Shown piece by piece: positions 1-64,000 of a stretch of DNA of 64,000 bases (positions are counted from its first letter, which is position 1; every line of letters starts with the position of its first letter). This DNA comes from Xanthomarina maritima. GTDB taxonomy: Bacteria; Bacteroidota; Bacteroidia; Flavobacteriales; Flavobacteriaceae. Made by a program: the position numbers and the translations under genes. Below the pieces are notes generated by a model that had not been told where the DNA came from, ran no database searches, and saw nothing but the letters and a program-made list of their open reading frames with translations. Location of the stretch: NCBI RefSeq assembly GCF_008084905.1, contig NZ_VSFC01000052.1, positions 248,001 through 312,000 on the forward strand, given 5' to 3'.

Positions 1-399
1 AAGGTCGTGAGACATTTGATATTAATTAAAAATGGGTTTTTAGAGTTTAAACGTGCCTTACATCCAAATGCAATATTACCTGTAAGATATAATAATAAAG
101 CTGTAACAGGAGACATAGTATTTAATATTCTAGCCTTTTTTATTCTGTATATGTTGTTTTTTATTGTAGGAGCTTTGGTGTTCTCTATGATGGATATAGA
201 CTTTGAATCTTCTATAGGTTTGGCAGCTTCAAGTTTAGGAAACGTTGGACCAGCACTTGGCGAATATGGTCCTGTAAATAATTATGCTAGTTTACCAACT
301 TTTGGAAAATGGTGGAGCTCTTTTTTAATGTTAATAGGACGTTTAGAATTATTTACGGTTCTTATTTTATTAACCCCTTTCTTTTGGCGTAATCGTTAA
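1..399 (+). CDS. trkH: TrkH-family potassium uptake protein, C-terminal end (partial)
   Basis: The open frame enters from the left edge and ends at 399, so only the last ~130 residues are present. It has a basic segment ending in KRALHPNAILPVRYN, a membrane helix (FNILAFFILYMLFFIVGALVF), and the filter-like stretch LAASSLGNVGPALGEYGP, followed by a last helix and a short basic tail. These match the final repeat of TrkH/KtrB K+ channels of the inner membrane, where the SLGNVGP loop lines the pore. TrkH normally needs a TrkA partner, probably upstream of the window. The stop codon faces the aminotransferase stop 7 bp away. The family call is firm; the N-terminus cannot be seen. Confidence 0.87.
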   Translation, partial: KVVRHLILIKNGFLEFKRALHPNAILPVRYNNKAVTGDIVFNILAFFILYMLFFIVGALVFSMMDIDFESSIGLAASSLGNVGPALGEYGPVNNYASLPTFGKWWSSFLMLIGRLELFTVLILLTPFFWRNR

Positions 400-406
400 T
401 TGGATT

Positions 407-1594
407 TTAATTAACAGCATCCTTAATGCGCTTAATAGCTTCAATAATTTGTTCTTGGCTTGCTGCATAACTAATACGAATACAATCTGGATTTCCAAAG
501 GCATCACCTGTAACAGTTGCCACTAAAGCTTCCTCTAAAAGGTACAATGAAAAATCTGTTGCGTTATTGATGGTTTTTCCCCTTAAGGTTTTTCCGAAGT
601 AATAAGACACATTTGGAAACACATAAAAAGCACCCTCAGGTGTGTTGGTTTTAAAGCCTTCAACTTCAGATAGTAAATCTAAAACTAAATCTCTACGAAC
701 TTTAAATTCGTCAATCATAAATTTAACACGTGTAGGAGATTCGTTTAAAGCAGTAATAGTTGCACGTTGTGCAATACAATTGGCTCCACTTGTAATTTGT
801 CCTTGCATTTTATTACAAGCACGAGCTATAACTTCTGGAGCACCAATAAAACCAATTCTCCAACCAGTCATAGCAAAAGCTTTTGAAACACCATTTACTG
901 TAACCGTTCTATCAAACATGTCTTCAAACTGAGCCATACTTGCATGACCATTTTTTGTGAAGTTTATATGCTCATAAATTTCATCTGAAACTACATAAAT
1001 ATCTGGATATTTCTGAAGCACATCTGCCAATGCACGCAACTCTTCAGTACTATATAATGAACCACTTGGATTACAAGGCGAGCTATACCAAATCATTTTA
1101 GTTTTTGGTGTAATTGCAGCTTCCAGCTGTTCAGGAGTCATTTTAAAATCGTTATCAATAGATGTTTTTACTTCTACTGGAACCCCTTCAAATAATTCAA
1201 CAATATCAGCATAACTTACCCAATATGGACAAGGTAAAATTACTTCGTCACCTTTATTAATCATAACCGAAGCTACATTTGCTAATGATTGTTTAGCTCC
1301 AGTAGAAACAACAATTTGAGGTAGTGTATAGGTTAGATTATTGTCTCGTTTAAACTTGGTAATAATTGCTTCCTTCAACTCAACATAACCATCTACAGGA
1401 GAATAAGAATTATAATTCTCATTGATAGCTTGAATTGCAGCATCTTTAATATAATCTGGTGTATTAAAATCTGGTTCACCTAGACTTAAACCAATAATAT
1501 CTTTTCCTTGTGCTTTAAGTTCTCTTGTCTTTGCAGCCATAGCTAAAGTGGCAGAAGTAGACATATTTAAAACTCTTTCTGAAAGTAGGCCCAT
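407..1594 (-). CDS. Class I/II pyridoxal-phosphate aminotransferase (aspartate aminotransferase type)
   Basis: 395 residues, the usual length for fold-type I aminotransferases of the AAT-Ib group. Visible landmarks are LSLGEPDFNTP near residue 36, the SSPCNPSG substrate/cofactor loop near 171, SDEIYEHI near 203 and VNGVSKAFAMTGWRIG near 233, in which K238 should form the Schiff base with PLP and R246 bind the cofactor phosphate. It probably moves amino groups between aspartate (or an aromatic amino acid or prephenate) and 2-oxoglutarate; sequence alone does not settle the donor. It is the last gene before the convergent trkH and is transcribed alone, just downstream of the desaturase gene. 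Confidence 0.9.
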   Translation of the reverse strand: MGLLSERVLNMSTSATLAMAAKTRELKAQGKDIIGLSLGEPDFNTPDYIKDAAIQAINENYNSYSPVDGYVELKEAIITKFKRDNNLTYTLPQIVVSTGAKQSLANVASVMINKGDEVILPCPYWVSYADIVELFEGVPVEVKTSIDNDFKMTPEQLEAAITPKTKMIWYSSPCNPSGSLYSTEELRALADVLQKYPDIYVVSDEIYEHINFTKNGHASMAQFEDMFDRTVTVNGVSKAFAMTGWRIGFIGAPEVIARACNKMQGQITSGANCIAQRATITALNESPTRVKFMIDEFKVRRDLVLDLLSEVEGFKTNTPEGAFYVFPNVSYYFGKTLRGKTINNATDFSLYLLEEALVATVTGDAFGNPDCIRISYAASQEQIIEAIKRIKDAVN

Positions 1595-1628
1595 TGTGGT
1601 TAGTTATTTTTGTAATGCAATTATATAA

Positions 1629-2723
1629 TTAAGCCATACTAGGTTTTCTTCCTAATATTTTTAATTGTTCGTAATGTTCTGCAATTGCTCTCCAAATAGA
1701 ATTATATTCGTTATATGGTAAGCTAAACTCATGAGCAGTTTCTCTTACTATTTTTGCAATATTTTTATAATGAACGTGACTTATATTTGAAAATAAGTGA
1801 TGCTCTACCTGTCTGTTTAATCCACCAGTATAAAATTCAACAATCCAACTTTTAGGTGAAAAATTAGATGTCGTAAATAGCTGATGAATTGCCCAAGTAT
1901 TTTTCATATTTCCCTCTTCATCTGGTAATGGCATTTCTGTATTTGGCATGACATGTGCTAATTGGAAAATAACACTAAGTATTATGCCTGCAGTATAATG
2001 CATGATAAAGAATCCAATTAAAACTTGCCACCACGCGTAACCTAAAGCTAAAGGTAAAACAACCCAAATAGAATAATATAATATTTTGCCTATAATTAAC
2101 TTCGTCCATTGAGTAGCAGGATTAGGGAAATCGCCATAAGACAATTTTCTTTTTAAATAGATATAGGTTTGTTTAAAGTCGGTTGTAATTGCCCAGTTAA
2201 CGGTTAATAATCCATATAATAAAAAGGCATAGTACTTTTGATATTGATGAATTTTTAACCATTTAGAATGTTTTGAAAAACGAATAATTCTTCCAGCATC
2301 AATGTCTTCATCATGGCCTTGAATATTTGTATATGTATGGTGTAATACATTATGTTGTACTTTCCAGTTATAATCATTACCAGCTAAAATGTGAATGCTG
2401 CTTCCCATTATTTTATTAACCCATTTTTTACTGGAAAAAGAGCCGTGATTTGCATCGTGCATCACATTCATTCCTACTCCAGCTATTCCAATTCCTATAA
2501 CTATCATAGAAATTATTTGAGCCCAAGCAGGTAAATCGACTGTTAATAGTAATACTAATGGTCCAAGAAGTAATGTAAACATGAAAATGGCTTTAGAATA
2601 TAACTTCCAGTTTCCTGTTTTTTTAATATTATTTTCTTTAAAATAATTGTTTACACGTTTGTTTAATGTTCTAAAAAAATTAGTAGAGTCAGTTCTAGAG
2701 AAAGATAATGTTTGTTTTGTCAT
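1629..2723 (-). CDS. Membrane fatty-acid (acyl-CoA/acyl-lipid) desaturase
   Basis: About 364 residues with all three histidine boxes of membrane di-iron desaturases: HDANH (about 89-93), HNVLHH (124-129) and QVEHH (305-309). The third box starting with Q rather than H places it with the front-end delta-5/delta-6 type. Hydrophobic helix pairs lie around 55-90 and 215-260. There is no cytochrome b5 domain, so electrons must come from a separate ferredoxin or cytochrome. I start it at MTKQTLSF rather than at upstream in-frame ATGs, because a -7 promoter box at 2778-2785 overlaps the first of those. It likely adjusts membrane fluidity by unsaturating phospholipid acyl chains. Confidence 0.88.
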   Translation of the reverse strand: MTKQTLSFSRTDSTNFFRTLNKRVNNYFKENNIKKTGNWKLYSKAIFMFTLLLGPLVLLLTVDLPAWAQIISMIVIGIGIAGVGMNVMHDANHGSFSSKKWVNKIMGSSIHILAGNDYNWKVQHNVLHHTYTNIQGHDEDIDAGRIIRFSKHSKWLKIHQYQKYYAFLLYGLLTVNWAITTDFKQTYIYLKRKLSYGDFPNPATQWTKLIIGKILYYSIWVVLPLALGYAWWQVLIGFFIMHYTAGIILSVIFQLAHVMPNTEMPLPDEEGNMKNTWAIHQLFTTSNFSPKSWIVEFYTGGLNRQVEHHLFSNISHVHYKNIAKIVRETAHEFSLPYNEYNSIWRAIAEHYEQLKILGRKPSMA

Positions 2724-2777
2724 GCTATAGTTTTTAATAGATAGTAACGTTATAAAAACGAGTATCATATATGGTGC

Positions 2778-2785
2778 CAAAGATA
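2778..2785 (-). promoter_or_regulatory. Bacteroidota -7 box TATCTTTG for the desaturase gene
   Basis: Reads TATCTTTG on the minus strand, a full match to the Bacteroidota sigma-A consensus TAnnTTTG. It would start transcription near 2773 and give a leader of about 50 nt to the chosen ATG at 2723. No clear -33 TTG is seen. Confidence 0.55.
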
Positions 2786-2841
2786 ATTAATAAAGATGTG
2801 TAACTTAATAAAGTTTTCATAAAAATGCATAATAATTTATC

Positions 2842-2849
2842 TATTTTTG
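2842..2849 (+). promoter_or_regulatory. Bacteroidota -7 box TATTTTTG for rsmG
   Basis: Matches TAnnTTTG 17 nt before the rsmG ATG, giving a leader of roughly a dozen nucleotides. It diverges from the desaturase promoter about 60 bp away. No convincing -33 element. Confidence 0.5.
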
Positions 2850-2866
2850 TTCAAAATTAAAAATCC

Positions 2867-3496
2867 ATGGAGCTAATTCTTAAGTATTTTCCTAACCTCA
2901 CTGAAGATCAGATTGATAAATTTTCAAAGCTTGAAGCCTTATATCAAGATTGGAATTTAAAGATAAATGTGGTGTCTCGTAAGGATATTGACGAGTTGTA
3001 TTTAAGACATGTATTACATTCTTTGGCGGTTGCAAAAGTAATTGAATTTAAACCTGGAACTAAAATTATGGATGTTGGAACTGGTGGAGGTTTTCCTGGA
3101 ATTCCACTAGCAATTTTATTTCCAGAATGTTCTTTTCATTTAGTAGATAGTATAGCTAAAAAATTAAAAGTGGTTGATGAGGTAGTAGAAGGCTTAGGAT
3201 TGGAGAATGTGAAAACTACCAATAAACGAGTTGAAGAAATTAAAGGCAATTACGATTTTATAGTAAGTAGAGCAGTAGCCGCCATGCCAACTTTTGTGCA
3301 TTGGGTAAAAGGAAAAATAGCAAAAAAACAAAATCACGAAATCAAAAATGGAATCATTTACTTAAAAGGTGGCGATTTATCTGAAGAATTACAAGATTAC
3401 AAAACGGCAACTATTTATAATATTATGGATTTCTTTAACGAGGATTTTTTTGAAACTAAAAAAGTGGTGCATTTACCTTTGAAGTATAAAGGTTAA
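2867..3496 (+). CDS. rsmG: 16S rRNA (guanine527-N7)-methyltransferase RsmG
   Basis: 209 residues, the normal size for RsmG (GidB). It uses S-adenosylmethionine to methylate N7 of G527 in the 530 loop of 16S rRNA; loss of the enzyme in other bacteria gives low-level streptomycin resistance. Family marks: INVVSRKD near 33-40, LRHVLHSLA near 46-54, and the SAM-binding glycine loop DVGTGGGFPGIPLAI starting at 69, followed by a conserved acidic LVDS near 92 and the SRAVA motif near 133. It is a single-gene unit with its own -7 box, convergent with the small membrane protein downstream. Confidence 0.95.
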   Translation: MELILKYFPNLTEDQIDKFSKLEALYQDWNLKINVVSRKDIDELYLRHVLHSLAVAKVIEFKPGTKIMDVGTGGGFPGIPLAILFPECSFHLVDSIAKKLKVVDEVVEGLGLENVKTTNKRVEEIKGNYDFIVSRAVAAMPTFVHWVKGKIAKKQNHEIKNGIIYLKGGDLSEELQDYKTATIYNIMDFFNEDFFETKKVVHLPLKYKG

Positions 3497-3513
3497 ATAT
3501 CCAATAAGAATTC

Positions 3514-4014
3514 TTAGACTTTTTTTCCAAACACCATTTCTTTGAATTTATCTTTACCTACAAGTTTTATAAGTTCAGCAAAAGACACATAAATTATAAG
3601 AAATACAACTAGAAAAATTTGAATTGTCCAAAACTTAGGCCACTTAATTTCTTCAAGTAAATGTTGGTTTGCAGAACCAAAAGAACCAAATTTAGATATT
3701 AATGGAATAACCTCTTCTAGATATCTGAAAATAAAAACCATTATTGTGTAAATAAAGACTTTCCAAATCACACGATGAACCAGGTTGCTTTTTTGAAAGA
3801 GCTTTAATAGTTTTAATTTGTCAGCAATTAGTACAGCTTTACCTACTATTAATGCTCCAATGGTTGCAACTATAGACGATGTTACGCTTATTCCATATTC
3901 ATTGGCAATTAATGATCGAATAAAAAATAAAATATGAAATACCACAAAAAAGAAAATGGTTGGAGGCAGCATTTCTAAGAACTCTTCCTTTAGAAATTTA
4001 AGTGTTTTACGCAT
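3514..4014 (-). CDS. Hypothetical integral membrane protein
   Basis: 166 residues that I do not recognise as a named family. The N-terminus is basic (MRKTLKFLKEEF) and followed by about four hydrophobic helices: near 17-33, 45-66, 85-100 and 128-150, with short charged loops. The C-terminus ends in a basic cytoplasmic tail (KDKFKEMVFGKKV). Hydrophobic content and the positive-inside pattern suggest an inner-membrane protein with both ends in the cytoplasm. It lies 20 bp downstream of the NTF2-like gene on the same strand and may be co-transcribed with it. No catalytic motif is visible. Confidence 0.6.
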   Translation of the reverse strand: MRKTLKFLKEEFLEMLPPTIFFFVVFHILFFIRSLIANEYGISVTSSIVATIGALIVGKAVLIADKLKLLKLFQKSNLVHRVIWKVFIYTIMVFIFRYLEEVIPLISKFGSFGSANQHLLEEIKWPKFWTIQIFLVVFLIIYVSFAELIKLVGKDKFKEMVFGKKV

Positions 4015-4034
4015 AAAAAATAACTATTTTAAAA

Positions 4035-4574
4035 TTACTTTAATGAATCCCATTCTTCTTCAGTGGCAATTCCTTTCTGGTGTTCCATTAAGCCATACCA
4101 TTTGCCATCACGCTTTATAAGCAGCATTTCAAAATGAATAGTTTGATCTGCAAGGAGTTTTCCCTCTGTATCTTTAGATGTAAACCGAAATATTCCAGTT
4201 TCAAAAGCTGTTGTTTCATCACCAATTCTCTGTGAAAACCTAAACTCAACATTGTCTTTCTGTTTTCCTTCTTTAGTTTTTATAAAACCTTCTTTCCATC
4301 CAGCTAATGCTTTACTTAATGCAACAGAAGTTTTGTTTTTTCCTGTTGCAAATATTACTACTGCATCTTCGTGGTAAGTGGCTGCATACCCTTCATAATC
4401 TCCTTCTTTAACTGTTCTAGATAATTCAATCCAGTATCGATCTAGTTCTGCTAATCGTATTGAATCTTTTTGAGTTTCAACAGTAAATAAGAAATTGGTT
4501 TTAAAATTATTTGAAACTGTTGTTTGGAAGGTGGTAGCAATTGTTATTACAAGTAATAGTGCGACTTTTTTCAT
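4035..4574 (-). CDS. Secreted NTF2-like (SnoaL/DUF4440-type) protein
   Basis: 179 residues with a signal peptide-like start (MKKVALLLVITIATTFQTTVS). The mature part reads as an NTF2-like cone fold: RLAELDRYWIELSRTVKEGDYEGYAATYHEDAVVIFATG, then a strand/helix pattern ending in FEMLLIKRDGKWYGLMEHQ. This resembles DUF4440/SnoaL proteins, which bind or convert small ligands, but no catalytic residue can be assigned. It sits 20 bp after the lipase-like gene on the same strand, so it may be expressed with it. Periplasmic location is inferred from the signal peptide; function is unknown. Confidence 0.65.
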   Translation of the reverse strand: MKKVALLLVITIATTFQTTVSNNFKTNFLFTVETQKDSIRLAELDRYWIELSRTVKEGDYEGYAATYHEDAVVIFATGKNKTSVALSKALAGWKEGFIKTKEGKQKDNVEFRFSQRIGDETTAFETGIFRFTSKDTEGKLLADQTIHFEMLLIKRDGKWYGLMEHQKGIATEEEWDSLK

Positions 4575-4594
4575 GATTAATTTTTTATTGCGAA

Positions 4595-7057
4595 TTATTT
4601 TAAAATCACTTTTGTTTTTAGAATATAATCTGTATTTGTATCAACATTTAATATGTATAAACCAGATGCTAGATTCAAAGGAATTGATGTTTTACCATTT
4701 AAATTGGTTTTATTGTTATAAACTAATTTTCCAGTCATATCAATAATTGAGATTTCAGCATTTTGATAATCTTTAGAACTTATTAAGGTTAGATTGTTAG
4801 TAATAGGATTTTGTTCTAATTTAATAAAATTTTCAATTAAAGTATTATTAATTGATAAGGTATTCGTATCAATAATTTCTTCCCAAGCAAATGCTACATT
4901 ACTAGGGGTTAGAGTTACATGGCCTTCATTTTCATCAGGAATATACCAATTTACAAAAGGTGTGTTTGGGTTTGTAGTTGTTGAAGCATCCCAAGGCGTG
5001 TCACCTGCTCCTAAATTAATGTTTTGATACCAATCCGAAGAGCCACCATTTATTAAAGCTATAGCACTAACTGCTGGAATAAAATTGAAATAATCTGTAG
5101 TTAATCCAGCAAAAAAGGCATCAATAGTTGGGTCTCCACCAAAATCTGCTGCTAAAGCACCAATGTCAAATAAACCACCTGGAGCAGCATCAATACCATC
5201 AGAATAAGCTGGTGCTTGTGCGTTTTCTTCAGTTTCAATATCGCAAAAACAAATAAAAACAATGTCTATCCAAACTTCGCTAATTTTAGCTGTAGTACCA
5301 CTTGTTGGAGTTAGCCAAGCGTCTAAATAGGCATCAGTTAAAGTTGCCACTTCTTCAATAAATACATCTAAAACTTGTTGACCTGGAGTTACATCGCTGC
5401 CATTTTTATTTTTATATGGAGCACCAATTCCACTTCCATTTATTATTGAAACATTTCTAGTGTCTTCAGGATATCCAGAAGAAGTTAATCCATTCATATT
5501 ATCATAAAAAATAGGATTAAATGGATGTGCTTCAGGCAATAGTTTTGTTGGGTCAAAATCTAATGTACTTCCACTAGCTAAGTGAGCCTCAAATTGGTCA
5601 CGTAACATTTGTCTTGCTGCTCCAGATTTCAACATGCCTTCTACAACAGGTCTTATGGCTTCAATACTATAATCACCTAAAGGTGTATCTAATCCATAAC
5701 CTAAGTAATTAAATAAATGTTGAAATCCTATGGGTACATTCGCTCCTAAATGTGGTGAATCGAATGAAATCCAAAGCCTAGTTTCATGATCTATGCTAAC
5801 ACTTTCCATGTAATTTAGCGCATATCTTGAAATTAATCCTCCCATACTTGGACCAATAATAACGTTTTCTTCTGCGCCAACTTTCTGAGAATTAATAAGA
5901 TTTATAACTTCAATAGTAGACATGGCATTACGTTCAATAAAATCTGAACCCCCATCTATTAAAGTACTTCCAGGATAATCTGCGGTATCAATTACTCCAT
6001 TATTATTTACGTCTGTAGAGTTTGCCATAGATTGTAATGAGCCATTAGATAAAATGAAATATTGAGGATGATTAATTATAACTATATCAAAATTCTCTTC
6101 TTCACGAATTTTTGTTCCTAAGTTTTCAATAACACCACCACCAACATCATAATTTAGCATATTATAAATAGCCATTGTGTTTCTAGAATCTGCTGGATCA
6201 AAACCATCAATTAAAAAAATAGGTTTGTCTAAAACATTATCTGCTCCTAAAAAGATTTCATATTCTGCCATTCCAGCAGAGTTTGTAGCTCCACTATACG
6301 CACCCAAATTTGGAATAATAGTAGAAGTAACTTCATTTACAATTCTTTGATTATTTAAAGATATTATGTCTTTGTTACTGTATTGAATATTTATTTTAGA
6401 TAGTCTGTTTATTGTTGATCCATCAGAAAACGTTAATTTAAATATTAAGTTTTTATCGCCTTCAGACTGATAATTTACTTGAATTGGGGAATTAAAACTT
6501 ATGGTTTGTAAGCCACTACCATCGTCAAAATCTGCTTTTACTTCACTTAAATTATTAGTTGTATTATTAAAATAGAAATCTGATGCTAATTCAAATTTAG
6601 TATGTAGTCCTTTTTTATTAATGCATAAAGGAGCAATAATAGTTGACGTGTTTTTTGTAAAAATATATTCTGAAGTATTTCTAATAACAGAATTATTTTC
6701 TAATCTAATTTTTTGTTCTTCTAGTGCTTGTTTATTTAAAGACTCATATTCCGAATGAATAAGTCCTATTTTAACTGTTTCAGCATACGAAACTGTTTTA
6801 GTAAATCTTTGAATTTCATTTGTTTTCTGGAGTCTTTTTAAATCATCATTGTTTGAAAGTTCCTTATAGGCTTGAATAAAAGTATACATGCCATTTTTAG
6901 AATAATTTTTCCCAATAGGAGAAAAAGGTGATGTGTTTTTTATTAATAAATCTGTTTTCATATCAGACTTATCAAGTTTAGAGTAATCTAAAACTTGTAT
7001 TTTTTGAGCAAATGTAAAACTGGATAGAAGTACAATTAAAAGCGTAATTTTTTTCAT
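4595..7057 (-). CDS. Secreted PGAP1/lipase-like alpha/beta hydrolase with T9SS sorting domain
   Basis: 820 residues starting at MKKITLLIVLLSSFTFAQ, a clear signal peptide; I prefer this ATG to one 24 nt upstream because the signal peptide then begins cleanly. The middle holds an alpha/beta hydrolase: KPIFLIDGFDPADS near 278 and the nucleophile elbow GPSMGG with Ser near 404, followed by SFDSPHLGANVP, as in lipases and PGAP1-like esterases. The last ~75 residues (EQNPITNNLTLIS, VYNNKTNLNGKTSIPL, LASGLYILNV) form a type A T9SS sorting domain, so the protein should cross the outer membrane and be released or anchored outside. An inserted DVNNNGVID stretch near 349 looks like a calcium-binding loop. 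Substrate unknown. Confidence 0.8.
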   Translation of the reverse strand: MKKITLLIVLLSSFTFAQKIQVLDYSKLDKSDMKTDLLIKNTSPFSPIGKNYSKNGMYTFIQAYKELSNNDDLKRLQKTNEIQRFTKTVSYAETVKIGLIHSEYESLNKQALEEQKIRLENNSVIRNTSEYIFTKNTSTIIAPLCINKKGLHTKFELASDFYFNNTTNNLSEVKADFDDGSGLQTISFNSPIQVNYQSEGDKNLIFKLTFSDGSTINRLSKINIQYSNKDIISLNNQRIVNEVTSTIIPNLGAYSGATNSAGMAEYEIFLGADNVLDKPIFLIDGFDPADSRNTMAIYNMLNYDVGGGVIENLGTKIREEENFDIVIINHPQYFILSNGSLQSMANSTDVNNNGVIDTADYPGSTLIDGGSDFIERNAMSTIEVINLINSQKVGAEENVIIGPSMGGLISRYALNYMESVSIDHETRLWISFDSPHLGANVPIGFQHLFNYLGYGLDTPLGDYSIEAIRPVVEGMLKSGAARQMLRDQFEAHLASGSTLDFDPTKLLPEAHPFNPIFYDNMNGLTSSGYPEDTRNVSIINGSGIGAPYKNKNGSDVTPGQQVLDVFIEEVATLTDAYLDAWLTPTSGTTAKISEVWIDIVFICFCDIETEENAQAPAYSDGIDAAPGGLFDIGALAADFGGDPTIDAFFAGLTTDYFNFIPAVSAIALINGGSSDWYQNINLGAGDTPWDASTTTNPNTPFVNWYIPDENEGHVTLTPSNVAFAWEEIIDTNTLSINNTLIENFIKLEQNPITNNLTLISSKDYQNAEISIIDMTGKLVYNNKTNLNGKTSIPLNLASGLYILNVDTNTDYILKTKVILK

Positions 7058-7160
7058 TGTAAATAGATTGATTAATAGCAATTAAAAAAACATGATTGAG
7101 AATTAAGAATTTTTAATATACCAAGTTAATGAAAATATAAAACACTAGTAATATTTGAAC

Positions 7161-7192
7161 AAAAAAAATCCCAAACGATTACATTTGGGATT
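7161..7192 (-). terminator. Rho-independent terminator after pruA
   Basis: On the minus strand a 9-bp stem (AATCCCAAA/TTTGGGATT, 8-nt loop) is followed by a run of eight T. It lies 23 bp past the pruA stop codon. Confidence 0.8.
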
Positions 7193-7214
7193 CTTAGAAA
7201 AGTATAATATTTAA

Positions 7215-8840
7215 TTATCCTAAAAAAGGATATCTATAATTTGTTGGAGTAACAAATGTTTCTTTAATCATTCTTGGAGACACCCAACGTAATAAGTTTT
7301 GAGCAGATCCAGCTTTGTCATTTGTTCCGGAAGCTCTTGCTCCGCCAAATGGTTGTTGTCCTACGACTGCACCAGTTGGTTTATCGTTAATATAGAAGTT
7401 TCCAGCACAATTTTGAAGTGTTTTTGTAGCCTCTTCAATTGCATAACGACAGGTAGATAAAATAGCTCCAGTTAAAGCGTATTCACTAGTTTCGTCAACT
7501 AATTTTAATGTTTCAGAATATTTATTATCATCATAAACATAAATAGTGATTACTGGGCCAAATAATTCAGTACACATGGTAGAATATTTTGGATTTGTAG
7601 TTACAATAACAGTTGGTTCTATAAAGTAACCTTTAGATTTATCGTAGTTTCCGCCAACAATAATTTCTGCATCAGCATCGGCTTTTGCAGCATCGATATA
7701 TTTTGCTAATTTATCAAACGAACCTTCATGGATAACAGCAGTTATAAAGTTGCTCATATCTTCAGGAGATCCCATTTTAAAAGATTTTACATCTTCAATC
7801 ACATACTTTTTAACATCATTCCAAAGGTTGTTAGGAATATAAGCTCTAGAAGCTGCACTACATTTTTGTCCTTGGAATTCAAATGCTCCTCTAACAATAG
7901 CAGTCGCTACTTGTTTTGCATTTGCAGTTTTATGTGCAACAATGAAATCTTTTCCACCAGTTTCACCAACTATTCTAGGGTAAGTTTTATAATTATGAAT
8001 ATTATTTCCAATTTGCTTCCACAATTCTTTAAAGATGTAAGTCGAGCCCGTAAAGTGTAAACCAGAAAAATCTGGACTTGCCATTACTGTATCTGTAATC
8101 ATCACAGGATCACCAAAAACAACGTTGATTACTCCATCTGGGACACCTGCTTCTTTAAAGATATCCATGATGACTTTTGCAGAATATATCTGACTATCAC
8201 TTGGTTTCCAAACAACAACATTGCCCATTAATGCCATACATGCTGGTAAATTTCCAGCAATTGCAGTAAAGTTAAATGGTGTTACAGCATATGTAAATCC
8301 TTCTAGAGGTCTATATTCTACTCTGTTCCAAGCATCACTTGTACTTTCAGGTTGTTCCATATAAATGTCTGTCATAAACTGGACATTAAAACGTAAGAAG
8401 TCTATCAATTCACAAGCTGCATCAATTTCAGCTTGATGGATTGTTTTAGATTGAGCAATCATAGTTGCAGCATTAATTTTAGCTCTAAATGGACCTGCAA
8501 TTAATTCAGCAGCTTTTAAAAAGATTCCAGCACGTTGTTCCCATGGCATTTGTGACCAAGCTTTTCTTGCTTCTAAAGCCGTTGCAATAGCTTCATCTAC
8601 ATGTTTCTTTTCAGCTAAATGGTACGTTCCAACAATATGTTTATGGTCATGAGGTGGAGACATTGTTCTAGTATTTCCAGTAGTTACATCTTTTCCATTG
8701 ATATACATTGGTACATCAATTTGACTGTTAAACATGTCTTTATACGTTTTAGAAACAGCTTCTCTTTCTGGACTTCCTGGAGCATAACTCATAACAGGTT
8801 CGTTAACAGCAATTGGTACATTAAAAAATCCTTTTCCCAT
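7215..8840 (-). CDS. pruA: L-glutamate gamma-semialdehyde (1-pyrroline-5-carboxylate) dehydrogenase
   Basis: 541 residues, the length of the ALDH4 group. It oxidises glutamate semialdehyde, from proline breakdown, to glutamate with NAD+. Visible: the FTYAVTPFNFTAIAGN segment near 182, the NAD-phosphate region GLHFTGSTYIFKELW near 260, the general base in VGETGGKDF (E293), and the catalytic cysteine in FEFQGQKCSAASRAY (C327), which carry the ALDH4-specific GQKCSA signature. The C-terminal FGGARASGTNDKAG is also characteristic. No proline dehydrogenase domain is fused and no putA-like gene is near, so the first step must be encoded elsewhere. It has its own -7 box and terminator. Confidence 0.95.
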   Translation of the reverse strand: MGKGFFNVPIAVNEPVMSYAPGSPEREAVSKTYKDMFNSQIDVPMYINGKDVTTGNTRTMSPPHDHKHIVGTYHLAEKKHVDEAIATALEARKAWSQMPWEQRAGIFLKAAELIAGPFRAKINAATMIAQSKTIHQAEIDAACELIDFLRFNVQFMTDIYMEQPESTSDAWNRVEYRPLEGFTYAVTPFNFTAIAGNLPACMALMGNVVVWKPSDSQIYSAKVIMDIFKEAGVPDGVINVVFGDPVMITDTVMASPDFSGLHFTGSTYIFKELWKQIGNNIHNYKTYPRIVGETGGKDFIVAHKTANAKQVATAIVRGAFEFQGQKCSAASRAYIPNNLWNDVKKYVIEDVKSFKMGSPEDMSNFITAVIHEGSFDKLAKYIDAAKADADAEIIVGGNYDKSKGYFIEPTVIVTTNPKYSTMCTELFGPVITIYVYDDNKYSETLKLVDETSEYALTGAILSTCRYAIEEATKTLQNCAGNFYINDKPTGAVVGQQPFGGARASGTNDKAGSAQNLLRWVSPRMIKETFVTPTNYRYPFLG

Positions 8841-8878
8841 GATTGTTTTTGTTTAGTAATTTGTAAAAAATTCAGCTG

Positions 8879-8886
8879 CAAAGGTA
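8879..8886 (-). promoter_or_regulatory. Bacteroidota -7 box TACCTTTG for pruA
   Basis: Matches TAnnTTTG on the minus strand, 38 bp before the pruA ATG. It is back to back with a plus-strand box at 8890-8897. Confidence 0.5.
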
Positions 8887-8889
8887 CGA

Positions 8890-8897
8890 TATTTTTG
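8890..8897 (+). promoter_or_regulatory. Possible -7 box TATTTTTG upstream of the NRDE gene
   Basis: Matches TAnnTTTG about 90 bp before the NRDE ATG and only 3 bp from the divergent pruA box. In AT-rich DNA such a match can be chance, so the assignment is tentative. Confidence 0.35.
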
Positions 8898-8986
8898 TCG
8901 ATTTATAATTTTTAGAATCCTAAAGAGACGTTAAATTCTTGTATATTTTTTGTAAGTTGCTATCTTATTATCAGACAATTTTAATT

Positions 8987-9712
8987 ATGTGTACTGTTAC
9001 TTTAATTCCTATAGGAAAAGCAGATTTTATCTTGACTTCAAATCGAGATGAAGCTCCAGATAGAAAGTCTTTAGATCCTGATTTTTATATTGAAAAAGGA
9101 GTAAATCTGTTATATCCAAAAGATGTTTTGGCTGGAGGGACTTGGATTGGCGTTAGTGAAAAAAAAAGAATGATATGTTTATTAAATGGAGGTTTTACTT
9201 TACATAAAAGATTAGCTGAATATAGATTAAGTCGTGGAATAATAGTGAAAGATTTATTAGTTGCTTCATCTTTTATAGATCAAATTGAAAAATACAATCT
9301 TGTTGATGTAGAGCCGTTTACAATTGTTTTGGTAGATTGGCTTGATGAATTAATATTTATTGAATTTGTTTGGGATGGTGTAGCAAAGCATGTTTCAAAA
9401 TTACCACTTAAGCCAAAAATCTGGTCATCTTCTTCATTATATACAGAAGAAATGAAGAATGTACGGTTAGATTGGTTTGAAGATTATAAAGCCAATAACG
9501 AATTGAATCCAGAGTCTATTTTGAATTTTCATAAATCAGCTGGAGAAGATAACGAAGATTATGGAGTGATTATGGATCGTGGTTTTGTAAAAACAACTAG
9601 TATTACTCAAGTAGAAAAGCATCAATCAGATATTGAAATGACCTTTTATAACCTTCAAAAAGACACATTTTCTAAATCCAATATCTCATTTTCTAAATCA
9701 ATAAATGACTAA
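8987..9712 (+). CDS. NRDE family protein (TANGO2-like)
   Basis: 241 residues beginning MCTVTLIPIGKADFILTSNRDEAPDR; the Cys2 start and the NRDE tetrad near residue 20 define the NRDE/TANGO2 family. The N-terminal cysteine suggests an Ntn-hydrolase-like fold with Cys2 as possible nucleophile after loss of Met1, an inference from the family. I chose this ATG because the family starts MC; the frame is open for 48 nt upstream with a non-homologous extension. The last 8 nt overlap the start of the DUF6695-like gene (ATGACTAA), so the two are translationally coupled. The biological role in bacteria is unclear. Confidence 0.85.
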   Translation: MCTVTLIPIGKADFILTSNRDEAPDRKSLDPDFYIEKGVNLLYPKDVLAGGTWIGVSEKKRMICLLNGGFTLHKRLAEYRLSRGIIVKDLLVASSFIDQIEKYNLVDVEPFTIVLVDWLDELIFIEFVWDGVAKHVSKLPLKPKIWSSSSLYTEEMKNVRLDWFEDYKANNELNPESILNFHKSAGEDNEDYGVIMDRGFVKTTSITQVEKHQSDIEMTFYNLQKDTFSKSNISFSKSIND

Positions 9713-10700
9713 CACTGGAATAATTTTAACGCTTGCATATCCTGAAACTATAGTGTCTCATGCAGAAGAGTGGTATTCGCCATATTTAAAATATTTTGGC
9801 ATAGGAAATAAGACAAGTGTTCGGGCTGGACATTCAGCATTAGTTTTAATTAATAAAGAAACTGGCATTTTAGAATATCATGATTTTGGACGTTATATTA
9901 CGCCAGAGCCAAGTGGTCGAGTTAGAGGTAAGGACACAGATTGCGAACTAGATTTTCCTTTAGTTGCTGCTATTGATAAAGGAGAGATTACAAATTTGAA
10001 TGAGATATTAATTTTTCTTGCAACCAATCCAAAATTAACTCATGGAGATGGTAATTTGTATGCATCAGTTTGCGATGAAGTAGACTATCTATCTGCACGA
10101 AACCATATTATAAAAATGCAAAACAAGCATTTTATTCGATATGCAGCATTTATTAATGATGCCTGTAATTGCGCTCGTTTTGTTACAGATAGTATAATTT
10201 CATCAGTAACTAACAAGCGTATAAAAAATAAATTGATACGTTCTAAATGGTTTACACCAAGTACTGTTGGAAATGTTATACTAACAGATACAAGAAATAG
10301 AATATATCAATTAGATGAACAGGGCAATTTTAAAAATGATTTTGTTTCAATTGGAAAAATAAACAGAGCTTGTTTTTTAGATAGGTTACATTCTTATGAG
10401 CCAAATGTTATAGGAACATTACATCCAAAGCCAGTTTCTAATTCACATGAAATAGCACAATGGTTATCTGGAATAGCTGCTGGTGCTTGGTTTGAATTAC
10501 ATCCAACTCAAGAAATTCATTTATTTGTTTTCAAGCGCATCTCTCCTAATGGTAATGTAGATATCCATGCCATTTTTGAAGTTGATGACATAAGTTTTGA
10601 ATATGAAAAAGGATTTGAATTTATACATTATTCAAACTGTAAATTTTTTCATGTAAAACAAGAAAAACAGATATATAAATTTAATAGAATTTTAGATTAG
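9705..10700 (+). CDS. DUF6695-like protein, possible permuted papain-fold enzyme
   Basis: 331 residues, overlapping the NRDE gene by 8 nt. The N-terminal half shows a histidine in RAGHSALVLIN (H43), a strand FGRYITPEPSGRVRGKDTDCEL, and further on INDACNCARFVTDSI (C154/C156). A histidine before the cysteine is the order found in circularly permuted NlpC/P60-like (papain-fold) hydrolases, so these may be catalytic; this is my inference from motif order only. The C-terminal half (GTLHPKPVSNSHEIAQWLSGIAAGAWFEL) is typical of the flavobacterial family I know as DUF6695. No signal peptide, so probably cytoplasmic. Coupling to an NRDE protein hints at a shared substrate. Confidence 0.7.
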   Translation: MTNTGIILTLAYPETIVSHAEEWYSPYLKYFGIGNKTSVRAGHSALVLINKETGILEYHDFGRYITPEPSGRVRGKDTDCELDFPLVAAIDKGEITNLNEILIFLATNPKLTHGDGNLYASVCDEVDYLSARNHIIKMQNKHFIRYAAFINDACNCARFVTDSIISSVTNKRIKNKLIRSKWFTPSTVGNVILTDTRNRIYQLDEQGNFKNDFVSIGKINRACFLDRLHSYEPNVIGTLHPKPVSNSHEIAQWLSGIAAGAWFELHPTQEIHLFVFKRISPNGNVDIHAIFEVDDISFEYEKGFEFIHYSNCKFFHVKQEKQIYKFNRILD

Positions 10701-10703
10701 TAA

Positions 10704-11090
10704 TTAATTAAGGGCAAATGGAGCACTTAATTTAAAAGTAGGGATAGCTACATTAAACTTTTTTGTAGTTGTGTAATTCTCCATGTTATAAAAACCATAC
10801 ATGGCACCAAAAGGGGACGTTAATAAACATCCAGACGAATAAGTGTGAGATTCGCCAGGTTTTAACAATGGCTTTTTACCTATAACGCCTTCACCAGCTA
10901 CTATTTCAATATTATTTAAGGAATCTAATATTGTCCATTCTCTAGTATGAAGCTGAACAGAATCTTTACTTTGGTTTTCTATGGTTATTTTATATCCAAA
11001 GGCATATTGCATTTTATAATTTTTGTAAAATGTGCCCTCGAATGAAGTTTCTACCGAAATTTTAATTCCTTTTGTTACTTGTTGTACCAT
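10704..11090 (-). CDS. apaG: ApaG (DUF525) protein
   Basis: 128 residues, one ApaG/DUF525 domain with an immunoglobulin-like beta fold. Recognisable: TKGIKISVETSFEG at the start, FGYKITIENQS near 31, the RREWTI-like HTREWTILDS near 43, EVVG-like EIVAGEGVIGKKPLLKPGESHTYSSGC near 57 and the MYGFYNME segment near 96. ApaG was linked to cobalt and magnesium efflux in enterobacteria and its fold occurs in F-box proteins; its molecular role is not settled. It lies ~95 bp downstream of the T9SS plug gene on the same strand. Confidence 0.9.
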   Translation of the reverse strand: MVQQVTKGIKISVETSFEGTFYKNYKMQYAFGYKITIENQSKDSVQLHTREWTILDSLNNIEIVAGEGVIGKKPLLKPGESHTYSSGCLLTSPFGAMYGFYNMENYTTTKKFNVAIPTFKLSAPFALN

Positions 11091-11185
11091 TTACACCTAG
11101 GTTACAGAATTTAGTAATATACCAAATTTATTAAATAAATATGTTATAATGTAATTTTTAAGACGATTGTCACGGAAATTAGGTT

Positions 11186-12436
11186 TTAATTAGCAATATT
11201 AATTGATTCTGCTTCACCTATTCCAATAAGTCTATCATATCTAGCTCCTAAATCTCTATAATATACTAATACTTTATAATTGTTACTTGTTTCGTGAAAA
11301 TTTCCACTTATAGCTCCTTCTTCAAGCTTATTATTTTTATCTAACAATACATATTTATAACTATAAAACCCTTGTTTTAACAATATTTGAGCTTCATAAA
11401 CGCCACGAGCATCGTTAAAATGCATTTTGTTAGCTTCGGTTAGTTCGTAATTATTGAAATTACCATACACATAGATCTCTTTATTTAAAATATTTTCTTC
11501 TGGAAGTAATGAAAAATGTATCCAAGCATAATCTGCTTCAATCCAAGGTCTTTCTGTATCTAAAGCAGTTATTACAAAATTACCATTAATGTCTGGATTA
11601 AATGTATATGGTCTATTTGCTCTTACAATATCAGTAAATAAAAAATTGTTATATATATCTTCTAGATCTATATATTCTATATCAACATTGGCACCACGAA
11701 TATCTTTGTTTTCAAAATTTAAATATTCATTTCCAGCCCAAAAACTTGTCTCACTTGTATACTTGTAAATTAATTCGTTGCCTAAAGTATATTGTGGTTT
11801 TAAATTTGAAATGGCTGTATTTAAGTTGTTGTTTTGAATGAATATGGTTTTAACAGTTTCTGTAGGATTGTTAAATTGTATGCTTGAAGAAGCAATTGTA
11901 AGATCTATTGTGTGTTTTTCGTCATAATATTTCACGTCTCTAGATCTTCTAACTATAACTCCAACGGTTGCTTGGTCTTCATAAACCATAAACTTTCTTG
12001 AAAACACTAATTCATCATAATCATTAAATATTTCAACCATATAATTACCAGATTTTTTTAATCCACGTGTTCTTTCGTTAGGTATGGTAAGATTATAATG
12101 AGAATATATTTGAAAAGTGTTAAAAGAATTTTCATAATGTCTAATCCTGTTATTATCGAAGCCTATCATATATTCTGCTTTACTTAGATTGGATGGTTTC
12201 CAGTCGAAATCGTAGTGTTCAATTTTATAATAAAAATCATCTTCATTTCCATTTAAAGCATCAAATTCTAAAACAATTCTATCTCCTAATTTTATAATAG
12301 GAAGTTGGCTTTCAGGAGTTTTTCCAGTAAAAATTATGGTTTTAATATAGTCTGGAGGAACAACTTCTTTGGCTTGACCAAAAATTATAAGTGGGAAAAT
12401 TATAAAAAAAAGTAAAAGTTTAAGTCTTTGTTTCAT
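11186..12436 (-). CDS. Type IX secretion system plug protein (formerly DUF5103)
   Basis: About 416 residues starting with a signal peptide (MKQRLKLLLFFIIFPLIIFGQ); another in-frame ATG 12 nt upstream is possible. The mature protein matches the DUF5103 family: VVPPDYIKTIIFTG, then an Ig-like first domain with FDWKPSNLSKAEYMIGFDNNRIRHYENSFNT, a middle beta domain (VGVIVRRSRDVKYYDEKHTI), and a C-terminal part with YVYGNFNNYELTEANKM. Structural work on the SprA translocon identified this family as the plug that closes the T9SS channel on the periplasmic side. It fits with the T9SS cargo encoded 5 kb away. I recall the family assignment from memory rather than from a search. Confidence 0.78.
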   Translation of the reverse strand: MKQRLKLLLFFIIFPLIIFGQAKEVVPPDYIKTIIFTGKTPESQLPIIKLGDRIVLEFDALNGNEDDFYYKIEHYDFDWKPSNLSKAEYMIGFDNNRIRHYENSFNTFQIYSHYNLTIPNERTRGLKKSGNYMVEIFNDYDELVFSRKFMVYEDQATVGVIVRRSRDVKYYDEKHTIDLTIASSSIQFNNPTETVKTIFIQNNNLNTAISNLKPQYTLGNELIYKYTSETSFWAGNEYLNFENKDIRGANVDIEYIDLEDIYNNFLFTDIVRANRPYTFNPDINGNFVITALDTERPWIEADYAWIHFSLLPEENILNKEIYVYGNFNNYELTEANKMHFNDARGVYEAQILLKQGFYSYKYVLLDKNNKLEEGAISGNFHETSNNYKVLVYYRDLGARYDRLIGIGEAESINIAN

Positions 12437-12557
12437 GTTGTATTTCATTGTTTGTGTAAAGATAAACAAATTTTACGCCTAATTAATTTCAGTAATTTAG
12501 AATAAATATAAATAACAAACTTCATTAAAGTCTAGTATATTTTCATATAGAATTTAG

Positions 12558-12565
12558 TAAATTTG
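12558..12565 (+). promoter_or_regulatory. Bacteroidota -7 box TAAATTTG for the nqr operon
   Basis: Matches TAnnTTTG and would place the start near 12571, giving a leader of about 60 nt before nqrA that includes the inverted repeat at 12570-12592. No clear TTG at -33. Confidence 0.5.
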
Positions 12566-12569
12566 CACG

Positions 12570-12592
12570 GATTTTTAAGTCGATTAAAAATC
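12570..12592 (+). repeat. Perfect 9-bp inverted repeat in the nqrA leader
   Basis: GATTTTTAA and TTAAAAATC flank a 5-nt loop. It sits right at the predicted transcript start, 37 nt before the nqrA ATG, with no T run after it, so it is not a terminator. It could protect the 5' end or be an operator half-pair. Confidence 0.4.
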
Positions 12593-12629
12593 TTAATCAC
12601 ATTTACTATTAACAAATAGATTTAAAAAT

Positions 12630-13985
12630 ATGTCAAACGACATTAAGATTAAAAAAGGTCTGGACATTAAACTTATAGGTGAAGCTGAAAAAGCTACAGA
12701 AAATGCTATTATAAGTAATTTTTGCACATTAAGGCCTGAAGATTTCCATGGAGTGATTCCAAAATTATTAGTTAAAGTTGGTGCTAAAGTAAAAGCAGGA
12801 GAACCTGTTTTTTATGATAAGTCTAATGAAGCTATAAAATTTGTTTCCCCTGTTTCTGGTGAAATTCTTGAAATTTTACGTGGAGAGAAAAGAAAAATAT
12901 TAGCTGTAAAACTACAAGCTGATAAAGAGCAAACGTATCAAGACAATGGAAAGTTTGATGTAAACTCTTCTAATGCAGATAAAATTAAAGCTCATTTATT
13001 AGCCTCTGGATGTTGGCCATTTGTAAAACAACGTCCTTACGATGTTATTGCAAATCCTAATAAATCCCCAAAAGCAATTTTTATTTCTGGCTATGCTAGT
13101 GCACCATTAGCAGCAGATTTAGATTATACACTTAAAGGTAAAGAAGCAGAGCTTCAAGCTGCAATAAATGCTTTAGGTAAATTAACCGATGGTCAAGTGC
13201 ATGTGTCTGTCTCTAAAAATGGAAATTCTCCGTTTTCAGGATTATCTGGACTTACTTTACATACTGTTTCTGGACCACATCCTTCAGGGAATGTAGGAAC
13301 ATTAATAAATAAAATAGATCCAGTAAATAAAGGAGAAGTAGTTTGGACAGTTAATGCCCAAGATCTTGTTATTATTGGAGACTTACTGTTAACTGGAAAA
13401 TTCAATGCAGAACGTATTGTTGCTTTAGCTGGATCATCAATAAAAAAACCAAGATATTTTAAAACTAAAATTGGTAGCGAAATTGCAACCATGGTTTATG
13501 ATAATGGTGTGGAAAAAGACGGAAACAATAGAATTATATCTGGAAACGTATTAACTGGTAAACAAGTTAAACCTGATGGTTGTTTAGATTATTATAGTAA
13601 TGTAATTACTGTAATTCCGGAAGGAGATGATTACGAATTGTTTGGTTGGAACAAACCTATTTTTAATAAAATATCTTTATCAAGAGCTCTAACTTTTTCA
13701 TGGTTAACACCTAATAAAAAATTCGATTTAAACACCAATACAAATGGTGAGCATAGAGCGTTTGTTTTAACTGGTAATTACGAAGAGGTATTTCCATTAG
13801 ATATTTTTCCTTTACAAATATTAAAAGCTTGTATGTATAACGATTTAGATGAAATGGAAGCATTAGGTATGTACGAAGTGGCACCTGAAGATTTTGCACT
13901 TACAGAATTTGTTTGTGTTTCTAAACAACCACATCAAGAGATTATTAGAAAAGGATTAGACGTAATGATTAAAGAAATTGGATAA
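12630..13985 (+). CDS. nqrA: Na+-translocating NADH:quinone reductase subunit A
   Basis: 451 residues, full length for NqrA, the large cytoplasmic-side subunit without cofactors that supports quinone binding. Start MSNDIKIKKGLDIKLIGEAEK matches the family; further marks are HGVIPKLLVKVGAKVKAGEPVFYDK near 40, the barrel-sandwich (biotinyl-like) domain, SGPHPSGNVGTLINKIDPV near 215 and the C-terminal DIFPLQILKACMYNDLDEMEALGMYEVAPEDFALTEFVCVSK. First gene of a six-gene plus-strand operon, 45 nt before nqrB. The operon couples electron flow from NADH to quinone with Na+ export. Confidence 0.96.
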   Translation: MSNDIKIKKGLDIKLIGEAEKATENAIISNFCTLRPEDFHGVIPKLLVKVGAKVKAGEPVFYDKSNEAIKFVSPVSGEILEILRGEKRKILAVKLQADKEQTYQDNGKFDVNSSNADKIKAHLLASGCWPFVKQRPYDVIANPNKSPKAIFISGYASAPLAADLDYTLKGKEAELQAAINALGKLTDGQVHVSVSKNGNSPFSGLSGLTLHTVSGPHPSGNVGTLINKIDPVNKGEVVWTVNAQDLVIIGDLLLTGKFNAERIVALAGSSIKKPRYFKTKIGSEIATMVYDNGVEKDGNNRIISGNVLTGKQVKPDGCLDYYSNVITVIPEGDDYELFGWNKPIFNKISLSRALTFSWLTPNKKFDLNTNTNGEHRAFVLTGNYEEVFPLDIFPLQILKACMYNDLDEMEALGMYEVAPEDFALTEFVCVSKQPHQEIIRKGLDVMIKEIG

Positions 13986-14030
13986 TTATTCATTTTGTAA
14001 AACAAAGTGAAAAATATTAAAAAAAGAACC

Positions 14031-15230
14031 ATGGGTTTAAAAAGCACATTACATAATTTAAAAGAAAAGTATAAAGGAACCAAAATGGCTCCAGCGTTTA
14101 ACGCCATACATACTTTTTTATATTTACCAAATGAGACCACACATAATGGAACTCATATTAAAGTAGCAGACGACTTAAAACGTACTATGAACATAGTTAT
14201 AATGGCTATGATTCCATGTTTGATTTTTGGAATGTTTAATGCTGGTTATCAGCATTTCGCTGCTTTGGGAACTCCAGTAGAATTTTTATCATGGGATGCC
14301 TTTTATATTGGGTTAATAAAAGTATTACCTCTTGTAATTGTATCTTATGGTGTTGGTTTAGCAATTGAATTTTTATTCGCTGTTATTAAAAAACACGAAG
14401 TAGAAGAAGGATATCTTGTAACAGGAATGTTAGTTCCTTTAATTGTTCCTATTGATACACCACTTTGGATGCTTGCTGTAGCTGTTGCCTTTGGCGTAGT
14501 GATTGGAAAAGAAGTTTTTGGTGGAACAGGAATGAACATCTTAAATCCAGCTTTAACTATTCGTGCTTTTTTATTCTTTGCTTATCCAACTTGGATGTCT
14601 GGAGATAAAGTATGGGTTCATGGAGCAGTTGAAAGAGATCAAATGATTGCAGCTGGCGAAAAATTAGATGCTATTTCTGGTGAAACAATTTTAGGATCTT
14701 TAGCCCAAGGAAAAGAAGCAGGATACGAATTAATGGATATGTTCTACGGTTTTATTCCTGGCTCTGTTGGTGAGACTTCTACTTTATTAATTTTATTAGG
14801 AGGATTGTTCTTGATTTTTACTAAAATAGGAAGTTGGAGAATCATGTTATCATCTGTTATAGGAGCTTTAACAATGGGCTTAATATTTAACGGATTAGTT
14901 AATGCAGACATTATATCTGAAGGAAGTAAATTTTATGGCTTGATGAGTACCACATATTGGCATCACTTATTAATTGGTGGTTTTGCCTTTGGTACTGTAT
15001 TTATGGCCACAGATCCAGTAACAGCTTCTCAGACAAATAAAGGAAAATGGATTTATGGTTTCTTAATAGGATTTTTATCAATTATGATTCGTGTATTCAA
15101 TCCAGCTTATCCAGAAGGCGTTATGTTAGCTATTTTATTAATGAACGTATTTGCACCAACAATAGATCATTATGTGGTTCAAGGTAATGTAAAGAAAAGA
15201 ATGAAACGTTTTAAAGTTAAAAATGCATAA
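14031..15230 (+). CDS. nqrB: Na+-translocating NADH:quinone reductase subunit B (flavinylated membrane subunit)
   Basis: About 399 residues from the ATG reading MGLKSTLHNLKEKYKGTK; an earlier GTG in frame at 14007 has no family support. NqrB is the central membrane subunit with a Na+ path, riboflavin and a covalently bound FMN. Around nine to ten hydrophobic helices are visible. The expected FMN attachment site is T219 in DAISGETILG, in the place of the canonical SGAT motif, with Glu in place of Ala. The GGTGMNILNPALTIRAFLFF segment near 164 is highly conserved in the family. ApbE, which would attach FMN, is encoded at 27275. Confidence 0.95.
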   Translation: MGLKSTLHNLKEKYKGTKMAPAFNAIHTFLYLPNETTHNGTHIKVADDLKRTMNIVIMAMIPCLIFGMFNAGYQHFAALGTPVEFLSWDAFYIGLIKVLPLVIVSYGVGLAIEFLFAVIKKHEVEEGYLVTGMLVPLIVPIDTPLWMLAVAVAFGVVIGKEVFGGTGMNILNPALTIRAFLFFAYPTWMSGDKVWVHGAVERDQMIAAGEKLDAISGETILGSLAQGKEAGYELMDMFYGFIPGSVGETSTLLILLGGLFLIFTKIGSWRIMLSSVIGALTMGLIFNGLVNADIISEGSKFYGLMSTTYWHHLLIGGFAFGTVFMATDPVTASQTNKGKWIYGFLIGFLSIMIRVFNPAYPEGVMLAILLMNVFAPTIDHYVVQGNVKKRMKRFKVKNA

Positions 15231-15232
15231 TA

Positions 15233-15979
15233 ATGGGAAAAAGAACAGATAAAAATTCATATACCATCATTTTTGCCATAGGAATGGTATTAGTAGTTGG
15301 ATCGTTATTAGCTTATGCTTCATCTTCTTTAAAAGGTAGAATAGATACTAATAAAGAGTTAGAAAAACAACAGAATATTTTATATGCTATGGGAGTTAAT
15401 GAAAACGACGATAGTAATGCTGTTTTTGTTTCTACTGAAGATGCTCCAAAATTATTTTCAGAATACATTAAAAAACAAATTGTTATTCAAGGAGATGATA
15501 TTTCTGAAGATAATAATGCTTATTTAATTGATGTTAAAAAACAACAAACTTTAGCAAAAGCAGGAGAAAAAAGAAAATTACCACTATTTATTGGAGAAAA
15601 AGAAGGGCAAACTTATTATATAGCTCCCATTAGAGGTAAAGGACTTTGGGATGCTATTTGGGCTTATATAGCCATGGATGATAATATGGTTATTCAAGGA
15701 GCTTTCTTTGATCATAAAGGCGAAACTGCAGGTCTAGGAGCAAACATTAATAAGCGATTCTTTATGGACGATTTTATAGGTGAAGAATTAATGTCTAACG
15801 GAAAATTTGTTGGTGTTAATGTAGCCAAAGGAAATGCAGATCCATTAAATATAGATAAAACAGATAATGAGGTAGATGCCATTGCTGGCGCAACAATTAC
15901 TGGCGATGGTGTTTCAGCTATGCTAAAAAGCGAGTTAAAACTTTATGTGCCTTATTTTGAAAACTTAAAAAACAATTAA
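15233..15979 (+). CDS. nqrC: Na+-translocating NADH:quinone reductase subunit C (flavinylated)
   Basis: 248 residues: one N-terminal membrane helix (TIIFAIGMVLVVGSLLAYA, 11-29) then a periplasmic FMN-binding domain. The covalent FMN site is expected at T221 in DAIAGATITGDGV, matching the D-x-x-[S/T/A]-G-A-T-x-T motif read by ApbE. GKGLWDAIWAYIAM near 135 and HKGETAGLGANIN near 161 are family-conserved. It starts 2 nt after the nqrB stop and ends 3 nt before nqrD, so translation is probably coupled. It passes electrons between NqrB/NqrD-E and the FMN chain. Confidence 0.95.
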   Translation: MGKRTDKNSYTIIFAIGMVLVVGSLLAYASSSLKGRIDTNKELEKQQNILYAMGVNENDDSNAVFVSTEDAPKLFSEYIKKQIVIQGDDISEDNNAYLIDVKKQQTLAKAGEKRKLPLFIGEKEGQTYYIAPIRGKGLWDAIWAYIAMDDNMVIQGAFFDHKGETAGLGANINKRFFMDDFIGEELMSNGKFVGVNVAKGNADPLNIDKTDNEVDAIAGATITGDGVSAMLKSELKLYVPYFENLKNN

Positions 15980-15982
15980 TTT

Positions 15983-16627
15983 ATGGGACTTTTATCAAAA
16001 AAAGATGCCAATTTAATATTAGATCCTTTAGCAGATAACAACCCAATTACTATCCAAGTACTTGGTATTTGTTCTGCATTAGCTATTACTGCTGAACTTA
16101 AGGCTTCTTTAGTAATGGCCATCTCGGTAATATTTGTACTTGGATTAGGGAACGTAGTTATTTCTTTAATGAGAAATATTATTCCTTCAAAAATTAGAAT
16201 TATTGTACAACTAATTGTAGTAGCAACTCTAGTTATTATAGTAGATTTAGTTCTTAAAGCATTTGCATACGAATTAAGTAAAACTCTATCTGTTTTTGTT
16301 GGATTAATTATTACAAACTGTATCATTATGGGACGTTTTGAAGCTTTCGCTTTAGGAAATGGCCCTTGGAAATCTTTCCTTGATGGTATTGGAAATGCAT
16401 TAGGATATGGTGTTATTTTAATTATCGTAGGATTCTTTAGAGAGTTGCTAGGTTCAGGAACACTGTTTGGAATTCCAGTATTAGGAGATCCAATTGCAAA
16501 AACAGGACTATATTCAATAGGTTATGAAAATAATGGTTTTATGATTATGCCTCCAATGGCTTTAATAGTTGTAGGAATTATTATTTGGGTTCAACGTAGT
16601 AGAAATAAAGCATTAATAGAAGACTAA
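15983..16627 (+). CDS. nqrD: Na+-translocating NADH:quinone reductase subunit D
   Basis: 214 residues, six hydrophobic helices, cytoplasmic start GLLSKKDANLILDPLADNNPIT. NqrD and NqrE are paralogous inner-membrane subunits that together hold an iron centre with four cysteines at the inverted-repeat interface; here the family cysteine is in VLGICSALA (near 29) and in LIITNCIIMGR (near 113). It also carries FALGNGPWKSFLDGIGNALGYG, a strongly conserved loop. Related to RnfE of the Rnf complex. It is followed by an unusual 77-bp spacer before nqrE, whereas the other nqr junctions from nqrB onward are 1-3 bp. Confidence 0.95.
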   Translation: MGLLSKKDANLILDPLADNNPITIQVLGICSALAITAELKASLVMAISVIFVLGLGNVVISLMRNIIPSKIRIIVQLIVVATLVIIVDLVLKAFAYELSKTLSVFVGLIITNCIIMGRFEAFALGNGPWKSFLDGIGNALGYGVILIIVGFFRELLGSGTLFGIPVLGDPIAKTGLYSIGYENNGFMIMPPMALIVVGIIIWVQRSRNKALIED

Positions 16628-16704
16628 AAGGTAGTAGTGAGATATTAGATGTGAGAATTGAGATTTCACAATTCTAATTACTCAAAACTCAATACTAAAA
16701 ACAT
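16628..16704. repeat. Purine/pyrimidine-skewed insert between nqrD and nqrE
   Basis: The only sizeable gap from nqrB onward. The left half repeats GAGA/GTGAGA-type words (gtgagatatt, gtgagaattgaga), the right half is their rough complement (acaattct, actcaaaactcaatact), with GAATTG/CAATTC flanking an 8-nt loop. It therefore can fold into an imperfect hairpin. It resembles short, variable intergenic hairpin elements seen in flavobacterial genomes, though I cannot test copy number here. Confidence 0.4.
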
Positions 16705-17457
16705 ATGGAACATATAGAATTATTTTTCAAATCAATATTTATAGATAACATGGTATTTTCAGTATTCCTGGGAATGTGTTCTTACCTTGCTGTATCTAAA
16801 AAAGTAGCAACAGCTGTTGGTTTAGGTGCTGCTGTTATTTTTGTATTAGCAATAACAGTGCCTTTAAACTGGTTACTGGATCAATACTTATTACAACCAG
16901 GAGCTCTAGTGTGGTTAGGAACTGAATATGCTGATTACGATTTAAGTTTCCTTTCATTTATCATGTTTATTGCTACCATTGCAACTATGGTACAACTAGT
17001 AGAAATAATTGTAGAGAAATTTTCTCCATCATTATATAATTCACTTGGTATTTTCTTGCCATTAATTGCTGTAAACTGTGCTATTTTAGGTGGTTCGTTA
17101 TTTATGCAATCAAGAGAAATAGCAACATTAGGATTGGCAACAACTTATGGAATAGGTTCAGGAATTGGATGGTTTTTAGCTATTCTTGCTATTGCTGCTA
17201 TTCGTGAAAAAATTAGATATTCGAATGTGCCTGCTCCATTAAGAGGATTAGGAATCACATTTATAATTACAGGTTTAATGGCAATTGGTTTTATGAGTTT
17301 TGGAGGTATGTTAACTGGAGGAGATGAAGAAGTTGTTGTTGAAGTAGAAACAGCAGAAGTAAAACCTGTAATAGAACAAGAAGAAATTAAAACAGAAGCT
17401 GAGGTTGCTGAAGGTAGCCAAAGCATCGCTGATAACACAATAAAAGTAATTGAATAG
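16705..17457 (+). CDS. nqrE: Na+-translocating NADH:quinone reductase subunit E, with acidic C-terminal tail
   Basis: 250 residues. Residues 1-203 are a standard Nqr[34 protein letters not shown] at the start with the iron-centre cysteine near 26, six helices, and [16 protein letters not shown] near 120 with the second cysteine. Beyond residue ~204 there is a 45-residue extension rich in Glu and Val ([18 protein letters not shown]...), absent from well-studied NqrE proteins of about 198 residues. The tail has no predicted membrane segment and probably lies in the cytoplasm or periplasm as a flexible acidic arm. The stop is 1 nt before the nqrF start. Confidence 0.94.
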
Positions 17458-17458
17458 C

Positions 17459-18769
17459 ATGATAGTATTAGCAGCAGGTACATTAGGTACAATCATCATT
17501 ACAGTAGTCGCTTTCTTAATAATTACATTGTTATTAGTAGCATTGTTATTGGTTGTAAAACAAAAATTATCTCCATCTGGTCCAGTAAAAATTACTATCA
17601 ATGGAGAAAAAACAATAGAAGTAGCATCTGGAGGAAGTTTATTATCAACCTTAGGATCAGAAAAAATATTTTTACCTTCAGCTTGTGGTGGTGGTGGAAC
17701 ATGTATTCAGTGTGAATGTCATGTATTATCTGGTGGAGGCGAAGCACTTCCAACAGAAACACCTCATTTTACACGTAAAGAATTACAACATGGAGCACGT
17801 TTATCTTGTCAGGTAAAAGTGAAACAAGACATGGAAATTACCATTCCAGAAGAAGTTTTTGGAATTAAAAAATGGGAAGCTACTGTTGTTCGCAATTATA
17901 ATGTAGCTTCATTTATAAAGGAATTTGTAGTTGAAATTCCTGAAGATATGGGTTATAAAGCAGGTGGATATATTCAAATAGAGATTCCTCCTTGTACTAT
18001 AAAATATGAAGACATGGACATTACAGCTCACCCAGAAGAGCATGAAACACCAGATAAGTTTCAAGCAGAATGGGATAAGTTTGGACTTTGGCCTTTAGTA
18101 ATGAAAAACGATGAAACTGTAGAAAGAGCATACTCAATGGCTTCTTATCCTGCAGAAGGACGTGAGATTATGTTAAACGTTCGTATTGCAACTCCACCAT
18201 GGGATAGAAATAAGAATGGATGGATGGATGTTAATCCAGGAGTCGCATCTTCTTATATATTCAATCAAAAACCAGGAGATAAAGTAACTATTTCTGGACC
18301 TTATGGAGAGTTCTTTATCAATGAAAGTGAATCTGAAATGCTTTATGTAGGTGGAGGAGCAGGAATGGCACCAATGCGTTCACATTTATATCATTTATTC
18401 AGAACATTAAAGACAGGTAGAAAAGTAACCTATTGGTATGGAGGGCGTTCTAAACGTGAGTTATTCTATTTAGATCATTTTCATAAATTAGAAAAAGATT
18501 TCCCTAACTTTAAGTTCTACTTAGCATTATCTGAACCATTACCAGAAGATAATTGGAAAGTAAAAGAAAACATTGATGCTCCTGGAGATGGGTTTGTTGG
18601 CTTTATTCACAATTGTGTTATAGACAACTACTTAGATCATCATGAGTCACCAGAGGATATTGAATTATATTTCTGTGGACCTCCTTTAATGAACAAAGCA
18701 GTTCAAAAAATGGGAGAAGATTTTGGAATTCCAGACGAGCATATTAGATTTGATGACTTTGGAGGATAG
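17459..18769 (+). CDS. nqrF: Na+-translocating NADH:quinone reductase subunit F
   Basis: 436 residues starting [10 protein letters not shown], an N-terminal membrane helix (to about 35), then a plant-type ferredoxin domain with the four [2Fe-2S] cysteines in [15 protein letters not shown] and RLSCQVKV, then an FAD domain ([10 protein letters not shown]) and an NADH-binding domain ([31 protein letters not shown]) ending in FDDFGG. This is the electron entry subunit: it takes a hydride from NADH via FAD and passes electrons to the Fe-S centre. Three codons upstream in frame are also open, but a start there would overlap nqrE. Last gene of the operon. Confidence 0.96.
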
Positions 18770-18820
18770 ATCGCTTGACGATATTTGGCAAATATGTTAA
18801 TCTGAATGTTTACTAGGCAT

Positions 18821-18871
18821 CTATAAAAAATAAAAACCCAACTCAATAAGTTGGGTTTTTATTTTTTATAG
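18821..18871. terminator. Bidirectional terminator: perfect 23-bp inverted repeat
   Basis: Arms 18821-18843 and 18849-18871 are perfect reverse complements around a 5-nt loop. The GC core is ACCCAACT/AGTTGGGT, flanked by A-rich 5' and T-rich 3' stretches on both strands. It ends the nqr operon on plus and the DUF6090/ggt cluster on minus. Confidence 0.88.
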
Positions 18872-18888
18872 ACGAAAGAAAAACATTT

Positions 18889-19275
18889 TTATTTATATTC
18901 CATAATTAAAAATACAGCTGTAGTTTCACCTATGTTTAAAACTTCATGCTGTGTAATTTTATCATTACTAAAAGTATATCCTGTAGGAACATCAACTTCT
19001 CTAGTTCCAGAAGTATCTGATATTCTAAATTTCCCACCAGTGAGTGTGTATCCTACATGTGGATTGTGATAATGTTTTTCATGGCCAACACCTGGCGCAA
19101 ACGTGCATTTTAATACACGTAACTCTAAATTGTCTTCTATAATTTCGCAAACGGCTTGACCGTTCCAGCCTGCTTTTAGTGGGTCTGGTAAGGTGTTTTT
19201 CTTATTGCAACTAATTGCTGTAGTTAATAAAATTAAGATTAGTGATAAATGTATATGTCTAAAGAATTTAATCAT
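18889..19275 (-). CDS. Cupin-domain lipoprotein whose leader matches the DUF6090 start
   Basis: 128 residues. Residues 1-23 form a lipoprotein signal (LSLILILLTTAISC, lipobox Cys23), and the rest is a small cupin: FAPGVGHEKHYHNPHVGYTLTGG near 60-82 with metal-type histidines, then DVPTGYTFSNDKITQHEVLN with the last histidine. Cupins of this type bind a metal and act as enzymes or sensors; the substrate is unknown. The first 13 codons (MIKFFRHIHLSLI) align with those of the neighbouring DUF6090 genes, with 23 identical nucleotides at the start. The gene overlaps the preceding DUF6090 gene by 8 nt and is the last of the cluster. Confidence 0.8.
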   Translation of the reverse strand: MIKFFRHIHLSLILILLTTAISCNKKNTLPDPLKAGWNGQAVCEIIEDNLELRVLKCTFAPGVGHEKHYHNPHVGYTLTGGKFRISDTSGTREVDVPTGYTFSNDKITQHEVLNIGETTAVFLIMEYK

Positions 19276-19999
19276 TATAATTTTTTAAATAGTTGTTAAT
19301 GTCGTTGCTTAATGATTCAATTTTTGGAATTGTTTTGTTATAGGCATCTATATGATTGCTTTCTAGATTGATAATCCTGTAGTGTACAATATTTTTGTAA
19401 TACGTATCTATCCATAACTCATTAAAATTATTTGGACTTGCCGAAATTAGAAAATCAATGTTATTGAAATTTTTTAAATAATAAGGTCTGGTAATATCAT
19501 TAATATGTAATTCCATTGCGAATATGTTGTCTAGAAGCACATAATTATCTTCGAAGAGATTTACTATTTTAAGTCTAATATCATCGTTTTTAATAAGTCT
19601 TAAACTTGATGCTTTTAGGTCTTCGTAAAAAGCTTTATTTATACGAATGGAATGCACTCCATATACGGCTCCAAAAAGCGTGTCTAGTTGTTGTGAGTAG
19701 TTATAATCTTTATCTTTTAGTAAACCTTTTAATTCTTTCATTCTATCAACACATTGGCTAATAATGGCAAGTGAGTTTTGCATTAATTTACTATCGCGTT
19801 CAATACCATTTTTTAACTCAATAAGTGTTTTTATTTCTGCTTCTTTTTCTATTCTGTTATTATTCCAAGTATTAATTTGAAGTGCAATGAGAATACCAAT
19901 TACTACCAATACAATTTCACCAACAGCGTATTTAAAATACTTTCCTGTTTTATTTTCCATGAGTAGTGATTTACGAATATGTCTAAAGAATTTAATCAT
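19268..19999 (-). CDS. DUF6090 family membrane-anchored protein (cluster copy 7)
   Basis: 243 residues. Basic cytoplasmic start (MIKFFRHIRKSLLMENK), then one membrane helix in YFKYAVGEIVLVVIGILIAL (about 21-42), then ~200 helical, charged residues probably in the periplasm. The second family motif is weak here: LKASSLRLIKNDDIR (128-142), with Ser-Ser where other copies have Ser/Thr-Gly. Its stop TAA lies inside the start ATGATTAA of the cupin gene. The 36 nt around its start (19965-20000) are identical to those of copy 3 at 25136-25171. Function unknown. Confidence 0.8.
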   Translation of the reverse strand: MIKFFRHIRKSLLMENKTGKYFKYAVGEIVLVVIGILIALQINTWNNNRIEKEAEIKTLIELKNGIERDSKLMQNSLAIISQCVDRMKELKGLLKDKDYNYSQQLDTLFGAVYGVHSIRINKAFYEDLKASSLRLIKNDDIRLKIVNLFEDNYVLLDNIFAMELHINDITRPYYLKNFNNIDFLISASPNNFNELWIDTYYKNIVHYRIINLESNHIDAYNKTIPKIESLSNDINNYLKNYND

Positions 20000-20033
20000 T
20001 AGTTTTTGTTCTTGATGATAAAAACATTTGTTT

Positions 20034-20774
20034 TTATTTTAGTTCTCTATTTATAAGTTCTGTAACCTCATTAATATCAAATAAAATCTTTTCAAAGCTT
20101 TCAAGGCTACCATTTTCCGATAATTCTTTTAAATGTTGAGCTGATTCCAAAGCCAAAAGCAATTCAATTTGTCTATTTTCTTCAAATATATATTCTGAAA
20201 ATTGAGGTTGATTCACAATTCTTTGAAGGAGCGAGCCACTTCCAAAATATCTAGTAGCGTAATTTGTCATTTCTAAACTTAAATTATTATTGGCATTTGA
20301 TACAAATTCTGTGTGATCTTGGGTTATTTTAAGGTCTGTTAATTTATCTCTTATATGTGTTGGTATTAACTTAATTTCACCTGTATTCTGTAGTGAAGTT
20401 ATTGTATTTGATGGAAATTGAACATCACGACAAAACCAATCTAAATTACTTATGTTTTCTAAAATTTCTGTTGTAGGTAAGTTAGGCTGTTTAAAAATAT
20501 CTGTATAGGTTTTTAATTTAATCATATTAGAATCAAAGTTTTTTGACGTCTTTTCTATATAATTTTTGTCTTTTTCTAGATCTTGTAATAATTGTTTGTA
20601 ATAAACTTGCCTTATGTTTTCAATCTTTCTTTCATCATTTAGGTTGTTTAGTTGTAAGGCAATTAAAATACCAATAACCACAAGAATGATTTCGCCAATG
20701 GCGTATTTGATATATTTGGATGTTTTATTTTGCTCCATGAGATTGTATCTTATTTTTCTGAAAAGCTTTATCAT
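20034..20774 (-). CDS. DUF6090 family membrane-anchored protein (cluster copy 6)
   Basis: 246 residues: MIKLFRKIRYNLMEQNK, membrane helix in YIKYAIGEIILVVIGILIAL, then a long helical domain (QVYYKQLLQDLEKDKNYIEKT suggests a coil at 56-80). Second motif SLQNTGEIKLIPTHIR at 127-142. It departs from the other copies by Leu4 and by LNNLNDER in place of INNWNENR after the helix, so it is one of the more diverged anchors. It lies 14 bp after ggt and 34 bp before copy 7. No enzymatic motif is visible; single-pass inner membrane protein by inference. Confidence 0.8.
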   Translation of the reverse strand: MIKLFRKIRYNLMEQNKTSKYIKYAIGEIILVVIGILIALQLNNLNDERKIENIRQVYYKQLLQDLEKDKNYIEKTSKNFDSNMIKLKTYTDIFKQPNLPTTEILENISNLDWFCRDVQFPSNTITSLQNTGEIKLIPTHIRDKLTDLKITQDHTEFVSNANNNLSLEMTNYATRYFGSGSLLQRIVNQPQFSEYIFEENRQIELLLALESAQHLKELSENGSLESFEKILFDINEVTELINRELK

Positions 20775-20788
20775 AAAAAATCGTTTAA

Positions 20789-22486
20789 TTAATATCCAAC
20801 GGCAGCACCTTCTGGTCGAGATGAATCTGCTGCTCCTGTAATAATTTTATTTTCTGGATTTAGGGTTATTCCCATTAAAGCACCTAAACCACTTGATGCT
20901 TGTAACGTATGTCCCATAGATTCTAAGGCTTTTCGAGTATCTGGAGACATTAAATCAATTTCATAATCAAGAACATCTGGTGACCATTGATGGTGAATTT
21001 TCATAACTTCAATGGCTTTATTAATTGGCATGTTAAACTCTAAAACATTTAGTGTGGTTTGAAAAACCGTATTGATAATGGTTCTTCCTCCAGGACTTCC
21101 TATAATTAAATATGGTTTACCATCTTTTGCAACAATTGTAGGTGTCATGCTAGAAAGCATGCGTTTTTGTGGAGCTACCAAATTTGGTTTCGTGCCAATT
21201 TGCCAACCTGAGGTTGTTACGCCTGGAACTGGATTAAAATCTCCCATTTCGTTATTGAAAATAAACCCAAGTTCCTTAGAACCCATTTTAACACCATACC
21301 AATTTTCTAGTGTGTAAGTAAGAGAAACAGCATTTCCATCTTTATCGATTACCGAAAGATGCGTGGTGTTTTTTCCATCATAGATTTGACCAAATTTTGT
21401 AGAATCGCTTAAAGAAGCTCTTTCCATATTAATGTTATCAAACCTATTTTTTGCAAATTCTTTTGAGGTTAATCTATCTAATGGCATGTCTAAATTAAAA
21501 TCTGGATCGCCTAAAAATTCAGCACGATCAGCAAAGGCTCTACGCATGGCTTCTGTAAGTATATGAACATATTCGGTTGAATTAAATTCTATGGTGTCCC
21601 AATCAACCAACTCCATCAGGTTCATCATTTCAATAAGTGCTACACCACCTGAACTTGGTGGTGGCATGCCATAAATATCAAACCCTTTGTAAGTCCCTTT
21701 TATGGGTTCACGCTCAATGGCATCATATTCTTTTAAGTCTTCAGTAGTAATAATGCCTCCATTGGCTTTCATGTAATTGGCTATTGTTTTTGCCACTTCT
21801 CCTTTGTAAAATCCATCGCGACCATGATCTCTTATTTGTTTTAAGGTGTTAGCTAAAGCAGGTTGTTTCCATGTGTCTCCTGGTTGAGAGATGTCACCTT
21901 CTTCATTATTAAAAAAGATTGCCATAAACGGATATTCTTCAGCGATACTATTAAAATATAATGCTTCCCGATATAAGGTCCAATTAAATTCAAAGCCATT
22001 TTCTGCTAAATGAATAGCAGGTTGTACCAAATCTTTCCAAGGTAATGTTCCATATTTCTGATGTGCTAAATACAAGCCTGCAACAGTCCCTGGAACTCCA
22101 ACAGCTAATAAACCTTTATGGTTGCTATCCTCTTTTATATTGCCATTTTCGTCTAAAAACATGGTTTCTGAAGAAGCCAAAGGTGCTTTCTCGCGAAAGT
22201 CGATGGTTGTTGTTTTTCCTTCAGAATTCATAAACACCATAAAACCACCACCTCCAATATTTCCAGCCGTTGGATGCGTTACAGCTAAAGCAAATGCAGT
22301 AGCAATAGCAGCATCGACAGCATTACCACCTTGTTTTAAAATATTAACTCCTGTTTGAGAAGCTATTTTACTAGCAGTAACTACCATACCATTTTTGGCA
22401 TAGGTTTGCGCATTTAAAATGAATGAATTCGTGAATAGAAAAAGACCTAGTAAGAAAGTGAAAAGTGATTTTATTATTATTTTCAT
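20789..22486 (-). CDS. ggt: Gamma-glutamyltransferase (glutathione hydrolase)
   Basis: 565 residues with a signal peptide (MKIIIKSLFTFLLGLFLFTNSFILNAQ). It is made as one chain that cuts itself: the new N-terminus and nucleophile should be T374 in GKNTTHLSV. Other family marks are ASQTGVNILKQGGNAVDAAIA near 43, GGGGFMVF near 79, DFREKAP near 96 (Arg and Glu for the glutamate carboxylate), PPPSSGGVALIEMMN near 275, and MLSSMTPTIV and SPGGRTIINTV near 441-470. It splits gamma-glutamyl bonds such as in glutathione, in the periplasm. It sits inside a row of DUF6090 genes, 14 bp before copy 6, and is probably co-transcribed. Confidence 0.96.
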   Translation of the reverse strand: MKIIIKSLFTFLLGLFLFTNSFILNAQTYAKNGMVVTASKIASQTGVNILKQGGNAVDAAIATAFALAVTHPTAGNIGGGGFMVFMNSEGKTTTIDFREKAPLASSETMFLDENGNIKEDSNHKGLLAVGVPGTVAGLYLAHQKYGTLPWKDLVQPAIHLAENGFEFNWTLYREALYFNSIAEEYPFMAIFFNNEEGDISQPGDTWKQPALANTLKQIRDHGRDGFYKGEVAKTIANYMKANGGIITTEDLKEYDAIEREPIKGTYKGFDIYGMPPPSSGGVALIEMMNLMELVDWDTIEFNSTEYVHILTEAMRRAFADRAEFLGDPDFNLDMPLDRLTSKEFAKNRFDNINMERASLSDSTKFGQIYDGKNTTHLSVIDKDGNAVSLTYTLENWYGVKMGSKELGFIFNNEMGDFNPVPGVTTSGWQIGTKPNLVAPQKRMLSSMTPTIVAKDGKPYLIIGSPGGRTIINTVFQTTLNVLEFNMPINKAIEVMKIHHQWSPDVLDYEIDLMSPDTRKALESMGHTLQASSGLGALMGITLNPENKIITGAADSSRPEGAAVGY

Positions 22487-22559
22487 TAATGTTGTTTTAG
22501 TTGATAGTTAATTTGTAAATATAGTTTTTCAATAAAATCGAAACGTATTTTCTGAAAAT

Positions 22560-22676
22560 TTAATCAATAGGTTCATCCGTGTTTTTTTGTTCTTTTCTAT
22601 ATTTTGAAATTAATCGGACAATAATTCGTAAAATTAGCGCAAAGGCAACTAGGTATATAATGGTTTTAGTTTCCAT
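22560..22676 (-). CDS. Very small single-pass membrane protein (38 aa)
   Basis: METKTIIYLVAFALILR begins a 38-residue frame: a short polar start, a hydrophobic stretch of about 15 residues (IIYLVAFALILRIIV), then a basic cytoplasmic tail (RLISKYRKEQKN) and an acidic end (TDEPID). It follows the positive-inside rule with the N-terminus outside. It lies 50 bp after the 65-aa coiled-coil gene and 73 bp before ggt, all on one strand. The hydrophobic-then-basic layout and the sense orientation support a real gene, but with so few codons it remains uncertain. No known family comes to mind. Confidence 0.5.
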   Translation of the reverse strand: METKTIIYLVAFALILRIIVRLISKYRKEQKNTDEPID

Positions 22677-22726
22677 GTATGTTTTAATTTTTAATTAATT
22701 GTAAAGGTTAGATTTTGACAGTATTT

Positions 22727-22924
22727 TTATGCTTCACCAGTTTTCCCATCTCCATCAATATCTTTTACTAAATGCGTTTCTAATGCAATCAATGTTTTTT
22801 TAAGTAAGGCTTTTGTGTTGGCCAATTCTTCTTCTAAAATCTTGACACGATCTTCTACGCTATCAGCTTGTTCTTGTTGTTTTTCTAATTCGTCTTGTTG
22901 TAATAAATCCCAGAAAATTCCCAT
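22727..22924 (-). CDS. Small coiled-coil protein with a C-terminal DxDGDG loop (65 aa)
   Basis: 65 residues: an aromatic start (MGIFWDLLQQ), a long charged helix with heptad character from about 11 to 50 (EKQQEQADSVEDRVKILEEE), then KDIDGDGKTGEA. D55, D57, D59 and G60 fit the first half of an EF-hand/dockerin-type calcium loop, but the loop is cut short by the stop codon. I recall similar small proteins in other flavobacteria, without an assigned function. It lies 16 bp after DUF6090 copy 5, so it reads as part of the same transcript. No signal peptide; probably a cytoplasmic oligomer. Confidence 0.65.
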   Translation of the reverse strand: MGIFWDLLQQDELEKQQEQADSVEDRVKILEEELANTKALLKKTLIALETHLVKDIDGDGKTGEA

Positions 22925-22940
22925 AATATGTGGTTTTAAA

Positions 22941-23687
22941 TTAATTTTTTAATGTTGTGTATTTAATAATGGTGTCTGTAATGCTATTTAAATTTTCATA
23001 TTCCTCTTTTAGAATGGCAAAATGATAGATGTTGTTGTCTATCATGTTTTCAAATTTTCGGTCGTTGATGATGTATTTGAAACCATCATCAAACCTGGAT
23101 TTTTCTTTCCAATTTAAGGAGCCGTACATATCCATATTCCTTAAAGCAATATGTTCAGCTAAATAAGGTAGAATGCCACCTTCTATCCATTTTTCTAACA
23201 TGATATATGTAGCCTTGTTGTTTTCTAAATCTCTGTAATATACAAACAAAGCATTTTTTATGGTCTCATTTTTAAGAAGCTCAATCTCTCCAGTATTTAA
23301 TATTTCGGTATAGGTGTTATTATTGGGAATAAAGGGTCTGTATTCTAGTGCCATGTATAACAGACTATCTAACTGTTTGGCATTTTCATGTGTTTCGCCA
23401 ATTAATAAAATATCCATGATTCCTAAACAAGCATCTGTGCCTTGTTGAACGGCATTAAGCATGTTTGTATTGAGTATTTTGTTTTGGGTGAATTCCTGAT
23501 GTAAATTCGCTATAATTTGCTGTTCTTTTTTTAGGTCTTTTTGGTTTTCGTTCCAATTATTTATTTGAAGTGCAATGAGAATACCAATAACCACGAGGAT
23601 AATTTCGCCAATAGCGTATTTGAAATATTTAGAAGTTTTATTTTCCATAAGTAAAGATTTCCTGATATGTCTAAAAAATTTAATCAT
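22941..23687 (-). CDS. DUF6090 family membrane-anchored protein (cluster copy 5)
   Basis: 248 residues with the near-consensus anchor MIKFFRHIRKSLLMENK plus YFKYAIGEIILVVIGILIAL and QINNWNENQ. Past the helix comes a polar helical region (DLKKEQQIIANLHQEF) and the second family motif TEILNTGEIELLKNETIK at 127-144, which is followed by the ALFVYYRDLE helix. The C-terminal 100 residues share little with the other copies by eye. It starts 7 bp after the stop of copy 4. A periplasm-facing C-terminal domain is inferred from the basic start. Confidence 0.82.
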   Translation of the reverse strand: MIKFFRHIRKSLLMENKTSKYFKYAIGEIILVVIGILIALQINNWNENQKDLKKEQQIIANLHQEFTQNKILNTNMLNAVQQGTDACLGIMDILLIGETHENAKQLDSLLYMALEYRPFIPNNNTYTEILNTGEIELLKNETIKNALFVYYRDLENNKATYIMLEKWIEGGILPYLAEHIALRNMDMYGSLNWKEKSRFDDGFKYIINDRKFENMIDNNIYHFAILKEEYENLNSITDTIIKYTTLKN

Positions 23688-23694
23688 AAATAAC

Positions 23695-24435
23695 TTACTG
23701 TTTGCGAAGTTTGGTTAATAATTCATTTGTTTTTTCTAAAACGAGAGGTAAATGCCTTAAGGATAACCTGTAGGCATCTCCTTTACTTAAAAGGATGGCG
23801 TTGAATTCGGTAGCATGATTAACTAATGAAGCATTATTCCAGATAAGATCTGCAATTTTGCTATCCTTCTGAATTGCATTAGATTGAAATGGAATGGGAT
23901 ATTTTAGCGAATATGCTCTTAAAATATCTACATAACCAACAAAAGTTTGTGTAGTTGAAAAATTTGCGGTTTCTTGAAGATTATTAAGAATATTAAGATC
24001 TTTAATTAATTCTTCGCTAAATAAAGAGATATTGCCTGTGGATGATAATACGCTGTATGTATCATCATTAAAGTCTGGATGAATCCATATTAAAAAATCA
24101 TATTCATAACGTGCAATTTTTAGCAAGGTGTCTAAGGTAGCAGTTGGTTTAGAAACTCGGGTTTCATAATTTTTAATAGCTGCTGAATCCTGTTTAGTAC
24201 CACGAATGGATTCCATAATTTCCATACTATCTTTTGCAAGATCTTCTATTAAACTTATTTTATAATTATGGACTAAAGTTTTATTTTTTCTATTCTCATT
24301 CCAATCATTTATTTGAAGCGCAATTAAAATTCCAATAACTACAAGGACTATCTCGCCAATGGCGTATTTAAAGTACTTGCCTGTTTTTCCTGTTTCCATT
24401 AAGGTGAATCGTATTTTTCTAAAAAATTTAATCAT
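23695..24435 (-). CDS. DUF6090 family membrane-anchored protein (cluster copy 4)
   Basis: 246 residues: MIKFFRKIRFTLMETGK, helix in YFKYAIGEIVLVVIGILIAL, then QINDWNENRK. The second motif appears as SVLSSTGNISLFSEELIK (128-145). The preceding stretch IARYEYDFLIWIHPDF and following TANFSTTQTFVGYVDILRAY are unlike the sister copies. It starts 9 bp after copy 3. The downstream gene, copy 5, follows 7 bp later. As in the other copies no cysteine pair, catalytic triad or ligand motif is evident, so I leave function open. Confidence 0.82.
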   Translation of the reverse strand: MIKFFRKIRFTLMETGKTGKYFKYAIGEIVLVVIGILIALQINDWNENRKNKTLVHNYKISLIEDLAKDSMEIMESIRGTKQDSAAIKNYETRVSKPTATLDTLLKIARYEYDFLIWIHPDFNDDTYSVLSSTGNISLFSEELIKDLNILNNLQETANFSTTQTFVGYVDILRAYSLKYPIPFQSNAIQKDSKIADLIWNNASLVNHATEFNAILLSKGDAYRLSLRHLPLVLEKTNELLTKLRKQ

Positions 24436-24444
24436 GTTTGCAAA

Positions 24445-25170
24445 TTAATTATTTGACTCTTTTATAATTTCTTTAATGATGTTTTGAGCATCTAAATATT
24501 CCTTTTTTCTTATAAGAACAACCTGATTATAGTTAATTAAAAAACTCATAAAGATTTTATCTTTTAAAAGTAATTCAACTAACTGTTTGTGTTTTGACAA
24601 ATTGCCAGAGTTGATACTAGTCATTAGATCAAAATAAATCCCATTATTTAATGTATAGGATAATAGATTTTGATAAGAAATTTCTGAAACTTTTATATCT
24701 TCAAGATAGTCTGTATAGAAAGAGTACCAGTTATATAAGCTCTGTTTTAAATGATTGTTAGATATTTTTGAGAGCTTACCACTATTTTTTAAATCGTCTA
24801 AAATCATCAAGCTAGGATTCCAAGTAGGATGTTTAAACGCTTTTTGGAATGCGATAGACAAGTTGTTCGTTTTATTAAGATCATTATAATTTATTAAATA
24901 GTCTTGATTATTAAGAACAGTATCTATTCTAACGATATCATATTCTGATAGTAGTTTTAAATTTTTTTTAAATTCAGAACGCATATCTGTAAGCAGCTTT
25001 ACTTCTTCATTTTTTTCTAACCGAATTGTATTCCAATTATTTATACTTAAAGCAATAAGAATGCCTATTACCACAAGGATAATTTCACCAATGGCATATT
25101 TAAAATACTTGCCTGTTTTTCCTGTTTCCATAAGGAGTGATTTACGAATATGTCTAAAGAATTTAATCAT
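24445..25170 (-). CDS. DUF6090 family membrane-anchored protein (cluster copy 3)
   Basis: 241 residues, the shortest copy. Start MIKFFRHIRKSLLMETGK, helix in YFKYAIGEIILVVIGILIAL, then SINNWNTIRLEKNEE leading into a coil (about 50-75). Second motif DLKNSGKLSKISNNHLKQ at 126-143, followed by SLYNWYSFYTDYLEDI. Its ATG overlaps the TGA of copy 2 as ATGA. The 36 nt at its start are identical to those of copy 7, about 5 kb away, although the C-terminal halves of the two proteins are clearly different, which suggests recent exchange or strong constraint at the 5' end. Confidence 0.82.
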   Translation of the reverse strand: MIKFFRHIRKSLLMETGKTGKYFKYAIGEIILVVIGILIALSINNWNTIRLEKNEEVKLLTDMRSEFKKNLKLLSEYDIVRIDTVLNNQDYLINYNDLNKTNNLSIAFQKAFKHPTWNPSLMILDDLKNSGKLSKISNNHLKQSLYNWYSFYTDYLEDIKVSEISYQNLLSYTLNNGIYFDLMTSINSGNLSKHKQLVELLLKDKIFMSFLINYNQVVLIRKKEYLDAQNIIKEIIKESNN

Positions 25171-25970
25171 TGAATCTGGTACTTTTCTTTTATAAGCTGC
25201 ATAAGTTCCTCAGCCATTTGTTTTTGATTAGTAATTATGAGATTAAGATTGTTTAGAGTGGTTCTGTAAAATAAAATGTCGTTATAGTAGCGTCCAAATA
25301 GTTGATTGTCGAACTTTAAAAAATAGTTACCTTCAAGAGTCATCTCATTAAAAGTCTCAATTGGAGCTAACATATTGTTATTGTCTTCTTCTATAAACTC
25401 ATACACTTTTTTAGCCAAGCTTAAATTGAATATGCTTTTTTGAGTATTCTCATGTTCATGAAAATAATGCTTAATCTCATCGTATCGATGGTAACAATCT
25501 TCTAATCCTAAAGTATAATTAATAATGGCTTCGGAAATGGTATGGTGTTGAATAAGTTGAAAGTTTCCTGCATTTTTTAATTGAGACAATGTTACATCTG
25601 AGAATTCGGCTTGAAAGTACCAGTAAGTATATTTCACCGAATAGAGATACAATAAACGTTGCTCTGTTAGATCTGTTGATGGAGCTGCAATCATTTTTAG
25701 TAAGTCATTGAGGCCATTGAGTAATTCTGTATTACCTGAAACTGTTTGATTTATGTTCGTGATATCACTTTCAAGATCATTGAGTAAAGAAGTCATGTAT
25801 TGTTTTTCAAGTATTCTGTCCTTTTTCTCTAGGTTACTATTGTTAATTTGTAGTGCAATTAAAATTCCTATCACAACAAGAACTATTTCGCCAATAGCAT
25901 AAAGTAAATATCTAGAAACTTTGTTTTCCTTTATCATTTGTTGTCGGATTTTACGAAAGAATTTAATCAT
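25167..25970 (-). CDS. DUF6090 family membrane-anchored protein (cluster copy 2)
   Basis: 267 residues, the longest copy. The anchor is a variant: MIKFFRKIRQQMIKENKVSRYLLYAIGEI, with LLY in place of FKY, shared only with the copy in the kynurenine operon. After the helix come QINNSNLEKKDRILEKQY and a helical domain; second motif SQLKNAGNFQLIQHHTIS at 129-146, then EAIINYTLGLEDCYHRYDE. Its start overlaps the stop of copy 1 by ATGA, and its own stop overlaps copy 3 in the same way, so three genes are chained by 4-nt overlaps. Confidence 0.82.
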   Translation of the reverse strand: MIKFFRKIRQQMIKENKVSRYLLYAIGEIVLVVIGILIALQINNSNLEKKDRILEKQYMTSLLNDLESDITNINQTVSGNTELLNGLNDLLKMIAAPSTDLTEQRLLYLYSVKYTYWYFQAEFSDVTLSQLKNAGNFQLIQHHTISEAIINYTLGLEDCYHRYDEIKHYFHEHENTQKSIFNLSLAKKVYEFIEEDNNNMLAPIETFNEMTLEGNYFLKFDNQLFGRYYNDILFYRTTLNNLNLIITNQKQMAEELMQLIKEKYQIQ

Positions 25971-26755
25971 AACTCATTCTTTAAATCTTCATTAATTAAA
26001 CGAATAAGCTGTTTTAGATGCAGCTTCATCTTATCATAAAGAGATTTTATTCCCATGTTATTAACAGCAGCTAGTTTTAAACCATTCTTTATCATCCTAT
26101 CCTTTTGGATAAATTCAGATTCTTTATAAAACAAGTCAACTTGCTCAATGGTTAGTGTTGTATCTAAAGTTATACCTGATTTCAAAGATGCTTCGAAATC
26201 GAGTAGCGGAAACATGGTCGAGTTAGCAAAAGACCTGTCATATAGGTAATGTTCATATTCTCTGCGCATATGTTCACGAGCTCCTACAATTCGATCGTTT
26301 TCTTGATTTAAAACAAGTATTAAGGTTTTAATGCTATCGTTTTGAATCAGGCTTAATTGTCCCGAACTAATAAGTTCTTGACGTGTAGTACTACTAGGAA
26401 CAAAACTAGTCCAACCATATACATTCATATACAAAGAGTCTAAGGTAGTTAACTCTTTTTTTGATGTAGCTCCAGGCAGTTTTAGTAGTTTAAAAGCTGA
26501 TTCTGTTTTACTAACTCTGTCTTTAGAAAGAGAATCTAGATTATAGAGATCAACCTCTAAATCGGTTTTTAAATTTTTAAGAAATTTTTGCTCAATTAGC
26601 CTGTTTTTCTTACTCGTGTTCCAGTTGCTTACATGTAGAGCCATCAAAATACCAATCATTACTAAAAGTATTTCGCCAATGGCATATTTAAAATATTTTG
26701 TGGTTTTTCCTTCATTAAGGAGGTTTTGGCGAATGCGCCTAAAGAACTTAATCAT
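25967..26755 (-). CDS. DUF6090 family membrane-anchored protein (cluster copy 1, first gene)
   Basis: 262 residues: MIKFFRRIRQNLLNEGKTTK, helix YFKYAIGEILLVMIGILMAL, then HVSNWNTSKKNRLIEQKFLK. Second motif ELISSGQLSLIQNDSIKT at 127-144. This copy has no methionine at positions 13-14 (LLNE), which shows that the family start is the MIKFF methionine and not the later MEN seen in some copies. It is the 5' gene of the cluster; I find no full TAnnTTTG box upstream, only a 7-of-8 match at 26781-26788 on the minus strand. Function unknown. Confidence 0.82.
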   Translation of the reverse strand: MIKFFRRIRQNLLNEGKTTKYFKYAIGEILLVMIGILMALHVSNWNTSKKNRLIEQKFLKNLKTDLEVDLYNLDSLSKDRVSKTESAFKLLKLPGATSKKELTTLDSLYMNVYGWTSFVPSSTTRQELISSGQLSLIQNDSIKTLILVLNQENDRIVGAREHMRREYEHYLYDRSFANSTMFPLLDFEASLKSGITLDTTLTIEQVDLFYKESEFIQKDRMIKNGLKLAAVNNMGIKSLYDKMKLHLKQLIRLINEDLKNEL

Positions 26756-26805
26756 TTAAAAAATAGTTGGTTAGTGCTTTTAAAGTTAAACAATTTTTAA
26801 TTCTA

Positions 26806-26834
26806 TTGCAGTCAAATAAATAATATTAATTTTG
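26806..26834 (+). promoter_or_regulatory. Full promoter (TTG-N18-TAATTTTG) with start codon 4 nt after the -7 box
   Basis: TTG at 26806-26808 and TAATTTTG at 26827-26834 match both Bacteroidota promoter elements with 18-bp spacing. The ATG of the next gene begins at 26839, so transcription should start at or next to the start codon, giving a leaderless or nearly leaderless mRNA. Confidence 0.65.
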
Positions 26835-26838
26835 CAAC

Positions 26839-27216
26839 ATGAGCAAAGCACTTACTGAACAAGAATTACACAACCTAGCCATGAACCATGTTGGGAAAGA
26901 TTTAGAGCAACGTGGTTTTGAATTTATTGCTATAAATAGCAAGTTGAAAAAACATCCACAATTTGTATGTATCGATAAAAAAAGCCAATACTTTTTTGTA
27001 ATAGTTAGAGCTGTTATTTTACCAGATAATCCTAATAATTTTGATGTTGTTTGGATGGAAACTTTTAAAAAACATGCTACGGAAAAAGATGCTAAAGTAC
27101 TATATGCAGGAGTTGGTTTAGGAAACCCGAAAGGGGAAGACTTGCCTATCTATTTAAACGAAGAATACTTGATTGAATATAATGGTATTCAGGTTATTGA
27201 AACAAATTTAAATTAA
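26839..27216 (+). CDS. Conserved small cytoplasmic protein upstream of apbE
   Basis: 125 residues with no signal peptide: MSKALTEQELHNLAMNHVGKDLEQRGFEFIAINSKLKK..., then alternating strands (HPQFVCIDKKSQYFFVIVRAVILP) and AKVLYAGVGLGNPKGEDLPIYLNEEYLIEYNGIQVIE. I recall homologues in flavobacteria next to apbE that databases label as an Nqr subunit F, but nothing here resembles a ferredoxin or flavin domain; the label looks like carry-over. The compact alpha/beta pattern could be a nuclease-like or binding fold, but no catalytic residues stand out. It is probably co-transcribed with apbE, 58 bp downstream, which implies a link to flavin or Nqr maturation. Confidence 0.65.
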   Translation: MSKALTEQELHNLAMNHVGKDLEQRGFEFIAINSKLKKHPQFVCIDKKSQYFFVIVRAVILPDNPNNFDVVWMETFKKHATEKDAKVLYAGVGLGNPKGEDLPIYLNEEYLIEYNGIQVIETNLN

Positions 27217-27220
27217 ACTG

Positions 27221-27251
27221 TCATTGCGAGGAGTTCGCAACGAGGCAATCT
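27221..27251. repeat. Intergenic palindromic repeat of the TCATTGCGAGG...GCAATCT type
   Basis: TCATTGCGAGGAGTTCGCAA followed by CGAGGCAATCT. TTGCGA pairs with TCGCAA and ATTGC with GCAAT, giving a nested hairpin. From memory, near-identical units occur between genes in many Bacteroidota genomes. It sits between the small conserved gene and apbE. Confidence 0.6.
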
Positions 27252-27274
27252 CTTAATTAGAGTTAAATCATTAT

Positions 27275-28255
27275 ATGAAAAAATCCTTTATTCTATTCTT
27301 AGTAGTAACACTGTTCTTTTCATGCAAACAAGAACCTAAAAACATCAAACTTTCAGGTGAAGTTTTTGGAACAAGTTATTCGGTTATTTATGATTCGAAC
27401 ATAAATTACCAAAAACAATTTGACAGTTTATTTTATGTAATTAATAAATCCATGTCAACCTATCAGACTAATTCAGATATTTCAAAAATAAATAGAAATG
27501 AAGCTTTTGGCATTGACGAACACTTTACAACAGTGTTTGATGCTTCTAAAGAGATTTATAATCAAACTCAAGGTGTTTTCGATCCAACTATTGGTGCCGT
27601 TGTAAATGCATGGGATTTTGGTCCAGAAGGAAAAATAGAAAGTTTAGACAGCCTAAAAATTGATAGTCTCATGCTAAGTGTTGGACTCGATAAAGTTATA
27701 CGAACTGATTTTACAATCGAAAAGCAAAATCCAAACACCTTTATAGATTTCAATGCCATTGCCAAGGGTTATGGAGTAGATGTTATCGGTTTATTTTTGG
27801 AAAGTAAAAACAGCACTAATTATTTAGTTGAAATTGGCGGAGAAATAAGAGCCAGAGGCGAAAATATTGAAAAACAATCTGCATGGAAAGTAGGTGTCGA
27901 AGAACCACATTTTGATGGTTCACAATCTGTATTAAAAGCCATTTCCTTACACGACGAAGCGATGGCAACTTCAGGAACTTATAGAAAGTTTAAAACAGAT
28001 AGTTTAGGAAATAAATATTCTCATATAATAGACGCAAAAACAGGATACCCAAGCAAAACCAATTTATTAAGTATTTCTGTTATAGCTGAAGATTGTATGA
28101 CAGCAGATGCTTATGCTACAACCTTTAAGGCCATGGGAATAGAGAATGTTAAAGCATTTTTAAAAACACATCCAGAACTTAAAGTATTTCTGATTTTTGA
28201 AAATGACATAAAAGAGTTTGAAACATTATCGTTAAACGGATTTCCAGAGAATTAA
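27275..28255 (+). CDS. apbE: FAD:protein FMN transferase ApbE (lipoprotein)
   Basis: 326 residues with a lipoprotein signal (MKKSFILFLVVTLFFSC, Cys17). It attaches FMN from FAD to threonines of periplasm-side proteins; the targets in this genome should include NqrB T219 and NqrC T221. Family marks: GEVFGTSYSVIYDS near 29, MSTYQTNSDISKIN near 60-73, VFDPTIGAVVNAWDFG near 104, DFNAIAKGYGVDVIG near 159, EIGGEIRARG near 188, MATSGTYRKF near 230, SHIIDAKTGYP near 247 and DCMTADAYATTFKAMG near 270 with the Mg-binding DAxATTF-type loop. The gene is ~8.5 kb from nqrF on the same strand. Confidence 0.93.
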   Translation: MKKSFILFLVVTLFFSCKQEPKNIKLSGEVFGTSYSVIYDSNINYQKQFDSLFYVINKSMSTYQTNSDISKINRNEAFGIDEHFTTVFDASKEIYNQTQGVFDPTIGAVVNAWDFGPEGKIESLDSLKIDSLMLSVGLDKVIRTDFTIEKQNPNTFIDFNAIAKGYGVDVIGLFLESKNSTNYLVEIGGEIRARGENIEKQSAWKVGVEEPHFDGSQSVLKAISLHDEAMATSGTYRKFKTDSLGNKYSHIIDAKTGYPSKTNLLSISVIAEDCMTADAYATTFKAMGIENVKAFLKTHPELKVFLIFENDIKEFETLSLNGFPEN

Positions 28256-28559
28256 GAATAGGAATCCGAAGCTTCAATGATGCTAATTCCTTCTTGATAA
28301 AAATCCGATAATTGAAAGAATAACAGCAAGTTGATATATAAATTGTTATTATTTTTTTTAAAAGAGTCAAATGTTTATCTGCAAAATTTTCCTTTTAACA
28401 GTAAAGGGAAAAGCATTTGAAAGCTCAAATTTCACATTTAAGCGAAAAGTTAACTTCTTTTTAATTTCACATTAAAACTTCTTCTATTTTAGATCTTAAC
28501 TTATTGATATGATGCTATTAAGCATTTGTTATTTTTATTGTTAAACTAAAATTTAAAAA
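28256..28559. other. 304-bp intergenic region without a gene
   Basis: No open frame of note on either strand. The last ~100 bp are very AT-rich and must contain the promoter of the next gene, but I see no full TAnnTTTG match. The stretch CCTTTTAACAGTAAAGGG near 28391 gives a weak hairpin. I see nothing else here. Confidence 0.5.
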
Positions 28560-29654
28560 ATGAAATCCTACTTATTCACTTTTTTATTTCTTATTAGTAT
28601 TCTTACTATATATGCACAAGTAAATCAAGAAATTGGTCTTGTCTATTCAAAAAACACTCAAAATCTTACAAACCAATATGTTGGATTATATTCAGCAAAA
28701 TCTAATATTGAAAAATCTCAGGATCTAAATAATGTTAGAACCCATGATGGAAAAAGTAAGGTTACTCTTGAAAAAAGACGAAGAGATTCGCTTATAAATG
28801 TATGGACACAAGAGTCTGAAACATTTTATATTATAATGGATAGTATTGGTGATTTCAATAAGTATAATTTGGCAGTCTATAAAGCATATAACAAGTATGG
28901 TATTATGGATGATTTAGGAAATGTGGTTGTAGAAGCAAATAGCTATAATTATGCCATAGAAAATGATGGATATGTTTTGTTAATGGATAATAAGAATCAA
29001 CCAACGAGTTTGTTTTGTTATAACACTAAAAAAAGAGAAGGTTATCTACTTCCTAGTGTAATTCAATTTAACTCTGAAGCAACTCATTATGGAAAAGTGA
29101 TGCTTCCACGAGCAAATGGTTTATTAGTTACCTATCCTAACAATACATCTAATGTGCTTATTTATGATTTAAACGCTCAGAAAATTCAAGACACTTTCGA
29201 TAAAGAAACCTTTTTAAAAACTTTGCAAAAAAATGATATTATTGAAATTTATAATAGAAATTTGCAGGTAAAAATAGACAAAAATTGGTACGAACTTGGT
29301 GAAGGCATAGGTGGAGGAATCCATCCGATATTTTATAATAACATGTTGTATGGGTTTTTAAACTCCTATAATGGAAAAGTATTTTCATCAGATTATTACA
29401 GCTATTTTGGAGCATTCTGTAATGGGAAATTTCAAATTATTGAAAACGAAAAACAATTTTGGATGAACCTAGATGGTCTAAAGTTTAAAGAAAATACAAA
29501 TGAAGGTGGCGTTTATACAGGAAACTCAACTTTTGAAGAAGTGAACAATATAGAATATAAAATACTTCAAGAAATTGATGGAAATAAAGTTCTGGTTTTA
29601 GGAGATAAACAATTACCTATTTTAGATGATTTTTTGAAGCTTTCTTCACATTAA
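28560..29654 (+). CDS. Secreted protein with a WG-repeat-like segment, function unknown
   Basis: 364 residues. Signal peptide MKSYLFTFLFLISILTIYAQ. Near 112-130 the text NKYGIMDDLGNVVVEANSYN looks like a WG beta-propeller-type repeat (normally KWGLIDxxGxxVxPxxY), and later GVYTGNSTFEEV and similar strands suggest a mostly beta protein, possibly a small propeller. No sorting domain at the C-terminus, so it is probably periplasmic or surface-attached by other means. It stands alone, convergent with the methyltransferase gene 18 bp downstream. Confidence 0.55.
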   Translation: MKSYLFTFLFLISILTIYAQVNQEIGLVYSKNTQNLTNQYVGLYSAKSNIEKSQDLNNVRTHDGKSKVTLEKRRRDSLINVWTQESETFYIIMDSIGDFNKYNLAVYKAYNKYGIMDDLGNVVVEANSYNYAIENDGYVLLMDNKNQPTSLFCYNTKKREGYLLPSVIQFNSEATHYGKVMLPRANGLLVTYPNNTSNVLIYDLNAQKIQDTFDKETFLKTLQKNDIIEIYNRNLQVKIDKNWYELGEGIGGGIHPIFYNNMLYGFLNSYNGKVFSSDYYSYFGAFCNGKFQIIENEKQFWMNLDGLKFKENTNEGGVYTGNSTFEEVNNIEYKILQEIDGNKVLVLGDKQLPILDDFLKLSSH

Positions 29655-29672
29655 CAGTAAAGTTGTTGTTTG

Positions 29673-30437
29673 TTATTTATAAACCATAGGAATAATTTCC
29701 CCTTTTGCTAAACAATATTTAGTAATATCTTCTTCTGAAAGATTAGAGGTATAATCAACTTCATCCACTTTAAAACCTATGTTTCGTAATTTATCAAAAT
29801 AATCAAGACCATAAATCCGAACATGATCGTATTGTCCAAAGATTTTTGCGCGTTCTTTTCTGTCAGTTATCGAATTGTCTTCAAAAGTTGTTTCTCTAGA
29901 TAAATCTTGAGGAATTTGAAACACACCAAAACCACCAGGTTTTAGTATTCTAAACAATTCTTGCATGGCTTTAGTGTCGTTTGGAATGTGTTCCAAAACA
30001 TGATTGCATAAAATAACATCGTAACTATTATCTTCAAAAGGAAGATTACAAATATTTGCTTTTACATCAGCAATTGGAGATTCTAAATCTGTTGTGGTGT
30101 ATTCTAAATTTTTAAGACTTTTAAATCGTTTCAAGAAACATTGCTCTGGAGCAAAATGCAACACTTTCAAATTCTCTGAAAAGAAATTGGTTTCATTTTT
30201 AAGATACAACCATAATAATCTATGTCGTTCTAAACTTAAAGTTGAAGGAGACAAGACATTGTTTCTTTGTTTACCATAACCATAAGGTAAAAAGCTTTTA
30301 AAACTTCTCCCATCTATAGGATCTGTATAGGTGTTTCCTTTTAATAATAGGGCAAAAATAGGACGAGCCACATAGCTTAATCTAATAAGTATGGTCCTTG
30401 GAATAGTGTTTAGGATTATTTTGAAGAGTTTCTTCAT
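29673..30437 (-). CDS. Class I SAM-dependent methyltransferase
   Basis: 254 residues. Methyltransferase type 11 core: KVLHFAPEQCFLKRF near 90 (motif I, unusual in having HFAPE for the glycine loop), TTDLESPIADVKANICNLPFED near 114, YDVILCNHVLEHIPNDTKAM near 139 (post-I/II), and ILKPGGFGVFQIPQ near 163. The N-terminal 60 residues, partly hydrophobic and with FKSFLPYGYGKQRNNVLSPSTLSLERHRLLWLYL, are typical of Bacteroidota enzymes that act on cell-surface or small lipid-like substrates, but the substrate is unknown. It starts 5 bp after the map stop codon and is probably co-transcribed with it. Confidence 0.8.
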   Translation of the reverse strand: MKKLFKIILNTIPRTILIRLSYVARPIFALLLKGNTYTDPIDGRSFKSFLPYGYGKQRNNVLSPSTLSLERHRLLWLYLKNETNFFSENLKVLHFAPEQCFLKRFKSLKNLEYTTTDLESPIADVKANICNLPFEDNSYDVILCNHVLEHIPNDTKAMQELFRILKPGGFGVFQIPQDLSRETTFEDNSITDRKERAKIFGQYDHVRIYGLDYFDKLRNIGFKVDEVDYTSNLSEEDITKYCLAKGEIIPMVYK

Positions 30438-30442
30438 ATAAT

Positions 30443-31261
30443 CTACAAGACAAATGCTTTTTGTCTAAATTCTTCTTCTTCGTTAGAAGTAATTCCTAAC
30501 GCATCATAGATATAAGCAAAGGTTGAAAGTAATTCTGGTTTGCCATCTAAAATAGCCACATCGTGTTCAAAATGAGCACTTGGTTTATTATCTAAAGTCG
30601 TAATAGTCCAACCGTCTCTATGTTGTTTTATTCTATGTGTTCCCATATTTATCATAGGTTCAATGGCTACAACCATGCCTTCAATAAACTTTTTGCCACG
30701 ACCACGTTTTCCATAGTTTGGCATTTCAGGATCTTCATGCATTTTCTTTCCTAAACCATGACCTACTAGTTCTCTAACTACGCCATAACCATGATCTTCG
30801 CAGTATTTCTGGATAGCATATCCAACATCTCCAACACGATTTCCTAATTTGAATTCACGAATTCCAACGTATAATGATTCTTTAGTAACATCAAGTAATT
30901 TTTGAGTTTCAGGAGCAATCTCTCCTACAGCAAAGGTATAGGCATGATCTCCATAAAAATCGTTTTTTACAGCACCACAATCAATAGAAATAATATCACC
31001 TTCTTTTAAAGGTTCGTTTGTTGGAAATCCATGAACTACTTGAGAGTTAGGGCTCATACAAAGCGTGTTAGGGAAATCATATAAGCCTAAAAAACCAGGA
31101 ATAGCTCCTTGTTCTCTAATATATGCTTCTGCTAATTTATCTAGTTGTAACGTGGTTACGCCAGGCTTCACTTCTTTAGCTAACATGCCTAAAGTTCTAG
31201 ATACAACCAAGGCGCTTTCGCGCATTAATTCAATTTCTTCTCTTGTTTTTACTATAATCAT
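30443..31261 (-). CDS. map: Methionine aminopeptidase type I
   Basis: 272 residues from MIIVKTREEIELM; an upstream in-frame ATG at 31321 would overlap the -7 box at 31278, so I use 31261. The enzyme removes the first methionine from nascent proteins. The five metal ligands can be placed: D in SIDCGAVKNDFYGDHAY (two Asp), H in VGHGLGKKMHEDP, E in VAIEPMIN and E in SAHFEHDVAIL. CDHG-like EDHGYGVVRELVGHG is also conserved. It lacks an N-terminal zinc finger, as expected in bacteria. Upstream of, and probably co-transcribed with, the methyltransferase gene. Confidence 0.95.
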   Translation of the reverse strand: MIIVKTREEIELMRESALVVSRTLGMLAKEVKPGVTTLQLDKLAEAYIREQGAIPGFLGLYDFPNTLCMSPNSQVVHGFPTNEPLKEGDIISIDCGAVKNDFYGDHAYTFAVGEIAPETQKLLDVTKESLYVGIREFKLGNRVGDVGYAIQKYCEDHGYGVVRELVGHGLGKKMHEDPEMPNYGKRGRGKKFIEGMVVAIEPMINMGTHRIKQHRDGWTITTLDNKPSAHFEHDVAILDGKPELLSTFAYIYDALGITSNEEEEFRQKAFVL

Positions 31262-31277
31262 TCTTAAAAAATATGTG

Positions 31278-31285
31278 CAAAGATA
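31278..31285 (-). promoter_or_regulatory. Bacteroidota -7 box TATCTTTG for map
   Basis: Full match to TAnnTTTG on the minus strand, 17 bp upstream of the map ATG. It decides the start codon, because an upstream in-frame ATG lies before it. Confidence 0.6.
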
Positions 31286-31355
31286 AATAAAATTAAAATG
31301 GGAATCTTTTTTCTGAAACATGACTTTAGACAGTTTTTAGTTGATTTTAATTGAA

Positions 31356-31363
31356 TATTTTTG
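31356..31363 (+). promoter_or_regulatory. Bacteroidota -7 box TATTTTTG for the CoA-transferase gene
   Basis: Full match to TAnnTTTG, 18 bp before the ATG at 31382; this makes the upstream ATG at 31361 unlikely to be translated. Divergent from the map promoter. Confidence 0.55.
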
Positions 31364-31381
31364 CACTCTAAATTAAATATT

Positions 31382-32653
31382 ATGTATAAATCGGTTAGTG
31401 CAGAAGAAGCAGTAAAAGTTATTAAGTCTCATAGTAAAGTATATATTCAGGCAGCAGCAGCAGCACCACAGGTGTTAATTAAAGCTATGACTGCAAGACA
31501 CGAAGAATTAAGAAATGTTCAAATTTGTCAATTACATACGGAAGGCGAAGCACCTTATGCTAATCCTGAACTTAGAGATAGTTTTCATGTAAACTCCTTT
31601 TTCATTGGAAAAAATGTGAGACATACTCTAAAAGCTGGAAACGGATCTTATACACCAGTTTTTTTAAGTGAATTACCTCTTTTGTTTAAACGAAATATTG
31701 TCGATTTGCAAGTAGCGTTGATTCATGTGTCTGTTCCAGATAAGCATGGTTATTGTTCTTTAGGAGTTTCGGTTGAAGCAACGCTTGCAGCTATTGATAA
31801 TGCAGATTACGTGATTGCACAGGTTAATAAGCAAATGCCAAGAACTCATGGAGCAGGAATTATTCATATTTCAGAAATAAATGCTTTTGTAGAATGCGAT
31901 GAGCCTTTACCTATTCATGAAATGTCTGAACCTTCAGAAATTGAAAAAAGAATTGGCAACCATGTTGCTGGATTAATAGAAGATAGAAGCACCTTACAAA
32001 TGGGAATTGGTAATATTCCAAATGCTGTTTTAACTTTGCTTACTAACCATAAAGATTTAGGGTTGCATACCGAAATGTTTTCTGATGGTGTTATCGATTT
32101 GATTTTAAAAGATGTGATTAATGGTAATTATAAAGGCATCAACAGAGGAAGAGCTTTAACGACTTTCTTAATGGGTTCTAAACGACTATACGATTATGTT
32201 GATGATAATCCATTTATAGAAATGAGAGCCTCAAATTACACAAACGACGTATCCATAATTAAACTAAACCCAAAAATGGTTGCTATAAATTCTGCTATTG
32301 AGGTAGATGTAACTGGACAGGTTTGTGCAGATTCTATTGGAACAAGAATGTATTCAGGAGTTGGTGGGCAAATGGACTTTATTAGAGGAGCTTCTTTAAG
32401 TGAAGGAGGAAAAGCCATTATAGCTTTACCATCAACTACAAAAAATGGAATTAGTAGAATTGTACCAACCTTAAAACCAGGAGCTGGAGTGGTTACAACT
32501 CGTTCGCATGTGCATTATGTTGTGACAGAAAATGGAATAGCTAATTTATATGGTAAGACAATTCAGGAGCGTGTAAAAGCCTTGGTAAATATTGCTCATC
32601 CAGACCATAAAGAGGCAATAGACAAGCAGTATTTTGAATTAGCAAGAGAATAA
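31382..32653 (+). CDS. Acetyl-CoA hydrolase/transferase family CoA-transferase
   Basis: 423 residues. Family marks: SHSKVYIQAAAAAPQVLIKAM near 16-36, QICQLHTEGEAPY near 50, VSVPDKHGYCSLGVSVEATLAAI near 119, MGIGNIPNAVL near 206, GLHTEMFSDGVIDL near 228, and the C-terminal GVGGQMDFIRGASLSEGGKAIIALPSTTKNG near 325-355, which includes the CoA-binding/catalytic region. This is the 4-hydroxybutyrate/butyryl-CoA:acetate CoA-transferase branch, moving CoA between acyl groups and acetate; the acyl partner cannot be read from sequence. Its TAA directly abuts the stop codon of the convergent HAD gene. Confidence 0.9.
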   Translation: MYKSVSAEEAVKVIKSHSKVYIQAAAAAPQVLIKAMTARHEELRNVQICQLHTEGEAPYANPELRDSFHVNSFFIGKNVRHTLKAGNGSYTPVFLSELPLLFKRNIVDLQVALIHVSVPDKHGYCSLGVSVEATLAAIDNADYVIAQVNKQMPRTHGAGIIHISEINAFVECDEPLPIHEMSEPSEIEKRIGNHVAGLIEDRSTLQMGIGNIPNAVLTLLTNHKDLGLHTEMFSDGVIDLILKDVINGNYKGINRGRALTTFLMGSKRLYDYVDDNPFIEMRASNYTNDVSIIKLNPKMVAINSAIEVDVTGQVCADSIGTRMYSGVGGQMDFIRGASLSEGGKAIIALPSTTKNGISRIVPTLKPGAGVVTTRSHVHYVVTENGIANLYGKTIQERVKALVNIAHPDHKEAIDKQYFELARE

Positions 32654-33070
32654 TTATTTTTTTCTGAAGAACGAAAATAAACCTTTCTTTTTCTCTAATT
32701 TAAGAGGATTGTAATTTGGGTTTGATAACATTTGATAAATTTCTCCCCAACCTTTAAAGCCACCAATGTTTCGGTCGTCTATAAATAAATCGGCATGAAT
32801 TTTTCGACTTTTTGAATAGTCGAATTGTTCTTCAGGAAAGCTTTTGTTTACTGCATAAAACTCCAATCCGTTTTCTTTACAGAATTTTACAGCTTCTTGT
32901 AATCTAATATCACTTCGGTAAGTCCATAATATTAATCGATGACCATCTTTTTGCAATCGTAAAAGTGTTTCGAAAGCAAAAAGTTTAGGTTTACCTATTT
33001 TTGGATAGGCATCTTCAACTATTGTTCCATCGAAATCTATAGCAAGAATAAGTTTGTCGTTAAAATTCAT
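32654..33070 (-). CDS. Small HAD-superfamily hydrolase
   Basis: 138 residues. Motif I is ILAIDFDGTIVED (nucleophile D12, acid/base D14), motif II the ILWTYRSD stretch near 46, a lysine in YSKSRKIHADLF near 91 and motif IV in DLFIDDRNIGG near 96. There is only a minimal cap, so the enzyme probably acts on a larger or phosphoprotein substrate, or on nucleotides; this cannot be decided. Homologues are usually labelled only as hydrolase in Bacteroidota. It is downstream of gpmI on the same strand, 38 bp away, and may be read through from it. Confidence 0.82.
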   Translation of the reverse strand: MNFNDKLILAIDFDGTIVEDAYPKIGKPKLFAFETLLRLQKDGHRLILWTYRSDIRLQEAVKFCKENGLEFYAVNKSFPEEQFDYSKSRKIHADLFIDDRNIGGFKGWGEIYQMLSNPNYNPLKLEKKKGLFSFFRKK

Positions 33071-33108
33071 ACTTTAAAGTTAATTTCAAAAATACATAAT
33101 AAATTATA

Positions 33109-34626
33109 TTAGATTAACGAGTGCTGAGTCATTTTTCCAGGTTGCTCAATTCCCATAAGTTTTAGAATGGTTGGAGCAATGTCTCCTAAAACACCATCAT
33201 TAATAGTATTTAAATCTTTGTCTATTAATATTATAGGCACTGGATTTGTAGTGTGAGCTGTGTTTGGAGTGCCATCTGGATTAATCATGGTTTCACAATT
33301 TCCATGATCTGCAATAAGTATGGTTGTATATTTATTTTCAAGAGCAGTTGTCACTACATTTTTAACGCAAGTATCGACAGCTTCACAAGCTTTAATAGCA
33401 GCTTTCATAACTCCTGTATGTCCAACCATGTCTCCATTTGCAAAGTTTAAACACACAAAATCAACCTCACCCTTTTTAAGTTCAGGGATTAACGCATCTG
33501 TTAATTCAAAAGCACTCATTTCAGGTTTTAAATCGTAAGTAGCAACTTTTGGTGAATGACGTAAAATACGTGTTTCACCATTAAAAACAGATTCTCTTCC
33601 GCCTGAAAAGAAAAAAGTAACATGAGGATATTTTTCAGTTTCGGCAATTCTAATTTGCTTTTTATTGTGTTTTGCTAAGACTTCACCTAATGTGTCTGTT
33701 AGGTTGTCTTTGTTGTAAACAACATGTATGTTTTTATAAGTTTCATCGTAATTAGTCATGGTTACATAATACAAATCTAATTTGTGCATGTTTTGTTCAT
33801 GAAAATCATTTTGTGTTAAAGCTTCTGTAAGTTGACGACCTCTATCAGTTCTAAAATTAAAAAATATAACGACATCTCCATTTTTAACTTTTGCGATAGG
33901 TTGATTGTATTTATCAACCATAACAATCGGTTTTATAAACTCGTCTGTAATATTATCATTATAGCTTTTCTTGATAGATTTTAACGCATTTTTGGATAGT
34001 TCGCCAAAACCATTTACTAAAGCATTGTAGGCTAATTTTACACGTTCCCAACGTTTATCTCTATCCATAGCATAATAACGGCCAGTAATTGTAGCTAATT
34101 TTGTTGGTGTGTTTTCGATAAAAGCTTCTAACTCTGTAATAAATCCAAAACCCGATTTTGGATCTACATCACGACCATCTGTAAAGGCATGAATGTAAGA
34201 TTCTGTAACGCCAGAGTCTTTTGCAGCAGAAATTAATCCTTTTAAATGATTGATATGAGAATGCACACCTCCATCGCTCACCAAACCTAAAAAATGAATG
34301 TGTTTTTTATTTTTTTTTGCGTAATTAAAGGCATCAACTAAAGCAGATTCTTGAGCTAAAGTGTTGTTTTTTACTGCTAGATTTATTTTAACTAAATCTT
34401 GATACACAATGCGTCCAGCACCTAAATTCATGTGGCCAACTTCGCTGTTTCCCATTTGTCCTTCTGGTAATCCAACATTCAAACCGTCTGTTCTTAAACT
34501 TGCATTTGGATAATTGTTATAAAGAGAATCTATAAAAGGTGTTTTAGCATGTTCTATAGCTGAAACTTTTGGATCTGGAGATTTTCCCCAGCCATCAAGA
34601 ATCATTAAAATAACTTTTTTATTCAT
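33109..34626 (-). CDS. gpmI: 2,3-bisphosphoglycerate-independent phosphoglycerate mutase
   Basis: 505 residues from MNKKVILMILDGWG, the family length. It interconverts 3- and 2-phosphoglycerate in glycolysis using two Mn ions. D11 in ILDGWG and the phosphoserine S61 in GQMGNSEVGHMNLGAGR are in place; later marks are VHSHINHL near 124, HAFTDGRDVDPKSG near 147, RYYAMDRDKRWERV near 183, FNFRTDRGRQL near 258, and the metal ligands in CLNFANGDMVGHTG near 397 and LIADHGNCE near 441. An upstream ATG 21 nt away is excluded because the -7 box lies at 34645-34652. Confidence 0.96.
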   Translation of the reverse strand: MNKKVILMILDGWGKSPDPKVSAIEHAKTPFIDSLYNNYPNASLRTDGLNVGLPEGQMGNSEVGHMNLGAGRIVYQDLVKINLAVKNNTLAQESALVDAFNYAKKNKKHIHFLGLVSDGGVHSHINHLKGLISAAKDSGVTESYIHAFTDGRDVDPKSGFGFITELEAFIENTPTKLATITGRYYAMDRDKRWERVKLAYNALVNGFGELSKNALKSIKKSYNDNITDEFIKPIVMVDKYNQPIAKVKNGDVVIFFNFRTDRGRQLTEALTQNDFHEQNMHKLDLYYVTMTNYDETYKNIHVVYNKDNLTDTLGEVLAKHNKKQIRIAETEKYPHVTFFFSGGRESVFNGETRILRHSPKVATYDLKPEMSAFELTDALIPELKKGEVDFVCLNFANGDMVGHTGVMKAAIKACEAVDTCVKNVVTTALENKYTTILIADHGNCETMINPDGTPNTAHTTNPVPIILIDKDLNTINDGVLGDIAPTILKLMGIEQPGKMTQHSLI

Positions 34627-34644
34627 GTTACTTGGCTTTAAAGC

Positions 34645-34652
34645 CAAAGATA
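34645..34652 (-). promoter_or_regulatory. Bacteroidota -7 box TATCTTTG for gpmI
   Basis: Full match to TAnnTTTG on the minus strand, 18 bp before the gpmI ATG at 34626. It overlaps the start of the longer open frame and so supports the shorter protein. Confidence 0.6.
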
Positions 34653-34680
34653 AAAGTTTAAAGTAAGAGACTCTTTTCTT

Positions 34681-35121
34681 TTAACTGAAATTTTTAAACA
34701 TGACATAATGAAGCCCAACTTCTGGTATGTTAAAAGCATCTCCAATGGCTTGATAATTATTTTTTTTATAAAAATTAAAAGCAATTTCTCTTGCATTAAA
34801 CCAAAGAATATCTACTTTTTTTTGATTTAATATTTTTTCACCTTCATTTAGAAGAAGATCTCCAAATCCCTTTTTTTGATACTCCTTCAGTACAGCCATT
34901 CCTCTAAGTTGATATTGATTTTTTTCTAAAAATAATTTAGAATTATTTTTTATGTATGAAGCAACTCCAACAAGTTTAGAATCAAAATATAAACCTAAAT
35001 GAAAAGTGTTTTCATCTTCATCAGAATCAAAAGCACAATCTTCAATAGGTCTGCCTTCACGTAATACTGGATGTCTTACAACATATGTTTCTTTAGCTGA
35101 AATAAATTTTATCTGAGACAT
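34681..35121 (-). CDS. GNAT family N-acetyltransferase
   Basis: 146 residues, one GNAT fold. The acetyl-CoA phosphate loop is at YQLRGMAVLKEYQKKGFGDLLLNEGEK near 71-97 (Q/R-x-x-G-x-G/A, here QKKGFG). The C-terminal WFNAREIAFNFYKKNNYQAIGDAFNIPEVGLHYVMFK is the usual substrate-side half. These enzymes move an acetyl group to an amine on a small molecule or protein; the target is unknown. It has no convincing promoter box upstream. The gene lies 54 bp before gpmI on the same strand, so the two could share a transcript. Confidence 0.85.
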   Translation of the reverse strand: MSQIKFISAKETYVVRHPVLREGRPIEDCAFDSDEDENTFHLGLYFDSKLVGVASYIKNNSKLFLEKNQYQLRGMAVLKEYQKKGFGDLLLNEGEKILNQKKVDILWFNAREIAFNFYKKNNYQAIGDAFNIPEVGLHYVMFKNFS

Positions 35122-35254
35122 TTTTAATTAGGTGTAAACGTTTAGAATGAATAATTTTAAAATTAAATTCCTTCAAATTGAGATGATTAGTTTCAAAGTT
35201 GAAATTATTATATAAACTTATAATTTTTTTCTTTTATTAGATTGAATTGTTATT

Positions 35255-35262
35255 TATATTTG
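35255..35262 (+). promoter_or_regulatory. Bacteroidota -7 box TATATTTG for tRNA-Gly
   Basis: Full match to TAnnTTTG ending 10 nt before the mature 5' end of the tRNA, so the 5' leader to be trimmed by RNase P would be very short. Confidence 0.6.
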
Positions 35263-35272
35263 CATCGGAAAT

Positions 35273-35345
35273 GCGAGAGTAGCTCAGTTGGTAGAGCGTC
35301 AGCCTTCCAAGCTGAATGTCGCCGGTTCGAACCCGGTCTCTCGCT
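35273..35345 (+). tRNA. tRNA-Gly (anticodon TCC)
   Basis: 73 nt with a complete cloverleaf: acceptor stem GCGAGAG/CTCTCGC, D arm AGCTCAGTTGGTAGAGC, anticodon loop CTTCCAA giving TCC (reads GGA and other glycine codons), and T arm GCCGG-TTCGAAC-CCGGT with one G-T pair. The CCA end is not encoded. It stands alone between the acetyltransferase and peptidase E genes. Confidence 0.95.
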
Positions 35346-35347
35346 CT

Positions 35348-35377
35348 AAAGCTTCACAATTTGTGAAGCTTTTTTTT
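35348..35377 (+). terminator. Rho-independent terminator after tRNA-Gly
   Basis: Stem GCTTCACA/TGTGAAGC with a 3-nt loop, extended by A-T pairs, followed by eight T. The T run covers the stop codon of the convergent pepE gene. The upstream A run is short, so it is mainly active on plus. Confidence 0.82.
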
Positions 35378-36083
35378 ATTTTAACCTATTTAGTTCAGTA
35401 TTAGATTCAACTTCAAAAGGAGCTTTATTGTACTCAAAAATTCTAGCTGATAATTCGCCTTTTAAAATTATTGATTCACCTTCTACTCTTAACCAACTTC
35501 CTTCTCTAAGTCCAACAACAGGTTGTGTATTAAAATGATGGAATTCTTGAATTCGCGTTTCTCTAGTTTCACCCATATGGGGATTATTAGGAATTGGATC
35601 AAGATAGTGAGGATTGATATTAAAAGGTACAATCCCTAAAGACTTGAAGCTTGGTGGATAAACTATTGGCATATCGTTAGTTGTGTTGATTGTTAATCCG
35701 CAAATATTACTACCAGCACTTGTGCCAAGATAGAGAGTGCCATTCTGTACAACCTTTTTTAAGGGTTCAATTAATTGGTTTTTGTAAAGTTGATATAATA
35801 AAACAAAGGTGTTTCCCCCTCCAGTAAAAATGGCTTCAGCACTTTGGATAGCTTCAATAGGATTTGCAAATTCATGAATGCCTTTTACATTTTTATTTAT
35901 TTTTAGAAATGCTTCTTTTGCTTTTTTTGTATAGTCATCATGAGATATACCACTTGGTCTAGCATATGGAATGAACATAATGTTTTCAACATTTTTATAA
36001 AACTCAGATAATTCATCTAATAAATAGTCTAGGTATCCACTTCCATGAATTGTTGAAGTACTAGCTATAATTAAGTTTTTCAT
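35376..36083 (-). CDS. pepE: Dipeptidase E (peptidase S51)
   Basis: 235 residues. The serine peptidase nucleophile is S122 in YLGTSAGSNICG, matching the G-x-SAG elbow of S51 enzymes; FTGGGNTFVLLYQL near 87 and the conserved PHYLDPIPNNPHMGETRETRIQEF near 176 (with histidine and acidic residues) complete the class-I glutamine amidotransferase-like fold. PepE cuts dipeptides with an N-terminal aspartate in the cytoplasm. IMFIPYARPSG near 35 is typical. The final codons run into the tRNA terminator from the other strand. Confidence 0.92.
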   Translation of the reverse strand: MKNLIIASTSTIHGSGYLDYLLDELSEFYKNVENIMFIPYARPSGISHDDYTKKAKEAFLKINKNVKGIHEFANPIEAIQSAEAIFTGGGNTFVLLYQLYKNQLIEPLKKVVQNGTLYLGTSAGSNICGLTINTTNDMPIVYPPSFKSLGIVPFNINPHYLDPIPNNPHMGETRETRIQEFHHFNTQPVVGLREGSWLRVEGESIILKGELSARIFEYNKAPFEVESNTELNRLK

Positions 36084-36173
36084 TTACATTAATTTGTTGT
36101 AAATTTAAGTAAATACAAGATTTATCAAAAGTTTATTAGATTTTGTGTTAATTTAAACTCAAATAAAAATACT

Positions 36174-36983
36174 ATGAAGCAGAACCTATTGCCATTAATT
36201 GCCTTTTTTATGTTTCTTTCAATAGGAATATCTCAAAATGCAGATAGAATCGAAATCTCCGGAAAAGTTATTGTAGATGCTAATGATGTTGAAGGGCTTA
36301 CTATAAGTAATGTCACTTCTAAAAGAATAGCTGTAACAGATATGAATGGAGAGTTTAATATTTATGCTGCGTTAAACGATAAAATTGAGATTTCTGCTTT
36401 GCAATTCGAAACTGTTTATATGATTATTACTAAAGAAATTATGTCCTCGAAGCAGTTAACAGTTTTTTTAAATGAACGTTTAACTACTTTAGACGAAGTG
36501 GTTATATTACCTTTTAGTTTGACAGGAGAATTAGCTTTAGATTTAAACAAAATAAAATTACACAACCCTAAGTTTGAAAATTTTTATTTTAGAGAAATTG
36601 ATATAGAAGATAATCCAAATGCAGAAATATATTATCAAAAAGTTGAAAATACAATCTTAAACCAAGATAGGTTTTATAATGGAGTAGATTTTGTGAAAAT
36701 AACTAATTGGTTAATAAAACCATTATTTAAATCTAATAAAAACACATACTTAGCAAAGGACAATTTAAACTCAAACTACTTAGTTTTAAGAGAGGCATAT
36801 ACAAAAGATTTTATAAGTTCAAGTTTTAATATTCCTGTAGATGAAGTTGATGAATTTATAGCTTTTGCTGAAGCAAATAACACAGATACTATGCTTTATG
36901 AGGGAGGAAATGACATCGAACTGATAGAATACCTAGTTAACCAAAGTAAATTGTACCTGAACTCTGAAACTTTAAAGAATTAG
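36174..36983 (+). CDS. Secreted protein with carboxypeptidase-regulatory-like domain (first of a pair)
   Basis: 269 residues with a signal peptide (MKQNLLPLIAFFMFLSIGISQ). Residues ~28-110 form a carboxypeptidase D-type beta sandwich: IEISGKVIVDANDVEGLTISNVTSKRIAVTDMNGEFNIYAALNDKIEISALQFE then TTLDEVVILPF. This domain is common at the N-terminus of SusC/TonB receptors, but here no barrel follows; the C-terminal 150 residues are a helical tail with LNKIKLHNPKFENFYFREID. It is paralogous to the next gene. The set leads into DUF6702 and an M1 peptidase, so it is likely a periplasmic or outer-membrane accessory of unknown job. Confidence 0.7.
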   Translation: MKQNLLPLIAFFMFLSIGISQNADRIEISGKVIVDANDVEGLTISNVTSKRIAVTDMNGEFNIYAALNDKIEISALQFETVYMIITKEIMSSKQLTVFLNERLTTLDEVVILPFSLTGELALDLNKIKLHNPKFENFYFREIDIEDNPNAEIYYQKVENTILNQDRFYNGVDFVKITNWLIKPLFKSNKNTYLAKDNLNSNYLVLREAYTKDFISSSFNIPVDEVDEFIAFAEANNTDTMLYEGGNDIELIEYLVNQSKLYLNSETLKN

Positions 36984-37064
36984 CTATTTTAACATAAGTT
37001 TAGTTAGTTGTTGTATTTAAATTAAGATTAGAAGTGGTTTCTTTATTGAACTAAACCCAGCCAT

Positions 37065-37817
37065 TTGAAATATCTTATTTCCATTTTCTTTTTTATGTAC
37101 TTGCATACTGCATTTACACAATCAGTCGAGATTATTGGAAAAGTAACAACATCATTAGATGTTGAAAATATTCATGTAATAAATAAATCTGCTCAGGTTT
37201 TTACAACTACAAATGCCTTTGGGAGTTTTAGAATATCTGTAAAATTAAATGACACCTTACAGTTTACTTCCGTTCAACATAAATTAAAAGAAGTTATAGT
37301 TGATACTAAAATTCTAATTGATAAGGAACTTGAAATTCAATTAGAAGAACTTACATATACTTTAGATGAAGTAATTGTAGGAAGAATTTTAACAGGAGAT
37401 TTATTAATGGATCTTGGTACAGTTAAAGGAGAGCCAATTACTGCCAAAAAGTTAGGAATTCCTAGTTACCAAGGTAAACTTAAAACCCAAAGTGAAAGAA
37501 AATTAAACGAAGCTACAACTGGAGGTGGATTTATCCCATTAAATCCAATATTAAATGCTATTACTGGAAGAACAAAGCAATTAAAATATCAAATAAAATT
37601 AGAAAGAAAAGACGATTTATTACATGATATTCGTGTAAAGTTAGAATCTATTTTATTTTCAATTGAAACACTAAATGAAGATTTAAGAACCGATTTTTTC
37701 TACTTTTGTTCAGAAGACGAAAACTTCATTAATCGATGTAAAGGAAAAAGCGATTTGGAAGTTTTAGAATATCTAAAAGAAAAACTTATACAATACAAAA
37801 TCAATTTAAAAAAATAA
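37065..37817 (+). CDS. Secreted protein with carboxypeptidase-regulatory-like domain (second of a pair), TTG start
   Basis: 250 residues if translation begins at the TTG at 37065; that gives the complete signal peptide MKYLISIFFFMYLHTAFTQ, whereas the first ATG (residue 11) would cut it. A carboxypeptidase D-like domain follows (VEIIGKVTTSLDVENIHVINKSAQVFTTTNAFGSFRISVKLNDTLQFTSVQHK, then YTLDEVIVGR). The tail has an LDLGTVKGEPITAKKLGIPSYQGKLKTQSERKLNEATTGGGF segment shared with the sister gene in position though not closely in sequence. Same strand, 82 bp after the first copy, so a probable tandem duplication. Confidence 0.7.
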   Translation: MKYLISIFFFMYLHTAFTQSVEIIGKVTTSLDVENIHVINKSAQVFTTTNAFGSFRISVKLNDTLQFTSVQHKLKEVIVDTKILIDKELEIQLEELTYTLDEVIVGRILTGDLLMDLGTVKGEPITAKKLGIPSYQGKLKTQSERKLNEATTGGGFIPLNPILNAITGRTKQLKYQIKLERKDDLLHDIRVKLESILFSIETLNEDLRTDFFYFCSEDENFINRCKGKSDLEVLEYLKEKLIQYKINLKK

Positions 37818-37879
37818 ATTTTATACGGAACACTTTTTGAATAAACAAATAAGTAGTTTTGTTTAATTAATCCTTTTTT

Positions 37880-38383
37880 ATGAAAATTATTAAAATATCA
37901 CTCCTTGTTATAGCATTATCATTATTCGCATTTACAACAATCCATAAATATTACGTTAGTGTTACACAAATAGAATATGTTAAAGAGAAGGAATCTGTGC
38001 AAATAATTTCTAGAATTTTTATTGATGATTTAGAAGATGTACTCCAACTTAGATATAAAGAAGATTTAATAATTAAAAAAGAAAACGAAGCTCCAGAAGT
38101 TAATTTATTTATAGAGAAATATTTAAAAGGAAAGCTGACAATAATTATAAATGGAGAAGAAAAACCTATTAATTTTTTAGGTAAAGAATTCGATAATGAT
38201 ATTGTTATTTGCTATCTGGAAATTGAAGATATAAAAGAAATTAAGACTTTCGAAATTCAAAATTTAGTTCTTTTCGATTTATATGCTGAACAACAGAATA
38301 TTATAAGAACTAAGATAAATTCTAAAAACAAAAGCTTCATTCTTATTAAAGAAAATGATAAAGGTTTGTTAAACTTTAAATAA
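37880..38383 (+). CDS. DUF6702 family secreted protein
   Basis: 167 residues: signal peptide MKIIKISLLVIALSLFAFTTI, then HKYYVSVTQIEYVKEKESVQIISRIFIDDLEDVLQLRY, which opens the DUF6702 family. The mature part is a beta-rich domain (LTIIINGEEKPINFLGKEFDNDIVICYLEIEDI) resembling a small Ig-like fold. In flavobacteria this family precedes an M1 aminopeptidase gene, as here (66 bp before). It could help the peptidase fold or be exported with it; this is inferred from position only. Confidence 0.72.
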   Translation: MKIIKISLLVIALSLFAFTTIHKYYVSVTQIEYVKEKESVQIISRIFIDDLEDVLQLRYKEDLIIKKENEAPEVNLFIEKYLKGKLTIIINGEEKPINFLGKEFDNDIVICYLEIEDIKEIKTFEIQNLVLFDLYAEQQNIIRTKINSKNKSFILIKENDKGLLNFK

Positions 38384-38449
38384 AGCAAATTAATACCTAA
38401 AAAAATATTGTTATTTTTCACCTCAATTTTTTGTAACTAAATTTTACCA

Positions 38450-40756
38450 ATGAAAACACTAAAGTATTTTATTCTTTCTGTTTTGTTCATTTCAGCTAAT
38501 TCTTTTGCTCAAGAACAAGAACAACCAACTAGAAAACCAGGTCATACTAACAACAACAAATTTAAACAATTGTATGATGAGTTTTCAACGCCAAATATGT
38601 TTAGAACAGCTTCTGGAGCGCCAGGACCAGCTTACTATCAGCAACAAGCAGATTATAAAATGGATATTGTTTTAGATGATAAAAATGCAAAAATATCTGG
38701 TTTTGAAACCATTACATATACTAATAATTCTCCAGACCCATTAAAATACCTTTGGGTACAATTAGATCAAAATATGAGAGCAAAAAACTCCCTTACTCCT
38801 TTAATTGAAGGTAGTGGAGTAGCACCAGCTCAACAAGCTTCAACCTTTGCTACTACGTATATGACAGATGGTTTTGATGGAGGCTTTAACATTCAAGAAG
38901 TAAAAGATGTTAATGGAAATGCATTACCTCATATGATTAATCAAACTATGATGCGAGTTGAATTGCCTAAAGTTTTAAACACTGGCGAAAAGTTCTCATT
39001 TAGTATCAAATGGTGGTATAATATTAATGATCACGTCAATGGAAGAGGTCGTTCTGGTTACGAATATTTTCCTGAAGATGGAAACAGAGCTTATGTAATT
39101 GCTCAATTCTACCCAAGAATGGCAGTTTATAACGATGTTGAAGGATGGCAAAACTCTCAGTTTTGGGGACGTGACGAATTCGCACTTCCTTTTGGAAACT
39201 TTGAAGTAAATATTACAGTACCTGCCGATCATATTCTTGATGGAACAGGAAAGTTAATAAACAGAAAAGAAGTCTTCTCTAAAGAGATGATGGATCGTTA
39301 CGAACAAGCTAAAAAATCTTATGATAAACCTGTAATCATTGTGTCTCAAGCAGAAGCAGAAGCTGCTGAAAAAGGATTTTCTAATGAAACTAAAACATGG
39401 AAATTACATGCCGAAAATGTACGTGATTTTGGTTTTGCAACATCAAGAAAATTTATTTGGGATATGATGTCAGTTAAAATTGGAAACAAAGATGTCATGG
39501 CTGTTTCTATGTACCCAAAAGAAGGAAACCCTCTTTGGGAGGAATGGTCAACATATGCAGTTGCAGCTACTTTAAAGTCGTATTCAAGAATGACATTCGA
39601 TTACCCTTATCATAAAGCAATTTCGGTTCACGCTAAAAATCAAGGGATGGAATATCCAATGATTTGCTGGAACTATGGTCGTCCAGATGAAAATGGAAAC
39701 TATAGCGATAGAACTAAATATGGAATGATAAGTGTTATTATTCATGAAGTAGGACACAACTATTTTCCAATGATTGTAAATAGTGATGAACGTCAATGGA
39801 CTTGGATGGATGAAGGTTTAAATACCTTTGTACAATATGTAGCTGAGCAGGATTTTGCTGAGTGGCATCCAACAGCTTTATCTCCAGGGCATGATAAATA
39901 TCCATCAAGTCGTGGACCAGCAGCTAATATAGTTCCTTACATGGGAGGAGATCAAGATTTTATTGCTCCAATTATGACAAAAGGATTAAATACTTATCAG
40001 TTTGGTAACAATGCTTACGGAAAACCAGGAACTGCACTTAATATATTACGTGAAACAGTTATGGGACGAGAGTTATTTGATTATGCATTTAAAGAATACT
40101 CTAACCGTTGGATGTTTAAACACCCAACACCAGAAGATTTCTTTAGAACTATGGAAGATGCCTCTGCATTCGATTTAGATTGGTTCTGGAGAGGTTGGTT
40201 TTACACTACAGATTATGTTGATATAGGAGTTAAAGATGTTAAAAAATACTATGTATCTTCAGAACCTAACGAATATGCTAGAATGATGGCAAAACGTTAT
40301 GGTATGGAACTGTCAGATTTACCACCTTTAGTATATATGGTTGAAGAAGGAAGTGAAGAGTATAATGAAGAAATGAAAAATGGTACTTTATTAGAAAACT
40401 CTCCATCTGTAAACGAATATGTTATGGATAATTTTACAGAAGAAGAACGTAAAAACTTAAAAGAGCCTAAATACTTTTATAGCATTACTTTCGATAAGCC
40501 AGGAGGACTAGTAATGCCAATTATTGTGGAATATACATTTGCTGATGGTACTACTAAAACAGAAACGTATCCAGCTCAAATTTGGAGATTAAACGATAAA
40601 GAAGTAAGTAAATCATTAGCTTCAGATAAAGAATTAGTTTCGATAACTGTAGACCCTAAATTAGAAACTGCAGATGTGGATACATCTAACAATTCTTGGC
40701 CTAAAGAAGTAAAACAAAGTGATTTCGATAAGTTTAAAAATGAAGTAAAAGATTAA
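38450..40756 (+). CDS. M1 family metallopeptidase (secreted aminopeptidase)
   Basis: 768 residues with a signal peptide (MKTLKYFILSVLFISANSFAQ). Zinc site HEVGH at 432-436 with E433 as base and the third ligand E455 in WMDEGLN, the standard gluzincin spacing. Instead of the canonical GAMEN exopeptidase motif it has GMEYP (399-403), a form frequent in Bacteroidota M1 enzymes. The N-terminal half is a beta sandwich (DYKMDIVLDDKNAKISGFETITYTNNSP). No T9SS sorting domain at the end, so probably periplasmic. It likely trims peptides taken up for nutrition. Followed by a strong terminator. Confidence 0.92.
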   Translation: MKTLKYFILSVLFISANSFAQEQEQPTRKPGHTNNNKFKQLYDEFSTPNMFRTASGAPGPAYYQQQADYKMDIVLDDKNAKISGFETITYTNNSPDPLKYLWVQLDQNMRAKNSLTPLIEGSGVAPAQQASTFATTYMTDGFDGGFNIQEVKDVNGNALPHMINQTMMRVELPKVLNTGEKFSFSIKWWYNINDHVNGRGRSGYEYFPEDGNRAYVIAQFYPRMAVYNDVEGWQNSQFWGRDEFALPFGNFEVNITVPADHILDGTGKLINRKEVFSKEMMDRYEQAKKSYDKPVIIVSQAEAEAAEKGFSNETKTWKLHAENVRDFGFATSRKFIWDMMSVKIGNKDVMAVSMYPKEGNPLWEEWSTYAVAATLKSYSRMTFDYPYHKAISVHAKNQGMEYPMICWNYGRPDENGNYSDRTKYGMISVIIHEVGHNYFPMIVNSDERQWTWMDEGLNTFVQYVAEQDFAEWHPTALSPGHDKYPSSRGPAANIVPYMGGDQDFIAPIMTKGLNTYQFGNNAYGKPGTALNILRETVMGRELFDYAFKEYSNRWMFKHPTPEDFFRTMEDASAFDLDWFWRGWFYTTDYVDIGVKDVKKYYVSSEPNEYARMMAKRYGMELSDLPPLVYMVEEGSEEYNEEMKNGTLLENSPSVNEYVMDNFTEEERKNLKEPKYFYSITFDKPGGLVMPIIVEYTFADGTTKTETYPAQIWRLNDKEVSKSLASDKELVSITVDPKLETADVDTSNNSWPKEVKQSDFDKFKNEVKD

Positions 40757-40776
40757 CACAAAACGTTAAATATTTA

Positions 40777-40809
40777 AAAGCCGACTATAAAAATAAGTCG
40801 GCTTTTTTT
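40777..40809 (+). terminator. Rho-independent terminator after the M1 peptidase gene
   Basis: Ten-bp stem AAAGCCGACT/AGTCGGCTTT with a 9-nt loop and a T run of seven. It closes the 36.2-40.8 kb gene set. Confidence 0.85.
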
Positions 40810-40829
40810 ATTCTCATCAATCAACTCAC

Positions 40830-40837
40830 TATATTTG
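40830..40837 (+). promoter_or_regulatory. Bacteroidota -7 box TATATTTG for tatA
   Basis: Full match to TAnnTTTG ending 4 nt before the GTG start codon at 40842, so the mRNA would start at the codon itself or just before it. Second case of a near-leaderless gene in this window. Confidence 0.55.
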
Positions 40838-40841
40838 CATC

Positions 40842-41129
40842 GTGATACAAGCAAGCATTCTTTTATTTATAGGTACAACCGAAATCATGTTTATACTATT
40901 TATAGTAGTTATGGTTTTTGGTGCAGACAAAATCCCTGAAATTGCCAAAGGCTTAGGGAAAGGGATGCGTATGCTTAAAGATGCTTCAAATGATATTAAA
41001 ACGGAAATCACCAAAAGTGCTGAAAAGAATGGCATAGATACTAGTATCACTAAAGATGTGCAAGACGAACTCAATAAAGTAAAAGACGATTTAGAAGATT
41101 TTACAGGTTCTGTAAGGAGGAAGATGTAA
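40842..41129 (+). CDS. tatA: Twin-arginine translocase TatA/TatE family subunit
   Basis: 95 residues. A short membrane helix (ILLFIGTTEIMFILFIVVMVF) is followed by the hinge and amphipathic helix GADKIPEIAKGLGKGMRMLK, then an acidic, charged tail. This is TatA, which pore-forms for folded proteins with an RR signal. Translation from the GTG at 40842 retains the normal helix; the first ATG (residue 15 or so) would cut it. A Tat-signal protein is encoded at 44760-45422. No tatC is in the window. Confidence 0.9.
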   Translation: MIQASILLFIGTTEIMFILFIVVMVFGADKIPEIAKGLGKGMRMLKDASNDIKTEITKSAEKNGIDTSITKDVQDELNKVKDDLEDFTGSVRRKM

Positions 41130-41177
41130 AAATTCCTTAGAAGGCAGGAATCTCTTCGTTTTAAGATAATTATATTT

Positions 41178-41654
41178 TTATTTAAGATTTTTTACTAACT
41201 CAATAATATCTTCTTGAGTATATTCTCCACTTTTTTTCTTAAAATCTCCATCTTTATTAATTACCAGAATCCCAAAGCAGGATCGATTTTTAACAAAAAA
41301 ATTCTCAAGAAAAAAGTTATTTATATCTGAAAAATAATTTTTAGAATCAATAACTGCTTTAGCTTTATTACTATCTGAATACACGAATATATTATGAATA
41401 TTTTCGAGATCCATTTCAGAATAAAACTCAGTCCACCAATCTGAAGATTGTTTCAAGTTTTCATAATTATCGTAATGGCAACTACTTTTAGGCTGTCTAA
41501 AATTTATAATCATTACATCTTCAGAATTCCATTGATAGTTTTCTATGACGAATTTTAAATGTTCTTCAGATAATTTTTCATTTGTTTGACTTTTTGCATT
41601 ACTGAAACTCAAAAGAGTGATAAAAAATATTAGAAGTTGAAAAGTTCTTATCAT
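41178..41654 (-). CDS. Secreted thioredoxin-like protein, function unknown
   Basis: 158 residues from MIRTFQLLIFFITLLSFSNAKS, a signal peptide; the frame opens 15 nt earlier but the shorter start gives a cleaner signal. The mature part runs VMIINFRQPKSSCHYDNYENLKQ, then NIFVYSDSNKAKAVI, SCFGILVINKDGDF and GEYTQEDIIELVKNL, an order of elements like a thioredoxin/TlpA fold. The usual CxxC is reduced to a single cysteine (SSC), so redox activity is doubtful. It is the last gene of the kynurenine operon, 25 bp after the O-methyltransferase start region. Not a family I can name. Confidence 0.55.
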   Translation of the reverse strand: MIRTFQLLIFFITLLSFSNAKSQTNEKLSEEHLKFVIENYQWNSEDVMIINFRQPKSSCHYDNYENLKQSSDWWTEFYSEMDLENIHNIFVYSDSNKAKAVIDSKNYFSDINNFFLENFFVKNRSCFGILVINKDGDFKKKSGEYTQEDIIELVKNLK

Positions 41655-41679
41655 TTGATTTGGGTGCATTAAATTAAAT

Positions 41680-42324
41680 TTATTTCTTTCTACTAATAGT
41701 TAATCCATCTCTTATAGGTAATATAACCGTATCAATTCTCGAATCTTCTTTTAACAATTTATTGTAAGCAATAAGAGCAGGTGTAGAGGTGTCTTCTTTT
41801 TTGAATGTAGTATCTAAAATCTTTCCACTCCATAAAACGTTATCAGATAAGATGATGCCTCCAGGATTTAATTTATCTATAACTAGTTGAAAATATTTAG
41901 CATAGTTTTCTTTATCTGCATCTATAAATACAATATCAAATGTATCTTCTATCTGAGGGATAATTTCTAATGCATTTCCTAAATGCTGATGAATTTGATT
42001 ACCATATGGTGATTTATCAAAATACTTTCGCTGAAAATCTACTAATTCTTCATTTACATCAATAGTATGTAGGGTTCCATTTTCACGAAGCCCTTCAGCT
42101 AAACATAAAGCAGAATAGCCTGTATAAGTGCCAATTTCAAGAATGCATTTAGGGTTGATTAACTTCGAAATAATACTCAGCACACGACCTTGATAGTTTC
42201 CACTTAACATTCTAGGCTGTAATATTTTTTGATATGTTTCTCTGTGGAGTTCTTGTAATAATATCGGTTCGTCCTCCGAATGTTGAACTATATAATCGTC
42301 TAAATCTTCAGAAAGAAAATGCAT
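41680..42324 (-). CDS. Class I SAM-dependent O-methyltransferase
   Basis: 214 residues of the catechol O-methyltransferase-like family (Methyltransf_3). SAM motif ILEIGTYTGYSALCLAEGL near 66-84; LHTIDVNEELVDFQ near 90; the metal/substrate region DIVFIDADKENYAKYFQ near 130-146; and LSDNVLWSGK near 159. These enzymes usually need Mg2+ and methylate vicinal diols of catechol-type molecules or similar. Its start overlaps the stop of the ACMS decarboxylase by 1 nt (TAATG), so the genes are coupled; 3-hydroxyanthranilate, with neighbouring OH and NH2, might be a substrate, but this is speculative. Confidence 0.88.
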   Translation of the reverse strand: MHFLSEDLDDYIVQHSEDEPILLQELHRETYQKILQPRMLSGNYQGRVLSIISKLINPKCILEIGTYTGYSALCLAEGLRENGTLHTIDVNEELVDFQRKYFDKSPYGNQIHQHLGNALEIIPQIEDTFDIVFIDADKENYAKYFQLVIDKLNPGGIILSDNVLWSGKILDTTFKKEDTSTPALIAYNKLLKEDSRIDTVILPIRDGLTISRKK

Positions 42325-43406
42325 TATCCTAAAATTCGGTTAACTAATTTTTGTTTTGCAACTTCATCATCTCCACACAACCATTTAATGACATTGTCTT
42401 CCCAAATGGCATCTCTTTCTTCTTCAGTAATAATACTACGTTCTATGGCTAAATCTAATATCTTTCCAGGGTAGGAGGATTGTTTAGCACTCTCCATTTC
42501 ACCTAAAGGATATGGGTCATCTAATCCCATAATAACCTGTTTTGAGCCTTGATTTTTGATTAATAGTTGTAAACCTCCAGTATCGTGAACTAAGGTGTCA
42601 AAGAAGATATTTTTATGTCCTACAGCTTTTCTTGGATGGCTCTTCCCTTCAAATAAATCTGGTCTGCCATCAAAACCTTGAATACGTCTACCTAAATTTA
42701 TTTGTGCCAATTGTCCTCCATGTGCAAAACAGGTACGCATGTTTGGATATTTATCTTGATAACCGTTTAATGTTAAGAAATGATAAGCATCAGCACATTG
42801 TGCTAGCATCCAGATCAAATGAAAACGCCAAGATGTGTTTTCTAGTTTGATAAATTTTTCACCATCGTATGGATGTATTTCTACTGCTAAATTATATTTA
42901 TTCGCTAATTCGAAAATGGGCTCATTTTCTTCATCAAAAATACAACGCCAAGTACCAATAGTGTCCATGTAATGGGTTGGTAGACAAAGCAACTGCATGC
43001 CTAATTCTTCCACACAACGTTCTATTTCCCAACAAGCACCACGAACAAATCCAGGATGCACCACAAATCCACAAGTGAATTTACTTGGGTTTTCGCATTG
43101 GATTTTTGCATTGAAATCGTTTTGAAAACGTAATGCTTGTTTCATTTCCTCGACACGCAATCCATTTCCATATAATTGGGACAAGTTTAAAACTACAGCA
43201 TGATCAATTTTAAAACGTTCCATCCAAGCTAGTTTTTCATCTAAAAAGAAACTGGAATCCGTTACTGGACGACTCCAATCTTTTTGAAGCATAAATTTTC
43301 TGTCTTTATCAACCCAAAAAATCCCTTTGTCTTTCATAAACTGAGGGATTTCTTCAGGATATGGAAGTAAATGAGAATGGCCGTTAATTCGAAGTTTAGG
43401 TTTCAT
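42324..43406 (-). CDS. 2-Amino-3-carboxymuconate-6-semialdehyde decarboxylase
   Basis: 360 residues of the amidohydrolase superfamily, ACMSD type. The enzyme removes CO2 from ACMS to form 2-aminomuconate semialdehyde, stopping its non-enzymatic conversion to quinolinate. Zn ligands HxH are in INGHSHLLP (H9, H11), later histidines in VEIHPYDGEKF near 194 and CFAHGGQLAQ near 250, and an aspartate in MGLDDPYPLGEME near 295. NLSQLYGNGLRVEEM and TCGFVVHPGF are typical. It sits 3 bp after the 3-hydroxyanthranilate dioxygenase gene, its usual neighbour. Confidence 0.9.
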   Translation of the reverse strand: MKPKLRINGHSHLLPYPEEIPQFMKDKGIFWVDKDRKFMLQKDWSRPVTDSSFFLDEKLAWMERFKIDHAVVLNLSQLYGNGLRVEEMKQALRFQNDFNAKIQCENPSKFTCGFVVHPGFVRGACWEIERCVEELGMQLLCLPTHYMDTIGTWRCIFDEENEPIFELANKYNLAVEIHPYDGEKFIKLENTSWRFHLIWMLAQCADAYHFLTLNGYQDKYPNMRTCFAHGGQLAQINLGRRIQGFDGRPDLFEGKSHPRKAVGHKNIFFDTLVHDTGGLQLLIKNQGSKQVIMGLDDPYPLGEMESAKQSSYPGKILDLAIERSIITEEERDAIWEDNVIKWLCGDDEVAKQKLVNRILG

Positions 43407-43409
43407 AAA

Positions 43410-43946
43410 TTAATCTTCTATTTGAACTTTTTTAGGTGGTTGCATGACTTCTCCACAGTTTGGACAGGTTCGTTTTTCTTTATCTCCATAATATTTGTCA
43501 AATATGCCTGGCATATCGGTTTCAATATTATCTAAGGTAAAGTCTTCTTCATATAATTTAGTTGTACAATTTTCGCAGAACCAAAGTAAAGCATCTTGAA
43601 CGCCTTTATCTCGAGGATATTCTATTACTAAACCAACAGTGTTTGCTCCACGTTGTGGTGAGTGTGGTACTTTTGGAGGAAGAATAAATATATCTCCTTC
43701 TTTAATATGAATGTCTCTTGGCTTGCCTTCATCAATCACTTTTAAAACCATATCTCCTTCTATTTGATAGAAAAATTCAGGTGTTTCGTTATAGTGATAA
43801 TCTTTTCTACTATTTGGGCCACCAACAACCATGACAATAAAATCGCCATCTTTCCAAACAACTTTATTGCCAACAGGTGGTTTTAAAAGATGTCTGTTTT
43901 CTTCAATCCAAGCTTTGAAATTTAAGGGTGATACTAATTTGCTCAT
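43410..43946 (-). CDS. nbaC: 3-Hydroxyanthranilate 3,4-dioxygenase
   Basis: 178 residues, a bacterial-type single cupin. It opens the ring of 3-hydroxyanthranilate using O2 and Fe(II), giving ACMS. Iron ligands: H51 and E57 in HYNETPEFFYQIEG and H95 in VPHSPQRG; R47 and R99 should bind the substrate carboxylate. The C-terminus has a second metal-type pair of CxxC motifs, CENC (124-127) and CPNC (161-164), a rubredoxin-like site typical of the bacterial enzymes. It lies 34 bp after the SDR gene and 3 bp before the decarboxylase. Confidence 0.94.
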   Translation of the reverse strand: MSKLVSPLNFKAWIEENRHLLKPPVGNKVVWKDGDFIVMVVGGPNSRKDYHYNETPEFFYQIEGDMVLKVIDEGKPRDIHIKEGDIFILPPKVPHSPQRGANTVGLVIEYPRDKGVQDALLWFCENCTTKLYEEDFTLDNIETDMPGIFDKYYGDKEKRTCPNCGEVMQPPKKVQIED

Positions 43947-43980
43947 GATTTTGTGTTGTTAATTTATTAAAAATATAAAG

Positions 43981-44763
43981 TTACAAACTTTTTGTTCTTC
44001 CACCATCAACAGGAAGATTAATTCCATTTATATAGCTAGCACGTTCACTCGCTAAAAAGGTAATAGCGTCTGCTAATTCTTCAGGTTTAGCAAAACGCTT
44101 GGCAGGAACTGCATTTTTCATAGCATTGGCAGCTTCTTCTTCTGTGTTTCCTGTCTTAGTAGATTTGTTTTTAATAATTTCTGTTAAGCGTTCTGTTCCT
44201 GTAGCTCCTGGAAGAACATTGTTTACAGTAATGCCAAAATGACCAAGTTCATTGGCTAAAGTTTTACTCCAATTTGCTACAGCACCACGAATAGTATTAC
44301 TCACACCTAAACCATCTAGAGGCTGTTTAACAGAGGTTGAAATAATATTGATAATACGTCCATAACCAGTTTCTTTCATAAAAGGAACAACTGCTTGAGC
44401 TAATACGTGATTACATTTTAAATGTTGTGTAAACGCATTTTCAAATTCATTTAATTCTGCTGAAAAAACGGGTCCACCTTTTGGTCCACCAGTATTATTT
44501 ACCAAAATATGAAAACCATGATTTTTAGAAATATATTCTGAAATCTTAGTTTTTAATTCATCAGGTTTTGAAAAATCTGCTACAATATAATCGTGATTTC
44601 TTTGTTGAGGTAATTCGTCTAAAACAGCTTTTAATTTATCTTCATTTCTTGCAATTAAGGTCACTGTTACACCTTCAGAAGCCAAAGACATGGCTGTTGC
44701 TTTTCCTATTCCAGCTGTGCTACCACAAACTAATGCGTATTTGTTGTTTAGATATAGATTCAT
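43981..44763 (-). CDS. SDR family protein lacking the YxxxK pair
   Basis: 260 residues with a Rossmann start (ALVCGSTAGIGKATAMSLA, glycine loop 14-20), NNTGG near 89 (the NNAG position), and IINIISTSVKQP with serine near 142-144. Where most SDRs have Y-x-x-x-K there is V154-S-N-T-I158, followed by R159, so the usual catalytic Tyr and Lys are missing. I recall an SDR branch with SN-x-x-R in this place, which may use other residues. The C-terminus ends with SERASYINGINLPVDGGRTKSL, which is typical. Embedded in the kynurenine operon with a 4-nt overlap (ATGA) to the gene before it; a role in the pathway is inferred. Confidence 0.85.
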   Translation of the reverse strand: MNLYLNNKYALVCGSTAGIGKATAMSLASEGVTVTLIARNEDKLKAVLDELPQQRNHDYIVADFSKPDELKTKISEYISKNHGFHILVNNTGGPKGGPVFSAELNEFENAFTQHLKCNHVLAQAVVPFMKETGYGRIINIISTSVKQPLDGLGVSNTIRGAVANWSKTLANELGHFGITVNNVLPGATGTERLTEIIKNKSTKTGNTEEEAANAMKNAVPAKRFAKPEELADAITFLASERASYINGINLPVDGGRTKSL

Positions 44764-45422
44764 ATTAATTTTATGCTTTTTTTAAAGGCTTCAAATTCAA
44801 TATCTGCTTTTTCGTTCATTTCTAAAGATTGATGACAACTAAACTGATAATATAAATTTTGATGTTCAAATTTAATGCTCTTTTGTTCTACTTTTATTGA
44901 TTTTTCGAGTTCTTTATGTTCAAATAAATATTCTGAGTCATCTTCAAAAAACTGACAATTATTTAATGTATAGGGGTCATAAATATTAACAATTTTATAA
45001 TCTTTTAAAACAGAGTTATCATTTTTTCTAGACATTTTAATTAATTCTTCAAAATTCTTATGGCCATAACTATCAAACTCTGATTTAGGTGTCATTTTAA
45101 GAATTATAGAAGGAGAAAACAAGCCATCATGTTCGGGAAGGTCTTCATAATATTTTGTAACAATACAAATTGGATTTCCTAAATCTTCATAAACCTCATT
45201 CTTTATCGATTCATAAAAACTATCAAGTATTTGTTCGTCTTTTATTTTACCAAAATCTTTAATTTTAACAAAACCCCATGATTTAGGAATGGTAAACATG
45301 ATCCCTAATTTTTTATTTATATAATATTCATTATATGTCACGACTGCTTGAAGAGGATCGATTATTACACCTGTTAGTGCTAAACCAATTAATTTTGTAA
45401 ATTCTCTTCTGCCAATTCCCAT
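44760..45422 (-). CDS. Tat-signal secreted protein of unknown function
   Basis: About 220 residues from MGIGRREFTKLIGLALTGVIIDPL, an RR-x-F-x-x twin-arginine signal; six upstream codons are also open but would precede the ALDH stop. After the signal: KLGIMFTIPKSWGFVKIKDFGKI, GNPICIVTKYYEDLPEHDGLFSPSIILKM, and an acidic/aromatic C-terminus with YYQFSCHQSLEMNEKADIEF. It looks like a periplasmic alpha/beta domain, perhaps of the PsbP/MOG1-like kind that opens with a P-x-x-W element, but I cannot name it. Exported folded, possibly by the TatA encoded at 40842. It lies between ALDH and SDR in the operon. Confidence 0.6.
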   Translation of the reverse strand: MGIGRREFTKLIGLALTGVIIDPLQAVVTYNEYYINKKLGIMFTIPKSWGFVKIKDFGKIKDEQILDSFYESIKNEVYEDLGNPICIVTKYYEDLPEHDGLFSPSIILKMTPKSEFDSYGHKNFEELIKMSRKNDNSVLKDYKIVNIYDPYTLNNCQFFEDDSEYLFEHKELEKSIKVEQKSIKFEHQNLYYQFSCHQSLEMNEKADIEFEAFKKSIKLI

Positions 45423-45424
45423 CT

Positions 45425-46864
45425 TTAATATTTTATACAAACATTCTTTGCTTCAGTAAAAAAGCGTAAGGCTTCAAAACCACCTTCTCTGCCAACTCCT
45501 GAAGCTTTAATACCTCCAAATGGCGTACGTAAATCACGCATCATCCAAGTATTTACCCAAACAATTCCAGCTTGTAATTGATTGCTCATTCTCATAGTTC
45601 GTTTAAGGTCGTTAGTCCAAAGTGTTGCTGATAAACCATATTTTACTTTGTTTGCCATTTGAAGAACTTCGTCTTCACGATTAAATGGCATGATGGTAAC
45701 TACTGGTCCAAAAATTTCTTCTTGGTTGACACGACATTCATCGTTTGGAACTTCTATAACAGTAGGTTCTAAATAATAACCGTTTTCAAATCCTTCAATT
45801 GTAACTTTATTTCCACCACAAAGAATTTTTCCGTTTTCTTTTTTTGCAATGTTTATATAATCCATCACTTTTTCTAGATGAGGTTTGGAAACCAATGCCC
45901 CAATATTAGTAGATGATTCAGATGGATGACCTACTTTTAAGTCTTTAATTTTATTAACAAAATCTGCTTTGAATTTATCGTATATTGATTGTTCCACAAA
46001 AATTCTGCTACCACATAAACAAATTTGTCCTTGATTGGCAAAGGATGATCTAACAGTAGTTTCTAACATTACCTCATAATCACAATCTGAAAAAATGATG
46101 TTTGGGTTTTTTCCTCCCAATTCCAACGATAATTTCTTAAACATTGGAGCTGCAACTTTAGCAATATGAGCTCCTGTGGCAGTTCCTCCTGTAAATGAAA
46201 TAGCTTTAATGTCTGGATGTTCGATAATGGCTTGTCCTGTTGAGGTTCCTAAGCCATGAACAATATTTAAAACCCCTTTTGGTAGTCCAGCTTCGTTGCA
46301 TATCTCACCTAATAAATAGGCAGTCATGGGTGTGACTTCGCTAGGTTTGGCAACCACACAATTACCAGCAGCTAATGCAGGAGCAATTTTCCAGGTAAAT
46401 AAATAGAGTGGTAAATTCCATGGTGAAATACAACCAACAACACCTAAAGGTTGACGTAACGTATAATTAACAGCATCTTGTCCAACACTTTCATGGCTTT
46501 CACTAGCAAATTGTGTAATGGCATTTCCGAAGAAACGGAAGTTATTAGCTGCTCGAGGAATATCAACAGATTTAGCTAAAGAAATGGGTTTGCCATTGTC
46601 TTTACTTTCGGCTTCTGCAAAACGTTGCAAATTGGTTTCAAGTAATTCTGAAATCTTAATTAGAATTCTACTACGTTCATCTAATGTAGTTTGTGACCAA
46701 CTAGGGAATGCTGATTTTGCTGCTAGGTAGGCATTTTCAACATCGTCTTTTGAAGAGTTTGGAATTTGTCCGTAGATTTCACCATTGGCTGGACAATAGT
46801 TGTCTATCCAATTATCTTGAACAGGATTATGAAAGTTGCCGTTTATGAAGTTTTGGATGTTCAT
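45425..46864 (-). CDS. Aldehyde dehydrogenase, probably 2-aminomuconate-6-semialdehyde dehydrogenase
   Basis: 479 residues. ALDH marks: GCISPWNLPLYLFTWKIAPALAAGN near 143, KAISFTGGTATGAHIAKVAAPMFKKLSLELGGKNPNIIF near 220-258 (general-base glutamate in LELGG), the catalytic cysteine in FANQGQICLCGSRIF near 280, and EEIFGPVVTIMPFN near 385. Context between the RidA-type deaminase and the dioxygenase/decarboxylase pair indicates the NAD+-dependent oxidation of 2-aminomuconate semialdehyde to 2-aminomuconate. Closely related hydroxymuconic-semialdehyde dehydrogenases cannot be excluded by sequence. The stop is 2 nt before the Tat protein gene. Confidence 0.9.
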   Translation of the reverse strand: MNIQNFINGNFHNPVQDNWIDNYCPANGEIYGQIPNSSKDDVENAYLAAKSAFPSWSQTTLDERSRILIKISELLETNLQRFAEAESKDNGKPISLAKSVDIPRAANNFRFFGNAITQFASESHESVGQDAVNYTLRQPLGVVGCISPWNLPLYLFTWKIAPALAAGNCVVAKPSEVTPMTAYLLGEICNEAGLPKGVLNIVHGLGTSTGQAIIEHPDIKAISFTGGTATGAHIAKVAAPMFKKLSLELGGKNPNIIFSDCDYEVMLETTVRSSFANQGQICLCGSRIFVEQSIYDKFKADFVNKIKDLKVGHPSESSTNIGALVSKPHLEKVMDYINIAKKENGKILCGGNKVTIEGFENGYYLEPTVIEVPNDECRVNQEEIFGPVVTIMPFNREDEVLQMANKVKYGLSATLWTNDLKRTMRMSNQLQAGIVWVNTWMMRDLRTPFGGIKASGVGREGGFEALRFFTEAKNVCIKY

Positions 46865-46934
46865 TTAGTAAATTTATAGTATTTTTATATTTTTATTTTC
46901 TTTGAATAGTGAATTCCATATTTGACAAAAGAAA

Positions 46935-47687
46935 TTAATCATCTAATCTTTTGATTTCTTTATCAATACGATTATTCAAGCTGTCAATTTTTACTATTAG
47001 TTGTTCTTTAAATAACATACTATAATTTCTTAAAGAAATATTTTCACTGATAATATTTAGAAATTCAGCATCATCTAGTAGTGCATTATAATTAATAGGT
47101 TTAGCATATTCATCATAAAATTCATTAGTTGAATAAGGAAAGTATTTTTGGAAAAACTTCACATGATTTGGATATATAATGTTTGCCAAATAATCCTTTT
47201 CCCATTGCTCATGTTCATTTTTTATTTGTCCAAAAAAATCTTCAAATACATAAATCAATTCTTTTCTTAGTGAATTATTTGTAATAAGATCAAGACCATC
47301 ATTTTTTAATTGGTCATAAGCTGCTGTAGTTAATTGAGCTTTTCCAGTCCAGTAATAAGTGCCAAAACAAATATCCAAGGACTTATCATAAGCTTTTTTA
47401 TTCTCTAAATAATCCTTAATTTTAAAATTGTAAGATTGCCATCTTTTATTATTGTTTACAAGACTTATTAAGTTTTGTTTAGATATTTCTAAAGCTGATT
47501 TTAACTCTTTTAATGTGCTAATTTCTGTATTCTGAATTTTGCGTTGTTCATTCCAGTTATTAATCTGAAGTGCAATTAAAATTCCAATTACTACCAAAAT
47601 TATTTCTCCAATGGCATAAAGTAAATACTTACTGAATTTATTTTCAGGAAGCATTTTAAATCTGATGCGTCGGAAAAATTTGAACAT
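46935..47687 (-). CDS. DUF6090 family membrane-anchored protein (eighth copy, within the kynurenine operon)
   Basis: 250 residues: MFKFFRRIRFKMLPENKFSK, helix in YLLYAIGEIILVVIGILIAL, then QINNWNEQRKIQNTEIST and a coil, with the second family motif QLKNDGLDLITNNSLRKE at 126-143. The LLY variant and the ENK-x-S-K/RYL string pair it with cluster copy 2. The gene is 3 bp after the RidA gene and 70 bp before ALDH, so it is carried inside the operon, 20 kb from the other seven copies. No link to kynurenine chemistry is visible in the protein itself. Confidence 0.82.
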   Translation of the reverse strand: MFKFFRRIRFKMLPENKFSKYLLYAIGEIILVVIGILIALQINNWNEQRKIQNTEISTLKELKSALEISKQNLISLVNNNKRWQSYNFKIKDYLENKKAYDKSLDICFGTYYWTGKAQLTTAAYDQLKNDGLDLITNNSLRKELIYVFEDFFGQIKNEHEQWEKDYLANIIYPNHVKFFQKYFPYSTNEFYDEYAKPINYNALLDDAEFLNIISENISLRNYSMLFKEQLIVKIDSLNNRIDKEIKRLDD

Positions 47688-47690
47688 GAT

Positions 47691-48095
47691 TTAAATTGGT
47701 TTATAAGCCATTACTTTAATCTCAACTACTAAATCTGGATGTGGCAATTGGTGTACAGCAACTGTGGTTCTGGTTGGGCCAGTTTCTTTATCAAAAAATT
47801 CTGCATAAGCTTTATTATAACCAGCAAAATCATTCATATTCACTAAAAAGGAAGTTACATCTACAACATCTTTTAATGTAGCATCTTCTTTAGCTAAATT
47901 CTTTTCAATATTTAGGATTACTTCACGAGTTTGTACTTCTACATTTAGTCGTTTGGTTCCCATTTCGTCAATAATATCTACTCCTGCAATGGTATTATCT
48001 GCTCTTCTAGAACTGGTTCCAGACACAAATATAAAATCTCCTACACGTTTTGTGTGTGGATAAGCTCCTCTAGGTGTTACTATTTTTTCACTCAT
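47691..48095 (-). CDS. RidA family protein, probable 2-aminomuconate deaminase
   Basis: 134 residues with the RidA (YjgF/YER057c/UK114) fold: [29 protein letters not shown] near 10-38, [38 protein letters not shown] near 53-90, and the end [29 protein letters not shown], with the conserved arginine in PTRTTV. In bacterial kynurenine pathways the aminomuconate deaminase belongs to this family; this position between kmo and the semialdehyde dehydrogenase supports that role. Generic enamine deaminase activity is the alternative. Confidence 0.88.
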
Positions 48096-48100
48096 AATAT

Positions 48101-49513
48101 TTATTTTAATCCAGCAATTTTGTCATCTTCTAAAATGGCTTCGGTTGCTGCTTTTACTTTTTCTAAGGTGTTTTTTAATGCTTCATTTGTCAGATTATTA
48201 ACATCTGAAATATCTCCATCAGCAAGCATATTTAAAATAGCTTTGTCTTGAGCACGACCTCTTAACATAGCTTCTCTATAACCAATATTCTCGTTAAAAG
48301 TAACTAATGAATATTTTGATGAATACTCATATGGGAAGGTTTTTTCAAAAGCCATTTCTAAGCTACGTTTCTCTCTGAAATTTGCATGGTTGACATGTCC
48401 TTTCATTTCATGGAAATTATCGATTGCTAAATCGGCTATAGCATCAGTGTCTTTTTTACGAGACTCTTCATATTGCTTGAAAACGGTTTCCCAATCTTTG
48501 TGCTTTTCGTCTAAAACTTTATCAAATTCCGTAACATCTTCAAAAGAAGCATTCATACCTTGTCCGTAAAATGGTACAATTGCATGTGCAGCATCTCCCA
48601 TTAAAAGGGTATTACCTTTATAATGCCAAGGAGAACACTTAACAGTTCCAAGAGGAGAAGTAGGATTTTCGAAGAAATCATCAACAAGATTTGGCATCAA
48701 TTCTAAAGCATCTTTAAAATATTTTTCAAAGAATTCTATAACTCTTTCTTTAGTTGTTAAATTGTTGAAATTATATTCTCCTTCATTGAAATTTAAAAAT
48801 AAAGTGACAGTAAAACTGCCATCTAAATTAGGTAATGCAATAAGCATAAAAGCTTCTCTCCCCCAAATGTGAAGTGCATTTTTATAAGTTTTATAATCAC
48901 CATTTTCTGATGGAAGAATACTTAATTCTTTATAACCATGAGTTAAATAATCTTGAGAAAAACTAAATAAGAATTTTTTACCTAAATAATAACTTTGTCG
49001 CATAGCAGAACCTGCTCCATCAGTTGCAAAAATGGCATCTGCATCTTCTATAAATTCTTTATTTGAGTTGTAATCTTTAAATAAAGCTGTGGTTTTTTCA
49101 AAATCAACAGATTTGCATTTTCTGTTAAAATATATTTTAACATTTTCATGTTTTTCAGCTTCATCTAATAATAACGCGTTTAATTGACCTCTGGAAATAG
49201 AGTTGATATATTCATTTTCACGACCACTATAAGGAGCTAAAACCGTGTTACCTTCAATATCATGAAGCATTCGTCCATTCATGGGAATACATAAGGGTTT
49301 TACCTTCTCTTCAAGTCCAACTAACTTCATGGCCTTGATACCACGATTTGAAAAGGCTAAATTTATGGATCGACCAGCAGAAATATCAGTAGTTCGTAAA
49401 TCTGGACGCATTTCCATAACGGTAACATTATAACCTCTTTGTCCAAGTCGCAAAGCAAGAAGGCTTCCACAAAGACCAGCTCCAATAATGAGTATGTTTT
49501 GCTTTTTATTCAC
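48101..49513 (-). CDS. kmo: Kynurenine 3-monooxygenase
   Basis: 470 residues, flavoprotein hydroxylase. FAD motif [32 protein letters not shown] near 6-37, [11 protein letters not shown] near 48, [32 protein letters not shown] near 176-207, and the FAD/pyrophosphate motif [26 protein letters not shown] near 307-332. It hydroxylates L-kynurenine with NADPH and O2 to form 3-hydroxykynurenine. Two hydrophobic C-terminal helices found in eukaryotic KMO for membrane binding are not evident. It overlaps kynU by 8 nt and is 5 bp before the RidA gene. Confidence 0.95.
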
Positions 49514-50777
49514 TTAAAATAGATTTTAAATTTTCAACCATTCTATACACATCTTCAAAAGTATTATAAAGTGGTACTGGAGCACAACGTATCACATCTG
49601 GTTCTCTCCAATCTGTTATTATATGGGCTTCGGTTAGTTTTTTATGTAAATTTTTATCAGCATCTTTTACCTGAATAGAAAGTTGACAGCCTCTCTCTTT
49701 AGGGTTTGAAGGTGTGATGATTTTTATTTTATCATTATTCAATTCTTTCAATAAGTATTCAAAATATCCTGTAAGTTTTTCAGATTTTGCTCTAAGCGCA
49801 TCCATGCCAACTTCATTAAACATATCTAAGGATGCTTTTATAGCTGCCATTGATAGAATTGGAGGATTGCTAAGTTGCCAGCCTTCAGCTCCTGGAATGA
49901 CATCTAAGGGTTGACGCATATTAAATCTCGTGGATTTATTATGACTCCACCAACCTGCAAAACGTTTTAGTTTTTTATTATGCGCATGTTTTTCATGAAC
50001 AAATAAACCTCCTAAACTTCCTGGCCCAGAATTTAAGTATTTGTAGGTACACCAAGCTGCAAAATCGACTCCAGAATCATGAAGTTCTGGTTTGATGTTT
50101 CCTGCTCCATGTGCCAAATCTATTCCTACCATGCAGTTTTTAGCATGACCTAATTTGGCAATTTTTTTGATATCTAAATATTGTCCAGTGTAATAATTAA
50201 CGCCTCCAATTAAAAGCAAAGCAATTTCATCTCCTTGTTCTTCAAGAATAGTTTCTAAATCTTTTATATTTAAAAGTTCTTCACCTTGTCTAGGTTTCCA
50301 TTCAATCAAACCTTCATTAGCATCAAAACCATGAAATTCTAATTGGGTTTGTACAGCATATCTATCTGATGGAAAAGCATCACTTTCAATAACAATTTTA
50401 TATTTCGTTTTTGTTGGTTGGTAGAACGATACCATTAACAAATGTAGATTGGTTGTTAAGGTATTCATTGTAACCACTTCTATAGGTTTTGCACCAACAA
50501 TTTTAGCCATAGATTCTGTTAGGAATTCGTGGTATGGCATCCAAGGATTTTTGGCTTCAAAATGACCTTCTACACCAAAATTTGCCCAATCATCTAACTC
50601 TTGTTGAATGTATTTTTGAGTACTTTTAGGTTGTAATCCAAGAGAGTTTCCAGTAAAGTATAACCAATCATTTCCTGCTCTATCTTTTGGAATGTGAAAT
50701 TGCTCTCTGTATTGAGATATAGGGTCGTTTTGATCTTGTTCTTTTGCGAATTCAAGACCTAATTTATAGTTAGACAA
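49506..50777 (-). CDS. kynU: Kynureninase (TTG start)
   Basis: 423 residues, PLP enzyme that splits 3-hydroxykynurenine (or kynurenine) to 3-hydroxyanthranilate and alanine. Marks: FTGNSLGLQPKSTQKYIQQELDDWANFGVEGH near 42, NTLTTNLHLLM near 105, SDAFPSDRYAVQTQL near 132, GIDLAHGAGNIKPELHDSGVDFAAWCTYKYLNSGPGSLGG near 219-258 with the Schiff-base lysine in YKYLN, and GWWSHN near 274. There is no ATG between the upstream in-frame stop and this TTG, so TTG is the likely start. First gene of the kynurenine operon with its own -7 box. Confidence 0.95.
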   Translation of the reverse strand: MSNYKLGLEFAKEQDQNDPISQYREQFHIPKDRAGNDWLYFTGNSLGLQPKSTQKYIQQELDDWANFGVEGHFEAKNPWMPYHEFLTESMAKIVGAKPIEVVTMNTLTTNLHLLMVSFYQPTKTKYKIVIESDAFPSDRYAVQTQLEFHGFDANEGLIEWKPRQGEELLNIKDLETILEEQGDEIALLLIGGVNYYTGQYLDIKKIAKLGHAKNCMVGIDLAHGAGNIKPELHDSGVDFAAWCTYKYLNSGPGSLGGLFVHEKHAHNKKLKRFAGWWSHNKSTRFNMRQPLDVIPGAEGWQLSNPPILSMAAIKASLDMFNEVGMDALRAKSEKLTGYFEYLLKELNNDKIKIITPSNPKERGCQLSIQVKDADKNLHKKLTEAHIITDWREPDVIRCAPVPLYNTFEDVYRMVENLKSILSE

Positions 50778-50800
50778 AGTGTGTTGTTTTTCTGTTTCAA

Positions 50801-50808
50801 CAAAAATA
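50801..50808 (-). promoter_or_regulatory. Bacteroidota -7 box TATTTTTG for the kynurenine operon
   Basis: Full match to TAnnTTTG on the minus strand, 23 bp before the kynU TTG. It is the only good promoter candidate for the 9.6-kb operon that ends near 41178. Confidence 0.55.
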
Positions 50809-50894
50809 AGAATTATAAGTTTAGGAATGAAGTCTTAAAACCTACTTATATTATACAGCTCCTTTTTTTGTATCTTTATTAAAAACAAAATGGT

Positions 50895-51314
50895 ATGAGC
50901 AAAACTAAGGAATATTCAAATGGTGAAGTGACTATTGTTTGGAAGCCAGATGCATGCATTCATTCAGGAATATGTGTCAAAGGATTAGGTGATGTTTTTA
51001 AACCAAAGGAAAAACCTTGGATTAAAATTGATGCAGCTTCAACCGAAGATTTGGTGGATCAAGTTAAAGCCTGTCCTTCTGGTGCTTTGAGTTATTTTAT
51101 GAATGCTGAAGGAGATAAAACTATTGAAACTTTAGAAACAAAAGTTGAGGTTTTGGAAAATGGGCCATTATTAATTTATGGAACTTTAAATGTAACACAT
51201 AAAAATGGTAACCAAGAAGTGAAAAATAAAACAACTGCTTTTTGTAGATGTGGTTTATCCAATAACAAGCCTTTTTGTGATGGAACTCACGTAAAAGAAA
51301 ATTTTGCTGGTTAA
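50895..51314 (+). CDS. Fusion of YjdI-type ferredoxin domain and CDGSH iron-sulfur domain
   Basis: 139 residues. The first half (VTIVWKPDACIHSGICVKGLGDVFKPKEKPWIKIDAASTEDLVDQVKACPSGALSYF) is a YjdI/Fer4_19-type domain with cysteines at about 21, 27 and 59, typical of a small Fe-S site. The second half ends in FCRCGLSNNKPFCDGTH, the CDGSH signature, where three cysteines and a histidine hold a [2Fe-2S] cluster. The two domains are often separate proteins in other bacteria. Electron or cluster transfer is the likely role. Cytoplasmic; single gene divergent from kynU. Confidence 0.9.
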   Translation: MSKTKEYSNGEVTIVWKPDACIHSGICVKGLGDVFKPKEKPWIKIDAASTEDLVDQVKACPSGALSYFMNAEGDKTIETLETKVEVLENGPLLIYGTLNVTHKNGNQEVKNKTTAFCRCGLSNNKPFCDGTHVKENFAG

Positions 51315-51360
51315 AGAAAAAGTGCTCCAACTTGTTAGATGAAGCACTTTGAATATATAT

Positions 51361-51399
51361 AGACGCATATAGCGGAAAATTTATATAATATATACGTCT
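51361..51399. repeat. Imperfect inverted repeat between the CDGSH and redoxin-like genes
   Basis: AGACGCATATA and TATATACGTCT are reverse complements except for one position, around a 17-bp AT-rich loop. It lies between two convergent stop codons, without a T run directly after, so it is a weak terminator candidate at best. A separate 8-bp stem AAAGTGCT/AGCACTTT precedes it. Confidence 0.35.
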
Positions 51400-51426
51400 A
51401 ATAAAGGTGTTTTGGATGTTTTCATT

Positions 51427-52104
51427 TTAGTTTGATAAAAAATTGAAAATCTCTTTAGTTTGTTCTCTAATTGGTCTAAAGGTTGTTTTAGAGTCTGGGA
51501 ATTCAGGAAAAAAGTAAGTTATTACACCATTTTCATTCATTAGCATGTATCTAGGTACTACATGAAAGTGATTTGATTTTGACCAATCAGCAGTGTCTTT
51601 TAAGATAGGGAATTCTATTTTATTGAATGATGATTTATTTGCTTCTGAATTAACTATAAATGCTACCACATGGTATTGATTATTTTTGTTTAAAGCATTT
51701 AGTTTTTTAATCTCTTTTCTGGAAGGTTGAAACTTAGGATGTATAAAACAAACAACCGTTGGTTTCCCTAAGAAACGAGATTTAGCGTACCAATTATTGT
51801 TTAAATCTTGAAATTTAAAATCAGGAAACGGTTTGTTAAGTAACATTAAATAAAGATTTGAAGAAGTTGCTCTATTTTTGTTATTAATAACTGATCTAAA
51901 ATTTTTTATAATAGAATCATTTCTATTTACTTCTTCAAAAATTTCAACACTTATATAATTTGGTTCATTTTCTTTTTTTACTATTTCTAAATCTGAATGG
52001 TATTCGTCTTCTGTCATCAGTTTATCTCCAACTTTATAATAATTTTGAGATAATGACAAAAAAAATGATAATAGGAAAATGAAAAGGAGTAGGTTTTTTT
52101 TCAA
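51427..52104 (-). CDS. TlpA/redoxin-like secreted protein without the CxxC pair
   Basis: 225 residues. Signal peptide MKKNLLLFIFLLSFFLSLSQ. From about 93 the fold elements of a thioredoxin-like protein appear: FPDFKFQDLNNNWYAKSRFLGKPTVVCFIHPKFQPSRKEIKKLNALNKNNQYHVVAFIVNS, then ILKDTADWSKSNHFHVVPRYMLMNENGVITYFFP (with the cis-proline segment VVPRY). Where TlpA has WCxxC the sequence reads PKFQPS, so both redox cysteines are missing; only one cysteine (VVCF) remains nearby. It may have become a binding or structural protein. Single gene, function unknown. Confidence 0.7.
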   Translation of the reverse strand: MKKNLLLFIFLLSFFLSLSQNYYKVGDKLMTEDEYHSDLEIVKKENEPNYISVEIFEEVNRNDSIIKNFRSVINNKNRATSSNLYLMLLNKPFPDFKFQDLNNNWYAKSRFLGKPTVVCFIHPKFQPSRKEIKKLNALNKNNQYHVVAFIVNSEANKSSFNKIEFPILKDTADWSKSNHFHVVPRYMLMNENGVITYFFPEFPDSKTTFRPIREQTKEIFNFLSN

Positions 52105-52187
52105 AGTAGTTGGATTAGAATCATAAAGCCATAAATATAAGGAGTCTTAATTAGATATGATATCTTCGTTTTTAAAAACATAGAACA

Positions 52188-52988
52188 ATGAACAAATACG
52201 ATTCTTATTTTAATACCAACAAAGCCACTTGGAATGAGAAAGTAAAAATTCATTCTAAGAGTAACATGTATCAACTTGAGGATTTTAAGAATGGTAAATC
52301 TTCTTTGATGCCTTATGAGTTAAAAGCTCTTGGGAATGTTGAAGGGAAAAACCTGTTGCATTTACAATGTCATTTTGGGCAAGACACGTTGAGTTGGAGC
52401 AGGTTAGGAGCAAATTGTATTGGTATAGATTTAAGTGATGAAGGCATTAAACTTGCTAAAGCATTGAATAAAGAATTAAAGCTTGATGCAGAGTTTGTAT
52501 GTTGTAATGTGTTAGATACTTCTAAGCATGTTAAAAGTACTTTTGATATTGTTTTTACAAGTTATGGTGTAATAGGTTGGTTGCCAGATTTAAAGCCTTG
52601 GGGAAAAATGATTGCAGAAAGATTAAAAAAAGGTGGCATTTTTTACATGGTTGAATTTCATCCAATAGTTTGGATGTTCGATTACTTAGATGACAAACCT
52701 ATTATGACATATGGTTACATGCAAGACGGAGTGATTTATGAAGAGTATGAAGGCACTTATGCCAACACAGAATCTAAAATGATAAGTAAGGAGTATGGTT
52801 GGAATCATGGATTAAGTGAGGTGATTAATGCCTTAACTGAAGCTGGATTGCATATTGAATATTTGAATGAATATGATGGAAGTCCATATAACGTATTACC
52901 AGATTTAATTGAAAATACATCAGGTATGTTTACAACAAAAGACAAACTCTATCCTTTGATTTTTGAGATAAAAGCGACTAAAATCTAA
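52188..52988 (+). CDS. Class I SAM-dependent methyltransferase
   Basis: 266 residues. SAM motif LLHLQCHFGQDTLSWSRLGANCIGIDLSDEGIKLAKAL near 55-92, then FDIVFTSYGVIGWLPDLKPWGKMIAERLKKGGIFYMVEFHPIVWMFDYL near 122-170. HLQCHFGQDTLSWAR is a recurring form of motif I in flavobacterial small-molecule methyltransferases. The C-terminal part has WNHGLSEVINALTEAGLHIEYLNEYDGSPYNVLP, a typical substrate-cap region. Substrate unknown; no neighbouring pathway gene helps. Convergent with msrA, 13 bp apart. Confidence 0.85.
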   Translation: MNKYDSYFNTNKATWNEKVKIHSKSNMYQLEDFKNGKSSLMPYELKALGNVEGKNLLHLQCHFGQDTLSWSRLGANCIGIDLSDEGIKLAKALNKELKLDAEFVCCNVLDTSKHVKSTFDIVFTSYGVIGWLPDLKPWGKMIAERLKKGGIFYMVEFHPIVWMFDYLDDKPIMTYGYMQDGVIYEEYEGTYANTESKMISKEYGWNHGLSEVINALTEAGLHIEYLNEYDGSPYNVLPDLIENTSGMFTTKDKLYPLIFEIKATKI

Positions 52989-53001
52989 AGGCCATAAAAT
53001 A

Positions 53002-53670
53002 TTAGTGTTTATTATCCTTCAATAATTCCGGAAATTTAGATTTAAACTTGTTTAGCCTTGGAATAGATACATTTTGGACATAAGGATCTTCTGGGTGGAG
53101 TTTTTCATAGTTTTGATGATAGTCTTCAGCTACCCAAAATTTTTGAAATGGATACACTTCGGCTGCAATAGTTGCATTCAATTTTTTGGATAAATTCTCT
53201 TTTTTAGATTCTATAATCTGCTTTTGTTCTTCGTTTAGATAGAATATTATAGAGCGATATTGTGAGCCTGTGTCTGGGCCTTGACCATTTACTTGAGTTG
53301 GGTTTTGTGAACCAAAATATACATCTACCAAAGTAGAGAAATTAATTATATCTGGATTATAAATTACTTCAACGGCTTCTGCATGTCCTGTTTTTCCAGT
53401 ATTACTTGATGCGTATGTTGGGTTTTTGGTATGTCCTCCAGCATAACCAGAAATTACTTCCTCAACACCAATAACACTTTCATAAACAGCTTCCACACAC
53501 CAAAAACAACCACTAGCAAAATAGGCTTTTGCTAATCCATTTTGTATTGGAACTTCAACTGGTTTAGCATTTATTATGGATTGCTGCTTAGGGTTTTCTT
53601 GAGCTAAGTTGTTACAGCTAAATAGTAACATAATAATGATTGAAGAAAATATAGATTTTAGGTAAGGCAT
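53002..53670 (-). CDS. msrA: Peptide methionine-(S)-S-oxide reductase MsrA, lipoprotein
   Basis: 222 residues with a lipoprotein signal (MPYLKSIFSSIIIMLLFSC, Cys19). It repairs S-oxidised methionine in exported proteins. The active cysteine is C55 in ASGCFWCVEAVYESVIGVEEVISGYAGG; further marks are KTGHAEAVEVIYNP near 92, VYFGSQNPTQVNGQGPDTGSQYRSIIF near 113 and FQKFWVAEDYHQNYEKLHP near 175. C58 (CFWC) is also present. A resolving cysteine further on is not obvious, and no MsrB domain is fused. Likely anchored in the periplasmic leaflet. Confidence 0.95.
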   Translation of the reverse strand: MPYLKSIFSSIIIMLLFSCNNLAQENPKQQSIINAKPVEVPIQNGLAKAYFASGCFWCVEAVYESVIGVEEVISGYAGGHTKNPTYASSNTGKTGHAEAVEVIYNPDIINFSTLVDVYFGSQNPTQVNGQGPDTGSQYRSIIFYLNEEQKQIIESKKENLSKKLNATIAAEVYPFQKFWVAEDYHQNYEKLHPEDPYVQNVSIPRLNKFKSKFPELLKDNKH

Positions 53671-53730
53671 CTTATAATAATTTTGTTTGGTAAGTCGGAA
53701 GATGGTTGAATTCCTATCAAAAAGTATGAA

Positions 53731-53760
53731 AAAAAAGCCTTCATTTTTATGAAGGCTTTT
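53731..53760 (-). terminator. Rho-independent terminator after the zinc-ribbon-family gene
   Basis: Minus strand: AAAAGCCTTCAT, 4-nt loop, ATGAAGGCTTTT and a run of eight T in total. It follows the stop codon at 53781 by 20 bp. Confidence 0.85.
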
Positions 53761-53780
53761 AAATATATTGTTTGTTTGGT

Positions 53781-54560
53781 TTATAGTTTTGCAAACATTT
53801 TTTCCATTTTAGCTTTTTCTTCTTCAGCTAATTCTGCATCAACAAGAATACGTCCACTATGCTCATCTGTAATAATTTTTTTACGAGAAGCAATCTCCAT
53901 CTGTACTTGTGGTGGAATGGTAAAGAAAGAACCACCAGAAGCACCTCTTTCAATAGCTACTACAGCAAGACCGTTTTTTACATTGGTTCTAATTCTCGTG
54001 TAAGCTTTTATTAAACGTTCTTCAATATTAGCTTTATAATCTTCAGATTTTTTAATTAAAGCAGCTTCTTCTTTTTCTGTTTCAGCTAGAATAGCATCAA
54101 GTTCACTCTTTTTGTGTTTTAAGTGAGTTTGACGCGCCTTTAAACGTTCTTTAGTTTCAGAAATAACCACTTTTTTCTGTTCTATTTGAACTTTAAACTC
54201 TTTAATGTGTTTGTCTGCTAATTCAATTTCTAATTCTTGAAATTCAATTTCTTTAGTAATCGAGTTGTATTCTCTGTTATTTCTAACATTTTTTTGTTGC
54301 TCGCTGTATTTTTTAATTAACGCTTTAGATTCTTCAATAAGATTCTTTTTGTCGCCAATTTGATTGTCTATAGAGTCTAAACTTGATTCAAGTTTCTCTA
54401 ATCTGGTACTTAATCCAGCAACTTCATCTTCTAAATCACGAACCTCTAAAGGAAGTTCTCCACGAACATTTCTAATTTCATCGATACGAGAATCGACAAG
54501 TTGTAAGTCGTATAAATCTCTTAAACGCTCTTCTACAGTTGCTTCTTTCTTTTTTGCCAT
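53781..54560 (-). CDS. Zinc-ribbon-family (CT398/DUF164-like) coiled-coil protein without the four cysteines
   Basis: 259 residues: a long antiparallel coiled coil from about 30 to 180 (RLEKLESSLDSIDNQIGDKK, KVVISETKERLKARQTHLKHK), then RTNVKNGLAVVAIERGASGGSFFTIPPQVQMEIASRKKIITDEHSGRILVD. In other members the last part is a zinc ribbon with CGGC and CxxC; here the spots read SGGS and DEHS, so no zinc can be bound. The PPQ and GRIL strings still show the fold. Linked in this phylum to the downstream partner of the NIF3-like gene, 3 bp upstream of it, so the two form an operon. Function unclear, possibly nucleic-acid or lipid-linked. Confidence 0.85.
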   Translation of the reverse strand: MAKKKEATVEERLRDLYDLQLVDSRIDEIRNVRGELPLEVRDLEDEVAGLSTRLEKLESSLDSIDNQIGDKKNLIEESKALIKKYSEQQKNVRNNREYNSITKEIEFQELEIELADKHIKEFKVQIEQKKVVISETKERLKARQTHLKHKKSELDAILAETEKEEAALIKKSEDYKANIEERLIKAYTRIRTNVKNGLAVVAIERGASGGSFFTIPPQVQMEIASRKKIITDEHSGRILVDAELAEEEKAKMEKMFAKL

Positions 54561-54563
54561 AGT

Positions 54564-55658
54564 TTAAAAATACTTAACAGGATTGGTGTTTGTCCTTGAT
54601 AAAACGATTGCAAAATTAGTAATTTTTTTTGTAAGATATGCAACTAAAAGGTTTTTTGTGAATTGTTCGCTTTCATAATGTCCAATATCTGCCAAAACAA
54701 TCTGATTTTCAGCCCTAAAAAAGTCGTGATACTTTAAATCTGAAGTAATAAAAACATCGGCATTTGCAGCTTTGGCAGCAGCAATAGCAAAACTACCTGA
54801 ACCTCCTAAAACAGCAATTTTTTTAATGTTATTTTGAAGCAGTTTAGAATGTCTAATACATTCTGTATTCATGTTGGTTTTTAAAAGATTAAGAAACTCC
54901 TTTTCTGACATGTCATTTTCAAGCTCTCCAATCATTCCCATACCAATATGTTGGTTTTTGTTTTCTAGTGTTGTTATTTCATAAGCCACTTCTTCGTAAG
55001 AATGTGTTTTAAAAAGTGATTGAAGGATTTTAGACTCTAAATGTTTAGGAAAAGTGACTGAAATTTGTGTCTCACTTTCAAAGTGGGTTTCTCCTTTCTT
55101 TCCTTTTTTTGGATTGGAATTTTCGTTGCCTTTATATGTGCCAACACCTTCTGTGTTAAAACTGCAATTATTGTAATTGCCAATGCTTCCAGCTCCTGCT
55201 TTAAACAATGCACTTCTAAGTGTTTCAGCTTCATCCTTAGGAACAAAGGTGATGAGTTTTTTTATGGTTTGAGGTTGAGGTATTAATATGCTTTTATTTA
55301 TTAAACCTAATTTTTCGCAAATCATGTGGTTAACGCCTTGATAAGAGTTGTCTAATGCTGTATGCATGGCATAAATGGCAATGTCGTTTTTTAAGGCTTT
55401 CATAACAACACGTTCTACATAAGTTTTACCAGTAAGTTTTTTTAGTCCTTTAAAAATAATTGGATGAAAACTCACAATCAGGTTACATTTAGCTTTAATA
55501 GCTTCATCAACAACACTTTCTAAAGTGTCTAAAGTTACTAATACGCCTTTTAATTTTGAATTTTTATCGCCAACAAGAAGACCAACGTTATCAAAATCTT
55601 CTGCGTAAGCCAATGGAGAAAGAGTTTCAATATGATCTATGACATCTTGAACAATCAT
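54564..55658 (-). CDS. NIF3-like dinuclear metal centre hexameric protein (YqfO type)
   Basis: 364 residues. The N-terminal NIF3 half shows SPLAYAEDFDNVGLLVGD near 14-31 and SFHPIIFKGLKKLTG near 64-78 (metal histidine), then YAMHTALDNSYQGVNHM near 96; the end has KIAVLGGSGSFAIAAAKAANADVFITSDLKYHDFFRAENQIVLADIGHYESE near 281-332, with the second group of metal ligands. Between them a PII-like insert (KLITFVPKDEAETLRSALF...) identifies the longer YqfO form. These hexamers are sometimes annotated as GTP cyclohydrolase I type 2, but activity is not well established. Own -7 box at 55683. Confidence 0.92.
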   Translation of the reverse strand: MIVQDVIDHIETLSPLAYAEDFDNVGLLVGDKNSKLKGVLVTLDTLESVVDEAIKAKCNLIVSFHPIIFKGLKKLTGKTYVERVVMKALKNDIAIYAMHTALDNSYQGVNHMICEKLGLINKSILIPQPQTIKKLITFVPKDEAETLRSALFKAGAGSIGNYNNCSFNTEGVGTYKGNENSNPKKGKKGETHFESETQISVTFPKHLESKILQSLFKTHSYEEVAYEITTLENKNQHIGMGMIGELENDMSEKEFLNLLKTNMNTECIRHSKLLQNNIKKIAVLGGSGSFAIAAAKAANADVFITSDLKYHDFFRAENQIVLADIGHYESEQFTKNLLVAYLTKKITNFAIVLSRTNTNPVKYF

Positions 55659-55682
55659 AATTTTATGTTATTAAGTTTCAAA

Positions 55683-55690
55683 CAAAGATA
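55683..55690 (-). promoter_or_regulatory. Bacteroidota -7 box TATCTTTG for the NIF3-like operon
   Basis: Full match to TAnnTTTG on the minus strand, 24 bp before the ATG at 55658 and 20 bp from the divergent lpxK start. Confidence 0.55.
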
Positions 55691-55710
55691 AAATTTTTAA
55701 TTTCGCTTTA

Positions 55711-56715
55711 ATGAAATTCTTACGTTACATCTTATTTCCTATAGTTCCAATTTATTTTGTAGTAACTTGGACTAGAAATATATTGTATGATTTTGGATGG
55801 AAAAAAAGTAAATCTTATAAGTTACCAATAATTTGTGTTGGGAATTTAAGTGTTGGAGGAACTGGTAAATCTCCAATGATTGAATATTTAATTAGATTAT
55901 TAAAAACAGATTTTACGCTGGCAACTTTAAGTAGAGGTTATAAACGTGAAAGTTCTGGATTTAAATTAGCTAACAATTCGGATTCTGCAAAGAGTATTGG
56001 TGATGAACCTTTTCAGTTTTATAATAAATTTGGACAAGATATATTAGTTTCTGTTGATGCAAACAGACAACATGGTATTGAAAGTTTAAAAGATCTAAAT
56101 GTAAAACCAGAAATTATATTATTAGATGATGCTTTTCAGCATAGAAAAGTAAAAGCTGGATTTAATATCTTGCTTACTACCTATAATAATTTATACTGTT
56201 TTGATATGGTGCTTCCTACAGGAAATTTAAGAGAACCAAGAAGTGGAGCAAAAAGAGCTAATATAATTGTTGTAACTAAATGTCCAGTTTCTATTACAGA
56301 ACAAGAAAAGGAACGTATAGTTTCAAAGTTAAAACCAACTAATAAGCAACTGGTATTTTTTAGTACTATTAGCTATTCTAATAAGGTGTTTTCAATAGAC
56401 AAGGAGTTAGAAGTATCTCTTTTAAGACACTTTACTTTGGTTACTGGTATTGCCAATGCTAACCCTTTAGTAGATTATTTAAAAACTAAAGGATTAGAAT
56501 TTAAACACTTTAATTTTAAAGATCATCATGTGTTTACTGAAAAGGAGGTTGATGATTTATCTGATTTTGAATGCATAGTAACAACAGAAAAAGATTTTAT
56601 GCGTTTAAAATCTGAAAGAAAATTACAGAACAAATTATATTACTTACCTATAGAAATTTCAATTGATAGAGCAGAGGTGTTTAATAATCTGGTTTTAGAT
56701 TATGTAAAAAATTAA
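55711..56715 (+). CDS. lpxK: Tetraacyldisaccharide 4'-kinase LpxK
   Basis: 334 residues. It phosphorylates the 4' position of the lipid A disaccharide at the inner membrane, so the organism makes lipid A. An N-terminal membrane helix (LRYILFPIVPIYFVVTWTRNILYDFG) is followed by the P-loop region CVGNLSVGGTGKSPMIEYLI (Walker A near 48-55), then LSRGYKR near 74, GDEPFQF near 96, VSVDANRQHGIESL, LLDDAFQHRKV near 137-146 and ILLTTYNNLYCFDMVLPTGNLREPRSGAKRAN. C-terminal VTTEKDFMRL is typical. Its stop overlaps the stop of the convergent kinase gene in TTAA. Confidence 0.95.
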   Translation: MKFLRYILFPIVPIYFVVTWTRNILYDFGWKKSKSYKLPIICVGNLSVGGTGKSPMIEYLIRLLKTDFTLATLSRGYKRESSGFKLANNSDSAKSIGDEPFQFYNKFGQDILVSVDANRQHGIESLKDLNVKPEIILLDDAFQHRKVKAGFNILLTTYNNLYCFDMVLPTGNLREPRSGAKRANIIVVTKCPVSITEQEKERIVSKLKPTNKQLVFFSTISYSNKVFSIDKELEVSLLRHFTLVTGIANANPLVDYLKTKGLEFKHFNFKDHHVFTEKEVDDLSDFECIVTTEKDFMRLKSERKLQNKLYYLPIEISIDRAEVFNNLVLDYVKN

Positions 56716-58937
56716 ACAGTTTCAGAATCTTGTTTAATTAATGCTTCAAAAAGTTTCTTTTCAAAATCTTCTTGTTTAAAAGGTTTAGAGATAATATCGT
56801 CAAAACCAGCTTCATCAAACTCATGCATTTTATCTTCTAGAGTTACAGCAGTAAGAGCAAAAATGGTTATTTCTTTATTGAATGTTCTAATTATTCTAGT
56901 GGCTTCAAGACCGCTAATTCCAGGCATATGAATATCCATTAAAACAACATGGTATTTTTTGTTTTTAACCATTTCAACGGCATCTTCTCCATTGTCTATG
57001 ACATCACAATTTAATTTCATTTTATTAAGGATTTTCTTAGTAATCATTTGATTGATTTTATTATCCTCAACAACTAGAATATTTATGTCTTTTAAATCTA
57101 TCTCATTAATATCTTTAAAATAATTAACCTGTTTAACTTTTGCTACTTTTTCAGCATATTTAAGAGGTAATTCGAAAATAAATTTGGAACCTTTACCAAG
57201 CTCACTTTCTAAAGAAATGGTTCCTTTTAAAATTTGAATTAATCCTTTAACAATAGAAAGACCTAATCCAGTACCTCCATATTTTCTGTTAATTTGAATA
57301 GACCCTTGTGAAAAACTCTCAAACAATTGATTTTGCTTTTCTTGACTAATACCAATTCCATTATCTTCTATTTCAAATCTAACAGTAAATTGATCATTAT
57401 TTTTTGCAATTTGATAAGCTCTAACCCAAATATCTCCATCTTTTGTAAATTTTATTGCATTACCAATTAAATTTATTAGAATCTGAGAGATTTTAATTTG
57501 GTCTGCAAAGAAATTCTCAGGAAGATTAGTGTCATATTCCAGATGAATATTAATATTATTATCTGTAGCAGAATTATTAAGTGCTGCAATAATATTGGTT
57601 ATTTTCTTCTTAAGGCTAAAAGCTTCAGGTTCTATCTCTACTTTATTTGCTTCAATTTTATTAATTTGAAGTATATCGTTAATAAAAGTCAATAAATAAT
57701 CACCTGAAAACTTAAGCGATTTTAAATGTTGTATTTGATTTGGTTTTGGGTTTTCTTCTAACAACATGTTTGTTAATCCAGTAACTGCATATAGAGGAGT
57801 TCTTAGCTCATGTGTAACAGTTGACAAGAAATTAGCTTTTGTTTTAGAAGCAAGCTCTGCTTTTTCTTTAGAAACAATTAATTCTGCATTTTTTTTGTGC
57901 AGCATATTATTTGTCTTTAACCTAATGTTATTGTTTTTATATAAAGACAAGGTTAATAAAGATAAAATAGTAATAAGTGCAATACTTAAAATAGTAGTAA
58001 GTTTATTTAAATTGTTTGCAGCTTTTTGTTCTTCTAGATTAGCAAGTTGTTCTTTTTGATACTCTGTTTGATTTTCAATAAGTAATTGCATTCTCTTTTC
58101 TTGAGACATATTACTTCTTTTAACCTCAATAAGCGAATCTGATAATGCAATATGTTTCTTTAAATATTCGTTTGCTAATTTATAATTACCAGTTTCTTGG
58201 TTTAAATTACTTAAAACTAAATATCCATTATTTATTACATTATTAAATTTGTTTTTTTTGGCTAGGGCTAAACCTTCATTTGCTTGATTGATAGCTCCAG
58301 TGGCATCATTTAAATAAAATAATGAAGTTCCTAAATTTATTTTAGCACTGCTTAAAATTTTATCTAAATCATATCTTCTTGCTACTGTAATGGATTTTAA
58401 TAAATGCTGCTTTGCATTTTCATAATCTTTTAAGTGGATATATGTAATACCTTCATTTAATAAGACTTCAGCAACAAAATTATTTAAATCTTCTTGTTCA
58501 AAAAGAGTTTTTGAAGACTTATAATAATCAAGAGCTTGTTGGTATTGTTTTTTGCTTGTGTAAACGTTACCTAATGTTTTGTAGGTTTCAGCTAGATTGA
58601 TATCGTCTTTTGCAAAACGTTGTACTTCATTTGCCTTAATAAGAGATTTAATAGCTTCATCAGGCTCTTCAATAATGTATTGTAGCTTTCCAATTTTGGA
58701 ATAAATAATACCAATACTTTTCTTATTGTCTATTTTTATTGCAAGTTGTAGTGCCTCGTTATATTTTTCACGAGCCTCATAATAGGCGTTTTTGTCTATA
58801 TCTTGTTGTGCTTGATCAATTCTAAAATTGATTGTGTTTTGGATTGTTTCTTCATCTTCATCAATAGTGGATTGAGATGAAGCACTAAAGCTCAACAACA
58901 TTATAATAGCACATATGTAATTGTTGATTCGGGACAT
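56712..58937 (-). CDS. TPR-containing hybrid sensor histidine kinase with receiver domain
   Basis: 741 residues. A signal peptide (to about 22) leads to a periplasmic-side array of TPR repeats (about 35-290), a coil, one membrane helix (about 313-333), then the cytoplasmic kinase: HisKA with phospho-acceptor H376 in STVTHELRTPLYAV, an N box in NLIGNAIKFTKDGD near 489, G boxes DNGIGI and GGTGLGLSIVKGL, and a C-terminal receiver with phospho-acceptor D668 in VVLMDIHMPG. There is no output domain, so the phosphate must pass to a separate Hpt or regulator not seen here. The input ligand is unknown. Own -7 box at 58958. Confidence 0.93.
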   Translation of the reverse strand: MSRINNYICAIIMLLSFSASSQSTIDEDEETIQNTINFRIDQAQQDIDKNAYYEAREKYNEALQLAIKIDNKKSIGIIYSKIGKLQYIIEEPDEAIKSLIKANEVQRFAKDDINLAETYKTLGNVYTSKKQYQQALDYYKSSKTLFEQEDLNNFVAEVLLNEGITYIHLKDYENAKQHLLKSITVARRYDLDKILSSAKINLGTSLFYLNDATGAINQANEGLALAKKNKFNNVINNGYLVLSNLNQETGNYKLANEYLKKHIALSDSLIEVKRSNMSQEKRMQLLIENQTEYQKEQLANLEEQKAANNLNKLTTILSIALITILSLLTLSLYKNNNIRLKTNNMLHKKNAELIVSKEKAELASKTKANFLSTVTHELRTPLYAVTGLTNMLLEENPKPNQIQHLKSLKFSGDYLLTFINDILQINKIEANKVEIEPEAFSLKKKITNIIAALNNSATDNNINIHLEYDTNLPENFFADQIKISQILINLIGNAIKFTKDGDIWVRAYQIAKNNDQFTVRFEIEDNGIGISQEKQNQLFESFSQGSIQINRKYGGTGLGLSIVKGLIQILKGTISLESELGKGSKFIFELPLKYAEKVAKVKQVNYFKDINEIDLKDINILVVEDNKINQMITKKILNKMKLNCDVIDNGEDAVEMVKNKKYHVVLMDIHMPGISGLEATRIIRTFNKEITIFALTAVTLEDKMHEFDEAGFDDIISKPFKQEDFEKKLFEALIKQDSETV

Positions 58938-58957
58938 TTTTTAAATCAATAATAAAA

Positions 58958-58965
58958 CAAATATA
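58958..58965 (-). promoter_or_regulatory. Bacteroidota -7 box TATATTTG for the hybrid kinase gene
   Basis: Full match to TAnnTTTG on the minus strand, 20 bp before the ATG at 58937. Confidence 0.5.
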
Positions 58966-58984
58966 AATATTTATTCGATAAAAG

Positions 58985-59983
58985 TTACATTTTTATCGAT
59001 AAATTGCAAATTAAATCAATAATTCTACTCGAATAGCCTGTTTCATTATCGTACCAACCAATTATTTTTACCATATTTCCTATAACAGAAGTCATTTGAG
59101 AATCGAAAATACAAGAATTAGTATTTCCTACAATATCAATTGAAACAATTGGATCTTGAGTATATTCTAAAATCCCCTTATAGTTGTTCAATGAAGCATA
59201 TTTGAAAGCCTTATTAATATCTTCAATTGTAACTGTTTTTTCTACATTAAAGGTGATGTCTGTTAAAGATCCATTGGCAACAGGAACTCTAATGCCACAA
59301 CCACCTATAACATCTGATAATTCTGGAAATATTTTTGTTAACGCTTTTGCAGCTCCAGTTGTAGTTGGTACTATAGATTGCCCTGCTGCTCTAGCGCGAC
59401 GTAAATCTTTATGTGGTTGATCGTGTAAACTTTGATCTGATGTATAAGAGTGTATAGTTGTTATATATGCTTGTTTAATGCCACATAAATTATTTATTAT
59501 ATCAATCATTGGAGCAGCATTGTTGGTTGTGCAAGATGCATTTGAAACAATTGTTTCTTTTCCATTAAGTGAATTATCGTTTACACCTAATACTATGGTT
59601 TTAATATCATCTTCTAAAGGAGGAACACTTAAAACAACCTTTTTTGCTCCATTTTTTATATGAAATTCTAAATCTTCTCTTGTTTTAAATTTTCCAGATG
59701 CTTCAATTACAAAATCAACATCAAATGGTTTCCAGTTGATTTCTTTAGGATGAATTATTCTTGAAAATGGTATCTTTCTATTATTAACAATCACATGTTT
59801 CTCATCAAAAGAAATCGTTTCTTTAAATATACCATGTATGCTATCGTATTTTAATAAATGACTTAAGGTTTTAGTATCTGCAAGATCATTAACTGCAACA
59901 ACCTGAATATTTTTGTTGTCTTGCAATAATCTAAAAACGCGTCTTCCAATACGTCCAAAACCATTTATAGCAATACGAATCAT
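58985..59983 (-). CDS. gap: Type I glyceraldehyde-3-phosphate dehydrogenase
   Basis: 332 residues. NAD fold AINGFGRIGRRVFRLLQD near 4-22, catalytic cysteine C151 in SNASCTTNNAAPMI, the conserved HSYTSDQSLHDQPHKDLRRARAAGQSIVPTTTGAAKA near 178-215, GGCGIRVPVANGSLTDITF near 229 and the C-terminal WYDNETGYSSRI. The enzyme oxidises glyceraldehyde-3-phosphate to 1,3-bisphosphoglycerate. Flavobacteria often have two gap genes; the sequence alone does not tell which this is, but D33 in AVNDLADT favours NAD. It follows lipA with a 1-nt overlap (TAATG), an unusual partner. Confidence 0.93.
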   Translation of the reverse strand: MIRIAINGFGRIGRRVFRLLQDNKNIQVVAVNDLADTKTLSHLLKYDSIHGIFKETISFDEKHVIVNNRKIPFSRIIHPKEINWKPFDVDFVIEASGKFKTREDLEFHIKNGAKKVVLSVPPLEDDIKTIVLGVNDNSLNGKETIVSNASCTTNNAAPMIDIINNLCGIKQAYITTIHSYTSDQSLHDQPHKDLRRARAAGQSIVPTTTGAAKALTKIFPELSDVIGGCGIRVPVANGSLTDITFNVEKTVTIEDINKAFKYASLNNYKGILEYTQDPIVSIDIVGNTNSCIFDSQMTSVIGNMVKIIGWYDNETGYSSRIIDLICNLSIKM

Positions 59984-60861
59984 TAATTGATATGTTTTTG
60001 AGCTTTATAAGAAGATCTTACTAAAGCACTACTTTCCACATGTCTAAACCCTAAATCTAGTCCAATTTGTTTGTATTCATCAAATTGATCTGGTAGAATA
60101 AACTGCTTTACTGGTAAATGTTTTTTACTTGGTTGTAGGTATTGACCAATAGTAACCACATCTACATTACTATCTTTAAGGTCATGAAGCGTAGCAATAA
60201 CTTCTTCACGAGTTTCCCCTAGACCTAACATAATTCCAGATTTTGTTCTGCGTTGTCCTTGTTCTTTTAAATATTTTAAAACACCTAGACTTCTATCATA
60301 TTTTGCTTGAATTCTGACTTCTCTAGTTAATCTTCTAACAGTTTCAATATTGTGAGAAACAACTTCTGGAGCTACTTCAATAATTCGATCTATGTGTTGT
60401 TCAATACCTTGAAAGTCTGGAATTAAGGTTTCCAATGTTGTATCAGGATTCATTCTTCGAACAGCTTTAACAGTTTCAGCCCACATAATGCTGCCCATGT
60501 CTTTTAAATCGTCTCTATCAACACTTGTTAAAACAGCATGTTTAATATTCATTATTTTAATAGAGCGAGCTACTTTTTCTGGTTCATCCCAATCTACAGT
60601 TTCAGGCCTTCCAGTTTTTACTCCACAAAATCCACAAGAACGTGTGCAAATATTTCCAAGAATCATAAAAGTTGCAGTTCCTTCTCCCCAACATTCTCCC
60701 ATATTTGGGCAACTTCCTGAAGTACAAATGGTATTTAGTTTATATTTATCTACAAGACCACGAAGTTCTGTGTATTTTTTACCAGTAGGTAATTTTACAC
60801 GTAACCATTTAGGTTTTGCTTCTCTTTCTGGTAAAATATTTGAAGCTGTTTTAGTGTTCAT
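59983..60861 (-). CDS. lipA: Lipoyl synthase
   Basis: 292 residues, radical SAM. The auxiliary [4Fe-4S] cluster ligands are C46, C51, C57 ([18 protein letters not shown]) with the serine of the C-terminal RSSYKAQ; the radical SAM cluster is C72, C76, C79 ([17 protein letters not shown]). [16 protein letters not shown] near 205 and [16 protein letters not shown] near 228 are conserved. It inserts two sulfurs into octanoyl groups on 2-oxo acid dehydrogenases and glycine cleavage H protein. Shares a 1-nt overlap with gap. Own -7 box at 60883. Confidence 0.96.
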
Positions 60862-60882
60862 TTACAAATTATTTTTGAAGAG

Positions 60883-60890
60883 CAAAGATA
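60883..60890 (-). promoter_or_regulatory. Bacteroidota -7 box TATCTTTG for lipA-gap
   Basis: Full match to TAnnTTTG on the minus strand, 21 bp before the lipA ATG. Confidence 0.55.
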
Positions 60891-60953
60891 CAAAAGTAAT
60901 ATGTTACTATTGCTTTAAGGTGTTAAAAATGAAAATGAGAAGATGTCTTCTAA

Positions 60954-61508
60954 TTAAGAGGTTTTATTTTTAATAATTTCTGCTAACAGTTTTTTAGCTC
61001 TTAATAATTTAACTTTCACATTACTAATAGGCTCGTTAAGTTCTAATGAAATATCTTTATAACTTAATTCTTGAAAGTACCTTAGATTAATCACTTCCTG
61101 ATAATGAGGTTTAAGCTTTTTAATATCTCTAAGCAATTTAGCTAAATTTTGTTCTGTAATTAATTTATCTTCAGCAGAAGGACTTTCATCTAAAATTTGA
61201 TGAAAAGAATCTTCATCATCATTAGAAAGTGATTGAGACAATTTGTTTTTCTCTTTTCTAATTAAATCAATGTGAATATTTTTAGAAATAGTAATTAACC
61301 AAGTTTTAAAAGTGTAATTCTCATCAAATGTATCTATTTTATCAAAAGCTTTTGAAAAGGCTTGAATGGTAATGTCTTCAGCGTCATTTTCATTTTCAAT
61401 ACGCTTTAATTGAAAACCATAAACATAATCCCAATAAGTATCTAACAGGAAGTTAAATGCTTTTTGATCATTTTTTTTAGCTTTTTTAATAGCTTCTTCT
61501 ATTTCCAA
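60954..61508 (-). CDS. ECF-type RNA polymerase sigma factor
   Basis: 184 residues. Sigma region 2 is seen in FNFLLDTYWDYVYGFQLKRIENENDAEDITIQAFSKAFDKIDTFDENYTFKTWLITISKNIHIDLIRKEK near 18-89, which includes the core-binding DAEDITIQAF and the -10-recognising part. Region 4 has LRDIKKLKPHYQEVINLRYFQELSYKDISLELNEPISNVKVKLLRAKKLL near 125-178, a helix-turn-helix for the -35 element. No membrane anti-sigma gene is adjacent; the 10-nt overlap with the upstream glycosyltransferase implies joint expression. The role is unknown; a stress or surface regulon is typical for the class. Confidence 0.92.
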   Translation of the reverse strand: MEIEEAIKKAKKNDQKAFNFLLDTYWDYVYGFQLKRIENENDAEDITIQAFSKAFDKIDTFDENYTFKTWLITISKNIHIDLIRKEKNKLSQSLSNDDEDSFHQILDESPSAEDKLITEQNLAKLLRDIKKLKPHYQEVINLRYFQELSYKDISLELNEPISNVKVKLLRAKKLLAEIIKNKTS

Positions 61509-62611
61509 TGTTTAGGTTTTGATATTAGGTTTGTTATAAAGATACTTAATTGGATTCCAATTAAAAAAAGTTCTAAGAAAGGAATGTAAGTTACTAAATC
61601 TCTTTCATTAAGTTTTGTTGAAGCTTTTCCAATTACTATAAATTGAACAATAATTCTTAATAAAATGAGACACGAAACAACTATCCAATTAAATAAAGTT
61701 ATGAGAAGGATGATTGATAATAACCAAAATAGTAATTGTGTTATATAAAATAAGATTAATGGTAATTTATGTTTTGTTTTATAATGATTTGCTGTGGTTA
61801 TGTGCCTTCTTTTCTGCTTAATCCATTTACTAAAAGTAGTTTTTGGTACAGATTCAGTAAAACTATCTGGAGAAATACAAATTTCAGTATTTTGTGAGTT
61901 TGCTATCTGATTTATAAACAAATCGTCATCTCCAGAACGTATATACATATGGTTCATAAATCCATTAGCCTCAAAAAATTCTTCTTTTTTGTAAGCTAAA
62001 TTTCTACCAACTCCCATATAAGGTTGTCCAATTTTTGCAAAAGAAAAGTATTGAATGGCAGTTAAAAGAGTTTCAAAACGTATTAATTTATTTAGAAAAG
62101 AATTCTTTATTTTAGAATACGCACCATAACCTATAACTATGGATTTTTTGTTGTTAAAACAAGCACTCATTTCTGAAATCCAATGTTTTGAAATTGGTTT
62201 GCAGTCTGCATCAGTAAACAAAAGATGTTCGTGTTTTGCAGCTTTAATCCCTAGAGTTAAAGCGTATTTTTTATTTGCCCAAAAAGCTTCGTTATTTATT
62301 ACGTTTACAATTTTGATGTTGTTATGCATACTGGCAAAATCTTCCATGATTTCTAAAGTATCGTCATAAGAAGCATCGTTAATTAATACAATTTGAAAAT
62401 TTGGATAGTCTTGATGAATGATTGAAGGTAGAAATCTTTTCAAGTTTTCAGCTTCATTTTTTGCACATATAACAACCGAAATTGGAATATTATTTGTAGC
62501 TGATTTGTTTTCTTTTAAGAATACAAATTTTCCAAAAATTAAAAGATAATATAACACTTGAGCACATACTACAAACAGAAAGGTGTAGAATACCAAATCA
62601 AGTAAAACCAT
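61499..62611 (-). CDS. Membrane glycosyltransferase family 2
   Basis: 370 residues. An N-terminal helix (LDLVFYTFLFVVCAQVLYYLLIFGKFVF) precedes the GT-A domain: SVVICAKNEAENLKRFLPSIIHQDYPNFQIVLINDASYDDTLEIM near 43-87, the metal-binding DADCK near 134-138 (LLFTDADCKPISKHWI), RSGDDDLFINQI near 225-236 and the acceptor-site KWIKQKRRHI near 258. Two to three helices end the protein. The fold fits polysaccharide or glycolipid synthesis at the inner membrane; donor and acceptor are unknown. It overlaps the start of the sigma gene by 10 nt. The 67-aa gene is 6 bp upstream. Confidence 0.9.
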   Translation of the reverse strand: MVLLDLVFYTFLFVVCAQVLYYLLIFGKFVFLKENKSATNNIPISVVICAKNEAENLKRFLPSIIHQDYPNFQIVLINDASYDDTLEIMEDFASMHNNIKIVNVINNEAFWANKKYALTLGIKAAKHEHLLFTDADCKPISKHWISEMSACFNNKKSIVIGYGAYSKIKNSFLNKLIRFETLLTAIQYFSFAKIGQPYMGVGRNLAYKKEEFFEANGFMNHMYIRSGDDDLFINQIANSQNTEICISPDSFTESVPKTTFSKWIKQKRRHITTANHYKTKHKLPLILFYITQLLFWLLSIILLITLFNWIVVSCLILLRIIVQFIVIGKASTKLNERDLVTYIPFLELFLIGIQLSIFITNLISKPKHWK

Positions 62612-62617
62612 TAAATA

Positions 62618-62821
62618 CTAGGAGTGTTTAGGTTCGTTACAATCGCTAAACTGGTCAGGCGTTTTACCACAAAAACCACATGCTTCACCATCTTTGTTAA
62701 GCATTGGGTTTTGACTGGCACAAGTTCCTGCAAATTTACCATCTTTTTTAGCCCAAAGTTTAATAGCAATTCCAGCTATTGCTAAACCTAATAAAATTAA
62801 AGTTATTAAAAGTAATTTCAT
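62618..62821 (-). CDS. Small membrane-anchored Cys-containing protein (67 aa)
   Basis: 67 residues: a membrane helix (MKLLLITLILLGLAIAGIAIKLW) followed by a short polar tail, KKDGKFAGTCASQNPMLNKDGEACGFCGKTPDQFSDC, with four to five cysteines. The C-G-F-C and spaced C residues could bind a metal or form disulfides. I have seen this small protein upstream of glycosyltransferase genes in flavobacteria, usually as a hypothetical membrane or secreted protein. It lies 6 bp upstream of the glycosyltransferase gene, so co-transcription is likely. Function unknown. Confidence 0.7.
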   Translation of the reverse strand: MKLLLITLILLGLAIAGIAIKLWAKKDGKFAGTCASQNPMLNKDGEACGFCGKTPDQFSDCNEPKHS

Positions 62822-62913
62822 GTAATTATAATGCGTTTTGAAAGTGTATTTAAAGCCTAAATGGGCTTCGATTTATTTTTGCAAATTTACGATTTATAAA
62901 TGAGAATAAAATA

Positions 62914-62950
62914 ATAAAGCCTCACTTTATAAACTTAAGTGAGGCTTTAT
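62914..62950 (-). terminator. Terminator hairpin after the anti-sigma gene
   Basis: 14-bp perfect stem ATAAAGCCTCACTT/AAGTGAGGCTTTAT with a 9-nt loop. On the minus strand the stem is followed by TATTTTATT. It lies 24 bp past the anti-sigma stop codon. Confidence 0.72.
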
Positions 62951-62973
62951 AACTAATTAAGATTAATTAATTA

Positions 62974-63771
62974 TTAGTTATGCTTTTGTAGAGAAACTTC
63001 TGCAACAGCATTTTCTTTTGATGCACTATTATTACCACCTTTTGGTTCTATGGTTATACTTAAACCTAGAGCATTTTCTGTATATGGAATTTGTTTTAAC
63101 TCTCTATCTGTTTCGCTTAAAATACCAAGACTAACCATTTTGTCTTGAACTTCAGCCCAAATTTGATAGCATTGCTCTTCTGGGAGTTGTGGTAGAGAAA
63201 CCACATCTATCATAGAAGTTTTTTCCTTAGGATTTATGTAGGCAACAGTTTTTAAATTTTTAGCTCTATAATTTCCTTTAATAATATATTTCTCAGTTTC
63301 AGGATTATTAAGCTGTTTAAACTGTTGCATAATATCATCTAACTTACTGTTGTTAGACGTAATATCATCTCTTAAATCGTAAATTTCGTCTACAATTTTC
63401 TGGTTTTCAGTTTTTAAATTTTGATTTTGTATATAAAACACAAAAGAACTTCCAGCAAAAATTAATGCAGAAACGCTTGCAGCAATACTAAAACGATACC
63501 ATTTTTTATATCGTCTAGTTGGTTTTAACGTAACAACTGGAGTGTCATCAAGCGCATCTAAAATGTTATTTAGAATAGCTTTTGGAGCTTCAACAGCATT
63601 CTTTTTAGACACAATTTCTAAATTAGTTTGAATGGTGTTGTATGCTTTCTGTACTTCTGGGTATTTTGAAATGTAAGTTTCAACTGTTTCTGTTTCAGCA
63701 GAAGTAGTTTCACCTATAAGATATTTTTCTAATAGGTCAGAATTTAAAAATGTAGTTATTTTATCATTCAT
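62974..63771 (-). CDS. Anti-sigma factor (RskA-type)
   Basis: 265 residues. N-terminal cytoplasmic domain (LLEKYLIGETTSAETETVETYISKYPEVQ) that should bind the sigma factor, one membrane helix (FSIAASVSALIFAGSSFVFYI, about 92-113), a coil (NQNLKTENQKIVDEIYDLRDDITSNNSKLDDI) and a periplasmic RskA-like C-domain with YINPKEKTSMIDVVSLPQLPEEQCYQIWAEVQDKMVSLGILSE. No zinc-type HxxxCxxC motif is visible. It starts 8 bp after the sigma gene on the same strand, the classic pairing; it probably holds sigma at the membrane until a signal comes. Confidence 0.92.
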   Translation of the reverse strand: MNDKITTFLNSDLLEKYLIGETTSAETETVETYISKYPEVQKAYNTIQTNLEIVSKKNAVEAPKAILNNILDALDDTPVVTLKPTRRYKKWYRFSIAASVSALIFAGSSFVFYIQNQNLKTENQKIVDEIYDLRDDITSNNSKLDDIMQQFKQLNNPETEKYIIKGNYRAKNLKTVAYINPKEKTSMIDVVSLPQLPEEQCYQIWAEVQDKMVSLGILSETDRELKQIPYTENALGLSITIEPKGGNNSASKENAVAEVSLQKHN

Positions 63772-63779
63772 GACTTGTT

Positions 63780-64000
63780 TTATTCAGGATCGTAAATTTT
63801 TTTCAATTCACGTAATCCAATTTTTAATCTTGATTTAATAGTTCCAAGTGGAATTTCTAATTCATCACTTGCTTCTTGTTGTGTCATGCCTTCAAAAAAG
63901 AGAGCATTTATAACAATTTGATATTTTTTATCTATTGATTTTAGATGGGTTTTAATATCCATAACATCTTGGTTTAATCCTTCCGATGTTAACTTATATA
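63780..64000 (-). CDS. ECF-type sigma factor, partial (C-terminal region 4)
   Basis: The reading frame stays open to the right window edge, so the N-terminus, with region 2, is outside. Visible: SIDKKYQIVINALFFEGMTQQEASDELEIPLGTIKSRLKIGLRELKKIY, the region 4 helix-turn-helix that reads the -35 element, with the QQEASDELEIPLGTIKSR core. Partner of the adjacent anti-sigma gene; the order sigma then anti-sigma is the usual one. An internal ATG at 63962 is not the real start, because the frame continues with GLNQDVM and beyond. Confidence 0.9.
   Translation of the reverse strand, partial: YKLTSEGLNQDVMDIKTHLKSIDKKYQIVINALFFEGMTQQEASDELEIPLGTIKSRLKIGLRELKKIYDPE

Follow-up and report, generated by a model that had tools for sequence, protein, structure and literature searches.

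In the stretch of Xanthomarina maritima DNA that was analysed (the window, 64,000 nucleotides), a predicted cupin lipoprotein gene is preceded by a tandem array of DUF6090 genes, and, judged by sequence comparison, the leader of this cupin is DUF6090-derived (Table 1). This assignment is based on the low maxima of the control starts, the best match being the adjacent DUF6090 copy, the different leaders of homologous cupins, the array-type junction with the preceding gene, and the genus-wide occurrence of this leader type on DUF6090 genes. By the same comparison, the cupin gene and its export are old, because the orthologues share the nqrF locus and carry signals of their own, and just the front of the signal is new. 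A preliminary description had proposed that a new exported protein obtained its start through recombination or duplication at the shared 5′ end. The DUF6090-derived, local origin of the 5′ end was borne out, but the protein is not newly exported, as its orthologues are already predicted lipoproteins.

Table 1. Features of the window that bear on the origin of the cupin leader.
Feature	Position	Strand	Remarks
nqrF, convergent to cupin gene	17450..18769	+	locus marker common to relatives (synteny)
Cupin lipoprotein gene (predicted)	18889..19275	-	ORF, 128 aa; family-invariant residues all intact (GHEKHxHxxH, H110)
Leader of cupin gene, codons 1-13, DUF6090-derived by sequence comparison	19237..19275	-	nt 1-23 identical to neighbour; 34/39 overall
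8-nt overlap ATGATTAA of cupin ATG with stop of upstream DUF6090 gene	19268..19275	-	sequence
DUF6090 gene directly upstream of cupin gene	19268..19999	-	intact, 243 aa; PF19578 E 3.3e-8
Closest donor sequence, first 39 nt of adjacent DUF6090 gene	19961..19999	-	best of 65 DUF6090 starts
DUF6090 gene	20034..20774	-	PF19578 22.2 bits, slightly under cut-off 23.5
Gamma-glutamyltranspeptidase gene within DUF6090 cluster	20789..22486	-	PF01019 E 2e-160
Five more tandem DUF6090 genes	22941..26755	-	22941-23687, 23695-24435, 24445-25170, 25167-25970, 25967-26755
Further, independent DUF6090 5′ stub, body missing	46874..46942	-	MINFFCQIWNSLFKENKNIKIL, then stop; 41/54 nt identical to 19999 copy

The cupin ORF reads MIKFFRHIHLSLILILLTTAISC, and the ATG at 19275 is its sole plausible start. 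The protein begins with the MIKFFR-x-I leader of DUF6090, and codons 4-13 are TTC TTT AGA CAT ATA ... TCA CTA. The first 39 nt were compared with those of all seven DUF6090 genes in the cluster. As had been noticed before, nt 1-23 are identical in two of these genes, namely those starting at 19999 and 25170 (the latter being the copy 24445-25170), and 9 of the following 13 nt also agree with the 19999 copy. Over the 39 nt, the cupin gene and the 19999 copy agree at 34 positions. A gene-blind repeat search of positions 18880-20800 ranked these two sequences first among the direct repeats (50 nt, 82%, spacing 724). In total, 864 starts served as controls, of which 172 were in-frame ATGs of homologous cupins and the remaining 692 belonged to other ORFs. 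Over the 39 nt, the control maxima were 26 for the cupin starts and 25 for the other ORFs, compared to the observed 34. Over nt 24-39, the observed 11 of 16 matches were equalled by just five of the 864 controls, and therefore the homology between the cupin gene and DUF6090 probably extends to about codon 13. When 65 distinct DUF6090 starts from many genomes were ranked against the cupin leader, the adjacent gene came first and the other copy from the window second, which speaks for a local origin of the leader.

The exported protein was named a cupin on the grounds of fold and homology. It is not filed as a member of Cupin_2 (PF07883), because its score of 20.7 bits (E 3.5e-4) is below the Pfam cut-off of 27.2; 25 of 27 homologues matched this family at E<=0.01. 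An AlphaFold model with a mean pLDDT of 91 exhibited nine strands forming a double-stranded beta-barrel cupin domain. The model had 237 PDB matches at E<=0.001, with cupins on top and 2fqp and 3lag among them. The candidate metal ligands H65, H68, H70, H73, and H110 were invariant in an alignment with the 27 homologues. Comparison with close orthologues yielded a dN of about 0.09-0.13 and a dS of 1.2-1.9, and at the sequence level the cupin body is under selection. No match to the PF19578 domain was found in the cupin. The lipoprotein-type signal is composed of a basic n-region (MIKFFRHIH), the hydrophobic core LSLILILLTTAIS, and C23, whereby the signal features of the cupin and its orthologues were judged by eye and not with a trained predictor. 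The leader had been said to end in Cys23, and a cysteine is indeed read at residue 23; a lipoprotein would be lipidated at this residue and cleaved before it. Around the gene, promoter-like sites were not above those of shuffled sequence in a promoter scan, and a terminator scan revealed no terminator-like site. A search of the genome for a second cupin copy yielded only a weak relative at C12.

The leader of DUF6090 proteins is a basic stretch ahead of a transmembrane anchor (MENKTGKYFKYAVGEIVLVVIGILIALQI follows next) and thus no conventional signal peptide. The suggestion that the cupin had taken its signal peptide from a DUF6090 gene thus holds for the front, i.e., the n-region, which was replaced, but not for the core and the Cys of the existing signal, which are most simply regarded as native. 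In the genome of X. maritima, the leader was found at 16 places when up to three mismatches were allowed; at 15 of these it opens a DUF6090 reading frame (shortened to 67 codons in one instance), and the remaining place is the cupin gene. Across the genus (eight genomes), the exact leader MIKFFR-x-I occurs 98 times; 91 of these occurrences precede a Pfam DUF6090 match and six a cut-off or decayed DUF6090 gene, leaving the cupin as the only intact unrelated gene behind such a leader. The family is strongly expanded in this genome, with 51 PF19578 matches in 3.04 Mb, compared to 0 to 38 in the congeners. No mention of DUF6090 was found in the literature searched. In several congeners (loci L124, L125, and L127) the DUF6090 cluster near nqrF likewise has a gamma-glutamyltranspeptidase gene within it or next to it.

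The search for cupin homologues covered 397 genomes of the family as well as the GTDB contig collection. Alignments of the homologues with the window cupin typically start at residue 10-13, and their signal peptides are of every kind, e.g., MKIKKITILKPLLILALLLSSC or MTKKYILLFFTLGLVVLISGC. Orthologous bodies thus carry unrelated N-termini and meet at a sharp point (residue 10-13), in line with the join near residue 14 and the unrelated signals expected in the preliminary description. The DUF6090 leader is absent from the orthologues, and their other leaders likewise belong to signals ending in a Cys, so that they are predicted lipoproteins. In most of the Winogradskyella and Psychroserpens orthologues the cupin gene is convergent to nqrF, as it is in the window. 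A tree of the mature cupins placed the window cupin inside an nqrF-linked Winogradskyella clade (31 rows, 96/98), in which its exact sister is not fixed. A tree of NqrF, calculated to place the genus, contained too few changes for resolution; among the congeners compared, G002 was the nearest (NqrF 97%).

The junction between the cupin gene and the preceding DUF6090 gene is of the type that is found within the arrays. Among 48 DUF6090-DUF6090 junctions, the 8-nt overlap was present at six and a 4-nt version at twelve. In each of the two other frames, the motif ATGATTAA contains a stop codon (TGA or TAA), and therefore the leader terminates an incoming gene in either of those frames. DUF6090 5′ ends that have lost their bodies were also observed. 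The stub at 46874-46942 overlaps the stop of the DUF6090 gene 46935-47687 by ATGATTAA, exactly as at the cupin junction. In two congeners, G007 and G004, a FIST-domain gene is directly preceded by the 5′ end of a DUF6090 gene that breaks off after about 45-48 codons (L128:12718-12921 and L206:167-370). Since six of the 98 leaders in the genus belong to truncated or decayed DUF6090 genes, stubs beside other genes are a regular product of DUF6090 arrays, as before the FIST genes and, with the same overlap as at the cupin, at 46942. The FIST-adjacent stubs have a common tail and breakpoint and differ at their front ends, which suggests that recombination swaps front ends at array edges. The cupin gene looks like a DUF6090 stub that happened to join a signal sequence in frame.

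Taken together, it is probable that a DUF6090 copy at the edge of the array lost its body and that the cupin gene captured its start. The cupin gene, which has long encoded a lipoprotein beside nqrF, is situated where the DUF6090 tandem array ends on its downstream side. Behind the gene 19268-19999 there would once have been a further DUF6090 copy, whose body would have been lost in a deletion that extended in frame from about codon 9-13 of this copy into the cupin's own signal sequence. The cupin gene would thereby have gained a DUF6090 start codon that overlaps the stop of the preceding gene by 8 nt, and it would be co-translated with that gene. The hydrophobic core, Cys23, and the cupin domain would have remained native; for the core and the Cys box this is the simplest assumption. 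The basic first 8-13 DUF6090 residues would serve as the n-region of the cupin signal, a role for which the DUF6090 front appears suited, as it is a basic arm before a membrane anchor. An unfused intermediate or ancestor was not found in the genomes examined.

The chief rival is a short gene-conversion patch, which would have the same donor as the deletion. A native start of the MIK(F/Y) type would have been overwritten by a few dozen nt from the adjacent DUF6090 gene, with the shared ATGATTAAATTCTT as seed and without the deletion of any copy. This is considered possible but unlikely. Conversion has to be taken into account in view of L034 and L035, which by mature sequence are among the closest orthologues and start alike without DUF6090 nearby. 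They are located at the nqrF locus, begin with ATGATTAAAT, and their proteins start with MIKYLKSI and MIKFFKSV, respectively; codon 8 (ATA) of the window and its later TTAATTTT are also found in L034. Thus the first 10-14 nt of the cupin gene could be native. In the preliminary description, homologues with the MIKFFRHI start outside DUF6090 clusters had been named as evidence that the leader is native to the cupin. No exact case was found among the 105 other distinct cupin loci, but similar starts without DUF6090 neighbours (MIKYLKSI and MIKFFKSV of the two orthologues, MIKFFRSSS of L065, and MIKFLSSI of L158) leave room for a patched native MIK start. Conversely, L034 and L035 share just 23 of 39 nt with the window leader and lie in a poorly resolved part of the cupin tree, and a patch alone does not account for the 8 nt by which, as within the arrays, the cupin start overlaps the DUF6090 stop before it. 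The related cupins L158 and L065 start with MIKFLSSISKDK and MIKFFRSSSKDK, and DUF6090 is absent from their fetched flanks; these starts may reflect an old capture or chance.

Since AT-rich flavobacterial signal peptides often have a MIKFF-type start, the likeness to DUF6090 might also be coincidental. Indeed, eight of 106 cupins (including that of the window) share at least 26 of 39 nt with DUF6090 starts, and several of them lack a DUF6090 neighbour. Convergence is nevertheless very improbable, because 34 of 39 far exceeds the control maxima of 25-26, because 20 of the 25 positions 15-39, silent ones included, still agree when the first 14 nt are disregarded (maximum among the 864 control starts: 16), and because the top match of all is the neighbouring gene. 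Equally small is the chance that the cupin arrived together with its leader by horizontal transfer from a lineage in which it was already part of a DUF6090 operon. Such an origin would be in accord with the presence of same-strand DUF6090 genes near family cupins at 18 other loci in several genera, and with the absence of the cupin from the nqrF locus in seven of seven congeners (G001-G007), in which searches for remnants beside nqrF with tblastn and blastn retrieved only AT-rich noise and the DUF6090 leaders themselves. However, the cupin body belongs to the nqrF-linked Winogradskyella clade and lies beside nqrF as theirs do, and the leader fits best to the local DUF6090 copy and not to that of another lineage. 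The reverse direction, i.e., a leader of cupin origin that passed to DUF6090, can practically be dismissed, as no support for it was found, DUF6090 bears the MIKFFR-type leader in many genera and has 51 family matches here, and none of the 105 other cupins starts with MIKFFRHI.

At the 18 loci at which cupins occur near DUF6090 (examples are L154, L085, L146, L128, L156, L086, L072, L074, and L053), the two genes are always on the same strand, the loci differ from each other, and some of the genes abut. The proximity of cupin and DUF6090 genes possibly reflects a functional link. Other DUF6090-adjacent cupins were also considered as captures and were rejected, because their matches to the local copies were within chance (L085 23/39, L146 20, L128 22, L156 19). 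The cupin of Altibacter lentus, MIRFFEKSHQNL, follows a DUF6090 array with a 4-nt overlap and matches a local copy at 26 of 39 nt, a borderline value that is only suggestive of a second capture. It might be speculated that DUF6090 arrays are repeated donors of translation starts, that edge stubs end an incoming gene and open a new one at any site they reach, and that neighbours (this cupin, perhaps that of A. lentus) are occasionally captured in frame; this generalization is rather doubtful.

The favoured deletion reading describes an unusually clear replacement of a signal sequence, as the donor, the junction, and the likely intermediate (bodiless stubs) are visible in one genome. The case is a small one, in which a protein exchanged the first part of its export signal. 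It suggests that a lipoprotein signal can be headed by the basic front of a membrane anchor, and that growing arrays of paralogues can rewrite the starts of their neighbours.

In terminal reassortment, N-terminal signal regions are fused to new bodies, as in type III secreted proteins. The cupin gene is similar in that the promoter-proximal 5′ end of one gene is joined in frame to the body of another. In contrast, it has neither a secretion-system signal nor a new secreted function; the body had been exported before, with a hydrophobic core that it has retained. In Enterobacterales, bacterial orthologues gain and lose signal peptides via the acquisition or elimination of N-terminal regions, including 34 gains of whole segments (PMC5952966). 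As in these cases, the orthologue N-termini differ by block gain or loss, but the cupin had a signal before and after the event, only the front was swapped, the donor is located next door, and the donor is itself no cleaved signal peptide. The DUF6090 (PF19578) arrays supply the leader, the start codon, and the overlap junction of the cupin gene; however, the cupin is devoid of the DUF6090 transmembrane segment and domain and is not a member of the family. The exported domain has the fold of the small single-domain cupins BP2299 (2fqp) and RPA4178 (3lag) (rmsd 1.3-1.6, 88 columns), with weak sequence similarity and an identity of only 24-30%. Because both the gain and loss of N-terminal signals and terminal reassortment have already been described, the cupin adds a well-documented new case to a known process and does not constitute a new system.
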